DNA of 64,000 nucleotides from Alcanivoracaceae bacterium (GTDB lineage Bacteria > Pseudomonadota > Gammaproteobacteria > Xanthomonadales > Marinicellaceae), in contig JADGEI010000001.1 in the NCBI GenBank assembly GCA_016744455.1, positions 326,504-390,503 of the forward strand, in the 5' to 3' direction. The notes under the pieces are model-generated. The model was not told where the DNA came from and made no database searches. It saw nothing but the letters and a program-made list of their open reading frames with translations. This document shows positions 1 to 64,000 of the stretch, piece by piece (positions within the stretch are counted from its first letter, which is position 1; each line of letters starts with the position of its first letter). A program made the position numbers and the translations under genes.

Positions 1-127
1 CCTACACCCTTCGGGCCAGCTGAAGCTGTTCAAATTGTTCCTACAATTTAGTCGACCACTCGGCCTTTAGGGTGCGAGATATTAACTTATATATTGTGGG
101 GTTTCAAGTTAAACTAAATGCAAAGGG
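1..127. other. Left-edge non-coding stretch with short inverted repeats
   Basis: No coding region is visible. The first 60 bases look more GC-rich than the surroundings. They contain a 7-bp inverted repeat with a 4-base loop (arms 32-38 and 43-49) and a CAGCT/AGCTG pair at 17-28. This could be the end of an intergenic repeat or of a structured transcript lying mostly outside the window. I recognise no RNA family in it. Confidence 0.3.
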
Positions 128-538
128 TTAAAAAGCTATGGGAGGGATGCATCCAGCTTGCTTGAGTAGGGCAAAACCGATTAATAATGGAGCAACGATT
201 ATGATATGGTCGCGTAGCTCTTTGAACGTGATTAGGGTGGCTATGACTCGGGCAACGAGTATGGTTGTTAGTATCACGGGTGTGGAGCTGAGGTAATACA
301 TGATGATGTAGCCCCAAGTTATTGAGGACAAAAGTAAACATGCTCTTGCAATAAGGGTAATGGTTTTGGCAGGAAATTTTGAGGCTGTTAGTTTGGGTAT
401 CAGCCCAATAAAGCTGATCGCAACAGCAAACCAGATCAGCCCTAAAAAGCCTTCAGTTATTGTATATGCGATAGCAGAAATTAATTCAACTGCGTAGAAG
501 AACATCATTTTTTTACTGAGAGTATTTGTTGTGGTCAT
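128..538 (-). CDS. Small hydrophobic membrane protein, unknown function
   Basis: This encodes 136 residues that are mostly hydrophobic. About four membrane-spanning stretches are visible, roughly at residues 12-32, 34-50, 60-82 and 88-128. No enzymatic motif or charged signature is visible, and I do not recognise the family. The ATG at 538 has no obvious Shine-Dalgarno sequence. The gene is divergent from umuD, with an 81-bp gap that must hold both promoters. It is probably an inner-membrane protein. The function is unknown and the confidence reflects only that an intact hydrophobic reading frame exists. Confidence 0.6.
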   Translation of the reverse strand: MTTTNTLSKKMMFFYAVELISAIAYTITEGFLGLIWFAVAISFIGLIPKLTASKFPAKTITLIARACLLLSSITWGYIIMYYLSSTPVILTTILVARVIATLITFKELRDHIIIVAPLLIGFALLKQAGCIPPIAF

Positions 539-619
539 GATTAAAAAAAATAAAATTAAAACAGCATTCTAGCATAAGTTTGATGGTAAACTGAAACCTG
601 TTTAAATTTATACCGTGAC

Positions 620-1039
620 ATGTCCAAAGTATCTATCTTAATGCCTGTTCATTCCGATATGGAATTACCGTTATATGAAACCACTATTCCTGCTGGGTTC
701 CCTTCACCTGCTGAAGAGTATCTTGGGGATACCATGGATTTGAATGATTATTTAATCAAAAACCCTACGGCATCATTTTTTGCTAAGGTTGAAGGGGATT
801 CGATGTGTGATGCGGGAATTTTCGCCGGAGATTTGGTGGTGGTTGATCGTGCGGTGACCGCAAAAAATGGCGATATTGTGATTGCAGCGGTTAACAATGA
901 ATTTACCATTAAGCGTTTGTCTACTAAAAATGGTGTAAGTTTAGTTCCTGCAAATAAAAACTTTAAGCCTATTGTGATGAGCGGTGAAAATGAGTTGGTT
1001 ATTTGGGGCGTGGTTACTTCGTTGATTCGCAAGTTTTGA
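620..1039 (+). CDS. umuD: UmuD, self-cleaving subunit of DNA polymerase V (S24 peptidase)
   Basis: This is a LexA-like S24 serine peptidase of 139 residues, the same length as E. coli UmuD. In the family, RecA filaments trigger self-cleavage to UmuD', which joins UmuC to form translesion polymerase V. The serine lies in the EGDSM motif (Ser61) and the general-base lysine in the FTIKRL motif (Lys98). The expected cleavage bond is Ala25-Gly26. All three are shifted by one residue from E. coli (Ser60, Lys97, Cys24-Gly25). umuC follows 24 bp downstream, as in a normal umuDC operon. I could not find a convincing LexA box upstream, so SOS control is inferred from the family, not seen. Confidence 0.95.
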   Translation: MSKVSILMPVHSDMELPLYETTIPAGFPSPAEEYLGDTMDLNDYLIKNPTASFFAKVEGDSMCDAGIFAGDLVVVDRAVTAKNGDIVIAAVNNEFTIKRLSTKNGVSLVPANKNFKPIVMSGENELVIWGVVTSLIRKF

Positions 1040-1063
1040 GAAAACAATAATTATAATTCAAAT

Positions 1064-2320
1064 ATGATAGCACTTTGTGACGTTAATAATTTTTATGTTA
1101 GTTGTGAGCGGGTTTTTAACCCGAACTTATGGCATCGTCCTGTCATTGTTTTAAGTAACAATGATGGTTGTGCTGTGGCACGCTCGGATGAAGTAAAAAA
1201 TATGGGTGTTAAGATGGCTGCGCCAGTTCATCAAATTGCTGATTTGGTGCGGCAAGAGAATATTCAGGTTTTGTCTTCTAATTATGCACTTTATGGCGAT
1301 ATGTCACATCGCACTGTGGAAATAATCGAACAATATTCAGATGATATTGAAGTCTACTCCATTGATGAGTCATTTATTAATTATAAAAATTTTCTACATC
1401 TAGATTTGGTTAAATACAACCAAAAGTTGGTAAAACATATTTGCAAATGGTTGGGTTTACCTGTTTGTGTAGGTATTGCGCCCAGCAAAACGTTAGCTAA
1501 AGTTGCTAACCATTTTGCTAAAAAATTAAAAGTATCGGGTAATGTTTTGTTGTTGGATAATCCTTATCAGCAAACGGAGGCTTTAAAACACCTAGGAGTT
1601 AATGATATTTGGGGAATAGGGCGTGCTTTGTCTGCTAAACTTAATGCTATGGGGATTTACACGGCGCAACAATTACGGGATAGCGAAATAAAAAATATGC
1701 GTCGTCGGTTTGGTGTGGTTATGGAGCGTACCATCACAGAATTGCGGGGCCAGCCTTGTTTAGCTTTTGACGCAGATCCTGAAAAGAAAAAACAAATTAT
1801 TTGTACCCGTTCATTTGGAAGAAAAGCACAAGAATATAATCTCTTAAGTGAGGCACTGGCCTATCATGTCACCCGTGCATGCGTGCAATTGAGAGAGCAG
1901 AATTCTGTAGCCGCGTGTATAACGGTTGGTATCAGGACTAATCCGTTTAGTGTAAGAGATAAGCAATATGCTCGATCCATAACTATAAAATTACCTATTG
2001 CTAATGATGATACTAGGGTATTTTTACAAGCCTGTGAGCAGGCTTTAAAGAGAATCTATAAAAAAGGTTTCTATTATAAAAAAGCAGGCATTACGCTAAA
2101 TGATATTTGTGACAGGAATTGTGTACAAACCGACATGTTTGTGAAGGAATCGCCTGGTGATTATAAATTGATGAATGTTTTAGATGCGATTAATCTACGT
2201 TATGGTAAAGGCGTTGCACGATTTGCTACTGAAGGTTTTGATAAGCAATGGATGATGCACAGTAATAAAAAAACACCAGATTATACTACGCGCTTTGATA
2301 GTGTCATTGGTGTGAGTTGA
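1064..2320 (+). CDS. umuC: UmuC, catalytic subunit of translesion DNA polymerase V
   Basis: This is a Y-family DNA polymerase of 418 residues (E. coli UmuC has 422) that copies past DNA lesions with UmuD'. The N-terminal palm begins with the DVNNFYVSCERVF signature, which holds the first catalytic aspartate (Asp6). The second metal-binding pair, Asp101-Glu102, is in YSIDESF. A helix-hairpin-helix thumb (LGVNDIWGIGRALSAKL) follows, then the little-finger domain and the UmuC-specific C-terminal tail. It is in an operon with umuD and ends at the bidirectional terminator at 2433-2458. It appears complete. Confidence 0.96.
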   Translation: MIALCDVNNFYVSCERVFNPNLWHRPVIVLSNNDGCAVARSDEVKNMGVKMAAPVHQIADLVRQENIQVLSSNYALYGDMSHRTVEIIEQYSDDIEVYSIDESFINYKNFLHLDLVKYNQKLVKHICKWLGLPVCVGIAPSKTLAKVANHFAKKLKVSGNVLLLDNPYQQTEALKHLGVNDIWGIGRALSAKLNAMGIYTAQQLRDSEIKNMRRRFGVVMERTITELRGQPCLAFDADPEKKKQIICTRSFGRKAQEYNLLSEALAYHVTRACVQLREQNSVAACITVGIRTNPFSVRDKQYARSITIKLPIANDDTRVFLQACEQALKRIYKKGFYYKKAGITLNDICDRNCVQTDMFVKESPGDYKLMNVLDAINLRYGKGVARFATEGFDKQWMMHSNKKTPDYTTRFDSVIGVS

Positions 2321-2432
2321 AGCTTTAGAAATTAGTTGTAACTTATTTAAAAGTTTGCTGGTTTTGTAACAGCAAGAGTATCATTTTAAACATTCCATGA
2401 AATGTGCAAAGGTTTCTATTGTTTGAGTAATA

Positions 2433-2458
2433 AAAAAGGCTCCTAATGGAGCCTTTTT
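2433..2458. terminator. Bidirectional intrinsic terminator between umuC and slyD
   Basis: A perfect 11-bp stem (arms 2433-2443 and 2448-2458) has a 4-base TAAT loop. The stem is GGCTCC/GGAGCC flanked by A-run and T-run arms, so it gives a U-tract in both directions. It lies between the convergent ends of umuC and slyD and can serve both. Confidence 0.9.
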
Positions 2459-2478
2459 AAATCATTTGCTATACTTTG

Positions 2479-2961
2479 TTAAGCGTGATGCTCATTTGAG
2501 TCATGAACATGGCCATGCTCTAATTCTGTTTCCGATGCTTCTCTTATACCAGTAACTTCTACTGCAAAATTAAGCTGCACACCAGCTAAGGGATGGTTGT
2601 TGTCAATCATGATGTCATCACCATTGATTTCTTTTACAGTGACAACCGTCATTTGACCATCTGGGCTTTGCCCTTGAAATTGCATGCCTGGATTGATTTC
2701 TACATCTGGTGGAAATTGTGTTCTTGGGACTTTGTGAACGAATTCTTTATTGTATTCTCCATAAGCTTCCGCGGGTTCAATTTGAACATCAAATACATTG
2801 CCAACTTCTTTTTCCATTAAGGATTTTTCAAGTCCTGGAATAATATTGCCAGCTCCAATAAGGAAACTAAAACTTCCATCTTGTGATTGGTCAATTATAT
2901 TTTTATCATTGTCGGTGAGGGTGTATTTTATATTTACTACTTTTTTGTCTTGTATTTTCAT
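2479..2961 (-). CDS. slyD: SlyD-type FKBP peptidyl-prolyl cis-trans isomerase
   Basis: This is a 160-residue FKBP-family prolyl isomerase and chaperone. The order is the N-terminal FKBP half (about 1-65, with GAGNIIPGLEKSL), the inserted flap domain (about 66-120) and the return of the FKBP fold (DNNHPLAGVQLNF). The tail is short and ends with HGHVHDSNEHHA, much shorter than the metal-binding tail of E. coli SlyD but still able to bind a metal ion. It lies 46 bp downstream of the E2 gene in the same direction and may be read from that operon. Its own terminator is shared with umuC. The fold assignment is firm. A nickel-delivery role is only family knowledge. Confidence 0.9.
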   Translation of the reverse strand: MKIQDKKVVNIKYTLTDNDKNIIDQSQDGSFSFLIGAGNIIPGLEKSLMEKEVGNVFDVQIEPAEAYGEYNKEFVHKVPRTQFPPDVEINPGMQFQGQSPDGQMTVVTVKEINGDDIMIDNNHPLAGVQLNFAVEVTGIREASETELEHGHVHDSNEHHA

Positions 2962-3007
2962 ATGTCTCTTTGTTTAGGGTGATATTTTACTTGCTACAAT
3001 CTATGGT

Positions 3008-4348
3008 TTATCTTGATTTATTCAAGTCTTTTATTACGGCAGCTAAAAATCGTGCTGCTTCACCACCTGTTACTGCACGATGGTCGAATGTTAAAGATAG
3101 CGGTATCATGCGGTGCACTTCGAATCCTCCAAGGACTGGCACAACTTCTTGTAATAACTTACCAGATGCCATTATAGCCACACATGGAGGTGTTATTACA
3201 GGAGTAGCATAGCGACCTGCGAATACTCCGAAATTTGATAACATTATTGTAAAGTCTTTCATGTCTTCTGGAGGAATACTACGTGTTTTAATTTGTTCTT
3301 TTATGGTGTTCATACCCGTACGTACCTGATTGGCATCACGTTTTTCACAGTTGCGCATAGTTGGCACAAATAATCCATCAGCTGTATCTACGGCAATACC
3401 AACATCTATGTGACTAATATTACGCTTGGCGAGTTTGTCGCCATCAAACCAAGCATTTAATGCGGGCTCAGCTTTACAGCCTTTTACCAATGAACGAATT
3501 AATCGAGCAGTAATATCTTCTCCAACAGCCCATTTATAAATGTCAGCATCGTCCATTAAAGTAGTAGGTACAATTTTTGCATGGGCATCTGCCATGATAC
3601 GTGCCATGGCTCTTCGTGTGCCTTTTACTTGCTGCCACTGATCATCGACATTGCTTGTATTGTGAGTTTCAGGAGTTGCTATTACTTTTGGTGGCTGGGT
3701 AACCGTTGGTTGAGGTATAACTTTTTGAACCTGAGACGGTGTAATCGTTTTTTCAATTATAGACGTACTTATTTCATGTACCAAACGAATGTCACTTGGA
3801 CGTATAACACCACCAGGTCCAGTTGCAACAACATCTTTTAAATCTACTTTTAGTTTTTTAGCTAATGCCTTAACCGCAGGTGCAATTTTGATATTCCCCA
3901 CACTTGTGACATCATTAATGACCTGATCTGTAGATTCCATTGCGCCTACAACAGTGCCACTGTCATCTTCATTAGTCAGTTCTGCTTTTGATTTAGAAAA
4001 AGGAAGTTCTTCTTCTAAATCATCAATTAAATCGACAATATCTTCTTTTAACTTTGCAGGTGTATCACTTTCGCTGCTTACTGAATTGTTACTTACTGCA
4101 GTAGCTTGTGTTTGATTTCCATCAAACTCTACCAATACAGCGCCTGTGTCTATAACATCTCCAGGTTGACCATGTAATTTTGTAATGGTTCCAGAGTAGG
4201 GGCAAGGGACGTCTACAACGGCTTTAGCTGTTTCCATTGAGACCATCGGGTGGTCTTCAATAACAACATCTCCTTCTTTTACATGCCATTCGACAATTTC
4301 TGCATCTGGCAGTCCTTCACCTAAGTCTGGTAATTTAAATAGTTTCAT
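3008..4348 (-). CDS. pdhC: Dihydrolipoamide acyltransferase, E2 of a 2-oxoacid dehydrogenase complex
   Basis: This is a 446-residue E2 core subunit that moves the acyl group from E1 to CoA. The domains are one lipoyl domain (about 1-80, lipoylated Lys42 in METAKAVVDV), an acidic linker (about 85-150), a peripheral subunit-binding domain (about 153-190) and a C-terminal catalytic domain (about 230-446). The catalytic histidine is in FDHRAVTGG. Its start overlaps the E1 beta stop by an ATGA, so translation is coupled. Whether pyruvate or branched-chain 2-oxoacids are the substrate cannot be settled from motifs. The pdh name follows usual annotation of this E1 alpha/E1 beta/E2 arrangement. No E3 (lpd) gene is in the window. 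Confidence 0.9.
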   Translation of the reverse strand: MKLFKLPDLGEGLPDAEIVEWHVKEGDVVIEDHPMVSMETAKAVVDVPCPYSGTITKLHGQPGDVIDTGAVLVEFDGNQTQATAVSNNSVSSESDTPAKLKEDIVDLIDDLEEELPFSKSKAELTNEDDSGTVVGAMESTDQVINDVTSVGNIKIAPAVKALAKKLKVDLKDVVATGPGGVIRPSDIRLVHEISTSIIEKTITPSQVQKVIPQPTVTQPPKVIATPETHNTSNVDDQWQQVKGTRRAMARIMADAHAKIVPTTLMDDADIYKWAVGEDITARLIRSLVKGCKAEPALNAWFDGDKLAKRNISHIDVGIAVDTADGLFVPTMRNCEKRDANQVRTGMNTIKEQIKTRSIPPEDMKDFTIMLSNFGVFAGRYATPVITPPCVAIMASGKLLQEVVPVLGGFEVHRMIPLSLTFDHRAVTGGEAARFLAAVIKDLNKSR

Positions 4349-5328
4349 GAGGAAAGCTCCATTATTTCGTTGACGGTATCAATAATTCGTTGAGTAGTTG
4401 GCATGTATTTTTTCTCCAATTTAAACAGTGGCATAATAGTGTCATAACCAGTTACACGTTTTACAGGGGCTAAAAGTGAATACAAGCCTCTGTCAGCAAG
4501 TGTTGCAGAAATTTCAGAACTAACACTGCAATGTTTTGCAGCTTCTTGAATGATGACACAACGCCCTGTTTTTTCAACAGATTCTAAAATTGTGTCCATA
4601 TCTATTGGGCTGATAGTCGCCACATCAATAACTTCTGCTGAAACGCCCTTTTTTTCAAGTTTGTCAGCAGCTTCTAGGGTTTCTTTAATCATTGAACCCC
4701 AAGTTACGAGTGTCACATCCGTTCCTTCACGTAGTTCAAAGCACATGTCTAATGGAAGTTCCTCACCATCATCTATCACTTCTTCTTTGTGAAGGCGGTA
4801 TATTCTTTTGGGTTCTAAAAACAAAACAGGATCAGGGTTTCTAATGGCTGCCAATAATAAACCATAGGCTCTTGAAGGAGATGATGGAATAACAACGCGT
4901 ATACCTGGAATATGGGCGAATATGGCTTCAACACTTTCAGAGTGTAACTCAGGAGCGTGAATTCCTCCACCAAATGGGGCACGAATTACTAGTGGGCAGG
5001 TGATTCGCCCACGTGTGCGATTTCTCATTCGGGCAGCGTGGCATACTATATGTTCGATCATAGGGTAGATAAATCCCATAAATTGAGCTTCGGCTACTGG
5101 TTTCATACCTTGAGCTGCAAGGCCTACAGTCATTCCTGCAATCATGGCCTCGGCCAAAGGGGTATCAATAACACGGTCAGTGCCAAATTCTTGAGCAAGG
5201 CCTGAGGTGGCTCTGAATACTCCGCCATTAATTCCGACATCTTCACCAAGTACGACAACATCATTGTCATGTTTTAACTCGTACGCTAAGGCTAAAGATA
5301 CCGCTTCTACTAATGTTATATTGCTCAT
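4345..5328 (-). CDS. pdhB: 2-oxoacid dehydrogenase E1 component, beta subunit
   Basis: This 327-residue transketolase-like beta subunit pairs with the alpha subunit to form the thiamine-diphosphate E1 heterotetramer. It has the N-terminal pyrimidine-binding domain with the VLGEDVGINGGVFRAT motif (about 27-42). The PFGGGIHAPELHSES region follows (about 115-130), then a C-terminal transketolase domain (about 195-320). The start overlaps the alpha-subunit stop and its own stop overlaps the E2 start, both as ATGA junctions. This is a three-gene translationally coupled unit. It appears complete. Confidence 0.92.
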   Translation of the reverse strand: MSNITLVEAVSLALAYELKHDNDVVVLGEDVGINGGVFRATSGLAQEFGTDRVIDTPLAEAMIAGMTVGLAAQGMKPVAEAQFMGFIYPMIEHIVCHAARMRNRTRGRITCPLVIRAPFGGGIHAPELHSESVEAIFAHIPGIRVVIPSSPSRAYGLLLAAIRNPDPVLFLEPKRIYRLHKEEVIDDGEELPLDMCFELREGTDVTLVTWGSMIKETLEAADKLEKKGVSAEVIDVATISPIDMDTILESVEKTGRCVIIQEAAKHCSVSSEISATLADRGLYSLLAPVKRVTGYDTIMPLFKLEKKYMPTTQRIIDTVNEIMELSS

Positions 5329-6395
5329 TTATCCAACTCCTGTGCAAATTTACGTTGAGAGACAAGATCATGCGGCAATTCGGCGAACATATAATCAAAC
5401 ATATCTGTAACTGGAGGCATTGGTGTATCCATATAGACTTTTACCTCACTTTCTACCATACGTTTACACCGTTCAAGTAATTGTTCTTCTTGTTGAACGC
5501 TCCATTGGTTGTTATTCATTAAGTACCTACGAACACGAGCTATGGGCTCAAGTTTTTTAGCGTTTTCTACTTCGTCTTTATCTCGATAACGGCTGGCATC
5601 ATCAGCTGTAGTATGGTCACCTATTCGATAGGTGATTGCTTCAATAACAGTAGCGCCACCACCTTCTCTGGCACGTTTAAGTGCAGCTTTAACTTCGTGA
5701 TGGACAGCAATTAAGTCATTGCCGTCAACTTGCAGGCTTGGTAATCCACCACCAATACCTTTTTGGGCCAAAGTTTCTCCGCTACTTTGTTTTTCTCTTG
5801 GTACAGATATTGCCCAGCCATTGTTGATAATAACCAAAACCATCGGTAACTTAAATGCACTAGCGGCATTGATGGATTCTAAAAAGTCGCCTTTTGAACT
5901 GCCCCCATCTCCGATGACTGAAACTGTACAGCGTGGTTCTTTTCTTAATTTAAAACTAAGAGCAGCACCAGCTGCATGGGTGTTTTGTGTGGCGATAGGA
6001 ACGCACCAGGCAAAATCATGTTTAGGGCCCGAGAAGTTACTACCTCTTTCATCGCCACCCCAAAACAATAAAACTTCTGACATTTTTACACCACGGCAAA
6101 ATTGCACGCCATATTCTCGGTAGGACGGTGCGAAAACATCTTCATAATTCATTGCTGAACCTATGCCAACATGAACGCCTTCATGGCCTAATGAGGAAGC
6201 ATAGGTACCAAGTTTTCCTGTGCGTTGTAAAGTTATGGCTTTGGTGTCAAATACACGTGTCATAACCATGGTTTCATAGAGTGCTTTCAATTGCTCGAAA
6301 TCTGTAGCAATATCTGGTGTAATATCACCTACTAATTCACCAGCAGGTGACAGGTATTGTTTGTATTCAACATTAAATGATGCGACTGTTGTCAA
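5325..6395 (-). CDS. pdhA: 2-oxoacid dehydrogenase E1 component, alpha subunit
   Basis: This 356-residue subunit binds thiamine diphosphate and decarboxylates the 2-oxoacid. The ThDP/metal motif runs from IGDGGSSKGDF to INNGWAIS (about 163-200). A YRIGDHTTADDASRYR loop (about 253-270) resembles the phosphorylation-loop region of both pyruvate and branched-chain E1 alpha, so the substrate is uncertain. The start is TTG at 6395, supported by a strong GGAGA (6407-6403) seven bases upstream. The gene is first in the E1 alpha-E1 beta-E2 operon. A TATAAT on the minus strand at 6482-6477 is a possible promoter. Confidence 0.9.
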   Translation of the reverse strand: MTTVASFNVEYKQYLSPAGELVGDITPDIATDFEQLKALYETMVMTRVFDTKAITLQRTGKLGTYASSLGHEGVHVGIGSAMNYEDVFAPSYREYGVQFCRGVKMSEVLLFWGGDERGSNFSGPKHDFAWCVPIATQNTHAAGAALSFKLRKEPRCTVSVIGDGGSSKGDFLESINAASAFKLPMVLVIINNGWAISVPREKQSSGETLAQKGIGGGLPSLQVDGNDLIAVHHEVKAALKRAREGGGATVIEAITYRIGDHTTADDASRYRDKDEVENAKKLEPIARVRRYLMNNNQWSVQQEEQLLERCKRMVESEVKVYMDTPMPPVTDMFDYMFAELPHDLVSQRKFAQELDK

Positions 6396-6476
6396 CTTGT
6401 TTTCTCCAAGTAAGAATGAATTGAGGTAAAATGTAAATTTTGTTGATGCTTAACTATATAAAATTCACGGTGATAT

Positions 6477-6482
6477 ATTATA
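6477..6482 (-). promoter_or_regulatory. Candidate -10 box for the 2-oxoacid dehydrogenase operon
   Basis: The minus strand reads TATAAT here, about 80 bases before the TTG start of the E1 alpha gene. No good -35 hexamer lies 16-18 bases upstream. The region is AT-rich, so a chance match is possible. Confidence 0.3.
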
Positions 6483-6813
6483 GTATAAAAATAAAACAAT
6501 TTCAGTTACAATTTTAATAAAAATAGTTATCTGAAACTACAACTAAGCTAATGTGATGCATTATTCATTCAGCTTCTAGGTGCCTGATATTACTAAGGTT
6601 TATTTAAATTATCTTGAATAACCATTGCACCTAAGCAAACATGGTTCCATACTTACTAGTCATGAAATCATTAAATACAATTTAAAACTGTACAGAGAAA
6701 ACGGTGAATAAAAATATAGGTTAATCAGATAAAGTGGTAAGTGTGGTAGTAGATGGTGCTGTTATCAGCTAGAGTTTTTACACGAAAAATTGATTAGATG
6801 CTAATGGTAAGCT

Positions 6814-6828
6814 TTATACAGTGTATAA
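6814..6828. repeat. Perfect 15-bp palindrome TTATACA-G-TGTATAA
   Basis: Two 7-bp arms flank a single central G. The geometry suits a dimeric repressor site rather than a hairpin. It lies just past the 3' end of folA and about 420 bases upstream of the E1 alpha gene. No regulator can be named. Confidence 0.3.
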
Positions 6829-6875
6829 GGTATTAAACGCGCCCTATAGAAAAGGCTGATGTTAGAATAGTGGAT

Positions 6876-7358
6876 TTAAGTATCCGCTACCCTTTTATAT
6901 GTATTAAAACTATAGTCATATTGATTTTTGTCATCAGACGAATGTTCTTCGGTAGAACTTATTTTCCAAAGTTTTTTATTCCATTCAAAGTGAGTATCAC
7001 CTTTAAATTTATGCTTGATTTTAGTGATCAATAACTTATTTGCTCGGGGCATGAGTAACTTGTAAATCATTGCGCCACCAATAACCATAATCTCTCCTTT
7101 TAAATCAAGGAGTGAGTCAATTTTATGTATGACTTCAAAGCCTTGCCTTGAAAAATTAATGTTTCTAGTTAATACGATATTTCTTCTTTTTGGCAGACAA
7201 AAAGGTAGTGAATCACATGTTTTTCTTCCCATTAAAATGGTTTTGTTAATCGTTTTTTTCTTAAAATATTGTAAATCTGCAGGAAGTTTCCAAGGTAGGT
7301 CATTGTTGCAGCCAATTAGATTGTTTTGGTCCATTGCCAATATGAATGTAACGCTCAC
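6876..7358 (-). CDS. folA: Dihydrofolate reductase
   Basis: This 160-residue enzyme reduces dihydrofolate to tetrahydrofolate with NADPH. Visible family motifs are the N-terminal ILAMDQNNLIG, the substrate-binding LPWKLPADLQYFK with the active-site acid Asp28, the NADPH-binding MGRKT and the MVIGGAMIY strand. The start is GTG at 7358, sharing one base with the thyA TAG stop, so the two genes are translationally coupled. This fits their linked roles, since ThyA produces the dihydrofolate that FolA recycles. The length matches chromosomal FolA (E. coli 159). Nothing suggests a plasmid-type resistance enzyme. Confidence 0.94.
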   Translation of the reverse strand: MSVTFILAMDQNNLIGCNNDLPWKLPADLQYFKKKTINKTILMGRKTCDSLPFCLPKRRNIVLTRNINFSRQGFEVIHKIDSLLDLKGEIMVIGGAMIYKLLMPRANKLLITKIKHKFKGDTHFEWNKKLWKISSTEEHSSDDKNQYDYSFNTYKRVADT

Positions 7359-8152
7359 TAAACTGCAACTTTTGCTTTTATATGTGGGTGAGATTGATAG
7401 TTAATAAGCTCAAAATCATCATAGTTAAAGTCAAATAAGTTTTTTACATTTGGGTTGATTTTCATGTGAGGTAGTTCGAAAATATCCCTACTTATCTGTA
7501 ATTTAGCTTGTTCAATATGGTTGGAATATAAATGTGTATCTCCAAATGTATGTACAAAATCACCAACTTCTAAATCACAAATTTGTGCCATCATCATGGT
7601 GAGTAAAGCATACGATGCTATGTTAAATGGTACACCAAGAAAAACATCAGCACTACGTTGGTATAATTGACAGGACAATTTGTTATCAGCGACATAGAAT
7701 TGAAACAAACAATGACATGGAGGAAGAGCCATGTTTTCAATATCTGCTACGTTCCATGCACTTACAATAATTCGACGTGAGTCTGGTGTATTTTTAATTT
7801 GGTTAATTACAGTTTTAATTTGATCCACTGTTTGTCCATTCGGTTTTGGCCAAGATCGCCATTGATGGCCGTAAACAGGGCCAAGTTCTCCATTTTCATC
7901 TGCCCATTCATTCCATATTCTAACTCCATTGTCTTGTAAATATTTCACATTAGTATCGCCAGCTATGAACCATAAAAGTTCATGAATAATTGATTTCAAA
8001 TGTAGTTTTTTTGTGGTAACCATTGGAAAGCCTTCAGACAAATCAAAACGCATTTGATGTCCAAAAATGCTTTGTGTGCCTGTGCCTGTACGGTCAGTTT
8101 TTGTTGTGCCTTTTTTTAACAAAAGTTCCAATAACTGTAGGTATTTTTTCAT
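7358..8152 (-). CDS. thyA: Thymidylate synthase
   Basis: This 264-residue enzyme, exactly the E. coli length, methylates dUMP to dTMP using methylene-tetrahydrofolate. The nucleophile is Cys146 in PPCHCLFQF. The DRTGTGT loop near residue 20, the RRIIVSAWN arginine motif and the [10 protein letters not shown] dUMP-binding motif are present. It is the first gene of a thyA-folA pair with a one-base overlap. The start is ATG at 8152. It is complete and ordinary. Confidence 0.97.
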
Positions 8153-8231
8153 ATAAAATTATCCATGATTAAGTAAAAGTTAATAGCTAACTAATGAATA
8201 TAGGCTTGTTATTGTAATATATGTTAGAACA

Positions 8232-8279
8232 TATTAGTAGAGAGTTTTGAACAACTCTCTACTAATAAAATTTTATTAG
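8232..8279. repeat. Overlapping perfect inverted repeats between thyA and the HD-GYP gene
   Basis: A perfect 15-bp stem (arms 8232-8246 and 8253-8267) has a 6-base loop. Its right arm overlaps an 18-bp perfect palindrome, CTAATAAAATTTTATTAG, at 8262-8279. The two structures are mutually exclusive because they share CTAATA. No U-tract follows the long stem on the minus strand, where the upstream HD-GYP transcript would end, so it is not a textbook terminator. It may act as a terminator or processing hairpin for that transcript. Confidence 0.5.
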
Positions 8280-8325
8280 AGTTTTATTGTAGAACTTACG
8301 TAAGCAAGAGGTGGTTTTTATAAAA

Positions 8326-9633
8326 CTAACCCAACAGTGCTTTTTTTATGTCCTTGTTGTCTTGCAAGGTTGTAGATAAATCGTTTGCAGCGAAATCTAA
8401 TTGTTCTGGCAAAACAGCTCTTCTTACCATAGGTCTATCTATATTTGATAAAAATGCCCTTTTTGATAAATCAATTGTTTTCTTTGATTTGGTTTTGTTT
8501 TGATTGGTATCACGTAACATGAAAACTTCAGGTCTAAGGCGTTTTTCCGGGTTGTGTGACACTACTAAACCAACAGAGTCATCAGTTAGTTCAACTATTG
8601 TACCTGCAGGGTAAAGACCAATTGCTTGAATAAAGCTCTCAATTAGTTCAGAAGAGAAGTCTTTGCCTTTAAGGGTGTATAACCAATCCATTGCTTGTGA
8701 TGAAGTCAGTTGTTTGCCGTATGATTTTTTATTGGTAACAGCATCAAATACATCAACTAAACCAGCAATCTGGCCAAAAAATGGAATTTCTTTACCAACT
8801 AATGCATAGGGGTAACCTGATCCATCATATCTTTCATGGTGTGTTTCAACGATTACAAGGGTAGTGTGGTCAACAGTTTTATCTGTTGCAAGCATTTCAA
8901 CGCCAAGTTCAACATGATTTCTAAAAGTGGCTCTTTCAGAATCTGTTATATCTCCAGTTTTATTCAAAAGTTTTCTACTGATTTTGGTTTTGCCGATATC
9001 AGCTAATAATACGCCTGTTGCTAAAGGAATTAAATCATCTTCATTTAAACCAAGGTAACGCCCAAATACAATCGCTAAAATACTTGATCTTAAAGAATGG
9101 TTATAAGTATAACCACCTTTGTCTTTAAGTCGGCTTAACCAAATCATCGTATTTGGATTCTTGATTACGCTATTAACGACAGACTTTGCAAGTGATTTAG
9201 TTTTACTTATATTGGGTTTTTTTCCCACTCGAATGTTGAAACCAACTTGTTCTACCGAGTGAGCTAAATCTGCAAATAAAACCTTAGCGTTATTTATTTC
9301 TTTTTTAAACGGCCTGCTTACTTTGTCGTATCTACCAACATTGAAATTAAATGTTTTAAGGTCTTTAGAGTTAACAAGAGTAGATTTGTTTTTTCTTTCT
9401 TTTGCTAACAAAGGTGAAGGTTTGCTTATTTCTGATTCTTTATAAGGCTGAGTTCCCTTATCGCAATCAATATAGACGTATTTACAAAATCGTTGAACTT
9501 CTTCAATTTCATGTCTTGTACGTAGGTAAAATCCCTGGTATTGGAAAGGAGTTTCCGTCCATGGCCTATCCAATTTGTGCACATACATGCCAACTCGAAT
9601 CTGAGAAACTGGAATTTTATCTGTTGTAATCAT
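8326..9633 (-). CDS. HD-GYP domain protein with N-terminal DUF3391, altered metal site
   Basis: This 435-residue protein has an N-terminal DUF3391-like segment (about 1-120, beginning IPVSQIRVGMYVHKLDRPW) and an HD-GYP domain (about 165-350). HD-GYP proteins hydrolyse cyclic di-GMP at a di- or tri-iron centre. The NHSLRS histidine, the HHE..DGSGYP motif and the FGQIAGLVDVFDAVT segment are present. The defining HD pair is not: the sequence reads LLADIGK, giving Ala211-Asp212. Loss of that histidine removes one expected metal ligand, so activity may be reduced or absent. The C-terminal 85 residues match nothing I recognise. It is a single gene, with no receiver domain. Confidence 0.85.
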   Translation of the reverse strand: MITTDKIPVSQIRVGMYVHKLDRPWTETPFQYQGFYLRTRHEIEEVQRFCKYVYIDCDKGTQPYKESEISKPSPLLAKERKNKSTLVNSKDLKTFNFNVGRYDKVSRPFKKEINNAKVLFADLAHSVEQVGFNIRVGKKPNISKTKSLAKSVVNSVIKNPNTMIWLSRLKDKGGYTYNHSLRSSILAIVFGRYLGLNEDDLIPLATGVLLADIGKTKISRKLLNKTGDITDSERATFRNHVELGVEMLATDKTVDHTTLVIVETHHERYDGSGYPYALVGKEIPFFGQIAGLVDVFDAVTNKKSYGKQLTSSQAMDWLYTLKGKDFSSELIESFIQAIGLYPAGTIVELTDDSVGLVVSHNPEKRLRPEVFMLRDTNQNKTKSKKTIDLSKRAFLSNIDRPMVRRAVLPEQLDFAANDLSTTLQDNKDIKKALLG

Positions 9634-9773
9634 TAGAATACACGCTTACAGTTATTAATCATAGCCGTCATTATATATTAAAAACTGTTAAATTTGTGTG
9701 ATGATGTTCATGTTTTTCAAACAAAAACTGAAAAGATTGCTACGTAGGGAAGGTTTTAGTTGTACTTTAATTG

Positions 9774-9802
9774 TTAATGCCCAGAATTTTCATGGGCATT
9801 AA
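9774..9802 (-). terminator. Hairpin downstream of rpsT
   Basis: A perfect 10-bp stem (arms 9774-9783 and 9793-9802) has a 9-base loop. It lies 22 bases past the rpsT stop. The trailing U-tract on the minus strand is weak, so it may be a terminator of modest strength or a 3'-protecting hairpin. Confidence 0.65.
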
Positions 9803-9823
9803 AATATAATTTTCACGTTTCTT

Positions 9824-10087
9824 TTAAGACATAGCTTTAATTTTGCTGTTTAGGCGACTTTTGTGTCTTGCAATTTTATTTTTATGAAAAATGCCCTTAC
9901 TTGCAACTTTGTCAATGACAGGAACCATGACATTGTAAAGTTCTTGTGCTTGCTTTTTGTCGCCAGCTTCAATTGCATTAATTACATTTTTAATTGTTGT
10001 TCTTGCTTCAGAACGAAAACTCATGTTGTGAATTCGTCTTTTTGCAGCTTGTCTTACACGTTTTCTAGCAGATGCTGAATTTGCCAT
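9824..10087 (-). CDS. rpsT: 30S ribosomal protein S20
   Basis: This is an 87-residue, lysine/arginine-rich helical protein that binds 16S rRNA early in 30S assembly. It begins MANSASARKRVRQAAKRR, a typical S20 N-terminus after which Met is removed. The length equals that of E. coli S20. It is transcribed alone and divergently from murJ, the usual rpsT-murJ arrangement of gammaproteobacteria. A hairpin follows at 9774-9802. Confidence 0.98.
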   Translation of the reverse strand: MANSASARKRVRQAAKRRIHNMSFRSEARTTIKNVINAIEAGDKKQAQELYNVMVPVIDKVASKGIFHKNKIARHKSRLNSKIKAMS

Positions 10088-10288
10088 TTGTTTCTCCGTT
10101 ATCGCGGTATTAAATTTAAGCCGCGCATTCTCACATCAATTATATAATGTGTCAATAATTTAAACGCTGAAACTGTTTAATTTAACACTATTTTTTATTT
10201 TTACGTAAAAATAGTCTTTTTATCCGTAATACATGGGATTTATCACTGATTGTTTATAGAATTCTCCTGTTTTACTATTTTTATATTA

Positions 10289-11845
10289 ATGAGCCTATTT
10301 AAATCAACTGCTATTGTTAGTGTCTTTACTTTCTTATCTAGAATTAGTGGATTTGTTCGTGATCAAGTTACCGCGATATTTTTTGGTGTTTCTGTTTGGA
10401 CTGACGCTTTTTTTGTGGTTTTTAGAATACCAAATTTCATGCGGAGATTATTTGCTGAAGGCTCTTTTTCCATGGCGTTTGTTCCTGTTTTAAATGAGAT
10501 AAAAGCCAATGAGTCTAGAGAGGTTTTGAAAGATTTTATTGATAGAGTAGCCGGTACACTTATTTCGATTGTTCTAGTAGTGTGGATGCTTATGGAAATA
10601 TTTGCTCCTCAAGTTCTTTGGTTAAGTGCTCCTTCATGGGCTGGTTCCAAGCCAGAGGTGTTCGCAGGAAGTGTGGAAATGCTGCGTTATACTTTATTTT
10701 ATTTCCCATTTATTGTTTTGGTCGCCTTTGCAGGTGGGATTTTAAACACCCATAAAAAATTTGCAATTCCAGCTGCTACTCCTATCTTGTTGAATGTTGC
10801 GTTAATTGCTTGTGTTTTCTTTTTGAAGGATAATTTTGAAATAAGGGAAAAATCTTTAGCAATAGGTGTATTGGTCGCTGGAATGTTACAGCTAGCAGTA
10901 CAAGTTCCAGCTCTTTTAAGATTAGGGTTGTTCCCTAATTTTAAGTTTGGGTTTCAAGACAGGAAAGTTAAAAAGGTTATGAAATTAATGGTGCCAACTT
11001 TATTTGGCTCTTCTGTTGCACAAATTAATGTCTTAATTGATACTATCATTGCCACGTGGTTGGTTTCAGGCAGCGTATCTTATTTGTATTTTTCAGAAAG
11101 GCTATTAGAATTTCCATTGGGGGTTTTTGCGATAGCTATTTCTACCGTTATTTTACCAACTTTATCTAGGCAATTTGCAACAGGCGACCAAAAATCATTT
11201 GCTAAAACCATGAAGTGGGCACTTAGTATAGGTTTTTTAATTGCTATTCCCGCTGCATGTGGACTGGCTGTCATGGCTTCTGAGATTATTACCACTTTAT
11301 TCCAATATGGTAAGTTTGACAGCACATCTACCTATTTAACCAGTTTAAGTCTAGTTGCCTATATGCTTGCATTACCAGCTTTTATTTTGAATAAAATATT
11401 GTTGCCAGCATACTATTCTAGAAAAGATACTAAAACGCCTGTAAAAATAGGCATTGTATCTATGCTTTCAAATATTGCGTTTAACTTTATAATCGTTTGG
11501 TTGCTTTGGTATTTTGACTTGTTACCCTTACATGTTGGCTTGGCTTTAGCGAGTGCTTTGTCTGGTTGGATGCAAACTTTTATGTTGTATTCAGGGTTGC
11601 GAAAAAACAAAATTATTCCAGCTTCAGTAATTCAATGGTCGGTTGTATTTAAGATAGTTCTTGCCAGCTTATTAATGTCATTATCAATATTAATCGTGTT
11701 AAACAACTTAGGCCAATGGCAAGAACTATCTTGGTATTGGCGTCTTTCAAGACTAATTGTCTTTATAACCTTTGGTGCTTCATTGTATTTTATATCATTA
11801 AGGCTTATGGGAATTAATTTTAAAAAACTCATGGTGTTAAATTGA
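10289..11845 (+). CDS. murJ: MurJ, lipid II flippase
   Basis: This 518-residue polytopic inner-membrane protein of the MOP superfamily moves lipid II across the membrane for peptidoglycan synthesis. The start is placed at the ATG at 10289 (MSLFKSTAIVSVFTFLSRISG), which aligns with the E. coli MurJ N-terminus. A start 39 bases upstream would add a non-conserved leader. About 14 hydrophobic helices are visible, with the conserved SRISGFVRDQV motif at about 17-27. The stop overlaps the ribF TTG start (TTGA), so translation is coupled. It appears complete. Confidence 0.95.
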   Translation: MSLFKSTAIVSVFTFLSRISGFVRDQVTAIFFGVSVWTDAFFVVFRIPNFMRRLFAEGSFSMAFVPVLNEIKANESREVLKDFIDRVAGTLISIVLVVWMLMEIFAPQVLWLSAPSWAGSKPEVFAGSVEMLRYTLFYFPFIVLVAFAGGILNTHKKFAIPAATPILLNVALIACVFFLKDNFEIREKSLAIGVLVAGMLQLAVQVPALLRLGLFPNFKFGFQDRKVKKVMKLMVPTLFGSSVAQINVLIDTIIATWLVSGSVSYLYFSERLLEFPLGVFAIAISTVILPTLSRQFATGDQKSFAKTMKWALSIGFLIAIPAACGLAVMASEIITTLFQYGKFDSTSTYLTSLSLVAYMLALPAFILNKILLPAYYSRKDTKTPVKIGIVSMLSNIAFNFIIVWLLWYFDLLPLHVGLALASALSGWMQTFMLYSGLRKNKIIPASVIQWSVVFKIVLASLLMSLSILIVLNNLGQWQELSWYWRLSRLIVFITFGASLYFISLRLMGINFKKLMVLN

Positions 11846-12780
11846 AATTTTCTCGTTATCCACAGAATACACCATTAAAAAAGGCATCTGTAATAACCAT
11901 AGGTAATTTTGATGGTGTGCATGTAGGTCATCAAGCGTTAATTAAGCAGGTCACAGAATATGCATTAACTCATAAATTGCAATCAGTTGTGGTAACCATG
12001 GATCCTTTGGCTGCTCAATATTTTGCAGGTAGGGAAAATGTTGCATTGTTGACACCTTTTAAGTGTAAATATAAGTTGTTGAAGAAATTAGCAATAGATG
12101 TTTTGTGTATGTTAAATTTCAATCACAAACTTGCTGAATATACTCCTGAAGATTTTATTCAAAAAATCTTAATTGATGGATTGCAAGCAAAACATATTAT
12201 CATTGGTGATGACTTTAGATTTGGTAAAAATAGAGCCGGCGATATCAAAACATTAAAGTCTTACTGTGAAAATTTTGGCATTACAATAAGTCACATAGAT
12301 TCGGTAATTTGCAATAATGAGAGAGTTGCTAGTTCAAAAATTCGTAAGCATATTATTAACAGTGATTTCAAAACTGTCACAGCTAACCTTGGTAGGCATT
12401 ATTCTATTGCTGGTAAAGTAAGCAAAGGCCAACAACTTGGTAGAGAACTGGGTTATCCAACAATAAATATTAAGCTTAAGAATAGAAAAGAATCCGTAAA
12501 TGGAATTTATTGTGTGAAAGTTTTGTTTGAAAACAACAAAAAATACATTGGAGCTGCCAGTATTGGTACACGCCCGACTGTAAATGGGGTGGAAAAACTC
12601 TTAGAAGTACACCTTTTGGGATTTAATAAACAAGTTTATGGGCAAAATGTTGAAGTTTTGTTTTACCATAAAATAAGAAATGAAGTAAAATTCGAAAACT
12701 TAACTGAATTAAAACAATACATAAAAGACGATGTTATAAAAACACGTCAATTTTTTAAAGAGACTAATAGTGAGCACTAA
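11842..12780 (+). CDS. ribF: Bifunctional riboflavin kinase / FAD synthetase
   Basis: This 312-residue enzyme makes FMN from riboflavin and then FAD. The N-terminal nucleotidyltransferase domain (about 1-180) has the ITIGNFDGVHVGH motif. The C-terminal riboflavin kinase domain (about 185-310) has GRELGYPTINI and IGTRPTVNG. The start is TTG at 11842, overlapping the murJ stop. The next in-frame methionines would remove the conserved GNFDGVH region, so TTG is favoured. It sits in the standard murJ-ribF-ileS-lspA-ispH order and overlaps ileS by 11 bp. Confidence 0.94.
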   Translation: MKFSRYPQNTPLKKASVITIGNFDGVHVGHQALIKQVTEYALTHKLQSVVVTMDPLAAQYFAGRENVALLTPFKCKYKLLKKLAIDVLCMLNFNHKLAEYTPEDFIQKILIDGLQAKHIIIGDDFRFGKNRAGDIKTLKSYCENFGITISHIDSVICNNERVASSKIRKHIINSDFKTVTANLGRHYSIAGKVSKGQQLGRELGYPTINIKLKNRKESVNGIYCVKVLFENNKKYIGAASIGTRPTVNGVEKLLEVHLLGFNKQVYGQNVEVLFYHKIRNEVKFENLTELKQYIKDDVIKTRQFFKETNSEH

Positions 12781-15577
12781 TTACAAAGACACCTTAAATC
12801 TACCTAAAACCAAGTTTTCAATGAAAGCTGGCTTAGCACAGAAAGAACCTAACTGGTTAAAAAAATGTGATGACGAAAATTTGTATCACAAACTTCAAGA
12901 AGCAAGCATTGGTAGACCACAATTTATTTTACATGATGGTCCTCCATATGCTAACGGTTCACTACATACTGGACATGCTCTAAATAAAATTTTAAAGGAT
13001 ATTATTGTTAAATCTAAAATGATGTCTGGCTTTTCTGCGCCTTATGTTCCTGGATGGGACTGTCATGGTTTGCCGATTGAGATTCAGGTTGAAAAAAAAC
13101 ATGGTAAAGTTGGGCAAAAAATTGATGCCAAGACCTTTCGTCAAAAATGTAGAGAATATGCCAGCCGTCAAGTTGAAATTCAAAAAAGTGAGTTTAAACG
13201 CCTTGGTGTCATTGGAGAATGGGATAACCCTTATTTAACTAAAGATTTCAAGTATGAAGCAGACATGATTCGTGCATTGGGTAAAATTGTTGAAAATGGG
13301 CACATTGAAAAAGGGGTAAAACCAGTTAATTGGTGTTTTGATTGTGGTTCAGCATTGGCTGAGGCTGAAATTGAATACCAAGATAAGATTTCCCCAGCAA
13401 TTGATGTAGCTTACACTGCAGTTGATGCTGATAAATTAATTCAAGTTTTTGGTTTTAAAACAAGTGAAAAACCATTAGCTATTCCTATATGGACTACAAC
13501 TCCTTGGACTTTGCCGGCTTCTATGGCTGTGTCATTACATGCTGAATTAGAGTACTCGTTGGTACAAGGCCATGAGGATTATTTATTAGTAGTTGCAACA
13601 GAGTTGGTTAATGATGTCAGTGCAAGGTATGGTTTTGAACCTCAAATTTTAGCAACTGTTGTAGGTGAGAAATTAGAGGGAATAAAGCTACAACATCCTT
13701 TTTACGAAGATAGGCATGTTCCTGTTATTCTTGGAGAACATGTAACTGTTGAGGCAGGTACTGGTGCCGTTCACACAGCTCCAGGTCACGGTGTTGAAGA
13801 TTTTAATGTCGGTAAACAATATGGGATTGAAATCTATAATCCAATGGGTGGTAATGGTGTTTATTTAGATAGCACTCCAATATTTGGTGGGCAATATATC
13901 TGGAAAGCCAACAAAACAATTGTGGAACTATTAAAAGAAAATAATGTATTGCTAAGTTTAGAAAATATTAATCATTCTTACCCTCATTGTTGGAGGCACA
14001 AATCACCAACGGCATTCAGAACCACACCACAATGGTTTGTTAGTATGGATAAGCATGATTTACGTAAAAATGCATTGGATGAAATTCGCAATGTTAAGTG
14101 GGTTCCGGATTGGGGTGAAAAACGCATTTATTCGATGATTGAAAACCGCCCTGAATGGTGTATTTCTAGGCAAAGGACATGGGGCGTGCCTATCACTTTA
14201 TTTACTCATAAAGAAACTGGTGAATTGCACCCAAATACGTTAGCTGTTATGGAAAAAGTTGCTTTATTGGTTGAAGAATCAGGCATTGATGCCTGGTTTG
14301 ATATTGACGCTAGCGATCTAATAGCAGATGCCAATGTTTACGATAAAACCACAGATGTTTTAGATGTATGGTTTGATTCAGGTGTCAGTCATTTTGCAGT
14401 ATTATCTGCACGAGATTACTTACGCGAACCTGCAGATTTATATCTGGAAGGCTCAGATCAACACCGAGGTTGGTTTCATTCGTCATTATTAACCGGAGTG
14501 GCTATCAATGATCATGCACCATATAAACAAGTTTTAACACATGGTTATGTGGTTGGTTCAGATGGTAGAAAAATGTCCAAATCACTGGGTAATTTTATCT
14601 CACTTAAACAAATTGTGGATACTTATGGTGCAGATGTCTTGCGTTTGTGGTGTGCATCAGCTGATTATACAAAAGAGATCACAGTATCTGATGAAATACT
14701 GAAACGTGTTTCAGATGGTTATAGACGTATACGTAATACAGCACGTTTCCTAATAGGCAACTTGAATGAATTTGATGCAAGTACTCAATTGTTAGATGTT
14801 GAAGAGTGTACATTCCTCGACCAATGGGCAATTCGAAAAGCTGGAAAATTACAAGATGAAATTATTGACGATTTTAATAAATATCAATTCCATAATATAT
14901 ACCAAAAGATTAGTTCATTTTGCTCCCAAGATATGGGTGCATTTTATTTGGATGTGCTAAAGGATAGATTGTACACGGCTAAGATTGATTCAAAAGCACG
15001 TAGGTCAGCACAAACTGCTATGCATCATATTTTACAATCGTTGATTCGTTGGATGGCGCCAATCATAACATACACGGCTGATGAAATTTGGAAATTGCTT
15101 GGTAATGAAGAGAATATATTATTCGAACAATGGTATAACGTTCCGGTTGTAGCTAATAATGATGAATGGAGCGAAAGCAATTGGGGTTATGTTCAAGAAA
15201 TTAGGGATGCAAACACAAAACTTTTAGAGCAAATGCGCATTAATGGCGATATTGGCTCATCACTTGATGCATCGGTTGAAATATTTTTAGATGATCAATT
15301 ATTCACTCTACTAAAAAGTATTAACGAAGAATTGCGTTTTGTATTAATTACCTCTCAAGCGGAGTTAAAACCATTAAGTGAGAAACCAAATAATGCGATT
15401 AAATGTGACCTTGAAAACGATACAGTTTATATTGTAGCAGGTGTCGCCAAAGGTGAAAAATGCATCAGATGTTGGCATAAGCGTGAAGAAGTAGGTCAAG
15501 ACAGCAAACATCCAGAGCTATGTGGTCGTTGTATAACTAATATTGATGGAATAGGTGAAACGAGAAAGTATGCCTAA
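12770..15577 (+). CDS. ileS: Isoleucyl-tRNA synthetase
   Basis: This 935-residue class I synthetase (E. coli 938) charges tRNA-Ile. The HIGH-type motif appears in GSLHTGHAL (about 63-71), the CP1 editing domain spans about 190-390, and KMSKS is at GRKMSKSLG (about 600). The C-terminal zinc ribbon CIRCW...CGRC is present, as in the E. coli-type bacterial enzyme. The start is GTG at 12770, inside the 3' end of ribF. The end overlaps lspA. No internal damage is seen. Confidence 0.97.
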   Translation: MSTNYKDTLNLPKTKFSMKAGLAQKEPNWLKKCDDENLYHKLQEASIGRPQFILHDGPPYANGSLHTGHALNKILKDIIVKSKMMSGFSAPYVPGWDCHGLPIEIQVEKKHGKVGQKIDAKTFRQKCREYASRQVEIQKSEFKRLGVIGEWDNPYLTKDFKYEADMIRALGKIVENGHIEKGVKPVNWCFDCGSALAEAEIEYQDKISPAIDVAYTAVDADKLIQVFGFKTSEKPLAIPIWTTTPWTLPASMAVSLHAELEYSLVQGHEDYLLVVATELVNDVSARYGFEPQILATVVGEKLEGIKLQHPFYEDRHVPVILGEHVTVEAGTGAVHTAPGHGVEDFNVGKQYGIEIYNPMGGNGVYLDSTPIFGGQYIWKANKTIVELLKENNVLLSLENINHSYPHCWRHKSPTAFRTTPQWFVSMDKHDLRKNALDEIRNVKWVPDWGEKRIYSMIENRPEWCISRQRTWGVPITLFTHKETGELHPNTLAVMEKVALLVEESGIDAWFDIDASDLIADANVYDKTTDVLDVWFDSGVSHFAVLSARDYLREPADLYLEGSDQHRGWFHSSLLTGVAINDHAPYKQVLTHGYVVGSDGRKMSKSLGNFISLKQIVDTYGADVLRLWCASADYTKEITVSDEILKRVSDGYRRIRNTARFLIGNLNEFDASTQLLDVEECTFLDQWAIRKAGKLQDEIIDDFNKYQFHNIYQKISSFCSQDMGAFYLDVLKDRLYTAKIDSKARRSAQTAMHHILQSLIRWMAPIITYTADEIWKLLGNEENILFEQWYNVPVVANNDEWSESNWGYVQEIRDANTKLLEQMRINGDIGSSLDASVEIFLDDQLFTLLKSINEELRFVLITSQAELKPLSEKPNNAIKCDLENDTVYIVAGVAKGEKCIRCWHKREEVGQDSKHPELCGRCITNIDGIGETRKYA

Positions 15578-16085
15578 TTTAAATAACAGTATATCTACTA
15601 AATCGGGTTTATGGTGGTTACCAATAAGTGTTATTGTTTTTATTTTGGATCAATGGACCAAGGTTATTGCTACAGAATCATTAAAAATGTACGAGGCAAT
15701 TGAAGTCAATACCTATTTAAATTGGACCTTAATGCATAACAAAGGCATGGCGTTCAGTTTATTGGCGAATCAAGGTGGTTGGCAACGCTGGGGTATTAGT
15801 ATCGTCGCTATTCTTGTTGTGGTTTGGTTATTGGTTTGGTTAAAGAATAGCGAGTTTCAATCCAAATTTCTAAATATTGGTTTAGTATTAGTAATTGGTG
15901 GCGCGATAGGTAATACCTATGATCGTTTGAACCTTGGTTATGTAATTGATTTTATCGAAGCACATTATAACGACAACTATTGGCCTGCCTTTAATATTGC
16001 TGATACAGCTATCAGTATTGGTGCTTTTTTTCTGATACTTGATTTAATATTCAATAAAGGTAATAAGGAAACTAATGAGACTTAG
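15570..16085 (+). CDS. lspA: Lipoprotein signal peptidase (signal peptidase II)
   Basis: This 171-residue inner-membrane aspartic protease removes signal peptides from diacylglyceryl-modified prolipoproteins. There are four membrane helices. The catalytic aspartates are in [15 protein letters not shown] and [11 protein letters not shown]. The ATG at 15570 is chosen over a GTG at 15555 because it has a GAGAAAG purine stretch just upstream and gives a normal N-terminus. It overlaps ileS by 8 bp and ispH by 11 bp. Its products in this window would include the lipoproteins at 25885 and 48054. Confidence 0.94.
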
Positions 16086-17019
16086 GCTTGCAAATCCACG
16101 AGGATTTTGTGCAGGTGTTGATCGCGCCATAGAAATTGTTAATCGTGCCATAGAAATATTTGGCTCACCTATCTATGTTAAGCATGAAGTAGTACATAAT
16201 CGTTTTGTGGTAAATAACCTTAAAGCGAAAGGTGCGATATTTGTTGAAGAATTGACGGAAGTCCCAGATGATAATATTGTCATTTTTTCTGCTCATGGTG
16301 TCTCTCAGCAAGTGCGTAAAACAGCTAATATTCGTGGTTTAAAGGTCTTTGATGCCACGTGTCCTTTGGTAACTAAAGTGCACATGGAAGTCATACGTTA
16401 TTGCAAAGGCGGATTCAATCTTATTCTTATTGGTCATGAAGGGCATCCAGAAGTTGATGGAACAATAGGGCAGTGGGATAATAAAATTGGTCAAGGAGAG
16501 GTATACATAGTTGAGTCTGTAGAGGATGTTAGAAAGCTTCAACTGCAAAAAGACTTGAAACTTGCTTATGTTTCACAAACAACACTCTCACTAGATGACA
16601 CGGCTGACATCATTGCAGAGCTAAAAACAATTTATCCAGCTATTCAAGGACCTAAGCACGATGATATCTGTTACGCGACACAAAATCGCCAACATGCAGT
16701 TAAAGATTTAGCTCAAGATTGTGACTTGGTTTTAGTCGTAGGTAGTGTTAATAGTTCTAACTCTAATCGCTTGCATGAACTGGCAGAAAGGCAAGGCGTC
16801 AAAGCCTACCTAATTGACGATGCTGACTGCATTGATATTACATGGTTTAATGGAGTCAATTCAATTGGCGTAACTGCTGGTGCATCGGCACCTGAAAAAT
16901 TAGTCAAAGATGTTATTGCATTTATACAACAACATGCTCAAAACGTAGAGCTCCAAGAGTTGCACGGAGAACCTGAACATATGGTTTTTGCTTTACCAAA
17001 AGAATTAAGGATCTCCTAG
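16075..17019 (+). CDS. ispH: 4-hydroxy-3-methylbut-2-enyl diphosphate reductase
   Basis: This 314-residue iron-sulfur enzyme does the last step of the MEP isoprenoid pathway, making IPP and DMAPP. The three cluster-binding cysteines are Cys12 ([10 protein letters not shown]), Cys96 (DATCPLV) and Cys199 ([10 protein letters not shown]). The catalytic glutamate region is present. It overlaps lspA by 11 bp as the last gene of the murJ run. No clear terminator follows. Its cluster supply links it functionally to the suf genes at 20 kb. Confidence 0.97.
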
Positions 17020-17479
17020 GTTCTTGTGAATTTTTATTCTCTCTTTTCTTTACTCTTAACATTTGTGTAGTATAGCTAACTGAACCTATATTTTTCATAT
17101 TAAAATATTTATCTCTCTCGATTTGTAAATTCCCTGTCAATTGTTGACATAAATACATAGTAATTTTTCACAAATTTTATTTATGGCTTAGCCAGTCGAA
17201 TCACATCGTTAACCGACTCAAGCAATTCATGGGACGCTACCTACTCAGGCAGAAACTGTCTTATAAGCACACAAAGGTCATTAGCACCAACACTATATGA
17301 ATACAACTAAAAATACAAAGATGACTAAAAAGTACAAATATTTGCAACATTTGTTATACCAATTTTATTTAAATTGTGGCTTGATAATAAGTGGTTCCAA
17401 AGTAATAGTTGTTATAAATAATTATGTTGAATTATTTTGGAAAAGAGTTTTTTGTTTTTAAAAATATGAGGTTTAAATC
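17020..17479. other. 460-bp non-coding gap between ispH and the prepilin-like gene
   Basis: No supported coding region or stable hairpin was found. A GAGG at 17468-17471 precedes the start at 17480. AT-rich TATAAA-like stretches near 17410-17420 may hold a promoter. No sigma-54 -24/-12 element, common for pilins, was recognised. Confidence 0.45.
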
Positions 17480-18190
17480 ATGAATGTTAAAAGAACAAAA
17501 TTGTCAAACCAAACAGTTTTTACTTTGGTTGAAATGGCAATTGTATTAGTCATTATTGGGCTAATTTTAGGAGCTGTCTCAATCGGTAAAGACCTGCAGC
17601 GTAATGCAAGTTATCAAAAAGTGAGTCAATCATTCATCCAAGGTTGGGCGTTAGCTTACCAAAGTTATTTTAATCGTGTGAATCTGGTTGTAGCTGATAA
17701 TCCATTAGCTCCAACATTAATGGTGAATCAAAACCTTGGAGAAGTTTGCGGTGGTTCGACTACGACCCTTTATTCATATTTTGATGCAGCCGGAGTACGC
17801 ATGCCAGCAGGTAGGGCAGAAGGGTCTGAAGATAAGTATGTCAACCTAGATAGCAATGGTAACCCTCAGCAAATAGATATTTGTTTTGATAATGTTCCAT
17901 GGTCTGTGGATGGTTTAACTGCTGGATCATATATGTTGCGAAATAAAAATGTTATGGTTATCAAAGGTCTAACGCCTGATTTAGCTCGTTTATTGGATAA
18001 TTCAGTAGATGGAATTGCAGATGCACGATTTGGGTTTTTTAGAGAGAACACTCGTGCCAATATTACCGCCAATGGTAATTCACTTGTTTGGAGCAAAACT
18101 AATAATCAAGAATTTGCCAATGCCAGTATTTCAGGGCGAGATGAATCACAAGTTCCTGTTTTGACAGCTTATTATCTAATGCCTGAATAG
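17480..18190 (+). CDS. Type IV prepilin-like protein lacking the -1 glycine
   Basis: This 236-residue protein has a short basic leader (residues 1-13) followed by FTLVEMAIVLVIIGLILGAV, a classic type III (prepilin) helix with Phe+1 and Glu+5. Processing by PilD normally needs Gly at -1. Here that residue is Val13 (codon GTT at 17516-17518, one base from GGT). The C-terminal globular part is not a family I recognise. It has two cysteines, in GEVCGGS and IDICFDN. Possible roles are a minor pilin, a pseudopilin or a surface protein anchored unprocessed. It stands alone, with no pil genes beside it, convergent with the next gene. Confidence 0.8.
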   Translation: MNVKRTKLSNQTVFTLVEMAIVLVIIGLILGAVSIGKDLQRNASYQKVSQSFIQGWALAYQSYFNRVNLVVADNPLAPTLMVNQNLGEVCGGSTTTLYSYFDAAGVRMPAGRAEGSEDKYVNLDSNGNPQQIDICFDNVPWSVDGLTAGSYMLRNKNVMVIKGLTPDLARLLDNSVDGIADARFGFFRENTRANITANGNSLVWSKTNNQEFANASISGRDESQVPVLTAYYLMPE

Positions 18191-18233
18191 GCAGGTTCTA
18201 TTACAGCCTGTTATGTAAGGCTATTTACTGTTA

Positions 18234-19892
18234 TTAGGTCCAAACCAACTTGTTTTTACCATTGTTCTTACCGTAATACATACGCTCATCTGCAAATTTT
18301 AACGCTTTTTCAATAAGTGGTTGTTCAGAATTACTGACCATTCCAAGTGTGGCAGTAACTTCAAGTTGTTGACTCACTTTATTCCAATCATAAATTTGGA
18401 TAGTTTTACGAATTCGATTGAATATAGATTGTGCGATTTCATCATTATTATCTTTTATTAGAATAATAAATTCTTCACCACCATATCGGAAAAACGTATC
18501 ATGCTCTCTAATGTTATCTTTAATAATAGTAGAAATAATTTGTAATACACTGTCCCCAATGGCATGTGAAAAATTATCATTGATTTTTTTGAAGTCATCA
18601 ATATCCAGCATGGCTAAATGATTACTTTGTTTTTGAGTGCTGTTTTTTTGCCAATTGTCAGCTAATATTCTGTCTAATTGTCGTCGATTTCCAGCACCTG
18701 TTAGGTGATCGTGCATAGAGTCATGTTCTAATTGGCAGGCTTGTTTTTGAAAATGCTCTGATTTGTTTCTTGAGTTTTCTAGTTCAATGGATAGTTTATT
18801 TACTTCTACTTGATTGAGTATGTTAGTTTTATGTGTTTCTTTGTACAAATCTTGGAAAAGCTTCTGATAGTAATACGCTTTTTTATACTCTTTTTTTGTG
18901 GCATTTATACTCGCATTAAGTTCGTAAACACTGGCAAGAAGTGAGCGAAAACCATTGATTTTACAAATTCTAGTGGCCTCATGAATTTGCAATAACGCAT
19001 CATTCGATAATTGATTTTGATTGATTTTGGCTAGATCAATAAGGCATCGGACGATGTATTCTTGTTCTTGTTGTTTCCTAAAGGCCTCTAATGCTTTTTC
19101 AAGTAATTTTTTGGCGTTAATGAAATTCCTTTTTTTGAACTCTATATGTCCTAGGCCTGCTCGTGCTTGAGCAACTTGCGCAAAGTTATTTTCAGTTGTT
19201 GCTAAATTCATGGCTTTTTCAAAGGACTGTTTAGCTTCAGTTAGCTGCCCTTTTTTAGATAATATTTGTGCAATTCCATTGAGAATAGTGGCTTGTGCAT
19301 TTAAATCGCTTCCATCATCAATGATATCTAATGCCATTTGATTATACTTTTGTGCCGTATCGTAATCTTCAACTTGTTGGTAAATGTTAGCTAAATTATG
19401 TAATGTATAAGTAGGTAATAAAGGGTTGTTGAGTTCATATTTTATTGCTAAACTTCGGTGATAATATAAAACAGCACGTGGTAAATCACCTATTTTTTCA
19501 TGAACTATTCCAATATTGTTTAAAACAATATGCTCGGTATTTGGATCAGGGTGTTTTTTAAATAGAGTGAGTAAACCTTCTAGCTTGCTTTTAGCCGCTG
19601 CTAAATCGCCTTTAGCTAAACAAATACTGGCTTGTGCATTTTGGCACTTAATTAACCCTTGATGATTTTGGAGCCTAGCATAGATGGATAAGGCCTGAGA
19701 ATAAAGCTTACCGGATTCTAAATAGTTACTTTGGCGAAAGTAAATTTCAGCCATGGTTTTATAGATTTCTGCGAGAGGTAATTGAGTAGCTTTGTCATTT
19801 GTTTTTGCTGTTTTTTGTAAAACAGCAAGTCGTGCTTCTAACACGGTAAGAGTCGAATAACTTCCTGTTGATTTATTAGTAACTTCTTTCAT
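18234..19892 (-). CDS. TPR-domain diguanylate cyclase (GGDEF)
   Basis: This 552-residue protein should make cyclic di-GMP. The N-terminal 350 residues are tandem tetratricopeptide repeats (for example LPLAEIYKTMAEIYFRQSNYLESG), followed by a coiled segment. The C-terminal GGDEF domain (about 385-552) has DHLTGAGNRRQL, an intact GGEEF active site and an RxxD inhibitory site (REHD, five residues before GGEEF). It should therefore be active and subject to product inhibition. No transmembrane segment is visible, so it is probably cytoplasmic and controlled by a protein partner bound to the TPRs. The HD-GYP and PilZ proteins in this window are possible parts of the same signalling network. Confidence 0.92.
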   Translation of the reverse strand: MKEVTNKSTGSYSTLTVLEARLAVLQKTAKTNDKATQLPLAEIYKTMAEIYFRQSNYLESGKLYSQALSIYARLQNHQGLIKCQNAQASICLAKGDLAAAKSKLEGLLTLFKKHPDPNTEHIVLNNIGIVHEKIGDLPRAVLYYHRSLAIKYELNNPLLPTYTLHNLANIYQQVEDYDTAQKYNQMALDIIDDGSDLNAQATILNGIAQILSKKGQLTEAKQSFEKAMNLATTENNFAQVAQARAGLGHIEFKKRNFINAKKLLEKALEAFRKQQEQEYIVRCLIDLAKINQNQLSNDALLQIHEATRICKINGFRSLLASVYELNASINATKKEYKKAYYYQKLFQDLYKETHKTNILNQVEVNKLSIELENSRNKSEHFQKQACQLEHDSMHDHLTGAGNRRQLDRILADNWQKNSTQKQSNHLAMLDIDDFKKINDNFSHAIGDSVLQIISTIIKDNIREHDTFFRYGGEEFIILIKDNNDEIAQSIFNRIRKTIQIYDWNKVSQQLEVTATLGMVSNSEQPLIEKALKFADERMYYGKNNGKNKLVWT

Positions 19893-20008
19893 AAATTTAC
19901 TTTTCGTTTTATTTCGATGAGAAATCAGAAGAATTATAACAGATATTCACAGACTATACATGTTTAAACTCAATGATACACTTTGAGCTATTTAATATCA
20001 TATTAAAT

Positions 20009-20044
20009 TATACTGTACCTTTTCAGTACTGTTTAAAGTATAAT
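20009..20044 (+). promoter_or_regulatory. Candidate suf promoter and operator with nested inverted repeats
   Basis: A TATAAT box (20039-20044) ends only six bases before the regulator's ATG at 20051. Around it are TATACT (20009-20014) mirrored by AGTATA (20037-20042), the palindrome CAGTACTG (20024-20031), and TACTG (20011-20015) mirrored by CAGTA (20024-20028). Rrf2 regulators often repress their own promoters, so this is a plausible autoregulatory site. If the TATAAT is used, the mRNA would be nearly leaderless. Confidence 0.5.
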
Positions 20045-20050
20045 GTGCCA

Positions 20051-20497
20051 ATGTTAAAGATTTCAAAATTAACTGATTACGCAACAGCTGTTGTATTGTT
20101 TTTGCAAGAGGGTGAGAATCTACAATCAACAGATTCCATTGCCACAGGTATTGGTTTGGAAGTCCCAACTGTAAGCAAGGTTTTAAAGTTGCTAACAAAA
20201 GCAAATATATTGAGTTCATTTCGTGGTGTAAATGGCGGTTATAAATTGGTTAAAAGTATTGCTGATGTCTCTCTTTATGATGTAATTGCTGCTATAGAAG
20301 GTGGTACAGCTATAACCGAATGCACTAAGACGGATAGTTTATGCTCCCAAGAACAAGCATGTGATACGCGATCAGGGTGGCAACAAGTTAATGATGATAT
20401 CAAAAAAATATTGTTAAAAATGACAATACAACGTATGGCTGAGCTCAATGGAGCCTCACAGCCTGATATTAAAATAATGGTAAAAGATTATGTCTGA
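20051..20497 (+). CDS. Rrf2-family iron-sulfur regulator heading the suf operon
   Basis: This is a 148-residue Rrf2 winged-helix regulator of the IscR type. The N-terminal helix-turn-helix (about 1-60) begins [15 protein letters not shown], a common start for the 'SUF system Fe-S cluster assembly regulator' family. Three cysteines in [16 protein letters not shown] (spacing C-X6-C-X5-C) are the expected [2Fe-2S] ligands. The ATG at 20051 is preferred over an in-frame start at 19973, because the extra 26 residues are not conserved and the TATAAT at 20039 would lie inside them. The gene overlaps sufB by 8 bp. It likely represses suf when Fe-S is sufficient. Confidence 0.92.
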
Positions 20498-21995
20498 ACA
20501 AGCAACAGATAAAAAACAGGATAATTTCCAACAAGAGAATGCTGAAGTTCACAAGCGAGTGGCACAATCCTATAAAGATGGTTTTGTAACTGATATTGAA
20601 TCGGATACATTTCCTCCTGGATTAAACGAGGGTGTTATTCGGGCTATTTCAGCTAAAAAAGAAGAGCCCAAATGGTTATTGGATTGGCGGTTAAAAGCTT
20701 ACGCTAAGTGGCTGACAATGGAACAGCCGAATTGGGCAAAACTAAATATCCCTGAAATTGACTTCAATGCCATTTCTTATTTTTCTTCACCTAAAAGCGA
20801 CGAAAACGCGCCTGAAACTATTGACGATGTCGATCCAAAATTATTGGAAACTTATGCAAAATTAGGCGTACCTTTACACGAACAAGAAATACTAGCAGGA
20901 GTAAAAACCAAGAAAACGCCAGTTGCTGTTGATGTGGTTTTTGATTCAGTTTCAGTAACTACAACGTTTAAAAAAGAGCTCAAATCTGCTGGAGTGATAT
21001 TCTGTTCATTTTCTGAAGCTGTTAAAGATCATCCGGATCTAGTAAAAAAATATTTGGGCAAAGTTGTACCCATTGGTGATAACTACTTTTCAGCTCTTAA
21101 TGCTGCAGTATTCAGTGATGGTTCATTTGTCTATATTCCAAAAAATACCCGTTGTCCAATGGAATTATCTACATATTTTCGCATCAATGAAATGAATACA
21201 GGGCAATTTGAACGCACTTTAATCATTGCTGATGATGGTGCTGAAGTCAGTTATCTTGAAGGTTGTACAGCACCAATGCGAGACGAAAACCAATTGCATG
21301 CAGCTGTGGTTGAACTCTTTATCTTGGACAATGCCAAAATTAAATACTCAACCGTTCAAAACTGGTATCCTGGTGATGAAAACGGCAAAGGTGGTATTTA
21401 TAATTTTGTAACCAAGCGAGCAGCTTGTAATGGTGTTAACGCCAAAGTATCGTGGACACAAGTTGAAACAGGTTCTGCCATTACATGGAAATACCCAAGC
21501 TGTATACTGCGAGGAGACAATTCACGCGGTGAGTTTTATTCAGTAGCCTTAACCAATAATTACCAACAAGCCGATACAGGCACAAAAATGATTCACTTGG
21601 GTAAGAATACAAAAAGCACGATTATCTCCAAAGGGATTTCTGCAGGAAAAAGCCACAATACTTATAGAGGGCTTGTACGCATTTCAAAAAAAGCAAATGG
21701 CTCTCGTAATCACACACAATGTGATTCATTATTGATCGGAAAAAATTGCGGTGCGCACACCTTTCCCTATATTGAGTGTTCAAATCCTACTGCACAATTA
21801 GAACACGAAGCGACAACTTCAAAAATTTCTGAAGACCAATTGTTTTACTGTAAACAAAGAGGTATTTCAGAAGAAGATGCTACATCAATGATCGTCGATG
21901 GCTTTTGTAAAGAAGTATTTAAAGAATTACCAATGGAATTTGCTGTAGAAGCGAAAGCTTTACTAGATATTTCATTAGAAGGTGCTGTAGGTTAG
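20490..21995 (+). CDS. sufB: SufB, Fe-S cluster scaffold subunit
   Basis: This 501-residue SufB forms the SufBCD scaffold on which Fe-S clusters are assembled. The long beta-helix core carries [18 protein letters not shown] and [15 protein letters not shown], typical SufB strands. The C-terminal [18 protein letters not shown] helix contacts SufC. It is complete (E. coli 495). It overlaps the upstream regulator by 8 bp. Unlike a usual suf operon it is separated from sufC by about 330 bp of tandem repeat and hairpin DNA. Confidence 0.97.
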
Positions 21996-22022
21996 TAAAA
22001 CATGGATTCCTGCTCTCGCTTA

Positions 22023-22214
22023 GGCTCGGCTGGAATGACGAATTTAAGAAAGGCTCGGCTGGAATGACGAATTTAAGAAAGGCTCGGCTGGAATGACAAA
22101 TTTAATAAAGGCTCGGCTGGAATGACAAATTTAATAAAGGCTCGGCTGGAATGACAAATTTAAGAAAGGCTCGGCTGGAATGACAAATTTAATAAAGGCT
22201 CGGTTGGAATGACA
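22023..22214. repeat. 29-bp tandem repeat array (six full units plus a partial) inside the suf operon
   Basis: Six abutting 29-bp units begin at 22023, 22052, 22081, 22110, 22139 and 22168, with a partial seventh at 22197-22214. Each begins GGCTCGGCTGGAATGAC and continues with an AT-rich half. Units differ at only two positions (GACG or GACA; AAGAAA or AATAAA), and the partial unit has GGTTGG. The array is flanked on the left by TGGATTCCTGCTCTCGC and on the right by GTCATCCTCGCGAACGCGAG, which resemble a REP-type intergenic element. The array looks like an internal expansion of such an element. Confidence 0.95.
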
Positions 22215-22227
22215 GGCTTTTTGTCAT

Positions 22228-22243
22228 CCTCGCGAACGCGAGG
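22228..22243 (+). repeat. REP-like GC-rich hairpin upstream of sufC
   Basis: CCTCGCG-AA-CGCGAGG is a perfect 7-bp inverted repeat followed by GTTTTG. It closes the repeat array. It could act as a partial terminator or mRNA-stability hairpin between sufB and sufC. Confidence 0.7.
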
Positions 22244-22324
22244 GTTTTGAGCTTTAAATAGAACTGGATGCCCATATTCACGTGAATGGCAAAAAAGAAT
22301 GAGAAAATAATAAAAGAAATAACT

Positions 22325-23065
22325 ATGCTAAATATAAAAAACATACACGCCCAGGTTGGCGATAACAAAATTCTAAAAGGCCTAAACCTTGAAATCAAAC
22401 CAGGTGAAGTCCATGCTATCATGGGACCAAATGGTGCAGGGAAATCAACATTGGGCAATGTTCTTGCAGGAATGGAAAAAGTTGAAGTAACTCACGGAGG
22501 AGTTGATTTTTTAGGCAAAGACTTACTTGACCTGGAGATTGAAGAACGCGCTGCGGAAGGCATTTTCTTAGCCTTTCAATATCCTGTAGAAATACCTGGT
22601 GTTAACAACATGTATTTCTTGCGTGCTGCTTTAAATGCTCAATTGAAATATCGTGGTCAACCAGAGATGAATTCATCAGTTTTTCTTAAATTGGTTCGTG
22701 AAAAAATTAAGCTGATGAATATGCGTGATGATTTATTGCGCAGGCCTGTTAATGAAGGTTTTTCAGGTGGTGAAAAAAAACGCAATGAGATATTTCAGAT
22801 GAGTATTTTAGAGCCTAAATTGGCGATTCTTGATGAGACCGATTCTGGCTTAGATATAGATGCACTAAAAATTGTAGCCGACGGAGTAAACCAATTACGT
22901 AATGAAGACCGTTCATTTATTGTGATCACCCACTATCAAAGATTATTAGATTATATCGTTCCTGACTTCGTACATGTACTAGCCGATGGCAAGATAGTGC
23001 GTTCAGGTGATAAGTCACTGGCTTTAGAACTGGAAGAAACAGGTTATGGCTGGCTGGATAAATAA
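22325..23065 (+). CDS. sufC: SufC, ATPase of the SufBCD complex
   Basis: This is a 246-residue ABC-type ATPase that powers the SufBCD scaffold. Walker A is GPNGAGKST, the signature is [10 protein letters not shown] and Walker B is [14 protein letters not shown]. The ATG at 22325 gives the usual N-terminus [11 protein letters not shown]. An upstream in-frame ATG at 22286 would add 13 non-conserved lysine-rich residues. The length matches E. coli SufC (248). The following sufD starts 2 bp after the stop. Confidence 0.96.
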
Positions 23066-23067
23066 CT

Positions 23068-24294
23068 ATGTTTACTAATCCAATTAATCTGGTTTTTGAA
23101 AAACTAACACAACAATTAGATGAACCAAAGTGGTTACAACAAAAACGTCAGCAAGCATTAAAAAACTACCAAGACTTTGGTTTACCAACACGTAAATCTG
23201 AATTGTGGAAATACACCGATGTCAAACGTCTCGAAAGACTTGAACCTGTCACAGATATAGCTGGATCGGTGTCGGTACCCTTTTTAGGCAATGATCCATC
23301 AGTAAATGAAGCATCTCAATATAAAAAGGGTGCTGACCCCATAAAAAAAGAAGAAATGTTCCTTTTTACCATTAACAGTGAGTTACCCAAAGATACGACA
23401 ATACTCAATATCGCTGAAGTGGATGAATCTAGTTCGTACAAATTACAAACAGACAAAGAGCGAGTATTTGTTGAACTAAATATGGCAATGTTAAACTCTG
23501 GGTTTGAATTGTCTATTCCTGCCAATTCAGAATTGAAATTGCACATACAATACCAACAAGTTTCTGCTGATTGGGAAAATATCCGAACAATTATAAATGT
23601 GGGACAAAATTCTACCTTAGACTTAACTGAAAGTTATGACTATGATTGTCGCATCAATCATGTGGCGATTATTAATGCTGAAGATAACACAACGTTAAAA
23701 TTACAATCGCATAAGTTATTGGCTAAAACAGCAGCTTTAATTCATTATTCAAAGATTAATTGTGCGAAAAATGTCAACATTCAACAATGTACAATTAATA
23801 ACAATGCCTATTTGTCGCACACTATACAAGATGTGGATTTTAATGGCGAACACTGTCACTTTAAAACCTCATCAATTAATGTCACTTATGACAGTTGCCA
23901 CATTGCTGAGAACATTCAAACCAATCATAATGTTGGCAATTGCAAGAGTGAAGTTATCAAGCGTTCATTGGCAACTGATAAAGGCCAAGTAGCGATTAAT
24001 GCCAAAGCTGTAGTTAGTATCGGTGCAGATGGCAGTGATATAGCTCAAAGCTTAAAGAATATTTTATTGTCCGATGATGCCAAAATTTATTCACGCCCAG
24101 AGCTTGAAATTAATACCGATGATGTGATTGCAGCTCATGGTTCTACTATTGGTGAATTGGATGATTTATCATTAACTTATCTGCGTTCTCGTGGAATTCC
24201 CAAAGAACAAGCCAAGTTTATGTTAATAGAATCCTTTTTACAAGATGCCAATATTTTTAAAACGGAAGATTTTTTAGATAGAATTGAATTATAG
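23068..24294 (+). CDS. sufD: SufD, Fe-S scaffold partner of SufB
   Basis: This 408-residue SufB paralog completes SufBCD. The conserved histidine region is in VIAAHGSTIGELD, and the C-terminal helix is YLRSRGIPKEQAKFMLIESF. It is more divergent than SufB, as is normal for SufD. The N-terminal helical segment (about 1-100) is also typical. It is tightly packed between sufC (2 bp) and sufS (9 bp). Confidence 0.95.
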   Translation: MFTNPINLVFEKLTQQLDEPKWLQQKRQQALKNYQDFGLPTRKSELWKYTDVKRLERLEPVTDIAGSVSVPFLGNDPSVNEASQYKKGADPIKKEEMFLFTINSELPKDTTILNIAEVDESSSYKLQTDKERVFVELNMAMLNSGFELSIPANSELKLHIQYQQVSADWENIRTIINVGQNSTLDLTESYDYDCRINHVAIINAEDNTTLKLQSHKLLAKTAALIHYSKINCAKNVNIQQCTINNNAYLSHTIQDVDFNGEHCHFKTSSINVTYDSCHIAENIQTNHNVGNCKSEVIKRSLATDKGQVAINAKAVVSIGADGSDIAQSLKNILLSDDAKIYSRPELEINTDDVIAAHGSTIGELDDLSLTYLRSRGIPKEQAKFMLIESFLQDANIFKTEDFLDRIEL

Positions 24295-24303
24295 AGAGAT
24301 AAC

Positions 24304-25506
24304 GTGAACAGAAAAGATTTCCCTTGCCTTGATGTAAAAGTCCACAATAAGCCCTTGGTCTATTTTGACAATGCAGCAACAGCGCAACGACCACAATCTG
24401 TAATTGATGCGATAAATCATTATTACAATAAAACCAATGCCAATGTTCACCGAGGTGTGCATACACTTAGTGGCGATGCCACAGATTTATTTGAAGCAGC
24501 GCGTGAATCTATGGCAACACTATTGAATTCTCCCAGCGAGAAGAACTTGATTTTTACCCGTGGTTGTACAGAAAGTGTCAATTTAGTTGCCCAAACTTTT
24601 GCACGCTCAAGAATATCCAAAGGCGATGAACTGATTGTTTCTGAAATGGAACACCATTCAAATATTGTTCCTTGGCAATTATTGTGCGAACAAACTGGGG
24701 CGATTCTTAAAGTTTTACCATTTAACGACAATGGCGAGCTACAAATTGAATTATTGAATGACTTAATTACTGATAAAACCAAAATGATGGCAGTTGTTCA
24801 TGCATCCAACTCTTTGGGTACAATTAATCCCGTTAAGCAAATCGTTAAAATTGCTCATGCTAGAAATGTACCTGTATTAGTAGATGGTGCGCAAGCAATG
24901 CCGCATATTAAAGTGGATGTACAGGATTTAGATTGTGATTTTTACACCGTTTCAGGCCACAAAATGTACGGACCCACAGGTATAGGAATGTTGTATGGTA
25001 AAATGGAACACTTACAAGCCATGCCCCCTTATCACGGTGGTGGTGAAATGATTAGTCATGTAACCTTTGAAAAGACTGTTTACAACGCTGTACCCGCTAA
25101 ATTTGAAGCAGGGACTCCCAATATAGCAGGTGCCATCGGCCTCGGTGCTGCAGCTGACTATATATTGAGGCATAGCATAGAACATATACACAAAGCCGAT
25201 ACCGAATTATTGAACTATGCAACAGAAAAATTATTAAAAGTTGACGGTCTACGCATAATCGGAACAGCCAAACACAAAGTTTCAGTTATTTCATTCACAT
25301 TAAAAGACGTACATCCACATGATTTGGGTACAATTCTTGATCACTACGGAATCGCCATTCGTACAGGACATCACTGTACGATGCCTGCGATCAAACATTT
25401 CAATGTACCTGCAACGGCTAGAGCATCTTTCGCTTTCTATAACACTAAAGCAGAAATTGATTATTTTATTGAAAGTTTGGATAAAGCCAGAGAAATGTTT
25501 CTCTAG
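24304..25506 (+). CDS. sufS: SufS, group II cysteine desulfurase
   Basis: This is a 400-residue PLP enzyme that takes sulfur from cysteine for cluster assembly. The PLP lysine is Lys220 in SGHKMYGP. The catalytic cysteine is Cys358 in GHHCTMPAI, in the short loop typical of group II. The start is GTG at 24304, after GAGAGATAAC. No sufE, sufU or sufA follows, so a sulfur acceptor must be encoded elsewhere. It is the last gene of the operon seen here. Confidence 0.96.
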   Translation: MNRKDFPCLDVKVHNKPLVYFDNAATAQRPQSVIDAINHYYNKTNANVHRGVHTLSGDATDLFEAARESMATLLNSPSEKNLIFTRGCTESVNLVAQTFARSRISKGDELIVSEMEHHSNIVPWQLLCEQTGAILKVLPFNDNGELQIELLNDLITDKTKMMAVVHASNSLGTINPVKQIVKIAHARNVPVLVDGAQAMPHIKVDVQDLDCDFYTVSGHKMYGPTGIGMLYGKMEHLQAMPPYHGGGEMISHVTFEKTVYNAVPAKFEAGTPNIAGAIGLGAAADYILRHSIEHIHKADTELLNYATEKLLKVDGLRIIGTAKHKVSVISFTLKDVHPHDLGTILDHYGIAIRTGHHCTMPAIKHFNVPATARASFAFYNTKAEIDYFIESLDKAREMFL

Positions 25507-25884
25507 TGTTGTCTAGATTTCTTCGTTTATCTCTTCATAACTAGATTTTTAGAAATATACACGTAAAGTACATGAGAATAAATTGTTAGGTAAGTTAATA
25601 ATCTGTGACTGTTGGTAATTTGGTTAAGCTAAAGTGTGTCATCGGGGCCTTTTAAGCTCTTTGTTTTACTGTCCAAAAATTGTGTAAAACATATTAATTG
25701 TGTACTTTACATTATTATACCGCCGGGTTAATAGTAAATCATATTTAATAAATGCGATCAAATCTATATAGATAAATACATTTTCATTTTGTACACTAAT
25801 GTTTTAAAAAAAATTTAATTAATTTGGCATCTTTTACAAATAAATGGCGTATTATATTAAGTAATCAAAAAATTAGGAACAACT
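25507..25884. other. 378-bp non-coding gap between sufS and a lipoprotein gene
   Basis: No coding region is supported. The gap holds the structured repeat at 25706-25738. An AGGAA Shine-Dalgarno sequence precedes the lipoprotein ATG. No classical terminator for the suf operon was seen. Confidence 0.5.
25706..25738. repeat. Structured dispersed repeat, copy A
   Basis: The core CCGCCGGGTTAATAG (25720-25734) matches copy B at 58170-58209. Over 25711-25734 the two copies agree at 22 of 24 positions. Here TTTAC (25706-25710) plus TATTA (25713-25717) pair with TAATA (25729-25733) plus GTAAA (25734-25738), with a 2-base bulge. ACC/GGT can pair inside the loop. In copy B the outer stem has different bases but still pairs. 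Confidence 0.6.
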
Positions 25885-26640
25885 ATGAAAAAAATAATTA
25901 TACTAGTTATGTTAACAATATTGTTAACTGCGTGTGGTAATGATAGTACAACTAACATAAACAGCGAGTTAAATTCATCTACTGATACTCAAGAAACAGT
26001 TAAAGTGAGTAGTTCTAAGTTATCAAAGTTTTTAACAGAATCAACAATTTGTGATGTCATTAGTGTTGAAAGTATACAAAAAGCATTTAACTCTTCAGCT
26101 GATATTAAAGTTGAAGGAAACGCTAACCGCTATTCTTCTGGCGTAACATGTAGCTATACATGGGAACGCGCTGATGCGAAAGAGCGTGAAGATAAATTTG
26201 TCAATTATATGATCGATCAAATGCAAGGTAAGGTAGAAAAAGTCTCTATGCGTCAACGCACTACTGAACATAATTTTTCAGTAAGATTGGAAGAACATAA
26301 TGGACAAGCCGATTATTTTGTACCAACTAAGTTAACTGAGGAACAATTACAAAAACAAATTGTAGAAGCAAAAAAACGTGCAGATGAACGTTTATCAGCA
26401 GAACAAAAGAAAGTTGCTGGTGATATGGCTGGGAAAATGATGGAAAAAATGTTGAGGCAAAATAACCAAAATGAAGAGGTTTCTGGTGTAGGCGATAAAG
26501 CATATTGGTCATCTGTAGCTGGTGGTGGATTAAATGTACTCTCAGGAAATACCAAAATGTTTATTTCTCTAATGATAGGTGACACAAAAGAAGAAGATAT
26601 ACAGAATGCTAGTAAGATAGGAAGATTAATTTTGGATTAG
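25885..26640 (+). CDS. Putative lipoprotein, unknown function
   Basis: This is a 251-residue protein with a lipoprotein signal peptide. A basic start (MKK) and hydrophobic stretch lead to the lipobox LLTAC (Cys17), followed by a serine/threonine-rich linker. After that comes a domain with cysteines at ICDV and TCSYTW, a charged helical stretch (about 150-195) and GVGDKAYWSSVAGGG. I do not recognise the family. The residue after Cys17 is Gly, not Asp, which in E. coli rules would favour outer-membrane sorting. It is a single gene with an AGGAA ribosome-binding site. Confidence 0.75.
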   Translation: MKKIIILVMLTILLTACGNDSTTNINSELNSSTDTQETVKVSSSKLSKFLTESTICDVISVESIQKAFNSSADIKVEGNANRYSSGVTCSYTWERADAKEREDKFVNYMIDQMQGKVEKVSMRQRTTEHNFSVRLEEHNGQADYFVPTKLTEEQLQKQIVEAKKRADERLSAEQKKVAGDMAGKMMEKMLRQNNQNEEVSGVGDKAYWSSVAGGGLNVLSGNTKMFISLMIGDTKEEDIQNASKIGRLILD

Positions 26641-26825
26641 ATGACAAATTACAGGTAAGAGAAGGTGTTTTTTATTGTATTTGCACTTAATTATGCTGAA
26701 ATATGATGCTCCCTCGCTAAGAAAACTTTCTCAGTCAAGTACTTATTAGTAAATATGTTTGTTTAATAAAGGTGGTTAATTTATAATTACATCAATTAAA
26801 AGCTTGTAGTTTCTATTAGAAAAAA

Positions 26826-28001
26826 ATGACAAAAAATACCTATATTATCGGAGCAAAACGCACAGCCATTGGTTCTTTTCAAGGCCAGTTTGCTAATACT
26901 ACTTCACCAAAACTAGCTGCAGCTGCTATTCAATCGGCTATTAAGCAAGCTGGAACAAGCCAAATAGACGAAGCATTAATTGGCTGTGTCCTTCCAGCTG
27001 GGGTAGGGCAGGCACCTGCACGACAAGCTGTATTGGGAGCTGGTTTATCCAAGTCTATTGTTTGTACAACAGTTAATAAAGTGTGTGGTTCAGGGATGAA
27101 GACTGTTATGTTGGCTCATGATTCGATTAAGGCTGGATCTGCTGATATTGTTCTAGCTGGAGGGATGGAATCCATGACTTTAGCTCCATATATGTTACCA
27201 AAAGCAAGAAGTGGTTACCGTATGGGACATGGGCAAACGTTGGACCATATGTTTTTTGATGGGTTACAAAACCCTTATGACAATAATATGATGGGAGTCT
27301 TTGCAGAGGGTTGTGCGGACAAATACAGTTTTAGCCGAGAAGAGCAAGATGAATTTTCTGCTGAGTCAGTTAGGCGTTCAATGTCTGCGATGCAATCAGG
27401 TGCATTTGCGGATGAAATAGCTGAAGTTACCGTTGTTAATCGCCGAATTGAGACTGTAGTTAATGAAGACGAAGAACCTCCACGTTGTAATATAGATAAA
27501 ATTCCAACCTTGAGACCAGCCTTTAAACGCGAAAATGGTACTGTTACTGCTGCTAATGCTTCAAAAATATCTGATGGTGCTGCAGTGATGATAATAGCTA
27601 GTGAAGAGGCTATTACTGATAAAAATTTGATGCCTCTTGCTAAAATTGTAGGTCATACAACTTTCGCTCATGAACCAGAATGGTTTACTACTGCTCCGGT
27701 TTCTGCGATGCAAAAACTTATGAGAAAGCTAGATTGGGCGGTTGAAGATGTTGATTTGTTTGAAATTAATGAAGCCTTTGCAGTAGTTACAATGGCAGCT
27801 ATGCAAGATTTGAATATTCCCCATGAAAAAGTTAATATAAATGGAGGTGCTTGTGCACTAGGGCATCCAATTGGTGCTTCAGGAACTAGAATATTAGTGA
27901 CATTATTGTATGCACTTAGAAAAAAAGGACTTAAGCGCGGCATTGCGAGCCTGTGCATTGGTGGTGGAGAAGCGACAGCTGTTGCAATCGAAATTGTTTA
28001 A
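26826..28001 (+). CDS. Acetyl-CoA C-acetyltransferase (thiolase II family)
   Basis: This is a 391-residue thiolase that condenses or cleaves acyl-CoA units. The nucleophilic cysteine is Cys87 (NKVCGSGMK), with the catalytic His347 (GHPIGASG) and Cys377 (LCIGGGEA). Length and motifs fit biosynthetic acetoacetyl-CoA thiolases (AtoB/PhaA type). No partner reductase or beta-oxidation gene is adjacent, so the pathway is open. A small membrane-protein gene follows after 18 bp. Confidence 0.93.
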   Translation: MTKNTYIIGAKRTAIGSFQGQFANTTSPKLAAAAIQSAIKQAGTSQIDEALIGCVLPAGVGQAPARQAVLGAGLSKSIVCTTVNKVCGSGMKTVMLAHDSIKAGSADIVLAGGMESMTLAPYMLPKARSGYRMGHGQTLDHMFFDGLQNPYDNNMMGVFAEGCADKYSFSREEQDEFSAESVRRSMSAMQSGAFADEIAEVTVVNRRIETVVNEDEEPPRCNIDKIPTLRPAFKRENGTVTAANASKISDGAAVMIIASEEAITDKNLMPLAKIVGHTTFAHEPEWFTTAPVSAMQKLMRKLDWAVEDVDLFEINEAFAVVTMAAMQDLNIPHEKVNINGGACALGHPIGASGTRILVTLLYALRKKGLKRGIASLCIGGGEATAVAIEIV

Positions 28002-28019
28002 ATTCTGGAGCTTATCCCT

Positions 28020-28313
28020 GTGTTAGTGCCAGAGCAAGTCATATTACTAATTAATATATCAATTGTTTTAGTGTCTTATTTTGTCATATATCCGAGATTT
28101 GTTGGTAATAACTTAAATAAGTTAACGTGGAATGATATTGTTGCTTCAGTGGTTTCAGTTTCCATAGTTGGGTCGCTCTATTGGGGAAGTCAAATTGAAT
28201 TTAATTTACTTGTAACAAAAGTTAACTGGTTCTGGTTTTCGTTTAATACCTACCTTATTATAGAAGCTCCCTTATCACTATGGTATATAAAAAAACACAA
28301 GGTATTTCAATAA
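28020..28313 (+). CDS. Small membrane protein, unknown function
   Basis: This 97-residue protein starts at GTG 28020, 18 bp after the thiolase stop. It has three likely membrane helices (about 6-24, 40-57 and 70-90) and a short basic C-terminus. No motif is recognised. Spacing suggests co-transcription with the thiolase. A hairpin follows before the convergent gene. Confidence 0.6.
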   Translation: MLVPEQVILLINISIVLVSYFVIYPRFVGNNLNKLTWNDIVASVVSVSIVGSLYWGSQIEFNLLVTKVNWFWFSFNTYLIIEAPLSLWYIKKHKVFQ

Positions 28314-28332
28314 AAGTTATTTTTTCCTGTTG

Positions 28333-28372
28333 CAAATAACCCCACAGGCATTATGCCGTAGGTTGGTATTTG
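28333..28372. repeat. Hairpin between convergent genes, possible relative of the dispersed repeat
   Basis: CAAATAACC (28333-28341) pairs with GGTATTTG (28365-28372) with one bulged A. The loop holds a smaller GGC/GCC hairpin and the string TTATGCCGTAGG (28351-28362), close to the core of the repeats at 25.7 and 58.2 kb. It may also act as a weak terminator between the convergent genes, though no U-tract is clear. Confidence 0.4.
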
Positions 28373-28401
28373 TAAAGAAATGATTCGAAACACGAGGGAG
28401 A

Positions 28402-29136
28402 TTAGATTTGCTTAGAAGTTATTCTGGCTTTGTATTTTACTTTCAATAAAGGTCTAATTTTATAAATAGGGACGCCCTGAGTATACCTTAGTTTGAATAT
28501 TTTATTAAACCTATCTTCACTTTCAATGATTTCGCATTGGTATTCATCGGCATATCTTTCACGTTTTGTACTCGTCCATAATGTCGTATCAAACATGGCA
28601 TGTGGGTCTTTGAACGTTTGTTGTTCAGATAGTTGATCATCGATTTTAATGCTTTTTTCATCAAGAGGAGTTCTTAAGATGTATTGACCAAGATCTGATA
28701 ATAATATTTGCATTTGGCAAAAAGGTTTGTAGCCATAATAAACATTGCTCTTTTTCCCTGGTGCTTTTTTTAAAAACACTAAAAAACGTTCGCCTTCGTT
28801 TTCTCTGTCTGGATAATAACAAACATTATCATCAAAGCCTGTTGCAATTACAGCAATACCTTCGCCACGAGTAGCACCTTTATAAGGAACTAATACATTT
28901 AAATAGCCATACCCACTTGCATTAAGTTTACGAATTTTTTTGTACTCTATATCATCAACTTGAGCAATAGCAACTAAATCAGCCCACTCTGTTGCCTCAG
29001 CAAATGAATTAAGATTCGGAGCGATTAAGCCTTTTATTTCTTCTGAAGAAAAATCGTCAGGATTGTGTGTAAAAGTAATTTGTGCAACTAAGGATGCCGA
29101 AAAAACTGTTAGTATAAGAGTGAATAAATGTTTCAT
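28402..29136 (-). CDS. Secreted protein, unknown function
   Basis: This is a 244-residue protein with a Sec signal peptide (MKHLFTLILTVFSASLVAQ). The mature region contains a beta-rich domain (about 50-140: ADLVAIAQVDDIEY, VLVPYKGATRGEGIAVIA) and two cysteines at VCYYPD and FCQMQ, possibly a disulfide. I do not recognise the family. It lies 51 bp downstream of psd on the same strand and may share its transcript. Likely periplasmic or exported. Confidence 0.65.
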   Translation of the reverse strand: MKHLFTLILTVFSASLVAQITFTHNPDDFSSEEIKGLIAPNLNSFAEATEWADLVAIAQVDDIEYKKIRKLNASGYGYLNVLVPYKGATRGEGIAVIATGFDDNVCYYPDRENEGERFLVFLKKAPGKKSNVYYGYKPFCQMQILLSDLGQYILRTPLDEKSIKIDDQLSEQQTFKDPHAMFDTTLWTSTKRERYADEYQCEIIESEDRFNKIFKLRYTQGVPIYKIRPLLKVKYKARITSKQI

Positions 29137-29187
29137 AAATTTTTCTATTTTAATTATGATGTTTGTAGGACAACTTTATACAGTAAA

Positions 29188-30039
29188 TTACTTCAAAATT
29201 GTTGCAATTTTTTCACCTAGTTTGACGACAGAATTTTCAATCAATTCAGAATCAAGTTTGACTGTGTTTTCAGGAAACAATAAGATTACGGTTGAACCCA
29301 TGTTGAATTGGCCTACCTCATCACCTTTTTTTAGGTTAACATTGTCGTTTAACTCAATTTCTGTTATTTTCTTAGCATAGGGCGGAGTCACAAGGCCATT
29401 AAAAACTGTTTCCATACTGGATACCATAATAGCTCCAACTAACACATAAGCAACTTGGCCAATCTCGGTCTCTAAATAACAGACTAATCGTTCATTTCGG
29501 GCAAATAAGCGAGGGATATTCTCAGCAGTCCACTTAGCGACACTAAATAAACGCCCAGGCACATGTATGGTTTTGCTCACCTTGCAATCCATAGGGGCGT
29601 GCATACGATGGTAATCTTTTGGGGATAAATAAATGGTGGCAAATTCTCCATTTTTGAAACGTTCGCCAGTTGTTTTATCACAAGCTAAAAGTTCTTCAAC
29701 GCTAAAATCATAATTTTTTGCCTGAAAAATTCTTCCAGATTTTATCTTGCCACATTGGCTGATAGCACCATCAACAGGAGATATGATGTGTTGCCTGTTT
29801 TTATCTATTGGACGAACACTTGATTTGAGTTTGCGTGTAAAAAAAGCATTAAAGTGTTTATAATCATTTGCATCGCTAGATTCGGCTTCTTCCATATTTA
29901 TCTTATAGGATTTGGATATTTTCCTAATAATAAAATTTTTAATTGTTTTATTTTCAACTCGCATTAGCCAATTAACAATTTTTGAGAGGAGTCTATGTGG
30001 TAATACGTATTGGAAAAAAGTATATACTTTTGTTTTCAT
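29188..30039 (-). CDS. psd: Phosphatidylserine decarboxylase
   Basis: This 283-residue membrane-associated proenzyme makes phosphatidylethanolamine from phosphatidylserine. It cleaves itself to form a pyruvoyl group. The cleavage site is the GST motif at MGSTVILLF, with Ser249 as pyruvoyl precursor. Catalytic-region motifs SPVDGAISQCG and YLSPKDYHRMHAP are present. The start overlaps the stop of the SCO-type gene upstream (ATGA). No pssA is seen here. Confidence 0.94.
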   Translation of the reverse strand: MKTKVYTFFQYVLPHRLLSKIVNWLMRVENKTIKNFIIRKISKSYKINMEEAESSDANDYKHFNAFFTRKLKSSVRPIDKNRQHIISPVDGAISQCGKIKSGRIFQAKNYDFSVEELLACDKTTGERFKNGEFATIYLSPKDYHRMHAPMDCKVSKTIHVPGRLFSVAKWTAENIPRLFARNERLVCYLETEIGQVAYVLVGAIMVSSMETVFNGLVTPPYAKKITEIELNDNVNLKKGDEVGQFNMGSTVILLFPENTVKLDSELIENSVVKLGEKIATILK

Positions 30040-30680
30040 TCGTTTATTCCAATCAATTTTATTAAATCATTAGCAATCATATTGGAATCATGAGGAGATT
30101 TAAAAATGCCATAGAGTTGTTTTTCGGGGTTGACCAAAAAGACAGCTGCTGTATGATCAACAGTATAATTGAGGCTGTTTTTTTCATGCTCTGCAATATG
30201 ATAAGCGACACCAACTTGAGAAGCTATCGATAGAATATTGGAAGCATCAGCTGTTGCTGCATTAAACGTGGGGTTAAAGAAACTGATATACTCTTTTAAT
30301 GTGTTAGGATTGTCACGTTCAGGATCAACAGACACAAATAACACTTGAGGCATTGACTTTAGATTCTTGCTTTGTAATATTTTAAAAGTTTTTTGTAGCT
30401 CAGTCAATGTAGTTGGGCAGACATCAGGGCAGTGAGTAAAGCCAAAAAACAATAAAGTCCAGTGGCCATCAAAACTATCTATAGTGACTTTTTCTTGTTT
30501 ATGATTGATTAATTCAAAACCAGAAAATGTTTTTAAGCTTGGGTAGTTGAGCAGACTTTCAAAATCGGCTGTTTTTTTTCCGAACACATGATTGGAAGCC
30601 ATGTAACCTAAAAAAGCGGCAACCAAAACGGTTAATAGCATTAGTATATTTTTATTATTGAACACAAATAGTATTGACAT
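30036..30680 (-). CDS. SCO1/SenC-family copper chaperone
   Basis: This 214-residue protein is anchored by an N-terminal helix (about 10-28), with a thioredoxin-fold domain outside the membrane. The copper-binding cysteines are Cys84 and Cys88 in FTHCPDVCPTT, and the histidine is in YTVDHTAAVF. The family delivers copper to the CuA site of cytochrome oxidase. No oxidase genes are adjacent. It is coupled to psd through a 4-bp overlap. Confidence 0.93.
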   Translation of the reverse strand: MSILFVFNNKNILMLLTVLVAAFLGYMASNHVFGKKTADFESLLNYPSLKTFSGFELINHKQEKVTIDSFDGHWTLLFFGFTHCPDVCPTTLTELQKTFKILQSKNLKSMPQVLFVSVDPERDNPNTLKEYISFFNPTFNAATADASNILSIASQVGVAYHIAEHEKNSLNYTVDHTAAVFLVNPEKQLYGIFKSPHDSNMIANDLIKLIGINE

Positions 30681-30692
30681 AAGTTAGAACAA

Positions 30693-31637
30693 TTGGCATT
30701 GTACGTTTTTTTAGTAAATAATCCTATAGTGACGTCTGAAATTGTGACCAAAGAACACGTATTTATTCAACTGCATCAGTTATTGTCTGATGGCAAGCTT
30801 TTTCATGGGCATGGTGTCATTGATGCGGAAGATGAGGCGATGATGATAATGATGACAGTGTTTCATCAAAGTGTCGAAGAGATTTTGTCCTCAGGGAGTA
30901 GTCCAGTTGCTGTACTCGAAAGAAAAAAAGCGATTGAGTTTGCTCAACAAAGAATTGCCACATGCCAACCTATGGCTTATGTTTTGGGTGTTGTTAATTT
31001 TGCAGGTTTAGCGTTTATAATCGATAACAGGGCACTGGTTCCTCGATCGCCAATAGCAGAATTAATTCTAAATAAATTTAAAAATATAATAGAAATTGAA
31101 AAAGTAGATACGGCTTTAGACTTATGTACAGGTAGTGGTTGTATTGGCATTTCAGTTGCGAAATATTTCCAAGAAATACAATGTGATATAGCTGATATCT
31201 CAAGTGAAGCCTTATCTTTGGCAACAGATAATATCAAGAAACAAAATGTAAAAATTAGCGTAATAAAATCTGATTTATTTCAAAATGTTGTAAAAAGCTA
31301 TGATTTGATTATAAGTAACCCGCCCTATGTGAGTAATGATGAATATAATGAATTGCCATTTGAGTATAAGTGTGAGCCAAAACTCGGGTTAGTGGCAGAA
31401 CAAGACGGTTTGAAAATTCCAGTACAAATTATGCAAGATGCTCCGAGGTACTTAACTGAAAGTGGTACTTTGATTTTGGAAGTAGGTTATAGCGATGAAT
31501 TGTTAGATTCGGTTTTTCCGCAAATACCCTTTCAATGGATAGAATTTTCAAATGGTGGACAAGGAGTTTGTGTATTTACTAGAAAAATATTGTTAGAATA
31601 CCAGCATTATTTTAAAGAATTTTTAGAGAGCGACTAA
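30693..31637 (+). CDS. prmB: PrmB, 50S ribosomal protein L3 glutamine methyltransferase
   Basis: This is an up to 314-residue SAM-dependent N5-glutamine methyltransferase. SAM motif I is [11 protein letters not shown], and the catalytic NPPY is in [10 protein letters not shown]. The [11 protein letters not shown] segment favours PrmB over the paralog PrmC. The start is uncertain: TTG at 30693 or GTG at 30729 (302 residues); neither has a good ribosome-binding site. The stop overlaps aroC (TAATG), and prmB-aroC is a common gammaproteobacterial order. Confidence 0.92.
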
Positions 31638-32701
31638 TGTCATACAATTCCTTTGGAAAATTGTTACAAGTGACGACTTTTGGTGAAAGTCACGGGCCTA
31701 TGATAGGATGTGTTATAGATGGTTTTCCAGCAGGGATGGAAATAAGCACAGGAGAAATCAAAGCAGAATTAAGAAGGCGAGCCACAGGTAAATCTCGGCA
31801 TACTTCACAGCGTAGGGAGAAAGATGATGTGCAAATCGTATCAGGAGTGTTTGAAGGGCAAACGACAGGTATGCCCATTGCTTTGCTAATTGAAAATATT
31901 GATGCTCGTTCAAAAGATTACAGTCTAATAAAGGATCAATTTCGCCCTGGTCATGCCGATTTTACTTATTGGCATAAATTTGGAATACGTGATTACCGTG
32001 GTGGAGGGCGATCTTCAGCACGGGAAACAACTATGCGAGTTGCAGCGGGTATGTTGGCAAAAAAATGGCTTAAAAATCATTTTAATATTGTTATAACTGC
32101 TTGGTTAGAACAGCTTGGGGATATTAAAATCGATAAAAAAGATTTATCTCTTATTGATGATAATCCATTTTTTTGCCCGAATAGCACTCAAATACCTGAC
32201 CTTGAGAGTTATATGGACAGATTGCGGAAGAAAGGAGACTCAGTTGGTGCTAATATTGGTGTGCAGGCATGCAATGTACCTATAGGACTTGGCGAGCCAG
32301 TCTATGCTAAATTGGACGCTGAGATTGCTTTGGCTATGATGAGTATAAATGCCTCTAAAGGTGTAGAAATTGGAGCGGGCTTTGATAGTGTTGGGCAATA
32401 TGGTTCAGTCCATCGAGATGAAATAATTGATGGCGAATTTCAATCTAATTATGCAGGAGGTATTCTTGGGGGAATTAGTACAGGGCAGGATATTCTTGCT
32501 AATGTGGCCTTTAAACCCACATCCAGTTTAAGGTTGCCTGCAAAATCAATAGATAAGTTTGGTAATAATGTCACAGTTGTGACAAAAGGACGGCATGATC
32601 CTTGTGTGGGAATTCGTGCTGTACCTATAGTTGAATCCATGATGGCATTAACGCTAATGGACCATATTTTAAGAAACAATGCAGTCTGTGGTAAATATTA
32701 A
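31637..32701 (+). CDS. aroC: Chorismate synthase
   Basis: This 354-residue FMN-dependent enzyme converts EPSP to chorismate, the branch point for Trp, Phe, Tyr and folate. The N-terminal signature [13 protein letters not shown] and the [25 protein letters not shown] region are present. It is coupled to prmB and to asd by one-base TAATG overlaps. It supplies the trpFBA genes 6 kb downstream with their ultimate precursor. Confidence 0.97.
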
Positions 32702-33723
32702 TGAGTAAAAAATATAATGTGGCGGTTGTTGGTGCAACTGGAGCTGTTGGTGAGGTTATGCTTTCCATTTTAAGAGATAGGAAGTTCCCTATAAATAATA
32801 TCTATGCTTTAGCCAGCTCTCGAAGTGCTGGTAAAAAAGTATTGTTCGGGACAAAATCATTAGTAGTAGAGGATTTAAATACGTTTGATTTTAATAAAGC
32901 TGATATTGCTTTATTTTCAGCAGGAGGGCCCGTTTCGGAGAAATATGCGCCACTTGCAGCAGAAAAGGGTTGTGTGGTTATTGATAATACTTCTCATTTT
33001 CGAAGAGATGATGATATTCCTCTCGTGGTGCCAGAAGTTAATCCGGAAGCTCTTGAGAGTTATAAGGCGCGTAATATTGTCGCAAATCCAAATTGTTCAA
33101 CAATACAAATGTTGGTCGCACTAGCACCGATACATAAAGCTGCTAAAATTACAAGAATTAACGTATCAACATACCAAGCTGTGTCTGGTGCAGGTCAATC
33201 AGGAATCGATGAATTGGCAAAACAAACAACGGCACTCTTGAGTTTTCAAAATGTAAAACAAAATATTTTTTCAAAACAAATTGCATTTAATGTTATTCCA
33301 CAAATTGATGCTTTTCAAGATAATGGCTACACCCGTGAAGAAATGAAAATGGTTTGGGAGACTAAAAAAATATTAGATGAAAATATTACGGTCAACCCCA
33401 CTTGTGTGCGTGTACCTGTGTTTTATGGACATTCTGAGGCGATTCATTTGGAAATGGAAAAGCCATTAACAGTTCAAGAAGTAAATCAATTATTAAAACA
33501 AGCTGAAGGTATCAAAGTAATTGATAATACTAAAAAAATGAAATTTCCAACGCCTCAAGAAGACAGTACAGGCAAGGATCCAGTTTATGTTGGAAGAATT
33601 AGAAAAGATATCTCATGTGAAAATGGTATAAATCTCTGGGTAGTATCTGATAATATTCGAAAAGGGGCAGCTTTAAATAGTGTGCAAATTGCAGAACAAA
33701 TGACAAAAATGCAGCTTATTTAG
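32701..33723 (+). CDS. asd: Aspartate-semialdehyde dehydrogenase
   Basis: This 340-residue enzyme reduces aspartyl phosphate on the route to Lys, Thr, Met and diaminopimelate. The nucleotide-binding VVGATGAVGEVML is at the N-terminus and the catalytic Cys132 is in NPNCSTIQM. The length suits the shorter Pseudomonas/Gram-positive-type enzyme. It is followed by fimV after 110 bp, a frequent order in gammaproteobacteria. Confidence 0.96.
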   Translation: MSKKYNVAVVGATGAVGEVMLSILRDRKFPINNIYALASSRSAGKKVLFGTKSLVVEDLNTFDFNKADIALFSAGGPVSEKYAPLAAEKGCVVIDNTSHFRRDDDIPLVVPEVNPEALESYKARNIVANPNCSTIQMLVALAPIHKAAKITRINVSTYQAVSGAGQSGIDELAKQTTALLSFQNVKQNIFSKQIAFNVIPQIDAFQDNGYTREEMKMVWETKKILDENITVNPTCVRVPVFYGHSEAIHLEMEKPLTVQEVNQLLKQAEGIKVIDNTKKMKFPTPQEDSTGKDPVYVGRIRKDISCENGINLWVVSDNIRKGAALNSVQIAEQMTKMQLI

Positions 33724-33823
33724 TAACTTAGAGCATTTTTTTAATATTAATTCTTGGATTGTGATTAAATATTAGTTAATATAAATGTGTTATAGTTATT
33801 GTGTCAATCTGACAAAGTATTTT

Positions 33824-33829
33824 GGGAGA
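33824..33829 (+). promoter_or_regulatory. Ribosome-binding site fixing the fimV start
   Basis: GGGAGA lies four bases before the ATG at 33834. It overlaps an upstream in-frame TTG at 33822, which is therefore unlikely to be the start. Confidence 0.8.
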
Positions 33830-33833
33830 CAAA

Positions 33834-36425
33834 ATGAATAAAAAATTAAGAAAATTAATTCTGCCAGTAAGTATTCTTGCTGCTTCAAATTCCTATGCAT
33901 TGGGATTGGGTAATTTGCAAGTTAACTCTGCATTAGATGAAGTTTTAAATGGGCAGATACCACTTATTGTTGCTGAAGATGAAGAGCTTACGAATATAAA
34001 AGTGAGCCTTGCTTCGCAGGCCGATTATGAAAGAGTGAATCTTGATAAATCTTATGTCCCAACGAATATAAGAGTCAATATAGCAGAAAATAATAATGGT
34101 CAATACATAGAATTATCCTCCCAAGGTGTGGTTAACGAACCTATAGTAACATTACTGTTAGTGGTCGATTGGGCTAATGGCCACTTATTAAGAGAATATA
34201 CATTGTTATTGGATCCACCATTGTTTAATAATAGTCAAATTCAACAAAATTATTCAGAGCCAGTTCAAACCCAAAAATACCAAACACCAGAAAAAGTCAA
34301 TGAAATAGACCCTGTTTACACGGATACTAACACAATTTCATCAGAAAATAATGTGTCTAATAACACTGCTGCTAACACCTATACGTCATCAAGTCAGGTT
34401 GAGGTGAAATCTGGTGACACATTATGGAAAATAGCTAATGAGCATAATAGAGGATTTGGCACTTCTCAACAAATGATGGTAGCTATATTTAACAATAACC
34501 CAACAGCTTTTATAAATAACGATATGAACAACTTAAAAAAAGGAGTTGTTTTAGATATTCCAACTTCTGACCAAGTTGCCATGATATCTAATTCTTCGGC
34601 TATTGAAGAAGTAAAATCTCAAACTCAAAATTGGACTAATCTACAAACCCAGTCTAACAACAGTGACTATAATGATTCTTCCTCTTCTGCAGATTTCGGA
34701 ATTGAATTAGTACCTCCGAATGATTCAGATAATTCGGATTCGATAAATAGTTATGGCGAATCCGATAGTTCATCTGAGCTAAAAGCTGATTTAAATCAAG
34801 CTCGTGAACAATTAGCAAGTTCCGATTTAAAAAATAGTGATTTAACGAACAGGGTTGAAGAGCTAGAAAAAATAGTAAAAGACCAAGATTTGGCACTTTC
34901 ATTAAAAGACACAAGTCTGGCGGAATTACAACAGCAGCTAAATGATGCAGATTCAGATGTTGCTCCTGAAGAATCAACCGTAGATACAGTTACTAGTGAA
35001 AGCGATGATGTGTGGGATGAAGATACGCAAACGGATACGGCTGTAGATACTAAGGCCGAAGATACTGTAGAAGTAATGGATGATAATGTTGATGGGTATG
35101 ATGAACTAACCGTTGATGACTCTACTCAAACAGATGCTGATACAGTTATTAACAATATTGATGAACAAACTACTTCTAATCCAGTTGATGCTACTGAATC
35201 TCAAGCTCCTCCAGTACAACAGCAACCACCACAGGAACAATCCTTGATGGAAAAAATGCTTGCTTATAAAACTGAAGGATTGATAGGGTTAGGAGCGATT
35301 TTATTAGGATTGGTTGGGTTCTTCTTTATGAGAAATAGAAGAAAAGATGAGGAGTTATCAAATTCAGATGATTTTCTAGATTCGGTTGTGGATGACACTA
35401 ATGCGATTGATGAAGCAGATTCAAATTTACAAGAAGAAACTGAATTAAACCTGGCGGCACTTGATCAAGACCAGATAGAAGAACTTAGTGAAGAATCAGA
35501 ACAAGATTTGCAATCATTAGTGGATGTTTCAGACGATGACATTGAGGAAATAGATTTAGATGATGAGCCAGAAGTCATAGTCATGAATGATGATGCAGGC
35601 GAATTGGATTTGGACAGTGATATAGCCGATTTAGAATTGAATGAGTCTGATGAAGTTTCTGATAATCAAGAAAGTGAATTAGCTCTTGATGAAGAAGTGA
35701 CAATGTCGGAAGACGAAGATGAATTTGAGTTTGATGATTTAGGTTTAGATGATTCTGAGAGTGAATCAGAATTTGACCTAGATTCAGATGGTTTGGATTT
35801 AGATGATCTGGATTTTGAGATGGACGACTCTATAGATGATACAACTGATGAAAATGTGAAAAAAGAAGATGCAAGTGAAGCTATTGAAACATTAGAAAAG
35901 GAATTTGAGGATTTAAGTTTTGATCTTGATGATGAAATAATTGAAGAAGAATCTGCTGAATTAAGTTTTAATCTAGATGAAGAAACGGGTAATGAAGAAG
36001 AGCTTAGTGATGCAGAGTTAAGTTTTAATTTAGATGAAGAATTAGGTGATGTAGATTTAGAAGATAATTTAGAACAACTTGAATTTGATTTAGGTGACGA
36101 CCTTGAATTGGATCTAGGTGAAGGCTCAGAAGAGGTTTTAACTGATACAGAAGGCTTGGATGCAGCTACTGACGAAAATTCAAATGATACTGAAATTGTG
36201 GAAATTGTTACTGATAATGATGATTTAGATTTGGATGATATTGGTTTAGATTTGGATGATATTGGTGGAGATGATGCAGTTGAAACTAAGTTAGACCTTG
36301 CTAAAGCTTATTTTGAAATGGGTGATACCGATGGTGCAAAAGAGATGATAGCAGAAATAATCCAAGAAGGAAACGATGGTCAAATTGCCAAAGCTGAAGA
36401 GCTATCAAAAGAAATTAATGGTTAA
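33834..36425 (+). CDS. fimV: FimV-family pilus assembly / polar hub protein
   Basis: This is an 863-residue inner-membrane protein. It has a signal peptide (about 1-22), the FimV N-terminal periplasmic domain (GLGNLQVNSALDEVLNGQIPL) and a LysM peptidoglycan-binding domain (about 190-245, VKSGDTLWKIANEHN). A coiled coil follows (about 318-370), then one membrane helix (about 480-500). Next is a very acidic Asp/Glu-rich cytoplasmic region (about 505-820) with recurring LSFNLDEE-like units. The conserved C-terminal TPR-like motif begins DLAKAYFEMGD. FimV organises the pole and type IV pili in Pseudomonas. The start is at 33834 by its GGGAGA site. It ends at a strong terminator. Confidence 0.93.
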   Translation: MNKKLRKLILPVSILAASNSYALGLGNLQVNSALDEVLNGQIPLIVAEDEELTNIKVSLASQADYERVNLDKSYVPTNIRVNIAENNNGQYIELSSQGVVNEPIVTLLLVVDWANGHLLREYTLLLDPPLFNNSQIQQNYSEPVQTQKYQTPEKVNEIDPVYTDTNTISSENNVSNNTAANTYTSSSQVEVKSGDTLWKIANEHNRGFGTSQQMMVAIFNNNPTAFINNDMNNLKKGVVLDIPTSDQVAMISNSSAIEEVKSQTQNWTNLQTQSNNSDYNDSSSSADFGIELVPPNDSDNSDSINSYGESDSSSELKADLNQAREQLASSDLKNSDLTNRVEELEKIVKDQDLALSLKDTSLAELQQQLNDADSDVAPEESTVDTVTSESDDVWDEDTQTDTAVDTKAEDTVEVMDDNVDGYDELTVDDSTQTDADTVINNIDEQTTSNPVDATESQAPPVQQQPPQEQSLMEKMLAYKTEGLIGLGAILLGLVGFFFMRNRRKDEELSNSDDFLDSVVDDTNAIDEADSNLQEETELNLAALDQDQIEELSEESEQDLQSLVDVSDDDIEEIDLDDEPEVIVMNDDAGELDLDSDIADLELNESDEVSDNQESELALDEEVTMSEDEDEFEFDDLGLDDSESESEFDLDSDGLDLDDLDFEMDDSIDDTTDENVKKEDASEAIETLEKEFEDLSFDLDDEIIEEESAELSFNLDEETGNEEELSDAELSFNLDEELGDVDLEDNLEQLEFDLGDDLELDLGEGSEEVLTDTEGLDAATDENSNDTEIVEIVTDNDDLDLDDIGLDLDDIGGDDAVETKLDLAKAYFEMGDTDGAKEMIAEIIQEGNDGQIAKAEELSKEING

Positions 36426-36450
36426 TAGTAATAGTTGAATTTTGTTTTAT

Positions 36451-36485
36451 AAGGCTGTTAGGTATTAACAGCCTTTATTTTTTGT
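36451..36485 (+). terminator. Intrinsic terminator after fimV
   Basis: A perfect 10-bp stem (arms 36451-36460 and 36466-36475) has a GGTAT loop, followed by TATTTTTTTG. It sits 26 bases after the fimV stop. Confidence 0.92.
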
Positions 36486-36653
36486 TGAGTAATTAATCAC
36501 ATTTTAGTTGAGTGAAGCACGATGACAATTTACATCCAAATAGTACGTGATTGTTTGTTAAAAGGAGTGAGAGTCAATAGAATGAACCTATTATGTTTGT
36601 TGCAGATTTGTTGTGCTAAATAAGCTCCAAGTTATTAAGTTGGATGAAATTAA

Positions 36654-37448
36654 ATGAGATATGCATGTGGTGTTGAATACGATGGCCATGGTTTTTTTGG
36701 GTTTCAAACTCAAATTCAAGAACCAACAATTCAAAACAGCTTAGAGAAAGCATTGTCAAGTGTTGCAAATCACAATGTGAAACTAACTTGTTCAGGGCGA
36801 ACAGATACTGGAGTTAGTGCAACTTCACAGGTTATTCATTTTGACTCGAACTCTCAAAGAACTGAATACCAGTGGATAATGGGCGTCAATAGCAATCTAC
36901 CAAAAGGCATCTCTTTACTATGGCTAAAAGCCGTTGAAGATGACTTTCATGCACGTTTTTCGGCCATGCAAAGAAGCTATCAATACGTTATCTTAAATCG
37001 TTGGATTCGACCTGCTATTGGACGCCATAATGTGACATGGGAAAAACTACCACTAAATGCTGAAAAAATGAATACAGCAGCGCAATATTTATTAGGTAAA
37101 CATGATTTTAGTTCTTTTCGCTCATCAATTTGCCAATCAAAAACACCAATTAAAACCATTAATAGTATATCCGTAGAACGCATAAATAATAAAGTGATAA
37201 TGGATGTTGCAGCAAGTGGTTTTTTACATCATATGATACGAAATATTATCGGTACACTTTTACCAATAGGTCGCGAAGAAAAATCGGTTGAATCTATGTT
37301 AGAAATTCTTGAGTTAAAAGATAGGACTAAAGCAGGAGTTACTGCTTCACCAAATGGTTTAACGTTTAATACGGTAAAGTACCCTGTAAAATTTAATCTG
37401 CCAGAAACTACAATCGAAGATCACTTTCCCTATCATTATGAAAAGTAG
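36654..37448 (+). CDS. truA: tRNA pseudouridine(38-40) synthase
   Basis: This 264-residue enzyme isomerises uridines 38-40 in tRNA anticodon arms. The catalytic Asp51 is in SGRTDTGVSA. The RSYQYVI and GKHDFSSFR motifs are present. It is the first gene of truA-trpF-trpB-trpA-accD-folC, and overlaps trpF by 11 bp. The 228-bp gap upstream contains no Trp-rich leader peptide, so trp-type attenuation is not evident. Confidence 0.96.
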   Translation: MRYACGVEYDGHGFFGFQTQIQEPTIQNSLEKALSSVANHNVKLTCSGRTDTGVSATSQVIHFDSNSQRTEYQWIMGVNSNLPKGISLLWLKAVEDDFHARFSAMQRSYQYVILNRWIRPAIGRHNVTWEKLPLNAEKMNTAAQYLLGKHDFSSFRSSICQSKTPIKTINSISVERINNKVIMDVAASGFLHHMIRNIIGTLLPIGREEKSVESMLEILELKDRTKAGVTASPNGLTFNTVKYPVKFNLPETTIEDHFPYHYEK

Positions 37449-38058
37449 ATGTTTCACTAAATTTTGTGGTATAACAACAATAAAAGATGCCAAAAATGCT
37501 GAATTAGCAGGTTGTGATGCCATAGGCTTTGTATTTGTAAGAAAGTCTAAAAGGTATGTTTCTATTCGGAACTGTCAAAATATTATAGATTCTTTAGCTC
37601 CAACTACTCTAACGGTGGCATTATTTTCTAATAATACTAAAGATGAAATTCAACAAGTTCTAAATACTTGTCGAATTCATGTGTTACAATTTCACGGCAA
37701 CGAAAGTGCTGATTTTTGCAGCTATTGGAACAAGCCTTATTGGAAGGCGATACCCATGGCAGACAACATAGATCCTTTAGAGTATGCAAGTCATTATGCT
37801 GATGCTCAAGGCTACTTGATAGATAATTTTGGTATAGAAAAATCCGGTGGAAGCGGTAGTAATTTTGATTGGGATAAAATTCCAAGTCAAATCGATGATA
37901 AATGGATTTTAGCTGGTGGCTTGAATCCAAAAAATGTGTTAAAAGCTAGAAAAAAAACAAAAATAAACAACTTTGATGTTAGCTCTGGTATAGAAATTTC
38001 TCCAGGGAAGAAATCAATTAAACTAATGAAAAAATTTATAAGAAAATTAAATGATTGA
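37438..38058 (+). CDS. trpF: Phosphoribosylanthranilate isomerase
   Basis: This 206-residue TIM-barrel enzyme does the third step of tryptophan synthesis. The catalytic cysteine is in [10 protein letters not shown] and the acid is in YLIDNFG. The phosphate-binding loops [10 protein letters not shown] and LAGGLNPKN follow. It is not fused to trpC. It overlaps truA by 11 bp and trpB by 8 bp. The base composition matches its neighbours. Confidence 0.96.
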
Positions 38059-39253
38059 CTATTATAACTATCCTGATAATAAAGGGCATTTTGATACATT
38101 TGGTGGAATATTTGCATCAGAAACATTAATGCAGTGTTTAACTGAGTTGAAACAAGCCTATAAAAAATTCAAAAAAAATAAAGATTTCCAAAAAAATTTC
38201 TATCATGATCTTGCACATTACGTGGGTCGTCCTTCTCCATTATATTTTGCGAAGAGATTATCAGAATCTGTCGGCGGAGCACAAATATGGCTTAAGCGCG
38301 AAGATCTAAATCATACAGGTGCTCATAAGATAAACAATACAGTCGGGCAAATATTACTCGCAAAAGCAATGGGTAAAAAACGAATTATTGCTGAAACTGG
38401 TGCTGGACAACATGGAGTAGCTACAGCAACAGTAGCTGCTAGATTGGGTTTAAAGTGCGTGGTATACATGGGTGAAGTTGATATCCAAAGGCAAGCAATA
38501 AATGTATACCGAATGAAGTTACTAGGTGCAGAGGTTGTAAGTGTAAAATCAGGATCAAAAACACTAAAAGATGCTCTAAATGAGGCCATGCGTGATTGGG
38601 TAGCAAATGTAGATGATACTTTTTATATTATAGGAACTGTAGCAGGCCCAGCACCATATCCTGAATTGGTACGTGATTTTAATTCTGTAGTTGGTAAAGA
38701 AGCCAAACAACAATTCGATAAGCAAGTTGGAGGATTACCTGATGCGCTCGTTGCTTGTGTTGGAGGAGGGTCGAATGCGATGGGTTTATTTCATGAATTT
38801 TTAAATGATGAAACGGTTAAACTTTACGGTGTTGAAGCGGAAGGGAAAGGTTTTAAAACAGGAAAACATGCAGCATCAATTACAGCAGGAGATATTGGAG
38901 TTTTACATGGCAATCGAACATATGTAATGTCGGATGAAGATGGTCAAATTATTGAAACTCACTCAATTTCAGCAGGCCTTGATTACCCAGGAGTTGGCCC
39001 GGAACACGCTTTTTTGAATCTTACCAAGCGTGCAAGATATGTCTTGGCAAATGATGAAGAAGCGCTAAATGCGTTTCATTTATTAACTGAAGTTGAAGGG
39101 ATATTACCAGCATTAGAAAGTTCACATGCCATTGCATACGGAATTAAATTAGCACAAAAACTGGACAGAGATAAAAATATAATTATAAACTTATCTGGTC
39201 GTGGTGATAAAGATGTTCATACCATAGCGGCTCTAGAAGGTATTAAATTATGA
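38051..39253 (+). CDS. trpB: Tryptophan synthase beta chain
   Basis: This 400-residue PLP subunit joins indole and serine. The PLP lysine is Lys93 in [10 protein letters not shown]. The GAGQHGVA and [12 protein letters not shown] phosphate-binding motifs are intact. It pairs with trpA, whose ATG overlaps the trpB stop (ATGA). It is the TrpB1 type that works with an alpha chain. Confidence 0.98.
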
Positions 39254-40050
39254 ATAGGCTTTTTACAACATTTAAAAAATTAAAGAAAAAATCTAATAAG
39301 GCTTTGATTCCGTTTATTACTGCTGGGCATCCTCACCCACTGATGACAGTACCTACAATGCATTCTTTGGTTAAGAATGGAGCTAGTATAATAGAATTGG
39401 GTATGCCATTTTCAGATCCAATGGCAGATGGAGAGGTTATACAACTGTCTTCAGAACTTGCAATAAAAAAAGGAATGACTCTTAGTTCTGTATTAGATAT
39501 TGTTGCAGAATTTCGAGAAGATAACCAAGAAACCCCTGTAATTCTAATGGGTTATTTAAACCCAATAGAGAAATTTGGTTATAAAAAATTTGTACAAACA
39601 GCAGCAAAGTCAGGTGTGGATGGTTTATTAATTGTTGATTCGCCACCTGAAGAATCTGAGGATTTGCTAAGTTTATTAAATAATTATAATATGTCTCAAA
39701 TCTTTTTGATTGCCCCGACCACAACAATGGATAGACAAAAATATATTGTGTCTAAAAGTGGTGGTTTTATCTATTGTGTGGCTTTAAAAGGAGTTACAGG
39801 TGCCAGTAATGTAGTGTATGATGATTTGTCCACTAAAATGGAGTCAATTAAAAGCCTAACTGACTTGCCTTTGGCCATTGGATTTGGTGTTAAGGATGTT
39901 AATTCGGCACAAGCAGTTGCAGCGTATGGGGATGCAGTTGTTATAGGTTCTGCATTAGTACAAAAAATAGGAAAATGTGAAGACCAAAAACAAATAGAGA
40001 ATACCATTGAAGCTTTTATCAAACCGATAGCAAAAGCAATTAACAAATAA
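39250..40050 (+). CDS. trpA: Tryptophan synthase alpha chain
   Basis: This 266-residue TIM-barrel subunit releases indole from indole-3-glycerol phosphate and channels it to TrpB. The signature [14 protein letters not shown] carries the catalytic glutamate and aspartate pair region. Phosphate-binding GFGVKD and VIGSALV are present. It is translationally coupled to trpB. accD follows after 12 bp. Confidence 0.97.
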
Positions 40051-40062
40051 AAGAGAAAGAAT

Positions 40063-40986
40063 ATGAGTTGGTTTCAAAAAATAAAAATTTCGAGAATTCG
40101 GACTGAAGGAGGGGATAAGAAAAGAAATGTTCCTGAAGGCTTATGGACAAAATGCGATAAATGTCATGAAGTTTTATATCAGCCTGAATTAGAAAAATCA
40201 GCAAGAGTATGCCCAAAGTGTGGTTTTCATGGGCGATTGACAGGCAGAAAAAGGCTTGAAAATTTTCTAGATAATGATACAACAGCCGAAATTGCCACTA
40301 ATCTAGAATCATTAGACCCTCTTAAGTTTAAAGATTCAAAAAAATACAAGGATCGTACCATTCAAGCCCAAAAGAAAACAGGTGAGAAAGATGCACTTGT
40401 TGCGATGACAGGTAAGTTATTGGGTGAAGACATAGTTGCTTCAGCTTTTGATTTTACCTACATGGGAGGTTCAATGGGGTCAGTAGTTGGAGAAAAATTT
40501 GTTAGGGCTGTGCATATAGCATTAGATAAGAAAATTCCATTTATAAATTTTTCCGCTTCTGGTGGAGCTAGAATGCAAGAGTCATTATTTTCGTTAATGC
40601 AAATGGCCAAAACATCTGCGGCTTTAAAAAAGTTAGAAAATGCAGGTATTCCATATATTTCTGTTTTGACAAATCCAACAACAGGGGGTGTTTCGGCGAG
40701 TTTAGCACTTCTTGGTGATATAAATATTGCAGAACCTGATGCGCTTATATGTTTTGCAGGTCCAAGAGTGATAGAGCAAACAGTTCGAGAAAAATTACCA
40801 GAAGGCTTTCAAAGATCGGAGTTTCTACAGGAACATGGTGCAATAGATATGATTGTAGATCGCAGGGAGTTACGTAAAACAATTAAAAGATTGTTAAGCT
40901 TATTAAAACCCAATCATACGACTCCAGTCGTTCCTGACAAGATAATCACTAAAAAAGAAATTAATGATAAAAAACAAGTCGCTTAA
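40063..40986 (+). CDS. accD: Acetyl-CoA carboxylase carboxyltransferase subunit beta
   Basis: This is a 307-residue subunit of the transferase that makes malonyl-CoA for fatty acid synthesis. The N-terminal zinc ribbon has Cys31, Cys34, Cys50 and Cys53. The crotonase-like domain contains [11 protein letters not shown] and [10 protein letters not shown]. The C-terminal tail is lysine-rich. It overlaps folC by 23 bp, the common trpA-accD-folC order. Confidence 0.97.
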
Positions 40987-42169
40987 TTGTTGGCTTAAAA
41001 CTCTAGAGACTAGTCATAATAAAAAAATTGATCTAGGACTTGACCGCGTTAAGAGTGTTTTGAGAAACTTGAAGCTCGGTAAAATTGCGCCTACCATAAT
41101 TACTGTTGCAGGAACTAATGGTAAAGGGTCTACCGTAGCTATATTGTCGAGTATACTGCAACAAGCTGGATATAAAGTAGGGGAGTTTACATCTCCTCAT
41201 ATACGTGTGTACAATGAAAGAATTAAAGTTAATTCACAAGATTGTCATGACAAGGTAATTGTATCGGCTTTTGAGCAAATTGAATCAAGCTTAAATGGTG
41301 TGACATTAAGTTATTTTGAATATTCTACATTAGCTGCTACAAGTATTTTTAAATTATTAGAAGTTGATGTTGCGATTCTAGAAGTGGGCCTTGGAGGTCG
41401 ATTAGATTCTGTTAATGCTATAGATACTGATTGTGCGATTATAACTACCATTGATATCGATCATACGGAGTGGTTAGGCGACACCATAGAGTCCATTGGC
41501 TTTGAAAAAGCTGGTATAATGCGTTCGTATAAACCTGTGATTTATGGTGGTAAAAACTGCCCTCAGTCTATTATTAACTATGCAGAAAAGATTAATGCAA
41601 ACCTAGTTTTTGTTGATGTACCTAAGATTGTTAAGTTAAATATTAATGGGAGATACCAACAAACCAATGCAAGGACAGCGATAACTGCATTAAGGCAGTT
41701 AGAACACTTAAATGTAAATAATAACGATATAGCTGGTGGTTTAGTTAGTGTTAAATTACAAGCGAGATTGCAAGTAGTGTCTCATAACCCAACCATAATT
41801 TTTGATGTGTCACATAATCATCAAGCCGCAAAAGAGTTAGCTGTATGGTTGTCAGAAAACCCAATTGAAGGTAAAACATTTGCTACGTTTGGGGTGCTTG
41901 CCGATAAAGAACCGATTAATTGGCTTGATCAATTTGAAAATACTATTGATGTATGGTCAATTACACAAGTTGACAATTATCGCGCGATGCCTATTGCTGA
42001 TTTACTTAAAGTATTAAGTAGTTTTGCAAAGTTAATAACTTCACATAAGAACGTTGAAATGGCGTTAAAAGCGACAAAAACTATGGCAAGGAAAGAAGAT
42101 AGGATAATCGTTTTTGGTTCATTTTATGTTGTAAGTGATGCAGTTTCATCCATGGAAATACATGAGTAG
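40964..42169 (+). CDS. folC: Bifunctional folylpolyglutamate / dihydrofolate synthase
   Basis: This 401-residue Mur-ligase-family enzyme makes dihydrofolate and adds glutamates to folates. The P-loop is [23 protein letters not shown] and the catalytic [10 protein letters not shown] region follow, with [10 protein letters not shown] in the C-terminal domain. Its start lies inside accD. It works in the same pathway as folA and thyA at 7-8 kb. Confidence 0.95.
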
Positions 42170-42504
42170 TTTTTTTATTTTGGGTGCTTTAATATTAATA
42201 AAACATGCCTTGTTTTAATTAATTATGCCCTTCTAACAAGTGATTTACCCTGTGAATACAGATGCTATAGGCATAAAGCCTCCATAAATTAAGTGACAAG
42301 CGTCACATATTTTAAACTTGTGTGAATTATTGGTATGACTTTGTATTTTCAATTGTTACAGTGTGATTTAGTAAATACCTATATTTAACTGGAAAAATCA
42401 TGAGATTAATAAAAAACATAGCAATTTGTAGGAAATTTGCCATAGTATTGTCTATATTCAACGTGTATAATTAACCAATATTACCAAATTGATGGGGAAA
42501 ATCG
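42170..42504. other. 335-bp regulatory gap upstream of the autotransporter gene
   Basis: No coding region is supported. The gap holds a small perfect hairpin GTGAC-AAGC-GTCAC (42293-42306), a TATAAT at 42466-42471 and a GGGG Shine-Dalgarno sequence at 42494-42497. No good terminator for the truA-folC operon was seen. Confidence 0.5.
42466..42471 (+). promoter_or_regulatory. Candidate -10 box for the autotransporter gene
   Basis: TATAAT lies 39 bases before the ATG at 42505, leaving room for a short leader containing the GGGG ribosome-binding site. No clear -35 hexamer is visible at standard spacing. Confidence 0.4.
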
Positions 42505-45500
42505 ATGAAAAACAATAGTATTTCAAAAAGTTTATTAACACTTTTACTGATATTTTTAACAATTAATACATACGCTATTGATCTTGAAATAGTAAATCCG
42601 ACTATTAATCCTGATCCGATAGCTGCTTCTATTCCATACAATATAAGTTTTGTTATTGATAATCTCGCTAGTGCTACTACACCAGAAGATGCACAGTTAA
42701 TTGTAGTTTCAATAACTGGTTTTGATCCAACAAACGTTGTAAGTGTAGCGGGGTTAAATAGTTGGAATTGTAATTATGACATAATGACAACTACCATCGA
42801 TTGTGATAAGTTTTTTATAAATGGTGAGTTCCCTGCAGGAACGACACATAATTTTGACGTACAAATTCAAACTGGAACATCAGTAGTCGTACCAGATTCT
42901 TTTAATATTGATATGGTAGATGATATATTAGGAGATGAGACATTTCCAAATGTGGTAATAGTTAATACAACAACTGGTCCGGCGCCAGTACTTGTGCTTG
43001 TAGACCAGGCTGATCCAGTGCCTGTAACAGAAGGTCAAGAAGTAAATACAATCGTTGATTTCCAAATTGGCAATACAAGTGTCACAGCAGCAGATAAAAC
43101 GCTAATTGACCTAACTGTGAATTTTGATGATCTAAACTTTTTCTTTGATGAAATATCTACCAACCCACTGTTACCTACTGGTTGGTTCTGTACAGGTAGT
43201 GCTACACCAGTTGTTTGTACCTTTTCAGGTGTTGGTACTTTACCTAATGGGGGAACGATTGATTTTCCTTTACATTTTAATATTAACCAATCTCCAACAC
43301 CAGCACCAGCTGGAAATTATGCTTTTACAGGTTTTGTCCATTTGTCCGGGATGGCAGAAGATTCTTTGGTTGAAACGCTTGTTATTAATGCACCTTTAGC
43401 TCCAAATCTAATTGTTGATAATTCAGCGCCTACACCAACACCGCTAGATCTAGAATTGCATCATGCAGTCGTAACACCACCTCAGTTAATTAATTATAGA
43501 TTACGAAATACAGGAGGTGATATAATTAATCCTGGAACTGGAACAACAGTTGAATTTTCATTAGCACTTGATGATATGAATATTCAAGTAAATATCCCTA
43601 GCCCCCCAGCAGGTTGGATATGTTCTGATCTTATGTCAATTTATCAATGCATTAATATGGATGCAGTTTATGCATCCGGACAATTTACTGATTTCACTTT
43701 TGAAGTGGCACCACTTCCAACTACTCCTGCAGGCACTTACCTTTTGAGTGCTCTGACCTCGGCATTAGCTGCACCTGTTGCTAATATATTTGATACCAAT
43801 CTTAATGTAATTAATCCTGATATTATTCTAGATAAAACATTAGAGTCAGGTATTTTTAATCACCCTGTTGTAGGAGATGCTGCAGTAAATGGTGACATAG
43901 TTACCTATAAGGTTTTGGTTAATAATATTACTAATGGATCCGCTCCAACTAATAGCATTACAATACAAGATGTAGTCCCTCCACAGCTTTCAATTATTAA
44001 TGTCATTGGACTAGGTAATTTTGGTGGTGTCGGGGCTTGTACAACTATTGGGCAAACGATTACGTGTACTAACCTTACAGGGATCTTACCGCCAAATGTC
44101 CCAGGAGATGATGGTTTTGAAATCATTGCAACTGTAAATGGAACGGTAGGCGATGTCATATTAAATACGGCTCAAATAATTGCAGTAGATTTTGATTCAA
44201 CGCCAAATGTTTTGGTAAGTGCTGATACTAGTTTTGAAATTGTACCCGCACAAACAGATTTGTCTATTATAAAGTCATCAGAAACATTGGCAGGAGTTTC
44301 TGCACCAAGCTTTGAAGTAGGAGAAAGCTTTAATTATGTATTGTCAGTGACTAATAACGGTATTGACGCTGCAATAGGTGAGGTTGAAATATCGGATATA
44401 TTACCACTTGAAGTAGACTTTGTCCCTGGTGATTTAAACTCGCCAACAGGCTGGAACTGTACTGCTGTTATGCAGACTGGTTTTCTTGTTTCATGCGTTA
44501 ATACAACTATTTTTTCAGGAGCGAATGGTACTGTTGATATAGTCATACCAGTAACTGCAGGAACAAATATTGGCATAGTTTCAAATACTGCTGGTGTTGA
44601 TGTCGTATTTGGTTCACAAATAGAAGACAGTACGATAACAAATAATAGTAACACAAACAACATCACCATTACACCTGCTGGTCTTCCAGTATCTATATCT
44701 AAATCCGTATTTTTTAGCGGAGGTTCTAAAAGGAGTGTAAATGGAGTGAATCCAGAATTTGAAATTGGAGATTTGGTAACCTATAGAATTATTGTAGAAA
44801 ATTCATCAAATGGTGAAATTGTTGATTTAGTTGTATCAGATATTTTAGATACAAATTTTTTAGATGCCAGTAATGTAACATTCAACATTCTACAATCAGT
44901 AGCAGAATTCAATTGTATATTTGATAATGTAAATGAAATTAGTTGTACCAACCTAGGTATCTTACCTTTTAATCAAGGAAGTTTCTTTGTATTGGAAATA
45001 CAAATACCAACACTTGAGGCTGGTTCAAATGTCAGCAATATAGCGACTGCATCTAGTTCAATTGACGGTTTTAATATTGATTCTGCTCCAGCTCTAATTA
45101 ATATTTTAGGTGATCCTACGACACCCCCACCATTAACTCAAACAAGTATTGCTATTGAAAAAAATGCATTGGTTAATGGGGAAATAGTAACGGTAATAAA
45201 TAAAGGTGCTACTTTTGATTATGAAATTATTGTTAGTAACACAGGAAATGGGGATTTAGGTAGTTTGTCAATTATTGATAATATGCCCGATGGAGTTATG
45301 GTAAATAGTGTTGATGGACCCATTGGTCTAAGTTGTAATAATCAAGGCCAAACTTATAATTGTAATTACCAAGAAAGTTTCCCGATCGGTACAAATATTA
45401 CTATTGTATATAACGTCACAGACATAAGTGATGCCTCAATTACACAACTTACCAATACAGCTTCTGCCATTGCCTCTAATGCTGCTACTCAAACAGTAAG

Positions 45501-47967
45501 TAATAGTATTGAGTTTACTTCAAATGACTTAACAGTAAATGTTTCTCAAAGCCCAAATATTGTTTTTCCGGGCAGTAGTTTTGAGATGATAATTGATGTT
45601 AATAATCTATCTTCAGATGATTTAACGGGTGTAACCGTAACAAACGTATTGCCTAATGGGTTTAGTTACTCTACACAAAACAAAGCAAGCACATGTCAAT
45701 CAACAGGGCAAATGTTAACTTGTACTATTACATCATTAACTGCTGGATCAACTGAGTCTATTGTAGTTGCCGTAAATACAGATAGTACTATTGCTCCTAG
45801 TAATAGTTATCAAAATACAACTACAATTATGGGTGGTTTTCCAGATTTTACTCATGTCTCTAATCTTGTTATAACTGATCCAAACCAAGGTGGTGTTTTA
45901 AGCTATCAAATAGAAATTAATGATGATATAGACCCTGTGAATCAAGGCTCTCCATTTAATTATACGGCAACATTAATGAATAATGGAACCACGCCTATTC
46001 AATTTATACATGTTGACTTTGAGATTCCATCTGAGTTAACGGTTAATAATTTTATGACAGATGCGATGGACTGTAGTGCAGTAACTACAGGGCTTTCATG
46101 TGTAAATTCAGTTGGTGCAAATGCTGGATCCTCAGCATTAATAATCCAACCAGGCCAACAAAAAGATGTTGTTGTCATTAATGTACAATCTGATTCTTAT
46201 TTTGGTGATGTTGAGACTACAGTGATTGCCTCTAGTAGTGATGGCAACTCAGAAACAGATACTGAAATGACAACTATACTTGAAAACGTAGTTATATTAA
46301 ATGAAGCTGATTTAGCAATCTCACTTACAAATGAGTCAACAGCAAGGCAGGGCTTCTCAACAAGTTTTGATATTATGGTTGAAAATAAAGGACCGAATTC
46401 TGCTGACATACCTGAAGTAACATTAAACGTTGCTGGCTTAATTGAAAATTTAGTTGCCGCTGATAATAGCCATTGGAATTGTCAGATAAATGGATCATCT
46501 ATTCATTGTAGTTTTAATGAAGATCATATGTTAAATGGTCATATGTCAACAATCAATGTTACAGCAAATTTAGCGCAAGTCTCGATTAATGCAGAGAACT
46601 TAATACTTGATGCTAGTATTGACTCATCTACATTGGACCCAATATCAGGCAATAATTTTGTAAATGCATCAATAAATGTTAGTGGAACACCTTCAGAAGG
46701 TGAAATATTGTCGGCATTACAAACAGCATTAGCTGGAATAGCTAATCAACAAACCTTACGAGCAATTGAAAATGTAGCAAGTTACTGTGAAAGAAGTTAC
46801 TTTACGGCTATAGAAGGCATGTGTGTTGATTTGTTTCAAGCAGCACAATCAGGAGAAGGCGAGACGATTAACAACGTAATGGAGCAAATTACACCAAATG
46901 AAGTCATAGGCCAGTCTACATCAGTTTCTGAAATCGCAAGAGCTCAGTTTAGAAATATTGGTTCAAGGTTATCACAACTACGAGGTGGCGGTGGTTCTGG
47001 TTTCAGTTCAGCCGGTTTAAATGCGAGTTATGGTAGTGGCAGTATTCCATTGGGGATGTTATCTTATTTAAACAAAGATGCCGATGAAGTAAAAGATGTG
47101 AATAATGATTTTATATCGCCTTGGGGGTTCTTTGTTAATGGAACAATTTCAATGGGTGAACGGGACGCAACCGGGAGAGAATTAGGGTTTGATTTCGACT
47201 CTTATGGCCTGACTGCTGGTGTTGATTACAGAATAGATGCTAAGAAAGTTGTTGGTATAGCAGTAGGTTATGCAAATTTTGATTCTGAAATAGAAGGTAA
47301 AGCTGAAATGGGTTCCACCGGCATCACTTTAACTGGCTATGGTTCATTCTATGTTAATGACAATTTCTATGTTGACGCAAGAATAAGTGCTGGTAGACCA
47401 GACTTCGATCAGAAACGCAATATAAATTTTACTTTAGGTGGTAACACTATTGATAGAGTAGCAGCGGGTGATACTACTGCTAACCAATACTCTTTTGCAA
47501 TGAGTGCGGGTTATCATTTCAATAAAAACTCTTGGAATATTACCCCAAATGCATCAATAAGATACGTTAAAACTAACATTGATGGTTTTACAGAAACTGG
47601 TGCAGGTGATTTTAACTTTGAGTATTCGGAACAAGATTTAGAGTCTATGGTTTGGTCTGCTGGAGTCAGGGTATCAAAAGCAGTAAGTTTAAAAAATGGT
47701 GTTATAACACCACAGTTTGACTTTGATTATAACTATGAAAGTCTAAATGATGGAAATGATATAGAAGCAAGGTTTATTATGGCTCCAACAGATGAAATAT
47801 TTATTTTAGAAACAGACTCTCCTGATAGAACTTATGGTTCTGCTGGTCTTGGTTTGGTCTACGTTTCTTCAAATGGAAAACAGGCCTATATTAATTACAG
47901 AAGTGTACTTGGACTCGAAGGATTCTCACGAGGTACAATTAACGTGGGAGCACGATTTGAATTTTAA
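42505..47967 (+). CDS. Giant autotransporter-like surface protein with ten DUF11-type repeats
   Basis: This 1820-residue protein has a signal peptide (about 1-24, ending NTYA). Ten immunoglobulin-like DUF11-type repeats span about 25-1390. A helical linker (about 1395-1530) with a glycine-rich GGGGSG turn follows. The C-terminal part (about 1535-1820) looks like an autotransporter beta-barrel and ends in INVGARFEF, with the terminal Phe expected of outer-membrane proteins. Each repeat has one cysteine pair, C-X8 to X11-C, with first cysteines at 89, 229, 373, 512, 652, 804, 944, 1064, 1190 and 1326. This predicts one disulfide per domain. No protease motif was seen in the passenger. An adhesin or stalk is likely. 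The next gene may be functionally linked. Confidence 0.88.
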   Translation: MKNNSISKSLLTLLLIFLTINTYAIDLEIVNPTINPDPIAASIPYNISFVIDNLASATTPEDAQLIVVSITGFDPTNVVSVAGLNSWNCNYDIMTTTIDCDKFFINGEFPAGTTHNFDVQIQTGTSVVVPDSFNIDMVDDILGDETFPNVVIVNTTTGPAPVLVLVDQADPVPVTEGQEVNTIVDFQIGNTSVTAADKTLIDLTVNFDDLNFFFDEISTNPLLPTGWFCTGSATPVVCTFSGVGTLPNGGTIDFPLHFNINQSPTPAPAGNYAFTGFVHLSGMAEDSLVETLVINAPLAPNLIVDNSAPTPTPLDLELHHAVVTPPQLINYRLRNTGGDIINPGTGTTVEFSLALDDMNIQVNIPSPPAGWICSDLMSIYQCINMDAVYASGQFTDFTFEVAPLPTTPAGTYLLSALTSALAAPVANIFDTNLNVINPDIILDKTLESGIFNHPVVGDAAVNGDIVTYKVLVNNITNGSAPTNSITIQDVVPPQLSIINVIGLGNFGGVGACTTIGQTITCTNLTGILPPNVPGDDGFEIIATVNGTVGDVILNTAQIIAVDFDSTPNVLVSADTSFEIVPAQTDLSIIKSSETLAGVSAPSFEVGESFNYVLSVTNNGIDAAIGEVEISDILPLEVDFVPGDLNSPTGWNCTAVMQTGFLVSCVNTTIFSGANGTVDIVIPVTAGTNIGIVSNTAGVDVVFGSQIEDSTITNNSNTNNITITPAGLPVSISKSVFFSGGSKRSVNGVNPEFEIGDLVTYRIIVENSSNGEIVDLVVSDILDTNFLDASNVTFNILQSVAEFNCIFDNVNEISCTNLGILPFNQGSFFVLEIQIPTLEAGSNVSNIATASSSIDGFNIDSAPALINILGDPTTPPPLTQTSIAIEKNALVNGEIVTVINKGATFDYEIIVSNTGNGDLGSLSIIDNMPDGVMVNSVDGPIGLSCNNQGQTYNCNYQESFPIGTNITIVYNVTDISDASITQLTNTASAIASNAATQTVSNSIEFTSNDLTVNVSQSPNIVFPGSSFEMIIDVNNLSSDDLTGVTVTNVLPNGFSYSTQNKASTCQSTGQMLTCTITSLTAGSTESIVVAVNTDSTIAPSNSYQNTTTIMGGFPDFTHVSNLVITDPNQGGVLSYQIEINDDIDPVNQGSPFNYTATLMNNGTTPIQFIHVDFEIPSELTVNNFMTDAMDCSAVTTGLSCVNSVGANAGSSALIIQPGQQKDVVVINVQSDSYFGDVETTVIASSSDGNSETDTEMTTILENVVILNEADLAISLTNESTARQGFSTSFDIMVENKGPNSADIPEVTLNVAGLIENLVAADNSHWNCQINGSSIHCSFNEDHMLNGHMSTINVTANLAQVSINAENLILDASIDSSTLDPISGNNFVNASINVSGTPSEGEILSALQTALAGIANQQTLRAIENVASYCERSYFTAIEGMCVDLFQAAQSGEGETINNVMEQITPNEVIGQSTSVSEIARAQFRNIGSRLSQLRGGGGSGFSSAGLNASYGSGSIPLGMLSYLNKDADEVKDVNNDFISPWGFFVNGTISMGERDATGRELGFDFDSYGLTAGVDYRIDAKKVVGIAVGYANFDSEIEGKAEMGSTGITLTGYGSFYVNDNFYVDARISAGRPDFDQKRNINFTLGGNTIDRVAAGDTTANQYSFAMSAGYHFNKNSWNITPNASIRYVKTNIDGFTETGAGDFNFEYSEQDLESMVWSAGVRVSKAVSLKNGVITPQFDFDYNYESLNDGNDIEARFIMAPTDEIFILETDSPDRTYGSAGLGLVYVSSNGKQAYINYRSVLGLEGFSRGTINVGARFEF

Positions 47968-48043
47968 TCCAAGTTAATTCGGAATCGGTAATGTAATTCT
48001 ATTATCAATATCGGTTCCAAATTTGGGTTTAACCTTAACAAAT

Positions 48044-48048
48044 GGGGA
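48044..48048 (+). promoter_or_regulatory. Ribosome-binding site fixing the caspase-lipoprotein start
   Basis: GGGGA lies five bases before the ATG at 48054. The upstream in-frame ATG at 48042 overlaps this site and has none of its own. The context ATGGGGAA also precedes the autotransporter ATG. Confidence 0.75.
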
Positions 48049-48053
48049 ATAAC

Positions 48054-50021
48054 ATGAAATACAATAACAACATCAATTATAAACTATCAATAATCAGCTT
48101 TATCAGCTTGCTTGTTATAGGTTGTGGAGCACCTAATGTAAAAACCGTTGAAAAAGGGCAGATTACTCCAGATCAACTTTATATCGTGGATTGTTTACTT
48201 CCACCACAAGTGCGACAACTTGGACAGAACTATACCTTTATGGCACCGAGAAAGCCTGCTCGTTTAAGTGCTAGAGATTGTTCTGTACGTGGTGGCGAAT
48301 ATGTTGCTTATGATAAAGCAAGTTTTTCCAGTGTTGCAAAAATGTGGCTTCCAGAGGCTGAAGGTGGAAATGCAAAAGCACAATCTTATTTAGGTGAATT
48401 GTATGAAAAAGGTTTAGGTGGTACACCAGACTATAAATCAGCAGCTAAGTGGTATCAGAAAGCAGTGGATCAAGGTTATACGCCTGCTATGTTAAATCTT
48501 GGAAATTTATATGAGCAAGGCTTAGGAGTAGTAAAAAACCCAAATAAAGCCATTAATCTCTATCGATTGGCATCGGGTGTACAAGATTCTAAATTAGAAA
48601 TAGTAACTGAACAAAATTTACGTGAACGCCGTGCAAAAGAACACCAGCGAATTAAACTGTTGAAAGAAGTTTCAACTCTTCGTAATCAGTTAACAGACAT
48701 GAAAAATGATTATGATTTAACAAAAAAATACGTAGAGCAGTCAAATGTTAAGCTGAAGGATTTACAAGCAAAACTTAAAAATAATACTGGCAACACGTCA
48801 ATTTTAGATAAAATTGCTGAGCTAAAAGGTGAAATTAATAAGAAAAACAATGAACTTGCCAAACAAAACAAGGTGATTAACACCTTGGTAACTAAAGTAA
48901 CTGAAGTAAATGAACAAAATGACATTGCTGAAATTAGCACAGGCTCAGGTATTAATATCCTAAACCCTGATGTGTTCTTGACTCGTGGTATAAATACCAT
49001 GGCAATGCCTGCAGATGCGGTTAAATTTAGATTTATGGCAGGAGTAGATGAGCCTGAAGGTGTAGTAGCACTAAAAGTCAACAATCAAGATTACACCAAA
49101 ACTATGACAGATGGAGGTATATTTGAAAGTACAATAAGCCTTAAAAATGGAGACACACCTGTTAATATTGTTGCGGTTAGAAAAAACGGAACAAGAAATA
49201 TAGAGCAGTTTGTCGCCATTAGGAATAAATTTGAAGCAGTAAAAGCCAGGAAATTTGATGAGCTATTTACACGGCGCTTTAGAGATGATTTAGGTGATTA
49301 CTATGCTTTAGTTATTGGGAATAATAATTACACGCATTTAGATAAATTATCTACAGCTGTACAAGATGCAACTACAATTGCTGATACTTTAAAAAATAAA
49401 TATGGCTACAAAGTTAAGTTATTAACAAATGCAAACTTATCAACCATGTTAACAGCACTCAGCGAGTACGAAAGTAAGCTTGGAAAATATGATAACCTTA
49501 TGGTCTACTATGCAGGTCATGGTTTAATTGATGAACAAAGTAAGGAGGGTTACTGGATACCTACTGATGCTTCATTGACAGATAAATCAACTTGGATTCC
49601 GAATAAAGAAATTAGTAATTTTATGGGGCAAATGAAAGCTAAACACGTTATGGTGGTAGCAGATTCTTGTTATTCAGGTACATTATCAGGCTCATCAATT
49701 TCACCACTCCCTGAAGATGTAGATAATGAAGATATACTCTTTACATCACGTGTAAAAGCCAGAACAGTTCTAACTTCTGGGGGCTTACAACCTATATTAG
49801 ATAGTGGTGGTAATGGACATTCAATATTTGCATCAGCATTCTTAGATACCTTAAATGAAAATGATGGTGTTATGGAAGGTTATAGGTTATATGAAGCCAT
49901 GAGTCAGCAGGTAAGCTTACGTTCAAGCCTTGCAGGATTAAAACAAATTCCTGAGTACAGTGCAATAAAACATGCAGGTCACGAAGGAAGCGAATATTAC
50001 TTTATGCCAAGTGCTTTGTAA
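48054..50021 (+). CDS. Lipoprotein with Sel1 repeats, coiled coil and caspase-like protease domain
   Basis: This 655-residue protein has a lipoprotein signal peptide with lipobox VIGC (Cys24). Two Sel1-type repeats follow (about 98-170: AKAQSYLGELYEKGLGG, PAMLNLGNLYEQGLGV), then a long coiled coil (about 190-290) and a beta-rich segment (about 300-390). The C-terminal caspase-type (peptidase C14/p20) domain spans about 410-640. The catalytic pair appears intact: His489 in YYAGHG and Cys539 in ADSCYSG. The family cleaves after basic or acidic residues depending on subgroup; the specificity here is unknown. It lies 86 bp after the autotransporter gene, with the same Shine-Dalgarno context. It would face the periplasm or cell surface. 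Confidence 0.9.
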   Translation: MKYNNNINYKLSIISFISLLVIGCGAPNVKTVEKGQITPDQLYIVDCLLPPQVRQLGQNYTFMAPRKPARLSARDCSVRGGEYVAYDKASFSSVAKMWLPEAEGGNAKAQSYLGELYEKGLGGTPDYKSAAKWYQKAVDQGYTPAMLNLGNLYEQGLGVVKNPNKAINLYRLASGVQDSKLEIVTEQNLRERRAKEHQRIKLLKEVSTLRNQLTDMKNDYDLTKKYVEQSNVKLKDLQAKLKNNTGNTSILDKIAELKGEINKKNNELAKQNKVINTLVTKVTEVNEQNDIAEISTGSGINILNPDVFLTRGINTMAMPADAVKFRFMAGVDEPEGVVALKVNNQDYTKTMTDGGIFESTISLKNGDTPVNIVAVRKNGTRNIEQFVAIRNKFEAVKARKFDELFTRRFRDDLGDYYALVIGNNNYTHLDKLSTAVQDATTIADTLKNKYGYKVKLLTNANLSTMLTALSEYESKLGKYDNLMVYYAGHGLIDEQSKEGYWIPTDASLTDKSTWIPNKEISNFMGQMKAKHVMVVADSCYSGTLSGSSISPLPEDVDNEDILFTSRVKARTVLTSGGLQPILDSGGNGHSIFASAFLDTLNENDGVMEGYRLYEAMSQQVSLRSSLAGLKQIPEYSAIKHAGHEGSEYYFMPSAL

Positions 50022-50040
50022 ACTATTCGAAAAATTAATT

Positions 50041-50070
50041 AAAAGGTTGGGCTCTCCAACCTTTTTTTTT
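50041..50070 (+). terminator. Strong intrinsic terminator after the caspase-lipoprotein gene
   Basis: A perfect 10-bp stem (arms 50041-50050 and 50056-50065) with a GCTCT loop runs into a 9-T tract (50062-50070). It closes the autotransporter-caspase unit. Confidence 0.95.
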
Positions 50071-50378
50071 GCTAAAATAAATGGGGTTCTCGTATTTTGA
50101 GGATAAAATCAATAACTTTAGAGGCATTTTTAAAACTTTGGGACAATGGAATAAAGAATGAAAAAATCACTAAATATGGTACAAAATGAGTCTATTAGCT
50201 TGCTATTTAAGCGTATCATCTATGATACATACACACATATGTTGGCTTACGTAAAAATTATTTCCGGAAGGTTTTTTGCGAATTATATAACGCAAAGTGT
50301 TTTTTTTAGTAACTTTATAACACCTTACATGAGTTGTACAAAGATTTCTTTTATAGATTTAACACAAGAAGAATACAC
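50071..50378. other. 308-bp gap before recC with a possible 74-codon leader frame
   Basis: An open frame of 74 codons (50158-50382) begins ATGAAAAAATC and ends in a TGA that overlaps the TTG start of recC (TTGA), like the murJ-ribF junction. The predicted peptide matches nothing I know and has no domain. It could be a coupled leader peptide or chance. No other gene or hairpin is seen. Confidence 0.35.
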
Positions 50379-53300
50379 TTGATTAATCTTTATACAGATA
50401 TTTCTTATAGCGGCCTTTACAAGGTTTTGTTAAAGCTTTTAAAACAACCTTCTGTTAATGTATTTGCTGAAAACTGGATAGTAGTTCCTAATCACTCAGC
50501 TAAACAATGGTTACAAAAGGCGATAGCTCAAGATATGGGTGTATGTGCGCAAACTAAATTTATTATGCCGCTAAGTTTTAACTGGGAAATTATTAAAAAC
50601 GTAGCCATTCAAGAATATGATATCAATATATTTACCAAAGACGTGTTACGTTGGCAAATATTAGATTTTTTAACTCAAGACAATAACTATCAATTTTTAA
50701 AGCAAGACTCTATTTTGAAAAATTTTCACTTGGCTGAAAAAATTGCTCAAACCTTATTAAAATATAACGATGAACATCCTGAAACTATTGCAAAATGGGA
50801 TGATTCCATTTATCAAGATGTGCAGCATCATAATCAATGGCAAGTCGAAATGTGGCAGCAATTGCAAGATAATTTACCAACAAAATCACCAGTCGAACTA
50901 TTGGAGTTGTTTGATGCAAAAATTGATTTCAAACAAAGCCCTGCAAATATTGTGCTTTTTGCCACTGAACAACTCAGTAGTTTACAAAAATCAACTATCT
51001 TAAAATTGTCAACTAATCTAGATATTCATTTGTTTTTAACTAATCCGTGCCCTGATGATTATTGGTTTGATTTGAAGCCTGCGGCAACTAAAGCGCGTAA
51101 CAAACTTTTTAATGTTGATGTGGCAGATATCATAGATGTTGGGAATCCTTTGTTATCTAGTCTTGGTTACAATAAAATGGCGTTGTTTGATGCATTCCTA
51201 CAAGAAGATGTTGATTTAATTGGGTTAAAAAACCAGTGTGTTGGTAACAACTTACTATCAAGTGTTAAACAAGACATTTATTACTTACTAGAAAACCCTG
51301 ATAAATGTGAAACTGATAATAGCGTAAAAATACACAGTTGTCATAATCGTAAACGTGAAATCGAGGTGATAAAAGACGAAATACTCAGTAGTCTAGATGA
51401 CGATACAACTCTTAATCCTGAAGATATTATCGTAGTATCAACGGATATTAACGATTATGTACAGAACATTAAGGAAGTTTTTACTTATGAAAATAGTCAA
51501 TATTTACCCTTTCATATCGATCGTGTACAATTAGCTGATAACCACTACATAACAGCTTTGATGCAATTGTTGGATAGCTTTAATCAAGAAATGACGGCGT
51601 CAATTATTTATCAAATATTATGTCAAAAATCTATTCTACAAAATTTCCACATTAATGAAAATGATCTACCACGTATAAAGAACTGGATATTGAATTCAAA
51701 TATTCGAAACTTTTATTCAAAACAACAAAAGTTACAATTAGGCTATGAAGCGAGGGTGGGTAACACTTGGCAATTTGGGAAAAGCCGTTGGCTTGCAGGC
51801 TATTTAGCTGGTGAAGTAGATGATAATGAATACCTCTCAACTTATGGTGATATTTCAGGACAGGAAGGTTTGTTTTCTCAGTGTTTTGAGTTTTTAGATT
51901 TGTGGTATAACTACTATTGTATGGCACAAGAGATGAAAACACCAGAAAAGTGGTTTGAATTTATTAGTAGGACATGTCAAAACTTTTTATATAATGACTT
52001 AACAGATGACTATGAAAAAAGAATTCTTGATCAATTGGAAAATAAGTTTATAAAGCAAACACTAAATAACCAACATGAGATTCCATTGGTGGTTGTCAAT
52101 AGTATTGTAGAAACAGTAATAACTGAAAACAATTATCGCAGTGAAGGGCAAATTGGTATTCGTTTTCAGTCATGGGAAAATGCATTTATTGTTGATGCTA
52201 AGCTATTGATAATATTGGGGTTGAATGATGGAGAGTTTCCCAAAAATCAAATAAAAAATGATCTAGATATCTTCTATAAAAAACCTGCGAGATTAAATAA
52301 GTCAACGCGACAACGTGACAAAAATTTGATGTTAACTGCTTTAACTGAAAACACAGAAAAACTAATCATGACTTATGTGGGATTTGATGCCAAGAGCAAT
52401 GAATCACAACCGCCATCGGTAATCTTGGCTGAATTAATCGGCTATTTAAAACAAAAAACGAATGGGGGATTTACCATTCAAGAACACAAGATGCATGGTT
52501 ATAATAAAGTTTATTTTAATTCAGAATTTAACAGTTATAACTTAAAAAACTACCAATTAGCCATGAATTTTTATAATCAAAAGCAAGCAAAAACTGAACA
52601 AAATATCACACTCAATAAACAAGTAGAAAGTCAATTAAGTATAAATAATTTAATGAAATTCTTTGTTGACCCATTAAACTATTTTTTAAAAAATCATGCA
52701 GAAATTAACCATCCTATTTATGAAGAGGTATTGCAAGACACTGAAACCTATAATCCAACCGGCCTAGAATCATGGAAGTTAAAACACGAAGTCTTTTGTC
52801 GTGGTAAAGAAACCGCAATAAAAACTGGATTAATCAGTGATAATAACTATGGAAAAACAATCCTGGATAAGTATGATAATTCATTAGGTACACTCCACCA
52901 AATTGCAGATGATATAAAATTGAATAATCACATGATTGAATTAACGTTGGACGAATACAAAATATTTGGTAATATAGAACTTGATAAAAAACAGAGGCTT
53001 ACCACAATATACCCAAGTAAAGCCTCAGCAAAAACCATCTGTAGTCATTGGATTAAACACCTTTGTTATCAGTCAAATCAACCTAGTTTTATCCATTTTG
53101 AAGATAAGTCTTTTCAGATTAAACCATTTGAAAATAATACAGAATTGTTAAAGCAAATTATGCATAAATGGCAAAACTCATTTAATCAACCTTGGTTGTT
53201 TTGCCCAAACAAAATTATTAATACTAAAGTGAAAAACATCGGTATTCTGACAAGAAAAGCATACCTTCTTAGTTTTACTCAAAGTAACATCAATTTCCCA

Positions 53301-53405
53301 AGTGATGGACAAGTTTATTTTGCTAGCCAAGTAGAACACTATAATGAAGAAAGTGACATTGAAAATTTCATACAACCCTTACTAGAAGTTATTGAACTCG
53401 TATAA
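50379..53405 (+). CDS. recC: RecC, exodeoxyribonuclease V gamma subunit
   Basis: This is a 1008-residue RecC (E. coli 1122), the Chi-recognition subunit of the RecBCD helicase-nuclease. The UvrD-like N-terminal region begins INLYTDISYSG and has VPNHSAKQWLQKAIAQDMGVCAQTKF, the usual RecC entry motif. Middle helicase-like segments (GQIGIRFQSWENAF, LIILGLNDGEFPK) and the C-terminal nuclease-like fold follow. No ATG is available near the conserved start. TTG at 50379 with AGAAG upstream is the best choice and TTG at 50334 is an alternative. The partner genes recB and recD are not adjacent, which is unusual. Confidence 0.88.
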   Translation: MINLYTDISYSGLYKVLLKLLKQPSVNVFAENWIVVPNHSAKQWLQKAIAQDMGVCAQTKFIMPLSFNWEIIKNVAIQEYDINIFTKDVLRWQILDFLTQDNNYQFLKQDSILKNFHLAEKIAQTLLKYNDEHPETIAKWDDSIYQDVQHHNQWQVEMWQQLQDNLPTKSPVELLELFDAKIDFKQSPANIVLFATEQLSSLQKSTILKLSTNLDIHLFLTNPCPDDYWFDLKPAATKARNKLFNVDVADIIDVGNPLLSSLGYNKMALFDAFLQEDVDLIGLKNQCVGNNLLSSVKQDIYYLLENPDKCETDNSVKIHSCHNRKREIEVIKDEILSSLDDDTTLNPEDIIVVSTDINDYVQNIKEVFTYENSQYLPFHIDRVQLADNHYITALMQLLDSFNQEMTASIIYQILCQKSILQNFHINENDLPRIKNWILNSNIRNFYSKQQKLQLGYEARVGNTWQFGKSRWLAGYLAGEVDDNEYLSTYGDISGQEGLFSQCFEFLDLWYNYYCMAQEMKTPEKWFEFISRTCQNFLYNDLTDDYEKRILDQLENKFIKQTLNNQHEIPLVVVNSIVETVITENNYRSEGQIGIRFQSWENAFIVDAKLLIILGLNDGEFPKNQIKNDLDIFYKKPARLNKSTRQRDKNLMLTALTENTEKLIMTYVGFDAKSNESQPPSVILAELIGYLKQKTNGGFTIQEHKMHGYNKVYFNSEFNSYNLKNYQLAMNFYNQKQAKTEQNITLNKQVESQLSINNLMKFFVDPLNYFLKNHAEINHPIYEEVLQDTETYNPTGLESWKLKHEVFCRGKETAIKTGLISDNNYGKTILDKYDNSLGTLHQIADDIKLNNHMIELTLDEYKIFGNIELDKKQRLTTIYPSKASAKTICSHWIKHLCYQSNQPSFIHFEDKSFQIKPFENNTELLKQIMHKWQNSFNQPWLFCPNKIINTKVKNIGILTRKAYLLSFTQSNINFPSDGQVYFASQVEHYNEESDIENFIQPLLEVIELV

Positions 53406-53495
53406 CTTATTTGCCAAATAAAATAGGTTTTTAGGTTAATGTTATCAATGCATATGCCTTCATGATTTCTTACAAAAAGTACAATGAATATATTT

Positions 53496-56400
53496 TTATA
53501 AATTGGGTGCTAATATCTTTCTAGCTTTCTCTATCTCAATACCTTTTCTATTGGCATACTCTTGTAATTGGTCCTCTCCTATTTTACCCAAAACAAAATA
53601 CTGAGATTGTGGGTGTGAGTAGTAGAACCCACTGACTGAACTGGCAGGATTCATGGCGTAACCTTCTGTTAACTCAATGCCTATGGCGTTTTTTACATCC
53701 AGTAATTTAAACAATAATTCTTTTTGGGTGTGATCTGGACAAGCAGGGTAACCCGGAGCTGGGCGAATACCTTGGTATTTTTCGCCGATTAATGATTCAT
53801 TGTCAAAAGATTCATTTTTAGCATAAGACCAATAGTCTGTGCGGATTAGTTGATGCAGATGCTCAGCAAAGGCTTCGGCCAACCTATCAGCAAGAGCTTT
53901 AAGTAAAATGGATGAATAATCATCGTGCTTGTCTTCAAACTCCTTGATTTTAGTTTCTATACCAATACCAGTTGTAACAGCAAATGCTCCAATATGATCA
54001 ATTAAACCAGTTTCTTTAGGTGCAATAAAATCTGATAAGCATAAATTATTGCCCGCTTTTTGTTTTTGTTGACGAAGATTATGAAGTGAGAAAATGTTAT
54101 TTTCATGAGTGATTTCTATGTCATCATTATTAGATTGTGCAGGGAAAATACCAAAAACGGCTTTTGCGGTTAACCATTTTTCACTAATGATTTTACACAA
54201 CATTTTTTTCGCGTCATTATAGAGGTCCGATGCACTTTCACCGACGATCTTGTCGTTTAAGATTTCAGGGTATTTGCCGTGCAATTCCCAAGTCTGAAAA
54301 AATGGCGTCCAATCGATAACTTTAGTTAATCTATCTAGTGGATAATCTTGAAAAATATTAATGCCTGTAAATTTAGTTGCTACAGGTGGAAACCTGTCCC
54401 AATCAATTTGGTATTTATCAGCGCGCGCAGCTGTAATGGCTAATGTGGTTTTTTTACTTGGTCTTTTTAGTCTACGTTCACGAATTTCTGCATATTCACC
54501 CTTGATTTTATCAATAAATGGTTTTTTTAACTCTTTTGAGCCGATTAGGTGTTGTGCTACGCCCACTGCACGAGAAGCATCTTTAACCCAAATTGTATCA
54601 CCACTGTAATTTGGTTCTATTTTTAGAGCTGTGTGTGTACGTGATGTTGTGGCGCCACCAATAAGTAATGGTAAAGTCATTTGACGAGATTGCATTTCAG
54701 TTGCTACATCGCACATTTCGTCCAATGAAGGTGTGATTAATCCACTTAAACCTATGATATCTGCATTGTGTTCAATTGCTTCATCCAATATTTTATTGGC
54801 AGGAACCATAACGCCAAGGTCAACAATATTGTAGTTATTACAACCCAAAACTACACCAACGATATTTTTACCAATATCGTGTACATCGCCTTTAACTGTG
54901 GCCATGATAATAGTTCCATTATGTTGTTGGTTACCTTTTTGTGCTTCTATCAGAGGTAATAGCCATGCCACTGCTTTTTTCATGACGCGTGCAGACTTAA
55001 CCACCTGTGGTAAAAACATTTTACCATCACCGAATAAATCACCAACGCTATTCATACCATCCATTAAAGGCCCTTCAATGACAGCTAAAGGGTCTTTCAA
55101 AAGTTGGTATGCATCTTTGGTATCTTGGTCTATGTATTCAGTGATACCTTGAACTAATGCATAGGATAGCCTCTTATTAACTGGTAATTCACGCCACTTT
55201 TTATCTGCCTGTTTTTGTTTTTTACCTTGAATTCCGGAAGCAATATCCATCAGCCTATCTGTTGCATCATCTCTTCTGTTAAATAATAAATCCTCTATGC
55301 GGCGACGGACTTCTATGTCAATGTCATCGTAGACAGTGAGTAATCCAGGATTAACAATTCCCATGTCCATTCCTGCTTTGATAGCATGGTAGAGAAAAAC
55401 AGAATGTATGGCTTCTCGAAGCGGATTGTTGCCACGGAATGAAAATGAGATATTTGAAACGCCACCTGAAACATGACATAAAGGCATTTCTTGTTTTATT
55501 ACACGAGTAGCTTCAATAAAATCCCTACCATAATTATTGTGTTCAGCCAAACCCGTGCCAATAGCAAAAATATTAGGGTCAAATATTATATCTTCAGGTA
55601 AAAATCCGACCGTATTGACTAGTATATTATAACTTCGACGGCATATTTCAATTTTACGCTCTTTGGTATCTGCTTGTCCAGTTTCATCGAAGGCCATGAC
55701 GATAACTGCTGCTCCGTATTTTTGTATAGTATGTGCTTGCTTAATAAAATTATCTTCACCCTCTTTAAGAGAGATAGAATTAACCACACCTTTTCCTTGA
55801 ATGTGGCGTAAACCTGCTTCCAGCACTTTCCATTTTGATGAATCTATCATTATTGGAACTTTGGCTATATCAGGTTCTGTAGCAATGATATTAAGGAATT
55901 TAATCATGACTTCTTTGGACTCTATTAAGCCTTCATCCATGTTAATATCAATAATTTGTGCGCCGTTTTCCACTTGTTCTAAGGCTACTTGAACAGCTTC
56001 CTCGTAACTGCCTTGTTTAATTAATCGTTTGAATTTTAATGAGCCAGTTACATTGGTCCGCTCACCTATATTGATAAAATTGCTGTCTTTAGTCAGATTA
56101 AAAGCTTCTAACCCTGCCAAACGAGTTATGGAGTTGATAATTGGTAATTTTCTAGGAACTTTGCCATGCATACTTTGGTTAATAACCTTAATGTGTTTTG
56201 GTGTAGTGCCGCAACAACCTCCAACTATATTAATTTGACCAGCCTCAGCCCATTGTTCCAAAATTTTCGCCATTTCTTCGGGTGTTTCATCATACTCACC
56301 TAATTCATTAGGTAACCCAGCATTTGGGTGTACAGAAACAAAACATTCACTTAGTTGAGAAAGTTCCTGGACATACGGACGTAATTCGTCAGCACCTAAA

Positions 56401-57134
56401 GCACAATTTAAACCTATGGAAAGTGGCTTTATGTGTCGAACGGAATTATAAAATGCTTCATTAGTTTGACCTGATAGAGTGCGACCTGAAGCATCAACAA
56501 TGGTTCCAGATATCATTATTGCGACATCTTCATTCCTTTCTTCTAAGACTTCTGATAGTGCATACAATGCTGCTTTACAATTGAGTGTATCAAAAATAGT
56601 TTCTACCATTAACAAATCTGCACCGCCATCGAGTAGGGCGTTGGCACATTCAATATAGTTATTAACTAATTCTTGGAAACTAACATTACGGAATCCTGGA
56701 TTATTTATATCTGGAGAAATTGATGCAGTACGGTTAGTTGGGCCAAGTACACCAACAACAAAACGTGGTTTGTCTTTGCTAGAAAATTCTAGGCACGCTT
56801 CTTTTGCTAATCTTGCAGATTCAAAATTAATTTTATAATTCATCTGCTCCATGCCATAGTCAGCTTGAGCAATTTGTGTGGCATTAAAGGTATTTGTTTC
56901 GATGAGATCAGAACCCGCCGCTAAGTTTTTTCGATGAATATCTAAAATAGCTTGTGGTTGGGTTAATGATAATAGATCGTTATCACCTTTGAGAGGCATT
57001 TCGTGATTTTGGAATAAATCACCACGAAAGTCAGCTTCGGAAAATTTGTATGCTTGAATCATGGTGCCCATAGCCGAATCTAACAATATTATTCTTCCTT
57101 TCAATAACTGAATTAATCTTTGTTTCGTATTCAT
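53496..57134 (-). CDS. metH: Cobalamin-dependent methionine synthase
   Basis: This 1212-residue enzyme (E. coli 1227) methylates homocysteine using methyl-B12. The modules in order are the homocysteine domain (about 1-330, zinc ligands in GLNCALG and GGCCGTTP), the pterin domain (about 345-620) and the cobalamin domain (about 640-890). The last has the DxHxxG motif [11 protein letters not shown] holding the lower axial histidine. The SAM-binding reactivation domain (about 900-1212) includes [15 protein letters not shown]. It is all present and intact. It is coupled by an ATGA overlap to the ArsR-methyltransferase regulator upstream. No cobalamin or SAM riboswitch was seen. Confidence 0.98.
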
Positions 57135-58051
57135 TTCTTAATCGCTTCTAATGTAATTACCTCAAAATGGGGCTTTCTACTTTCTTTTGATGTGACTCTA
57201 ACTTGAATTTTTTCTAAATCCGAGTTTTTAGCGAATAGCATTAGTTGATTTGCTGAAAAACCATGGTTGACATGCCCGAAATCTTTTATGATTTCAGAAT
57301 GGGAATGTTTATTAAGGGTTGAAATTAATAATTTTCCCCCAGTCTTTAAGCAATTACTTGCTTGTTGAATAGCGATTTCTGCTTGATCGGAATAGGTTAA
57401 AACATGCAATAAAAATACGGTATCAAATTTTTTAGATAAGTTTAATTGGTGCATATCAGAAACGACATAATTGATGTTGTTGGCATGAGATAATCGTTTT
57501 TTTGCTGCGTTAATCACTGTTTCGCTACTATCAATACATGTGTAGGTGTTTGCTCTTTGGTGTAATAATTCTGCCAAAACGCCATCTCCTGAACCAATGT
57601 CTAAAACATCTCCTAGTTCAAGAAGGTAACTTAAAGCTCTAGTTGTTGCCTCCCAACTACGCCCTGGAGAATATTGGCGTTCCATGTCACCCGCAACAGA
57701 ATCAACCCAGTTTTTGTTCTTAGCTCGTTCAGATAAAATATGTTTTAAACGAGTGCGGTCTTGTATTGCAATGGAATCTTGTTTACCTGCCAAAGTTAAT
57801 GTATTCCAAATACTTGTGTAGTTTTGTGTCAAAAAAGAGAGGTTTAACCGATAATAAGTTGAAACACCATCTTTTCTTCCAATTACAAAACGGCTTTCTT
57901 TCAACTTTGATAAGTGAGTTGATACACGAGGTTGTGCAAGTTGCATGGTATGTGATAATTCTGCAACGGTTAACTCGTTGTCTTGCAACAACAAAAGTAG
58001 GCGTAATCGTGTTTCATCAGACAATAATTTAAACACTTGAACTATATTCAT
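57131..58051 (-). CDS. ArsR-family regulator fused to a SAM-methyltransferase-like domain (SahR-like)
   Basis: This 306-residue protein has an N-terminal ArsR winged helix (about 1-90; [23 protein letters not shown]) and a C-terminal Rossmann methyltransferase-like domain (about 125-306; [24 protein letters not shown]). ArsR-methyltransferase proteins next to metH have been described as SahR, which senses S-adenosylhomocysteine and controls the SAM cycle. The gene overlaps metH by 4 bp as its operon partner, which fits. No metal-binding CxC of classic ArsR is visible. Whether the C-terminal domain senses SAH or still methylates is not decidable here. Confidence 0.88.
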
Positions 58052-58055
58052 CTTT

Positions 58056-58082
58056 ATATCTTGATTTAGAGATGGTTGATAT
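58056..58082 (-). promoter_or_regulatory. Possible operator upstream of the SahR-like gene
   Basis: ATATC (58056-58060) and GATAT (58078-58082) form an inverted pair separated by 17 bases, starting five bases upstream of the ATG. It is a weak candidate for autoregulation, given the AT-rich context. Confidence 0.25.
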
Positions 58083-58169
58083 TGTAACTTAGATACTTAT
58101 CAGGTCAAGTGATTGTGAGATAAATAGAGTGATATTAATATTATCGAGATTTTTATAATAAGTCTTATA

Positions 58170-58209
58170 GGTATCTCTATTATTATGCCGCAGGGTTAAT
58201 AGAGATGCC
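58170..58209. repeat. Structured dispersed repeat, copy B
   Basis: A 13-bp stem (58170-58182 with 58197-58209, one G-T wobble) closes a 14-base loop TTATGCCGCAGGGT. The sequence ATTATTATGCCGCAGGGT, continued by TAATAG, matches copy A at 25711-25734 at 22 of 24 positions. The stem sequences outside the core differ but both pair. It lies just past the pyrC stop and lacks a U-tract, so it is not a typical terminator. Confidence 0.7.
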
Positions 58210-58226
58210 TTTAAGTGTTATAAATT

Positions 58227-59573
58227 TTAAAGACCATACTTAATTGACTTGCCATTAGCTTTGCCAATTAATTGGCCATCAGACCATTTGAGTTCGCCGT
58301 TCACCCATGTTTTTTCAATTGAGGCACTAAAGTCCATACCATCATAAGGGGTCCAACCACATTGGTATAACATGTCATCATTACTAATGGTTTGTGACTT
58401 ATTCATGTTAACTAAGGTAAGGTCTGCATAATAGCCTTCACGAATATAGCCACGATCAACAACATCAAATAAATCAGCAACATTGTGTGCTGTTTTTTGA
58501 ACAATTTTTTCGAGGCTAAATTTACCCTTGTTAACCAAAGATAACAGGCTTGCTAATGCTGTTTGTACCAAGGGTAATCCCGATGGTGCTGTAAAGTATT
58601 TATTTTGTTTTTCATCCCATGTGTGTGGTGCATGATCGGTTGCAATAATGTCAAGATTACCATAATTTATGCCTTTTATTATAGCTAGCTTATCTGAATA
58701 TTGTTTTACTGCAGGATTGCACTTTATTAATGTGCCTAATTGCTCATAGTCTTGCTCACTAAACCACGTAAAATGTACACAGGCTTCAGCAGTAATACGT
58801 TTTTGTTCAAGTGGTGATTGCTTAAATAATTCTACTTCTTCTGCTGTTGATATATGTAATACATGTAATTTTGAATTGTGCTTTTTAGCTAATGACATTG
58901 CTAGTTGTGTCGAAGCAATGCAAGCTTCTCGTGAACGTATTTTACCATGTTGATTAATGGGTACATCTTCGCCGTATTGTTGTTTTGCAGCGGCTTCATT
59001 AGCGGTGATTATTGGCGTGTCCTCACAATGAGTGGCAATTAACGTTGGAGCATGTTTAAAGATTTGATCTAAGGTTTCTTTATTGTCTACTAACATGTTA
59101 CCAGTTGACGCACCCATAAAAACCTTTATGCCACAAATTAAGCTCGTATCAATGGCTTTTATTTCTTCAATATTATCGTTGGTTGCACCTAAATAAAAAC
59201 CGTAATTACAATGTGAATTTCCAGCAATAAGTTGGTGCTTATCTTTTATGGCTTGTTCACTTACAGTCAATGGTGACGTATTAGGCATGTCCATTACTGA
59301 TGTTATGCCACCAGCTACTGCTGCAGCTGATTCTGTTATGAAACGGCCCTTGTTAGGCATGCCAGGTTCACGGAAATGAACTTGGTCATCTATCATGCCG
59401 GGCAATAAATGTTTTCCTTGTGCATCTATAATGGTGTCATTATTGTTTGTTATTATGCCCTTTTCAATTTTTTCAATTCTATTGTTTTTAATGCTGACAT
59501 CCATTTCTGAAATCAAGGATTCATTGACAATTTTTGCATTTTTAATTACGATTCTAGTCATGTTTATGCTCAT
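58227..59573 (-). CDS. pyrC: Dihydroorotase (class I)
   Basis: This 448-residue amidohydrolase closes carbamoyl-aspartate to dihydroorotate in pyrimidine synthesis. The metal ligands are [10 protein letters not shown], the carbamylated lysine in GIKVFMG, a histidine in THCEDT and the ATDHAPH motif. The sequence is of the longer class I type, unlike E. coli PyrC. Two starts are possible: ATG 59573, or ATG 59561, which has a GAG nine bases upstream. Both lie inside the end of yidD, so the two genes are coupled. Confidence 0.93.
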
Positions 59574-59802
59574 TTATTTGATTGTTTTTTAATTCAGGAA
59601 CATGATCGACTCCACCATCACAGCCTGGATGGCAGCGTCCAATTCTTTTAATTCCGAGTCCAATTCCCTTTATGATACCAAAGCGTTTAATTGCAGTCAT
59701 CATGTATTCGGAACAACTTGGATAAAAACGGCAACGGTTACCCAATAATGGACTTATAAAATACTTATAGCCTTTAAGAATTTGAATTAGAAGGTATTTC
59801 AT
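59554..59802 (-). CDS. yidD: YidD, membrane protein insertion efficiency factor
   Basis: This 82-residue protein has the YidD motifs [11 protein letters not shown] and [15 protein letters not shown] and an amphipathic basic N-terminus. In E. coli YidD helps YidC-dependent membrane insertion and lies between rnpA and yidC. Here it is away from that cluster and overlaps pyrC by 20 bp. It is complete. Confidence 0.93.
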
Positions 59803-60110
59803 GTTTTTTGTTAAATAATATTTGCTCTTGTTTGCACTTTGATGTATAAAGGTCGCGAAAATTTTAGGCAGTTTAAATCTATGGAACTAAATAGTCAATT
59901 TAGTTTCTAATTTGGATTAGAAAATAGCTTAAAAAAATAAGGTAACCATTTAGCATGACCTTCAGCTGTAAAAATTGACACAGTAGGTCTTTAGTTTAAG
60001 TCGTAAAATGTGATTTTATGATGGAAACTAAATCCTTTTCATCACAAAAATGGGGATTGATGTGATGAGCTGAATAGTTGCACTATAAGAAACTTAATTA
60101 GGAGAAATAA
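59803..60110. other. 308-bp non-coding gap between yidD and dksA
   Basis: This holds the divergent promoters of yidD-pyrC and dksA. AGGAGA at 60100-60105 is an excellent ribosome-binding site five bases before the dksA GTG. No coding region, riboswitch or strong hairpin was recognised. Confidence 0.5.
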
Positions 60111-60572
60111 GTGTCAGAAAGAAATATTAATGATCTACCAGAAAGTTATGTTCCAGAATTGGAATTGAAAGATAATTATAAACCTTTACTAAAAGATGAA
60201 TACATGTGTGATGAGCACATTGAATTTTTTCGCCGTAAATTAGTTCAATGGCAACAAGAATTAATTAAAGAATCACAGGAAACAATTAGTAATCTTCAAG
60301 ATGAAGTACGTGATATAGGTGATGAAGCCGAGCGTGCCTCAAGAGAAACAGAAAATACCTTAGAGTTAAGAACCAAGGATAGGTATAGAAAGCTCTTGTC
60401 AAAAATTCGCAAAGCTTTGAACAGTATCAAAGACGGAGAATATGGCTATTGTGAAGATACTGGTGAAGAAATTGGCTTAAAACGCCTTATGGTCAGACCG
60501 ATTGCAACCTTAACTATTGATGCTCAAGAGCGTTGGGAATTGCGTCAAAAATTATTGAAAGAAGGCAGATAA
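60111..60572 (+). CDS. dksA: DksA-family RNA polymerase cofactor with C-T-T-A zinc-site replacement
   Basis: This 153-residue protein (E. coli 151) binds RNA polymerase with ppGpp to control stable-RNA and amino-acid promoters. A long coiled coil (about 35-108, with the DxxDxA tip in RDIGDEAERAS) is followed by the finger region. Canonical DksA has Cys114, 117, 135 and 138. Here they are Cys114, Thr117, Thr135 and Ala138. This C-T-T-A pattern is that of zinc-independent DksA2-type paralogs described in Pseudomonas aeruginosa. The start is GTG at 60111 with AGGAGA. It is followed by prfB after 1 bp. A second, zinc-binding dksA may exist elsewhere. Confidence 0.92.
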   Translation: MSERNINDLPESYVPELELKDNYKPLLKDEYMCDEHIEFFRRKLVQWQQELIKESQETISNLQDEVRDIGDEAERASRETENTLELRTKDRYRKLLSKIRKALNSIKDGEYGYCEDTGEEIGLKRLMVRPIATLTIDAQERWELRQKLLKEGR

Positions 60573-60573
60573 T

Positions 60574-61669
60574 ATGGAAACTGCTGCGCAACAAGCACAA
60601 TTAAAGGACTTTAGTTTAAGAACCTCTGAATTACGGAGGTTTCTTTGACTATGATGTCAAGAAAGAAAAACTTGAAGAAGTTAATTTAGAGTTAGAAAAC
60701 CCCGATGTTTGGAATAATCCTGAACATGCCCAAGCACTAGGTAAAGAACGTGCAACCCTTGATGAAATTATTTCTACCATAGATAAACTTGAATCTGGTT
60801 TATCCGATTCAACTGAATTTTTGGAAATGGCAGAATTAGATGATGACGAGGAAACCTTTCAAATTGTTGTCCAAGATTTAAAAAATATACAGAAGTCACT
60901 AGAATACCTAGAATTCAAAAAGATGTTTTCCAATCCAATGGATCCCAATAATTGTTTTATTGATATTCAATCTGGCTCAGGAGGAACTGAAGCCCAAGAT
61001 TGGGCAGAAATGATATTGCGGATGTTTTTGCGTTATTGCGAGAAAAAAGACTTCAAAACTGAATTAATGGAATGTTCTGCTGGTGATGTTGCGGGGATTA
61101 AGTCTGCTACAATAAAAGTAGAAGGTGATTATGCCTTTGGCTGGTTGCGTACTGAAATTGGTGTGCATCGTTTGGTTCGAAAATCTCCCTTTGATTCTAG
61201 TAATAAACGTCACACTAGTTTTGCTGCAGTATTTGTATCTCCAGAAATTGATGATGACATTGATGTTGAGATTGATCCATCTGATTTGCGAATTGATGTA
61301 TACCGCGCCTCAGGTGCCGGTGGTCAGCACGTCAATAGAACAGAATCAGCGGTTAGGATTACACATGTACCTACAAACACAGTAGTTCAGTGTCAAAATG
61401 ATAGGTCACAACACAAAAATAAAGCTGCAGCAATGAAACAATTGAAGGCGAAATTGTATGAATTAGAAATGCAAAAACGTCGCGAAGAATCACAAACTAC
61501 AGAAGACTCAAAAGCTGATGTCGGTTGGGGTTCGCAAATTCGATCCTATGTACTTGATCAATCACGAATTAAAGACTTACGTACAGGTGTGGAGAATACC
61601 AGTACCCAAAATGTATTAGATGGCGATTTGGATAAGTTTATTATTGCCAGTTTGAAGCAAGGGTTATAG
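60574..61669 (+). CDS. prfB: Peptide chain release factor 2, with programmed +1 frameshift
   Basis: This is RF2, which recognises UGA and UAA stop codons. The coding path is 60574-60645, a skip of one base (60646), then 60647-61669, giving 364 residues (E. coli 365). The first 24 codons end CTT TGA. After the shift translation resumes at GAC with [13 protein letters not shown], as in E. coli. The codon-recognition SPF is in KSPFDSS and the catalytic GGQ in GAGGQHVNR. The in-frame UGA makes synthesis self-limiting. It lies between dksA and lysS; prfB-lysS is a standard pair. Confidence 0.96.
60635..60649 (+). promoter_or_regulatory. prfB programmed frameshift site
   Basis: GGAGG (60635-60639) is an internal Shine-Dalgarno sequence three bases before CTT, followed by TGAC. 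The slippery CTT TGA C and the spacing match the E. coli prfB site. The ribosome slips +1 when RF2 is scarce. Confidence 0.95.
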
Positions 61670-61712
61670 AATCAAATTTTTATCATATAAATTAGAATAC
61701 GGAACCAATTAA

Positions 61713-63197
61713 ATGTCAGAAGAAAATCATTTAATCTTAGAAAGAAGACAAAAATTACAAAACATACGCGATGAAAAAGGCATTGCTTTTCCTAATGACT
61801 TTAGAAGAAGTCATTTAGCAATGGATTTGCATGATAAGTACGATGATGTGATAAAAGAAGACTTAGACCCGCAAGGAATAGAAGTCTCGGTAGTTGGTCG
61901 TATGATGAGTAAACGTGAGTTTGGAAAAGGTGGATTTGCCGTCATTAAAGATGTTACGGATTCTATCCAACTATTTGTACAGTTAAATGGCGTTGGTGAA
62001 GAAAGTTTTAATGATTTTAAATCATGGGACTTGGGCGATATAATTGCAGCAAAAGGAACCATGTTTAAAACTAAGACGAATGAACTTTCTGTTAAGGCAA
62101 CGGAAATTAGACTTATTACTAAATCTATTAGACCTTTGCCAGACAAATTTCATGGGTTAACTGATCAAGAAATACGTTACCGTCAACGCTATGTTGATTT
62201 AATCATGAATCAAGAAAGCCGAGATACCTTTAAAGTACGTTCACAAATTATCACTCATATTCGTACGTTTATGGAAAAAAAGGCGTTTATGGAAGTGGAA
62301 ACACCGATGATGCATGTCATCCCTGGTGGAGCTGCAGCTAAACCATTTGAAACACACCACAATGCACTTGATTTACCTTTGTATTTGCGTATAGCCCCTG
62401 AGTTGTTTTTAAAACGGTTGGTAGTTGGCGGTTTTGAGCGTGTTTATGAAATTAACCGCAGTTTCCGTAACGAAGGTGTTTCAACAAAACATAACCCTGA
62501 ATTCACTATGATGGAATTTTATTGGGCCTATGCTGATTACAATGACTTAATGGATGTCACAGAAGAACTGTTTAAGCAACTGGCTGAAATTTCTACAGGT
62601 GGAACAGAGTTTGAGTACCAAGATAATAAATTAGATTTTGGTTCAAGTTTTGAACGCATCACTATGAAAAATTTAGTAAAAAAATACAACTCAGAAATTT
62701 CTGAAAAGGATTGCGAAAGCCGTGAAGCCTTAGCGACACATTGCGACAGGTTAGGGATTCATATTGATGATAATTGGGGTCAAGGCAAACTTTTAGTTGA
62801 ATTATTTGAAGAAACAGCAGAAGCAAAGCTTATCCAGCCAACATTTGTGATAGAGTACCCAACAGAGATTTCACCCTTGTCACGAAGAAATGATGAAAAC
62901 CCTAATTATACTGATAGGTTTGAATTGTTTATTGCAGGAAACGAAATTGCTAATGGGTTTTCGGAGCTTAATGACCCAGAAGATCAGGAACAACGGTTTA
63001 AGGATCAAGTGGCAAATAAAGAAGCTGGTGACGATGAAGCAATGCACTTTGATGCTGACTATATACGTGCACTAGAACACGGGATGCCACCAACAGCAGG
63101 TGAGGGTATTGGTATTGATAGATTAGTGATGCTATTCACGAATTCTGCATCAATACGCGATGTACTTTTGTTTCCATATATGCGCCCTGAAGTTTAA
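61713..63197 (+). CDS. lysS: Lysyl-tRNA synthetase, class II
   Basis: This 494-residue class II synthetase has an N-terminal OB-fold anticodon-binding domain (about 50-150) and a catalytic domain (about 175-494). Motif 2 is [21 protein letters not shown] and motif 3 is [10 protein letters not shown]. It lies 43 bp after prfB. The length is normal (E. coli 505). A PilZ gene follows after 13 bp and probably shares the transcript. Confidence 0.97.
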
Positions 63198-63210
63198 TAA
63201 AGAGATAAAT

Positions 63211-63546
63211 ATGAATATAGACAACACAATCAGATACGCTAGAAAACCAGTAACTTCCTCATGTTTGTTAGTGATGAGGGGACAATCCATTATTATGGAA
63301 GTTAAAAATATTTCTGCCTCTGGTATATTGTTGCAATACGATGATAATAGCGAAATAAAACTAAAATTAAATGATTTTTGTGTTTTAGAGATTATCATAA
63401 ACGAAGAATTTAATTTAAATGTTGAGGCGGAAGTTACACGAATAAGTGATGAAGGTGCTGGCTTAAGATTTATTAAGATTCCTGAAGAAAAACAAATTCC
63501 ATTGTGGGAATTACTTGGTGAACATGTTGACAAGATAGAGCGTTAG
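63211..63546 (+). CDS. PilZ-domain protein
   Basis: This 111-residue single-domain protein begins at ATG 63211 with AGAG upstream. It has the PilZ c-di-GMP-binding elements RYARK near the N-terminus and NISASG (the N/DxSxxG motif) at about residue 36. The first motif is a little weaker than the usual RxxxR, so binding is likely but not certain. It may be the effector for the GGDEF and HD-GYP proteins in this window. The lysS-PilZ spacing of 13 bp suggests co-transcription. Confidence 0.85.
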   Translation: MNIDNTIRYARKPVTSSCLLVMRGQSIIMEVKNISASGILLQYDDNSEIKLKLNDFCVLEIIINEEFNLNVEAEVTRISDEGAGLRFIKIPEEKQIPLWELLGEHVDKIER

Positions 63547-63558
63547 AAGAAAAGCGTT

Positions 63559-64000
63559 TTGTCAACCCCAGAAATAGTATCCTTTATTGTTGCTACAACA
63601 GTGTTGGCATTCACTCCTGGCCCTGACAACATCTTTGTTGTAGTAACCAGTTTAGGCCAAGGATTTAATACAGCACTCAAATTTATCTTTGGTCTTGCAA
63701 CAGGTATAGTCTTACATACTTTTTTAATTGTCATAGGAATATCGACAATAATAAGTCAATCGCACTATGGGCTAACAATTCTAAAAGTATTCGCAATAGG
63801 TTATTTAGTCTATTTAGCCTACAAAACATTCATGCATCGTAAAGACTTAATTCACCTTAATCAGCAGAAAAAAGTCGACAATTATTTTGTTCGTGGCTTC
63901 ATTATGAACATTACTAATCCAAAAGTCCTTATGTTTTTTTTGGCTTTTTTTCCTCAATTTGCAAACCTAGATCAAGCGGGCTATCAACATAGACTTGTAC
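63559..64000 (+). CDS. LysE/RhtB-family amino-acid exporter, cut by the window end
   Basis: The first 147 codons are present. It begins at TTG 63559 (STPEIVSFIVATTVLAFTPGPDN) and is open to the end. The TPGPDN motif and three to four hydrophobic helices are typical of LysE/RhtB/CadD-type transporters, which export amino acids. The NITNPKVLMFFLAFFPQF motif near the cut confirms the family. The start lies 12 bp after the PilZ stop. Substrate cannot be predicted. Confidence 0.88.
   Translation, partial: MSTPEIVSFIVATTVLAFTPGPDNIFVVVTSLGQGFNTALKFIFGLATGIVLHTFLIVIGISTIISQSHYGLTILKVFAIGYLVYLAYKTFMHRKDLIHLNQQKKVDNYFVRGFIMNITNPKVLMFFLAFFPQFANLDQAGYQHRLV

Follow-up and report, generated by a model that had tools for sequence, protein, structure and literature searches.

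An autotransporter gene and the gene for an exported Sel1-caspase stay together across the families of their order, and there is good support for the two proteins acting together; judged from gene content and position, the functional association is as strongly supported as comparative genomics permits. We suggest that the autotransporter (AT) and the caspase constitute the secreted half of an envelope module that has been conserved, in which the caspase would most likely cleave the AT linker or a partner, and we place the probability of this reading at about 0.5. The pair, often with a membrane kinase, is found across distant Gammaproteobacteria; this suggests a system, apparently not described before, by which a surface protein may be controlled from inside the envelope. 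Both genes lie in the window, the 64,000-nucleotide stretch analysed here (G000:C40:326504-390503), which belongs to a genome of 3.62 Mb with Marinicella litoralis and Lysobacterales MAGs among its relatives.

Gene organisation

The ORFs place the AT gene (1,820 residues, Pfam Autotransporter and DUF11) at 42505-47967 and the caspase gene (655 residues, Pfam Sel1 and Peptidase_C14, predicted exported) at 48054-50021, both on the plus strand and where an earlier, sequence-only reading had put them. The caspase start was set at the ATG at 48054 rather than at the mechanical ORF start of 48042, because the GGGGAA Shine-Dalgarno sequence that precedes the ATG (48045-48049) falls within the 48042 extension; with this start, the proposed gap of 86 bp between the AT stop and the caspase start is confirmed. 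The strong terminator that the two genes were said to share is real: a pattern scan locates an 11-bp stem followed by a T run downstream of the pair (50041-50065, plus strand) and nothing as strong on the plus strand between the two genes. Little meaning attaches to the Shine-Dalgarno context that the same reading had found in common. The word ATGGGGAA upstream of the AT gene (42492-42499, plus strand) has four occurrences in the window where 2.2 would be expected, a count within chance, and co-regulation on this ground was rejected. A promoter scan gave no enrichment (37 observed, 38.4 expected). The pair does not look recently acquired, since its GC and GC3 approximate those of neighbouring genes.

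Conservation of the pair

Each protein was searched against its own genome and 60 relatives, and the gene maps of 40 loci were inspected. In every caspase-bearing member of the family, the AT is immediately upstream of the caspase on these maps, and the genes flanking the pair differ between genera. A survey of the order covered 398 genomes with profiles of both proteins, the caspase family being delimited at E <= 1e-60. The caspase family is present in 81 of the 398, and in 68 of these 81 the coordinates locate an AT of the same subfamily at most 10 kb from the caspase, where chance would give at most about 2% per genome; the genomes are kin, and the counts are not independent events. One of the 68 (G349) was assigned by separate locus inspection. 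Linkage occurs in at least one genome of 10 of the 11 caspase-bearing families. Among the 13 exceptions, fragmented MAGs predominate; the others are G111, G160 (30 kb apart) and family f7 (G038, G048), where the caspase sits beside a kinase and the AT is elsewhere.

Three arrangements are seen: AT followed by caspase (f1, f5, f10, f11 and part of f12 and f9), caspase followed by AT (part of f9 and f12) and head-to-head (f2, f4, f6, f8). The gene order has been rearranged repeatedly, and the pair thus stays together through rearrangement. Conservation of the pair in related genomes, which the sequence-only reading had named as the check on its proposed link, is therefore strongly positive.

Presence and absence agree. 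With an AT threshold of 1e-55, 77 of the 398 genomes carry both genes, 4 the caspase only, 4 the AT only and 313 neither; the genomes are related, and a p-value for this table is merely indicative. In the four caspase-only genomes, a more divergent AT adjoins the caspase. Three of the four AT-only genomes are 74-84% complete, and the fourth has in-frame stops in its AT match. The functional link between the two genes is strongly supported by conservation combined with this near-complete co-occurrence. A viral collection yielded distant caspase-domain matches with no AT, and a plasmid collection yielded no match.

The autotransporter

The first protein had been described as a large surface protein rich in Cys repeats, and both descriptions hold, the surface location as a prediction. 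Its C-terminal beta-domain matches Pfam PF03797 (residues 1542-1798, E 8e-53; 47128-47898, plus strand) and is all-beta in the AlphaFold model; a hydrophobic leader and a DUF11-repeat passenger precede the barrel, as in type Va (monomeric) autotransporters. The putative signal peptide spans residues ~1-24 (42505-42576, plus strand), the hydrophobic leader running to ...NTYA. The passenger (42577-46750, plus strand) comprises about ten Ig-like DUF11-type repeats, recognised by six Pfam DUF11 and three TIGR01451 matches and by one close Cys pair in each. There are 22 Cys in the protein, and they make eleven close pairs (C-x8-11-C), of which the passenger contains ten and the linker the remaining one. 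This passenger-barrel linker (46750-47000, plus strand) is seen from alignments and a low-confidence AlphaFold model as a helical segment with C1428/C1440, a helix to R1493 and a Gly-rich loop. At a mean pLDDT of 58-59, the AlphaFold models made for the caspase and for the C-terminal part of the AT were not good enough to support a fold search.

Family members share 60-80% identity in barrel and linker. The passenger diverges fast among relatives in sequence and in length, from ~680 to 1,720 residues within the family and up to ~2,240 in the order. Its type also changes between families (DUF11 here; HYDIN/ASH-like Ig, Big_9/cadherin-like or nearly none elsewhere), while the barrel, linker and caspase remain constant. 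On these alignments, we regard the passenger as an interchangeable part.

Strong conservation among the basic residues of the aligned linker is confined to R1488 (46966-46968) and R1493 (46981-46983). Alignment against ATs that have no linked caspase shows the two arginines to be equally conserved there, and no conserved basic linker residue restricted to caspase-linked ATs was found. A caspase-specific cleavage site at R1488/R1493 was accordingly set aside as non-discriminating, and there is therefore no linker mark of the caspase-linked ATs.

The Sel1-caspase

The second protein is the sole C14 match in the window genome. The Sel1 repeats and the caspase domain with His489 and Cys539 are present as previously read, and the numbering agrees. 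All its features are on the plus strand: a signal sequence with the lipobox pattern LVIG-C (Cys25; 48054-48128), an N-terminal motif region conserved in alignments, DCLLPPQVRQLG...DC..RGGEYVAYD, with two invariant Cys at 47 and 76 (48180-48315), two Sel1 repeats (PF08238; 48372-48587), a predicted coiled coil (48610-48920) and the Peptidase_C14 domain (5.8e-24; 49302-49964). The coiled coil corresponds to long helices in the poor model and varies in length among homologs (alignment A1). The N-terminal Cys pair is kept in all 70 of 70 homologs.

The catalytic residues are strongly constrained. Among the 68 homologs that cover these positions, His489 (49518-49520) is conserved in 68, Cys539 (49668-49670) in 67 and Asp537, the acidic residue ahead of the catalytic Cys, in 68; the His/Cys dyad is intact in 67. 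The protein thus has the C14 domain, the His-Cys dyad and the acidic residue before the Cys (D537) expected of orthocaspases and metacaspases, and the solved structures matched by the caspase profile are metacaspases and MALT1. It scores below the cut-off of the EACC1-associated caspase subfamily (NCBIfam NF047832; 74.9 bits against 140). In metacaspase families, Asp before the catalytic Cys is associated with cleavage after Arg or Lys.

The sequence-only reading had called this protein an exported lipoprotein. Export stands, for the homologs start with a hydrophobic export signal, and the lipobox is present here; lipid anchoring as a trait of the family was rejected for the close relatives, in most of which the lipobox is missing. 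A strict lipobox pattern is found in 24 of 63 caspase homologs, mostly outside the order; within the family, among the members surveyed, only the window protein and that of a genus relative (G002) have it, and the majority of the Lysobacterales homologs carry an ordinary signal peptide. Export therefore appears to be general and lipid anchoring not.

The wider module

Sampling 369 genomes across the class gave strong caspase homologs (E <= 1e-100) in 16 families. At 25 class-level loci, we find a Hanks-type Ser/Thr kinase in 20, an AT within the retrieved stretch in 16, a lipoprotein alpha/beta-hydrolase in 14 and an OmpA-family protein in 4. The kinase, part of the set, had been missed by the earlier reading; it usually has one predicted transmembrane segment, C-terminal to the kinase domain. 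In the genus Marinicella, a kinase of 393-404 residues adjoins the caspase in six loci. Marinicella litoralis KMM 3900 has both the pair and the kinase (NZ_NIHB01000002.1, locus L068). The ortholog in the window genome is 60% identical to the Marinicella kinases and unlinked, lying on the same contig ~82 kb from the pair. Of 61 genomes, 32 have both kinase and caspase and six are mismatches; we weigh these counts as supportive only, because physical linkage in some genera accounts for part of the co-occurrence and makes joint loss less informative.

In the hydrolase (alignment A5), a lipobox Cys is invariant, and so are an Asp, a Ser and a His at intervals of 89 and 94 residues. This recalls RapL of Rickettsia rickettsii, a periplasmic lipoprotein peptidase that cuts ATs and whose essential Asp/Ser/His are spaced 87 and 97 in the portion of its description drawn on here (PMC10414592); the two are likened by spacing and not by sequence. 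No NCBIfam model matched the hydrolase above its cut-off. A search of the window genome and its 60 relatives, with a working positive control, did not find the hydrolase, which was rejected as a partner in the window genome; elsewhere in the order, one other family has it (G089, L215).

Discussion

In the mechanism we favour, the AT would be exported, its barrel inserted in the outer membrane and its DUF11-repeat passenger displayed as a large adhesin. The Sel1-caspase would reach the periplasm, in the window genome probably as an anchored lipoprotein, and its Sel1 array may dock partners there; like a metacaspase, it would cut after Arg or Lys, at the AT linker or at a barrel-proximal partner, and so bring about controlled release, trimming or recycling of the surface protein. 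A transmembrane Hanks-type Ser/Thr kinase would connect the module with the cytoplasm. Cutting of the AT by the caspase, which would amount to the processing or release proposed in the sequence-only reading, is the leading but unproven mechanism, and RapL offers a precedent for a periplasmic lipoprotein peptidase that cuts ATs. The computations show the pairing and its conservation, the co-occurrence, the export signals, the intact dyad and the kinase linkage in relatives; the action on the AT, its site and the role of the kinase are inferred. Cleavage at R1488/R1493 is a guess, and the equal conservation of these residues in unlinked ATs counts against the mechanism, as do the kinase of the window genome at its ~82 kb distance and the f7 caspase, which keeps the kinase without the AT. 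The broader proposal, of an undescribed gammaproteobacterial form of envelope signalling in which kinase, exported caspase and interchangeable AT convert contact or envelope state into extracytoplasmic proteolysis by the caspase, is possible, but we hold it only tentatively.

The strongest argument against cleavage of the AT by the caspase is the RapL-like hydrolase, which in 14 of the 25 class-level clusters could be the true AT peptidase. The hydrolase may do the cutting, and the caspase would therefore be left with a regulatory or effector role. On this account, contact or envelope stress would be sensed by the AT and passed on by the kinase, the caspase would act as a signalling or effector protease on other envelope proteins, possibly leading to cell death, and AT maturation would fall to other enzymes such as the hydrolase. 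The near match of its Asp/Ser/His spacing to the essential residues of RapL fits this account, as do f7, a class-level linkage of the caspase to the kinase at least equal to that with the AT (20 against 16 of 25) and the cell death often discussed for prokaryotic caspases in the part of the survey used here (PMC3501461). However, the AT is the most constant neighbour of the caspase within the order, an extracytoplasmic executioner would be unusual, and searches of the window genome and its 60 relatives did not recover the hydrolase, so that the caspase is the only cluster peptidase found there. The hydrolase is the reason why we hold cleavage by the caspase at no better than even odds and rate the effector role as unlikely while still a serious competitor.

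It is distinctly improbable that the Sel1-caspase is mainly an assembly or quality-control factor, its repeats binding the AT during secretion and stalled or misfolded passengers being degraded, by analogy with the accessory lipoproteins that assist other autotransporters. Such helpers are known, in the lipoprotein of SadA (PMC3953254) and the TpgA model of NCBIfam. The long coiled coil and the Sel1 repeats would suit binding, and very long disulfide-rich passengers may stall; against this, the catalytic residues are strongly constrained and the kinase is left unexplained. Caspase-like enzymes, moreover, cut site-specifically rather than degrade. That the two genes are chance neighbours with no functional link we consider negligible: in the window genome alone, a short gap and a shared terminator would be common for unrelated same-strand genes and the Shine-Dalgarno match is not significant, but the genes are linked in 68 of 81 genomes and in 10 of 11 families while orders and flanks change, which refutes this reading as far as comparative genomics can.

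The functions of bacterial caspases are mostly obscure and are usually discussed as intracellular cell death. In this case, conserved gene order connects one of them with a particular surface protein and a kinase, so that both a substrate and a site of action can be put to the test. Should the link prove proteolytic, bacteria would have a new means of controlling their surface adhesins, and a protease of the caspase fold would have a role other than in death. We found no published link between an orthocaspase or bacterial caspase and an autotransporter, which is weak evidence, as most subscription journals lay outside the literature searched.

PorU and the gingipains are clan CD proteases of type IX secretion that act extracytoplasmically on secreted surface proteins; they differ in secretion system, family (C25) and phylum (Bacteroidota), and are likened to the present protein by general features. 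RapL is a parallel as a periplasmic lipoprotein peptidase dedicated to ATs, and a RapL-like hydrolase is a neighbour in other members of the module. In the portion of PMC10414592 drawn on, RapL processes several ATs and cuts a flexible loop beside the barrel, and neither a kinase nor a caspase is mentioned alongside it; it is a Ser enzyme of the alpha/beta-hydrolase-like kind, whereas the window protein is a caspase. With metacaspases and orthocaspases, the window protein shares the C14 domain, the His/Cys dyad, the Asp before the Cys and the Sel1 accessory domain. Sel1 is among the four commonest accessory domains in the consulted part of the survey of prokaryotic caspases, whose operon section records OmpA neighbours in 14 operons and does not name an autotransporter-kinase-hydrolase set (PMC3501461). 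The Xanthomonas polysaccharide-deacetylase metacaspase, seen at L106/L107, is a different family. The SadA lipoprotein and TpgA resemble the caspase as envelope helpers that accompany an autotransporter (PMC3953254; NCBIfam), but they are non-proteases and serve trimeric autotransporters. The AT described here has the signal peptide, long repeat passenger, linker and PF03797 barrel of DUF11-repeat type Va ATs; autotransporters in general are not tied to a caspase, whereas this subfamily is.

Gene neighbourhoods of the autotransporter and caspase

Within the order, one genome (G089; locus L215, 6149-12900) holds the autotransporter, the exported Sel1-caspase, a RapL-like hydrolase and the Ser/Thr kinase in a single cluster; alignment suggests that in its caspase Ser may replace the catalytic cysteine, Cys539 in the window protein. 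In G160 (L237, 10665-15599) kinase and autotransporter are convergent neighbours and the caspase gene lies 30 kb off. In G010 (L084, 1292-19961) one caspase gene has three autotransporters nearby (two full, one short), with the kinase ortholog on the same contig. The RapL-like hydrolase adjoins the autotransporter in G199 (L236, 2-2351), where the autotransporter match has three in-frame TGA codons and no caspase was detected in the genome.

The window's genome carries at least 18 genes for Hanks-type Ser/Thr kinases, a high number for a gammaproteobacterial genome of 3.6 Mb. It also encodes a near-passengerless autotransporter of 467 residues (G000:C40:594471-595742; L227:4343-5743), which has the Cys linker and barrel of the caspase-paired protein, is kept across the family and has no adjoining caspase gene.

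At four loci (L198, L199, L201 and L202) the caspase gene is directly adjoined by one for a small OmpA-family protein, echoing the OmpA neighbours of prokaryotic caspases reported in PMC3501461.
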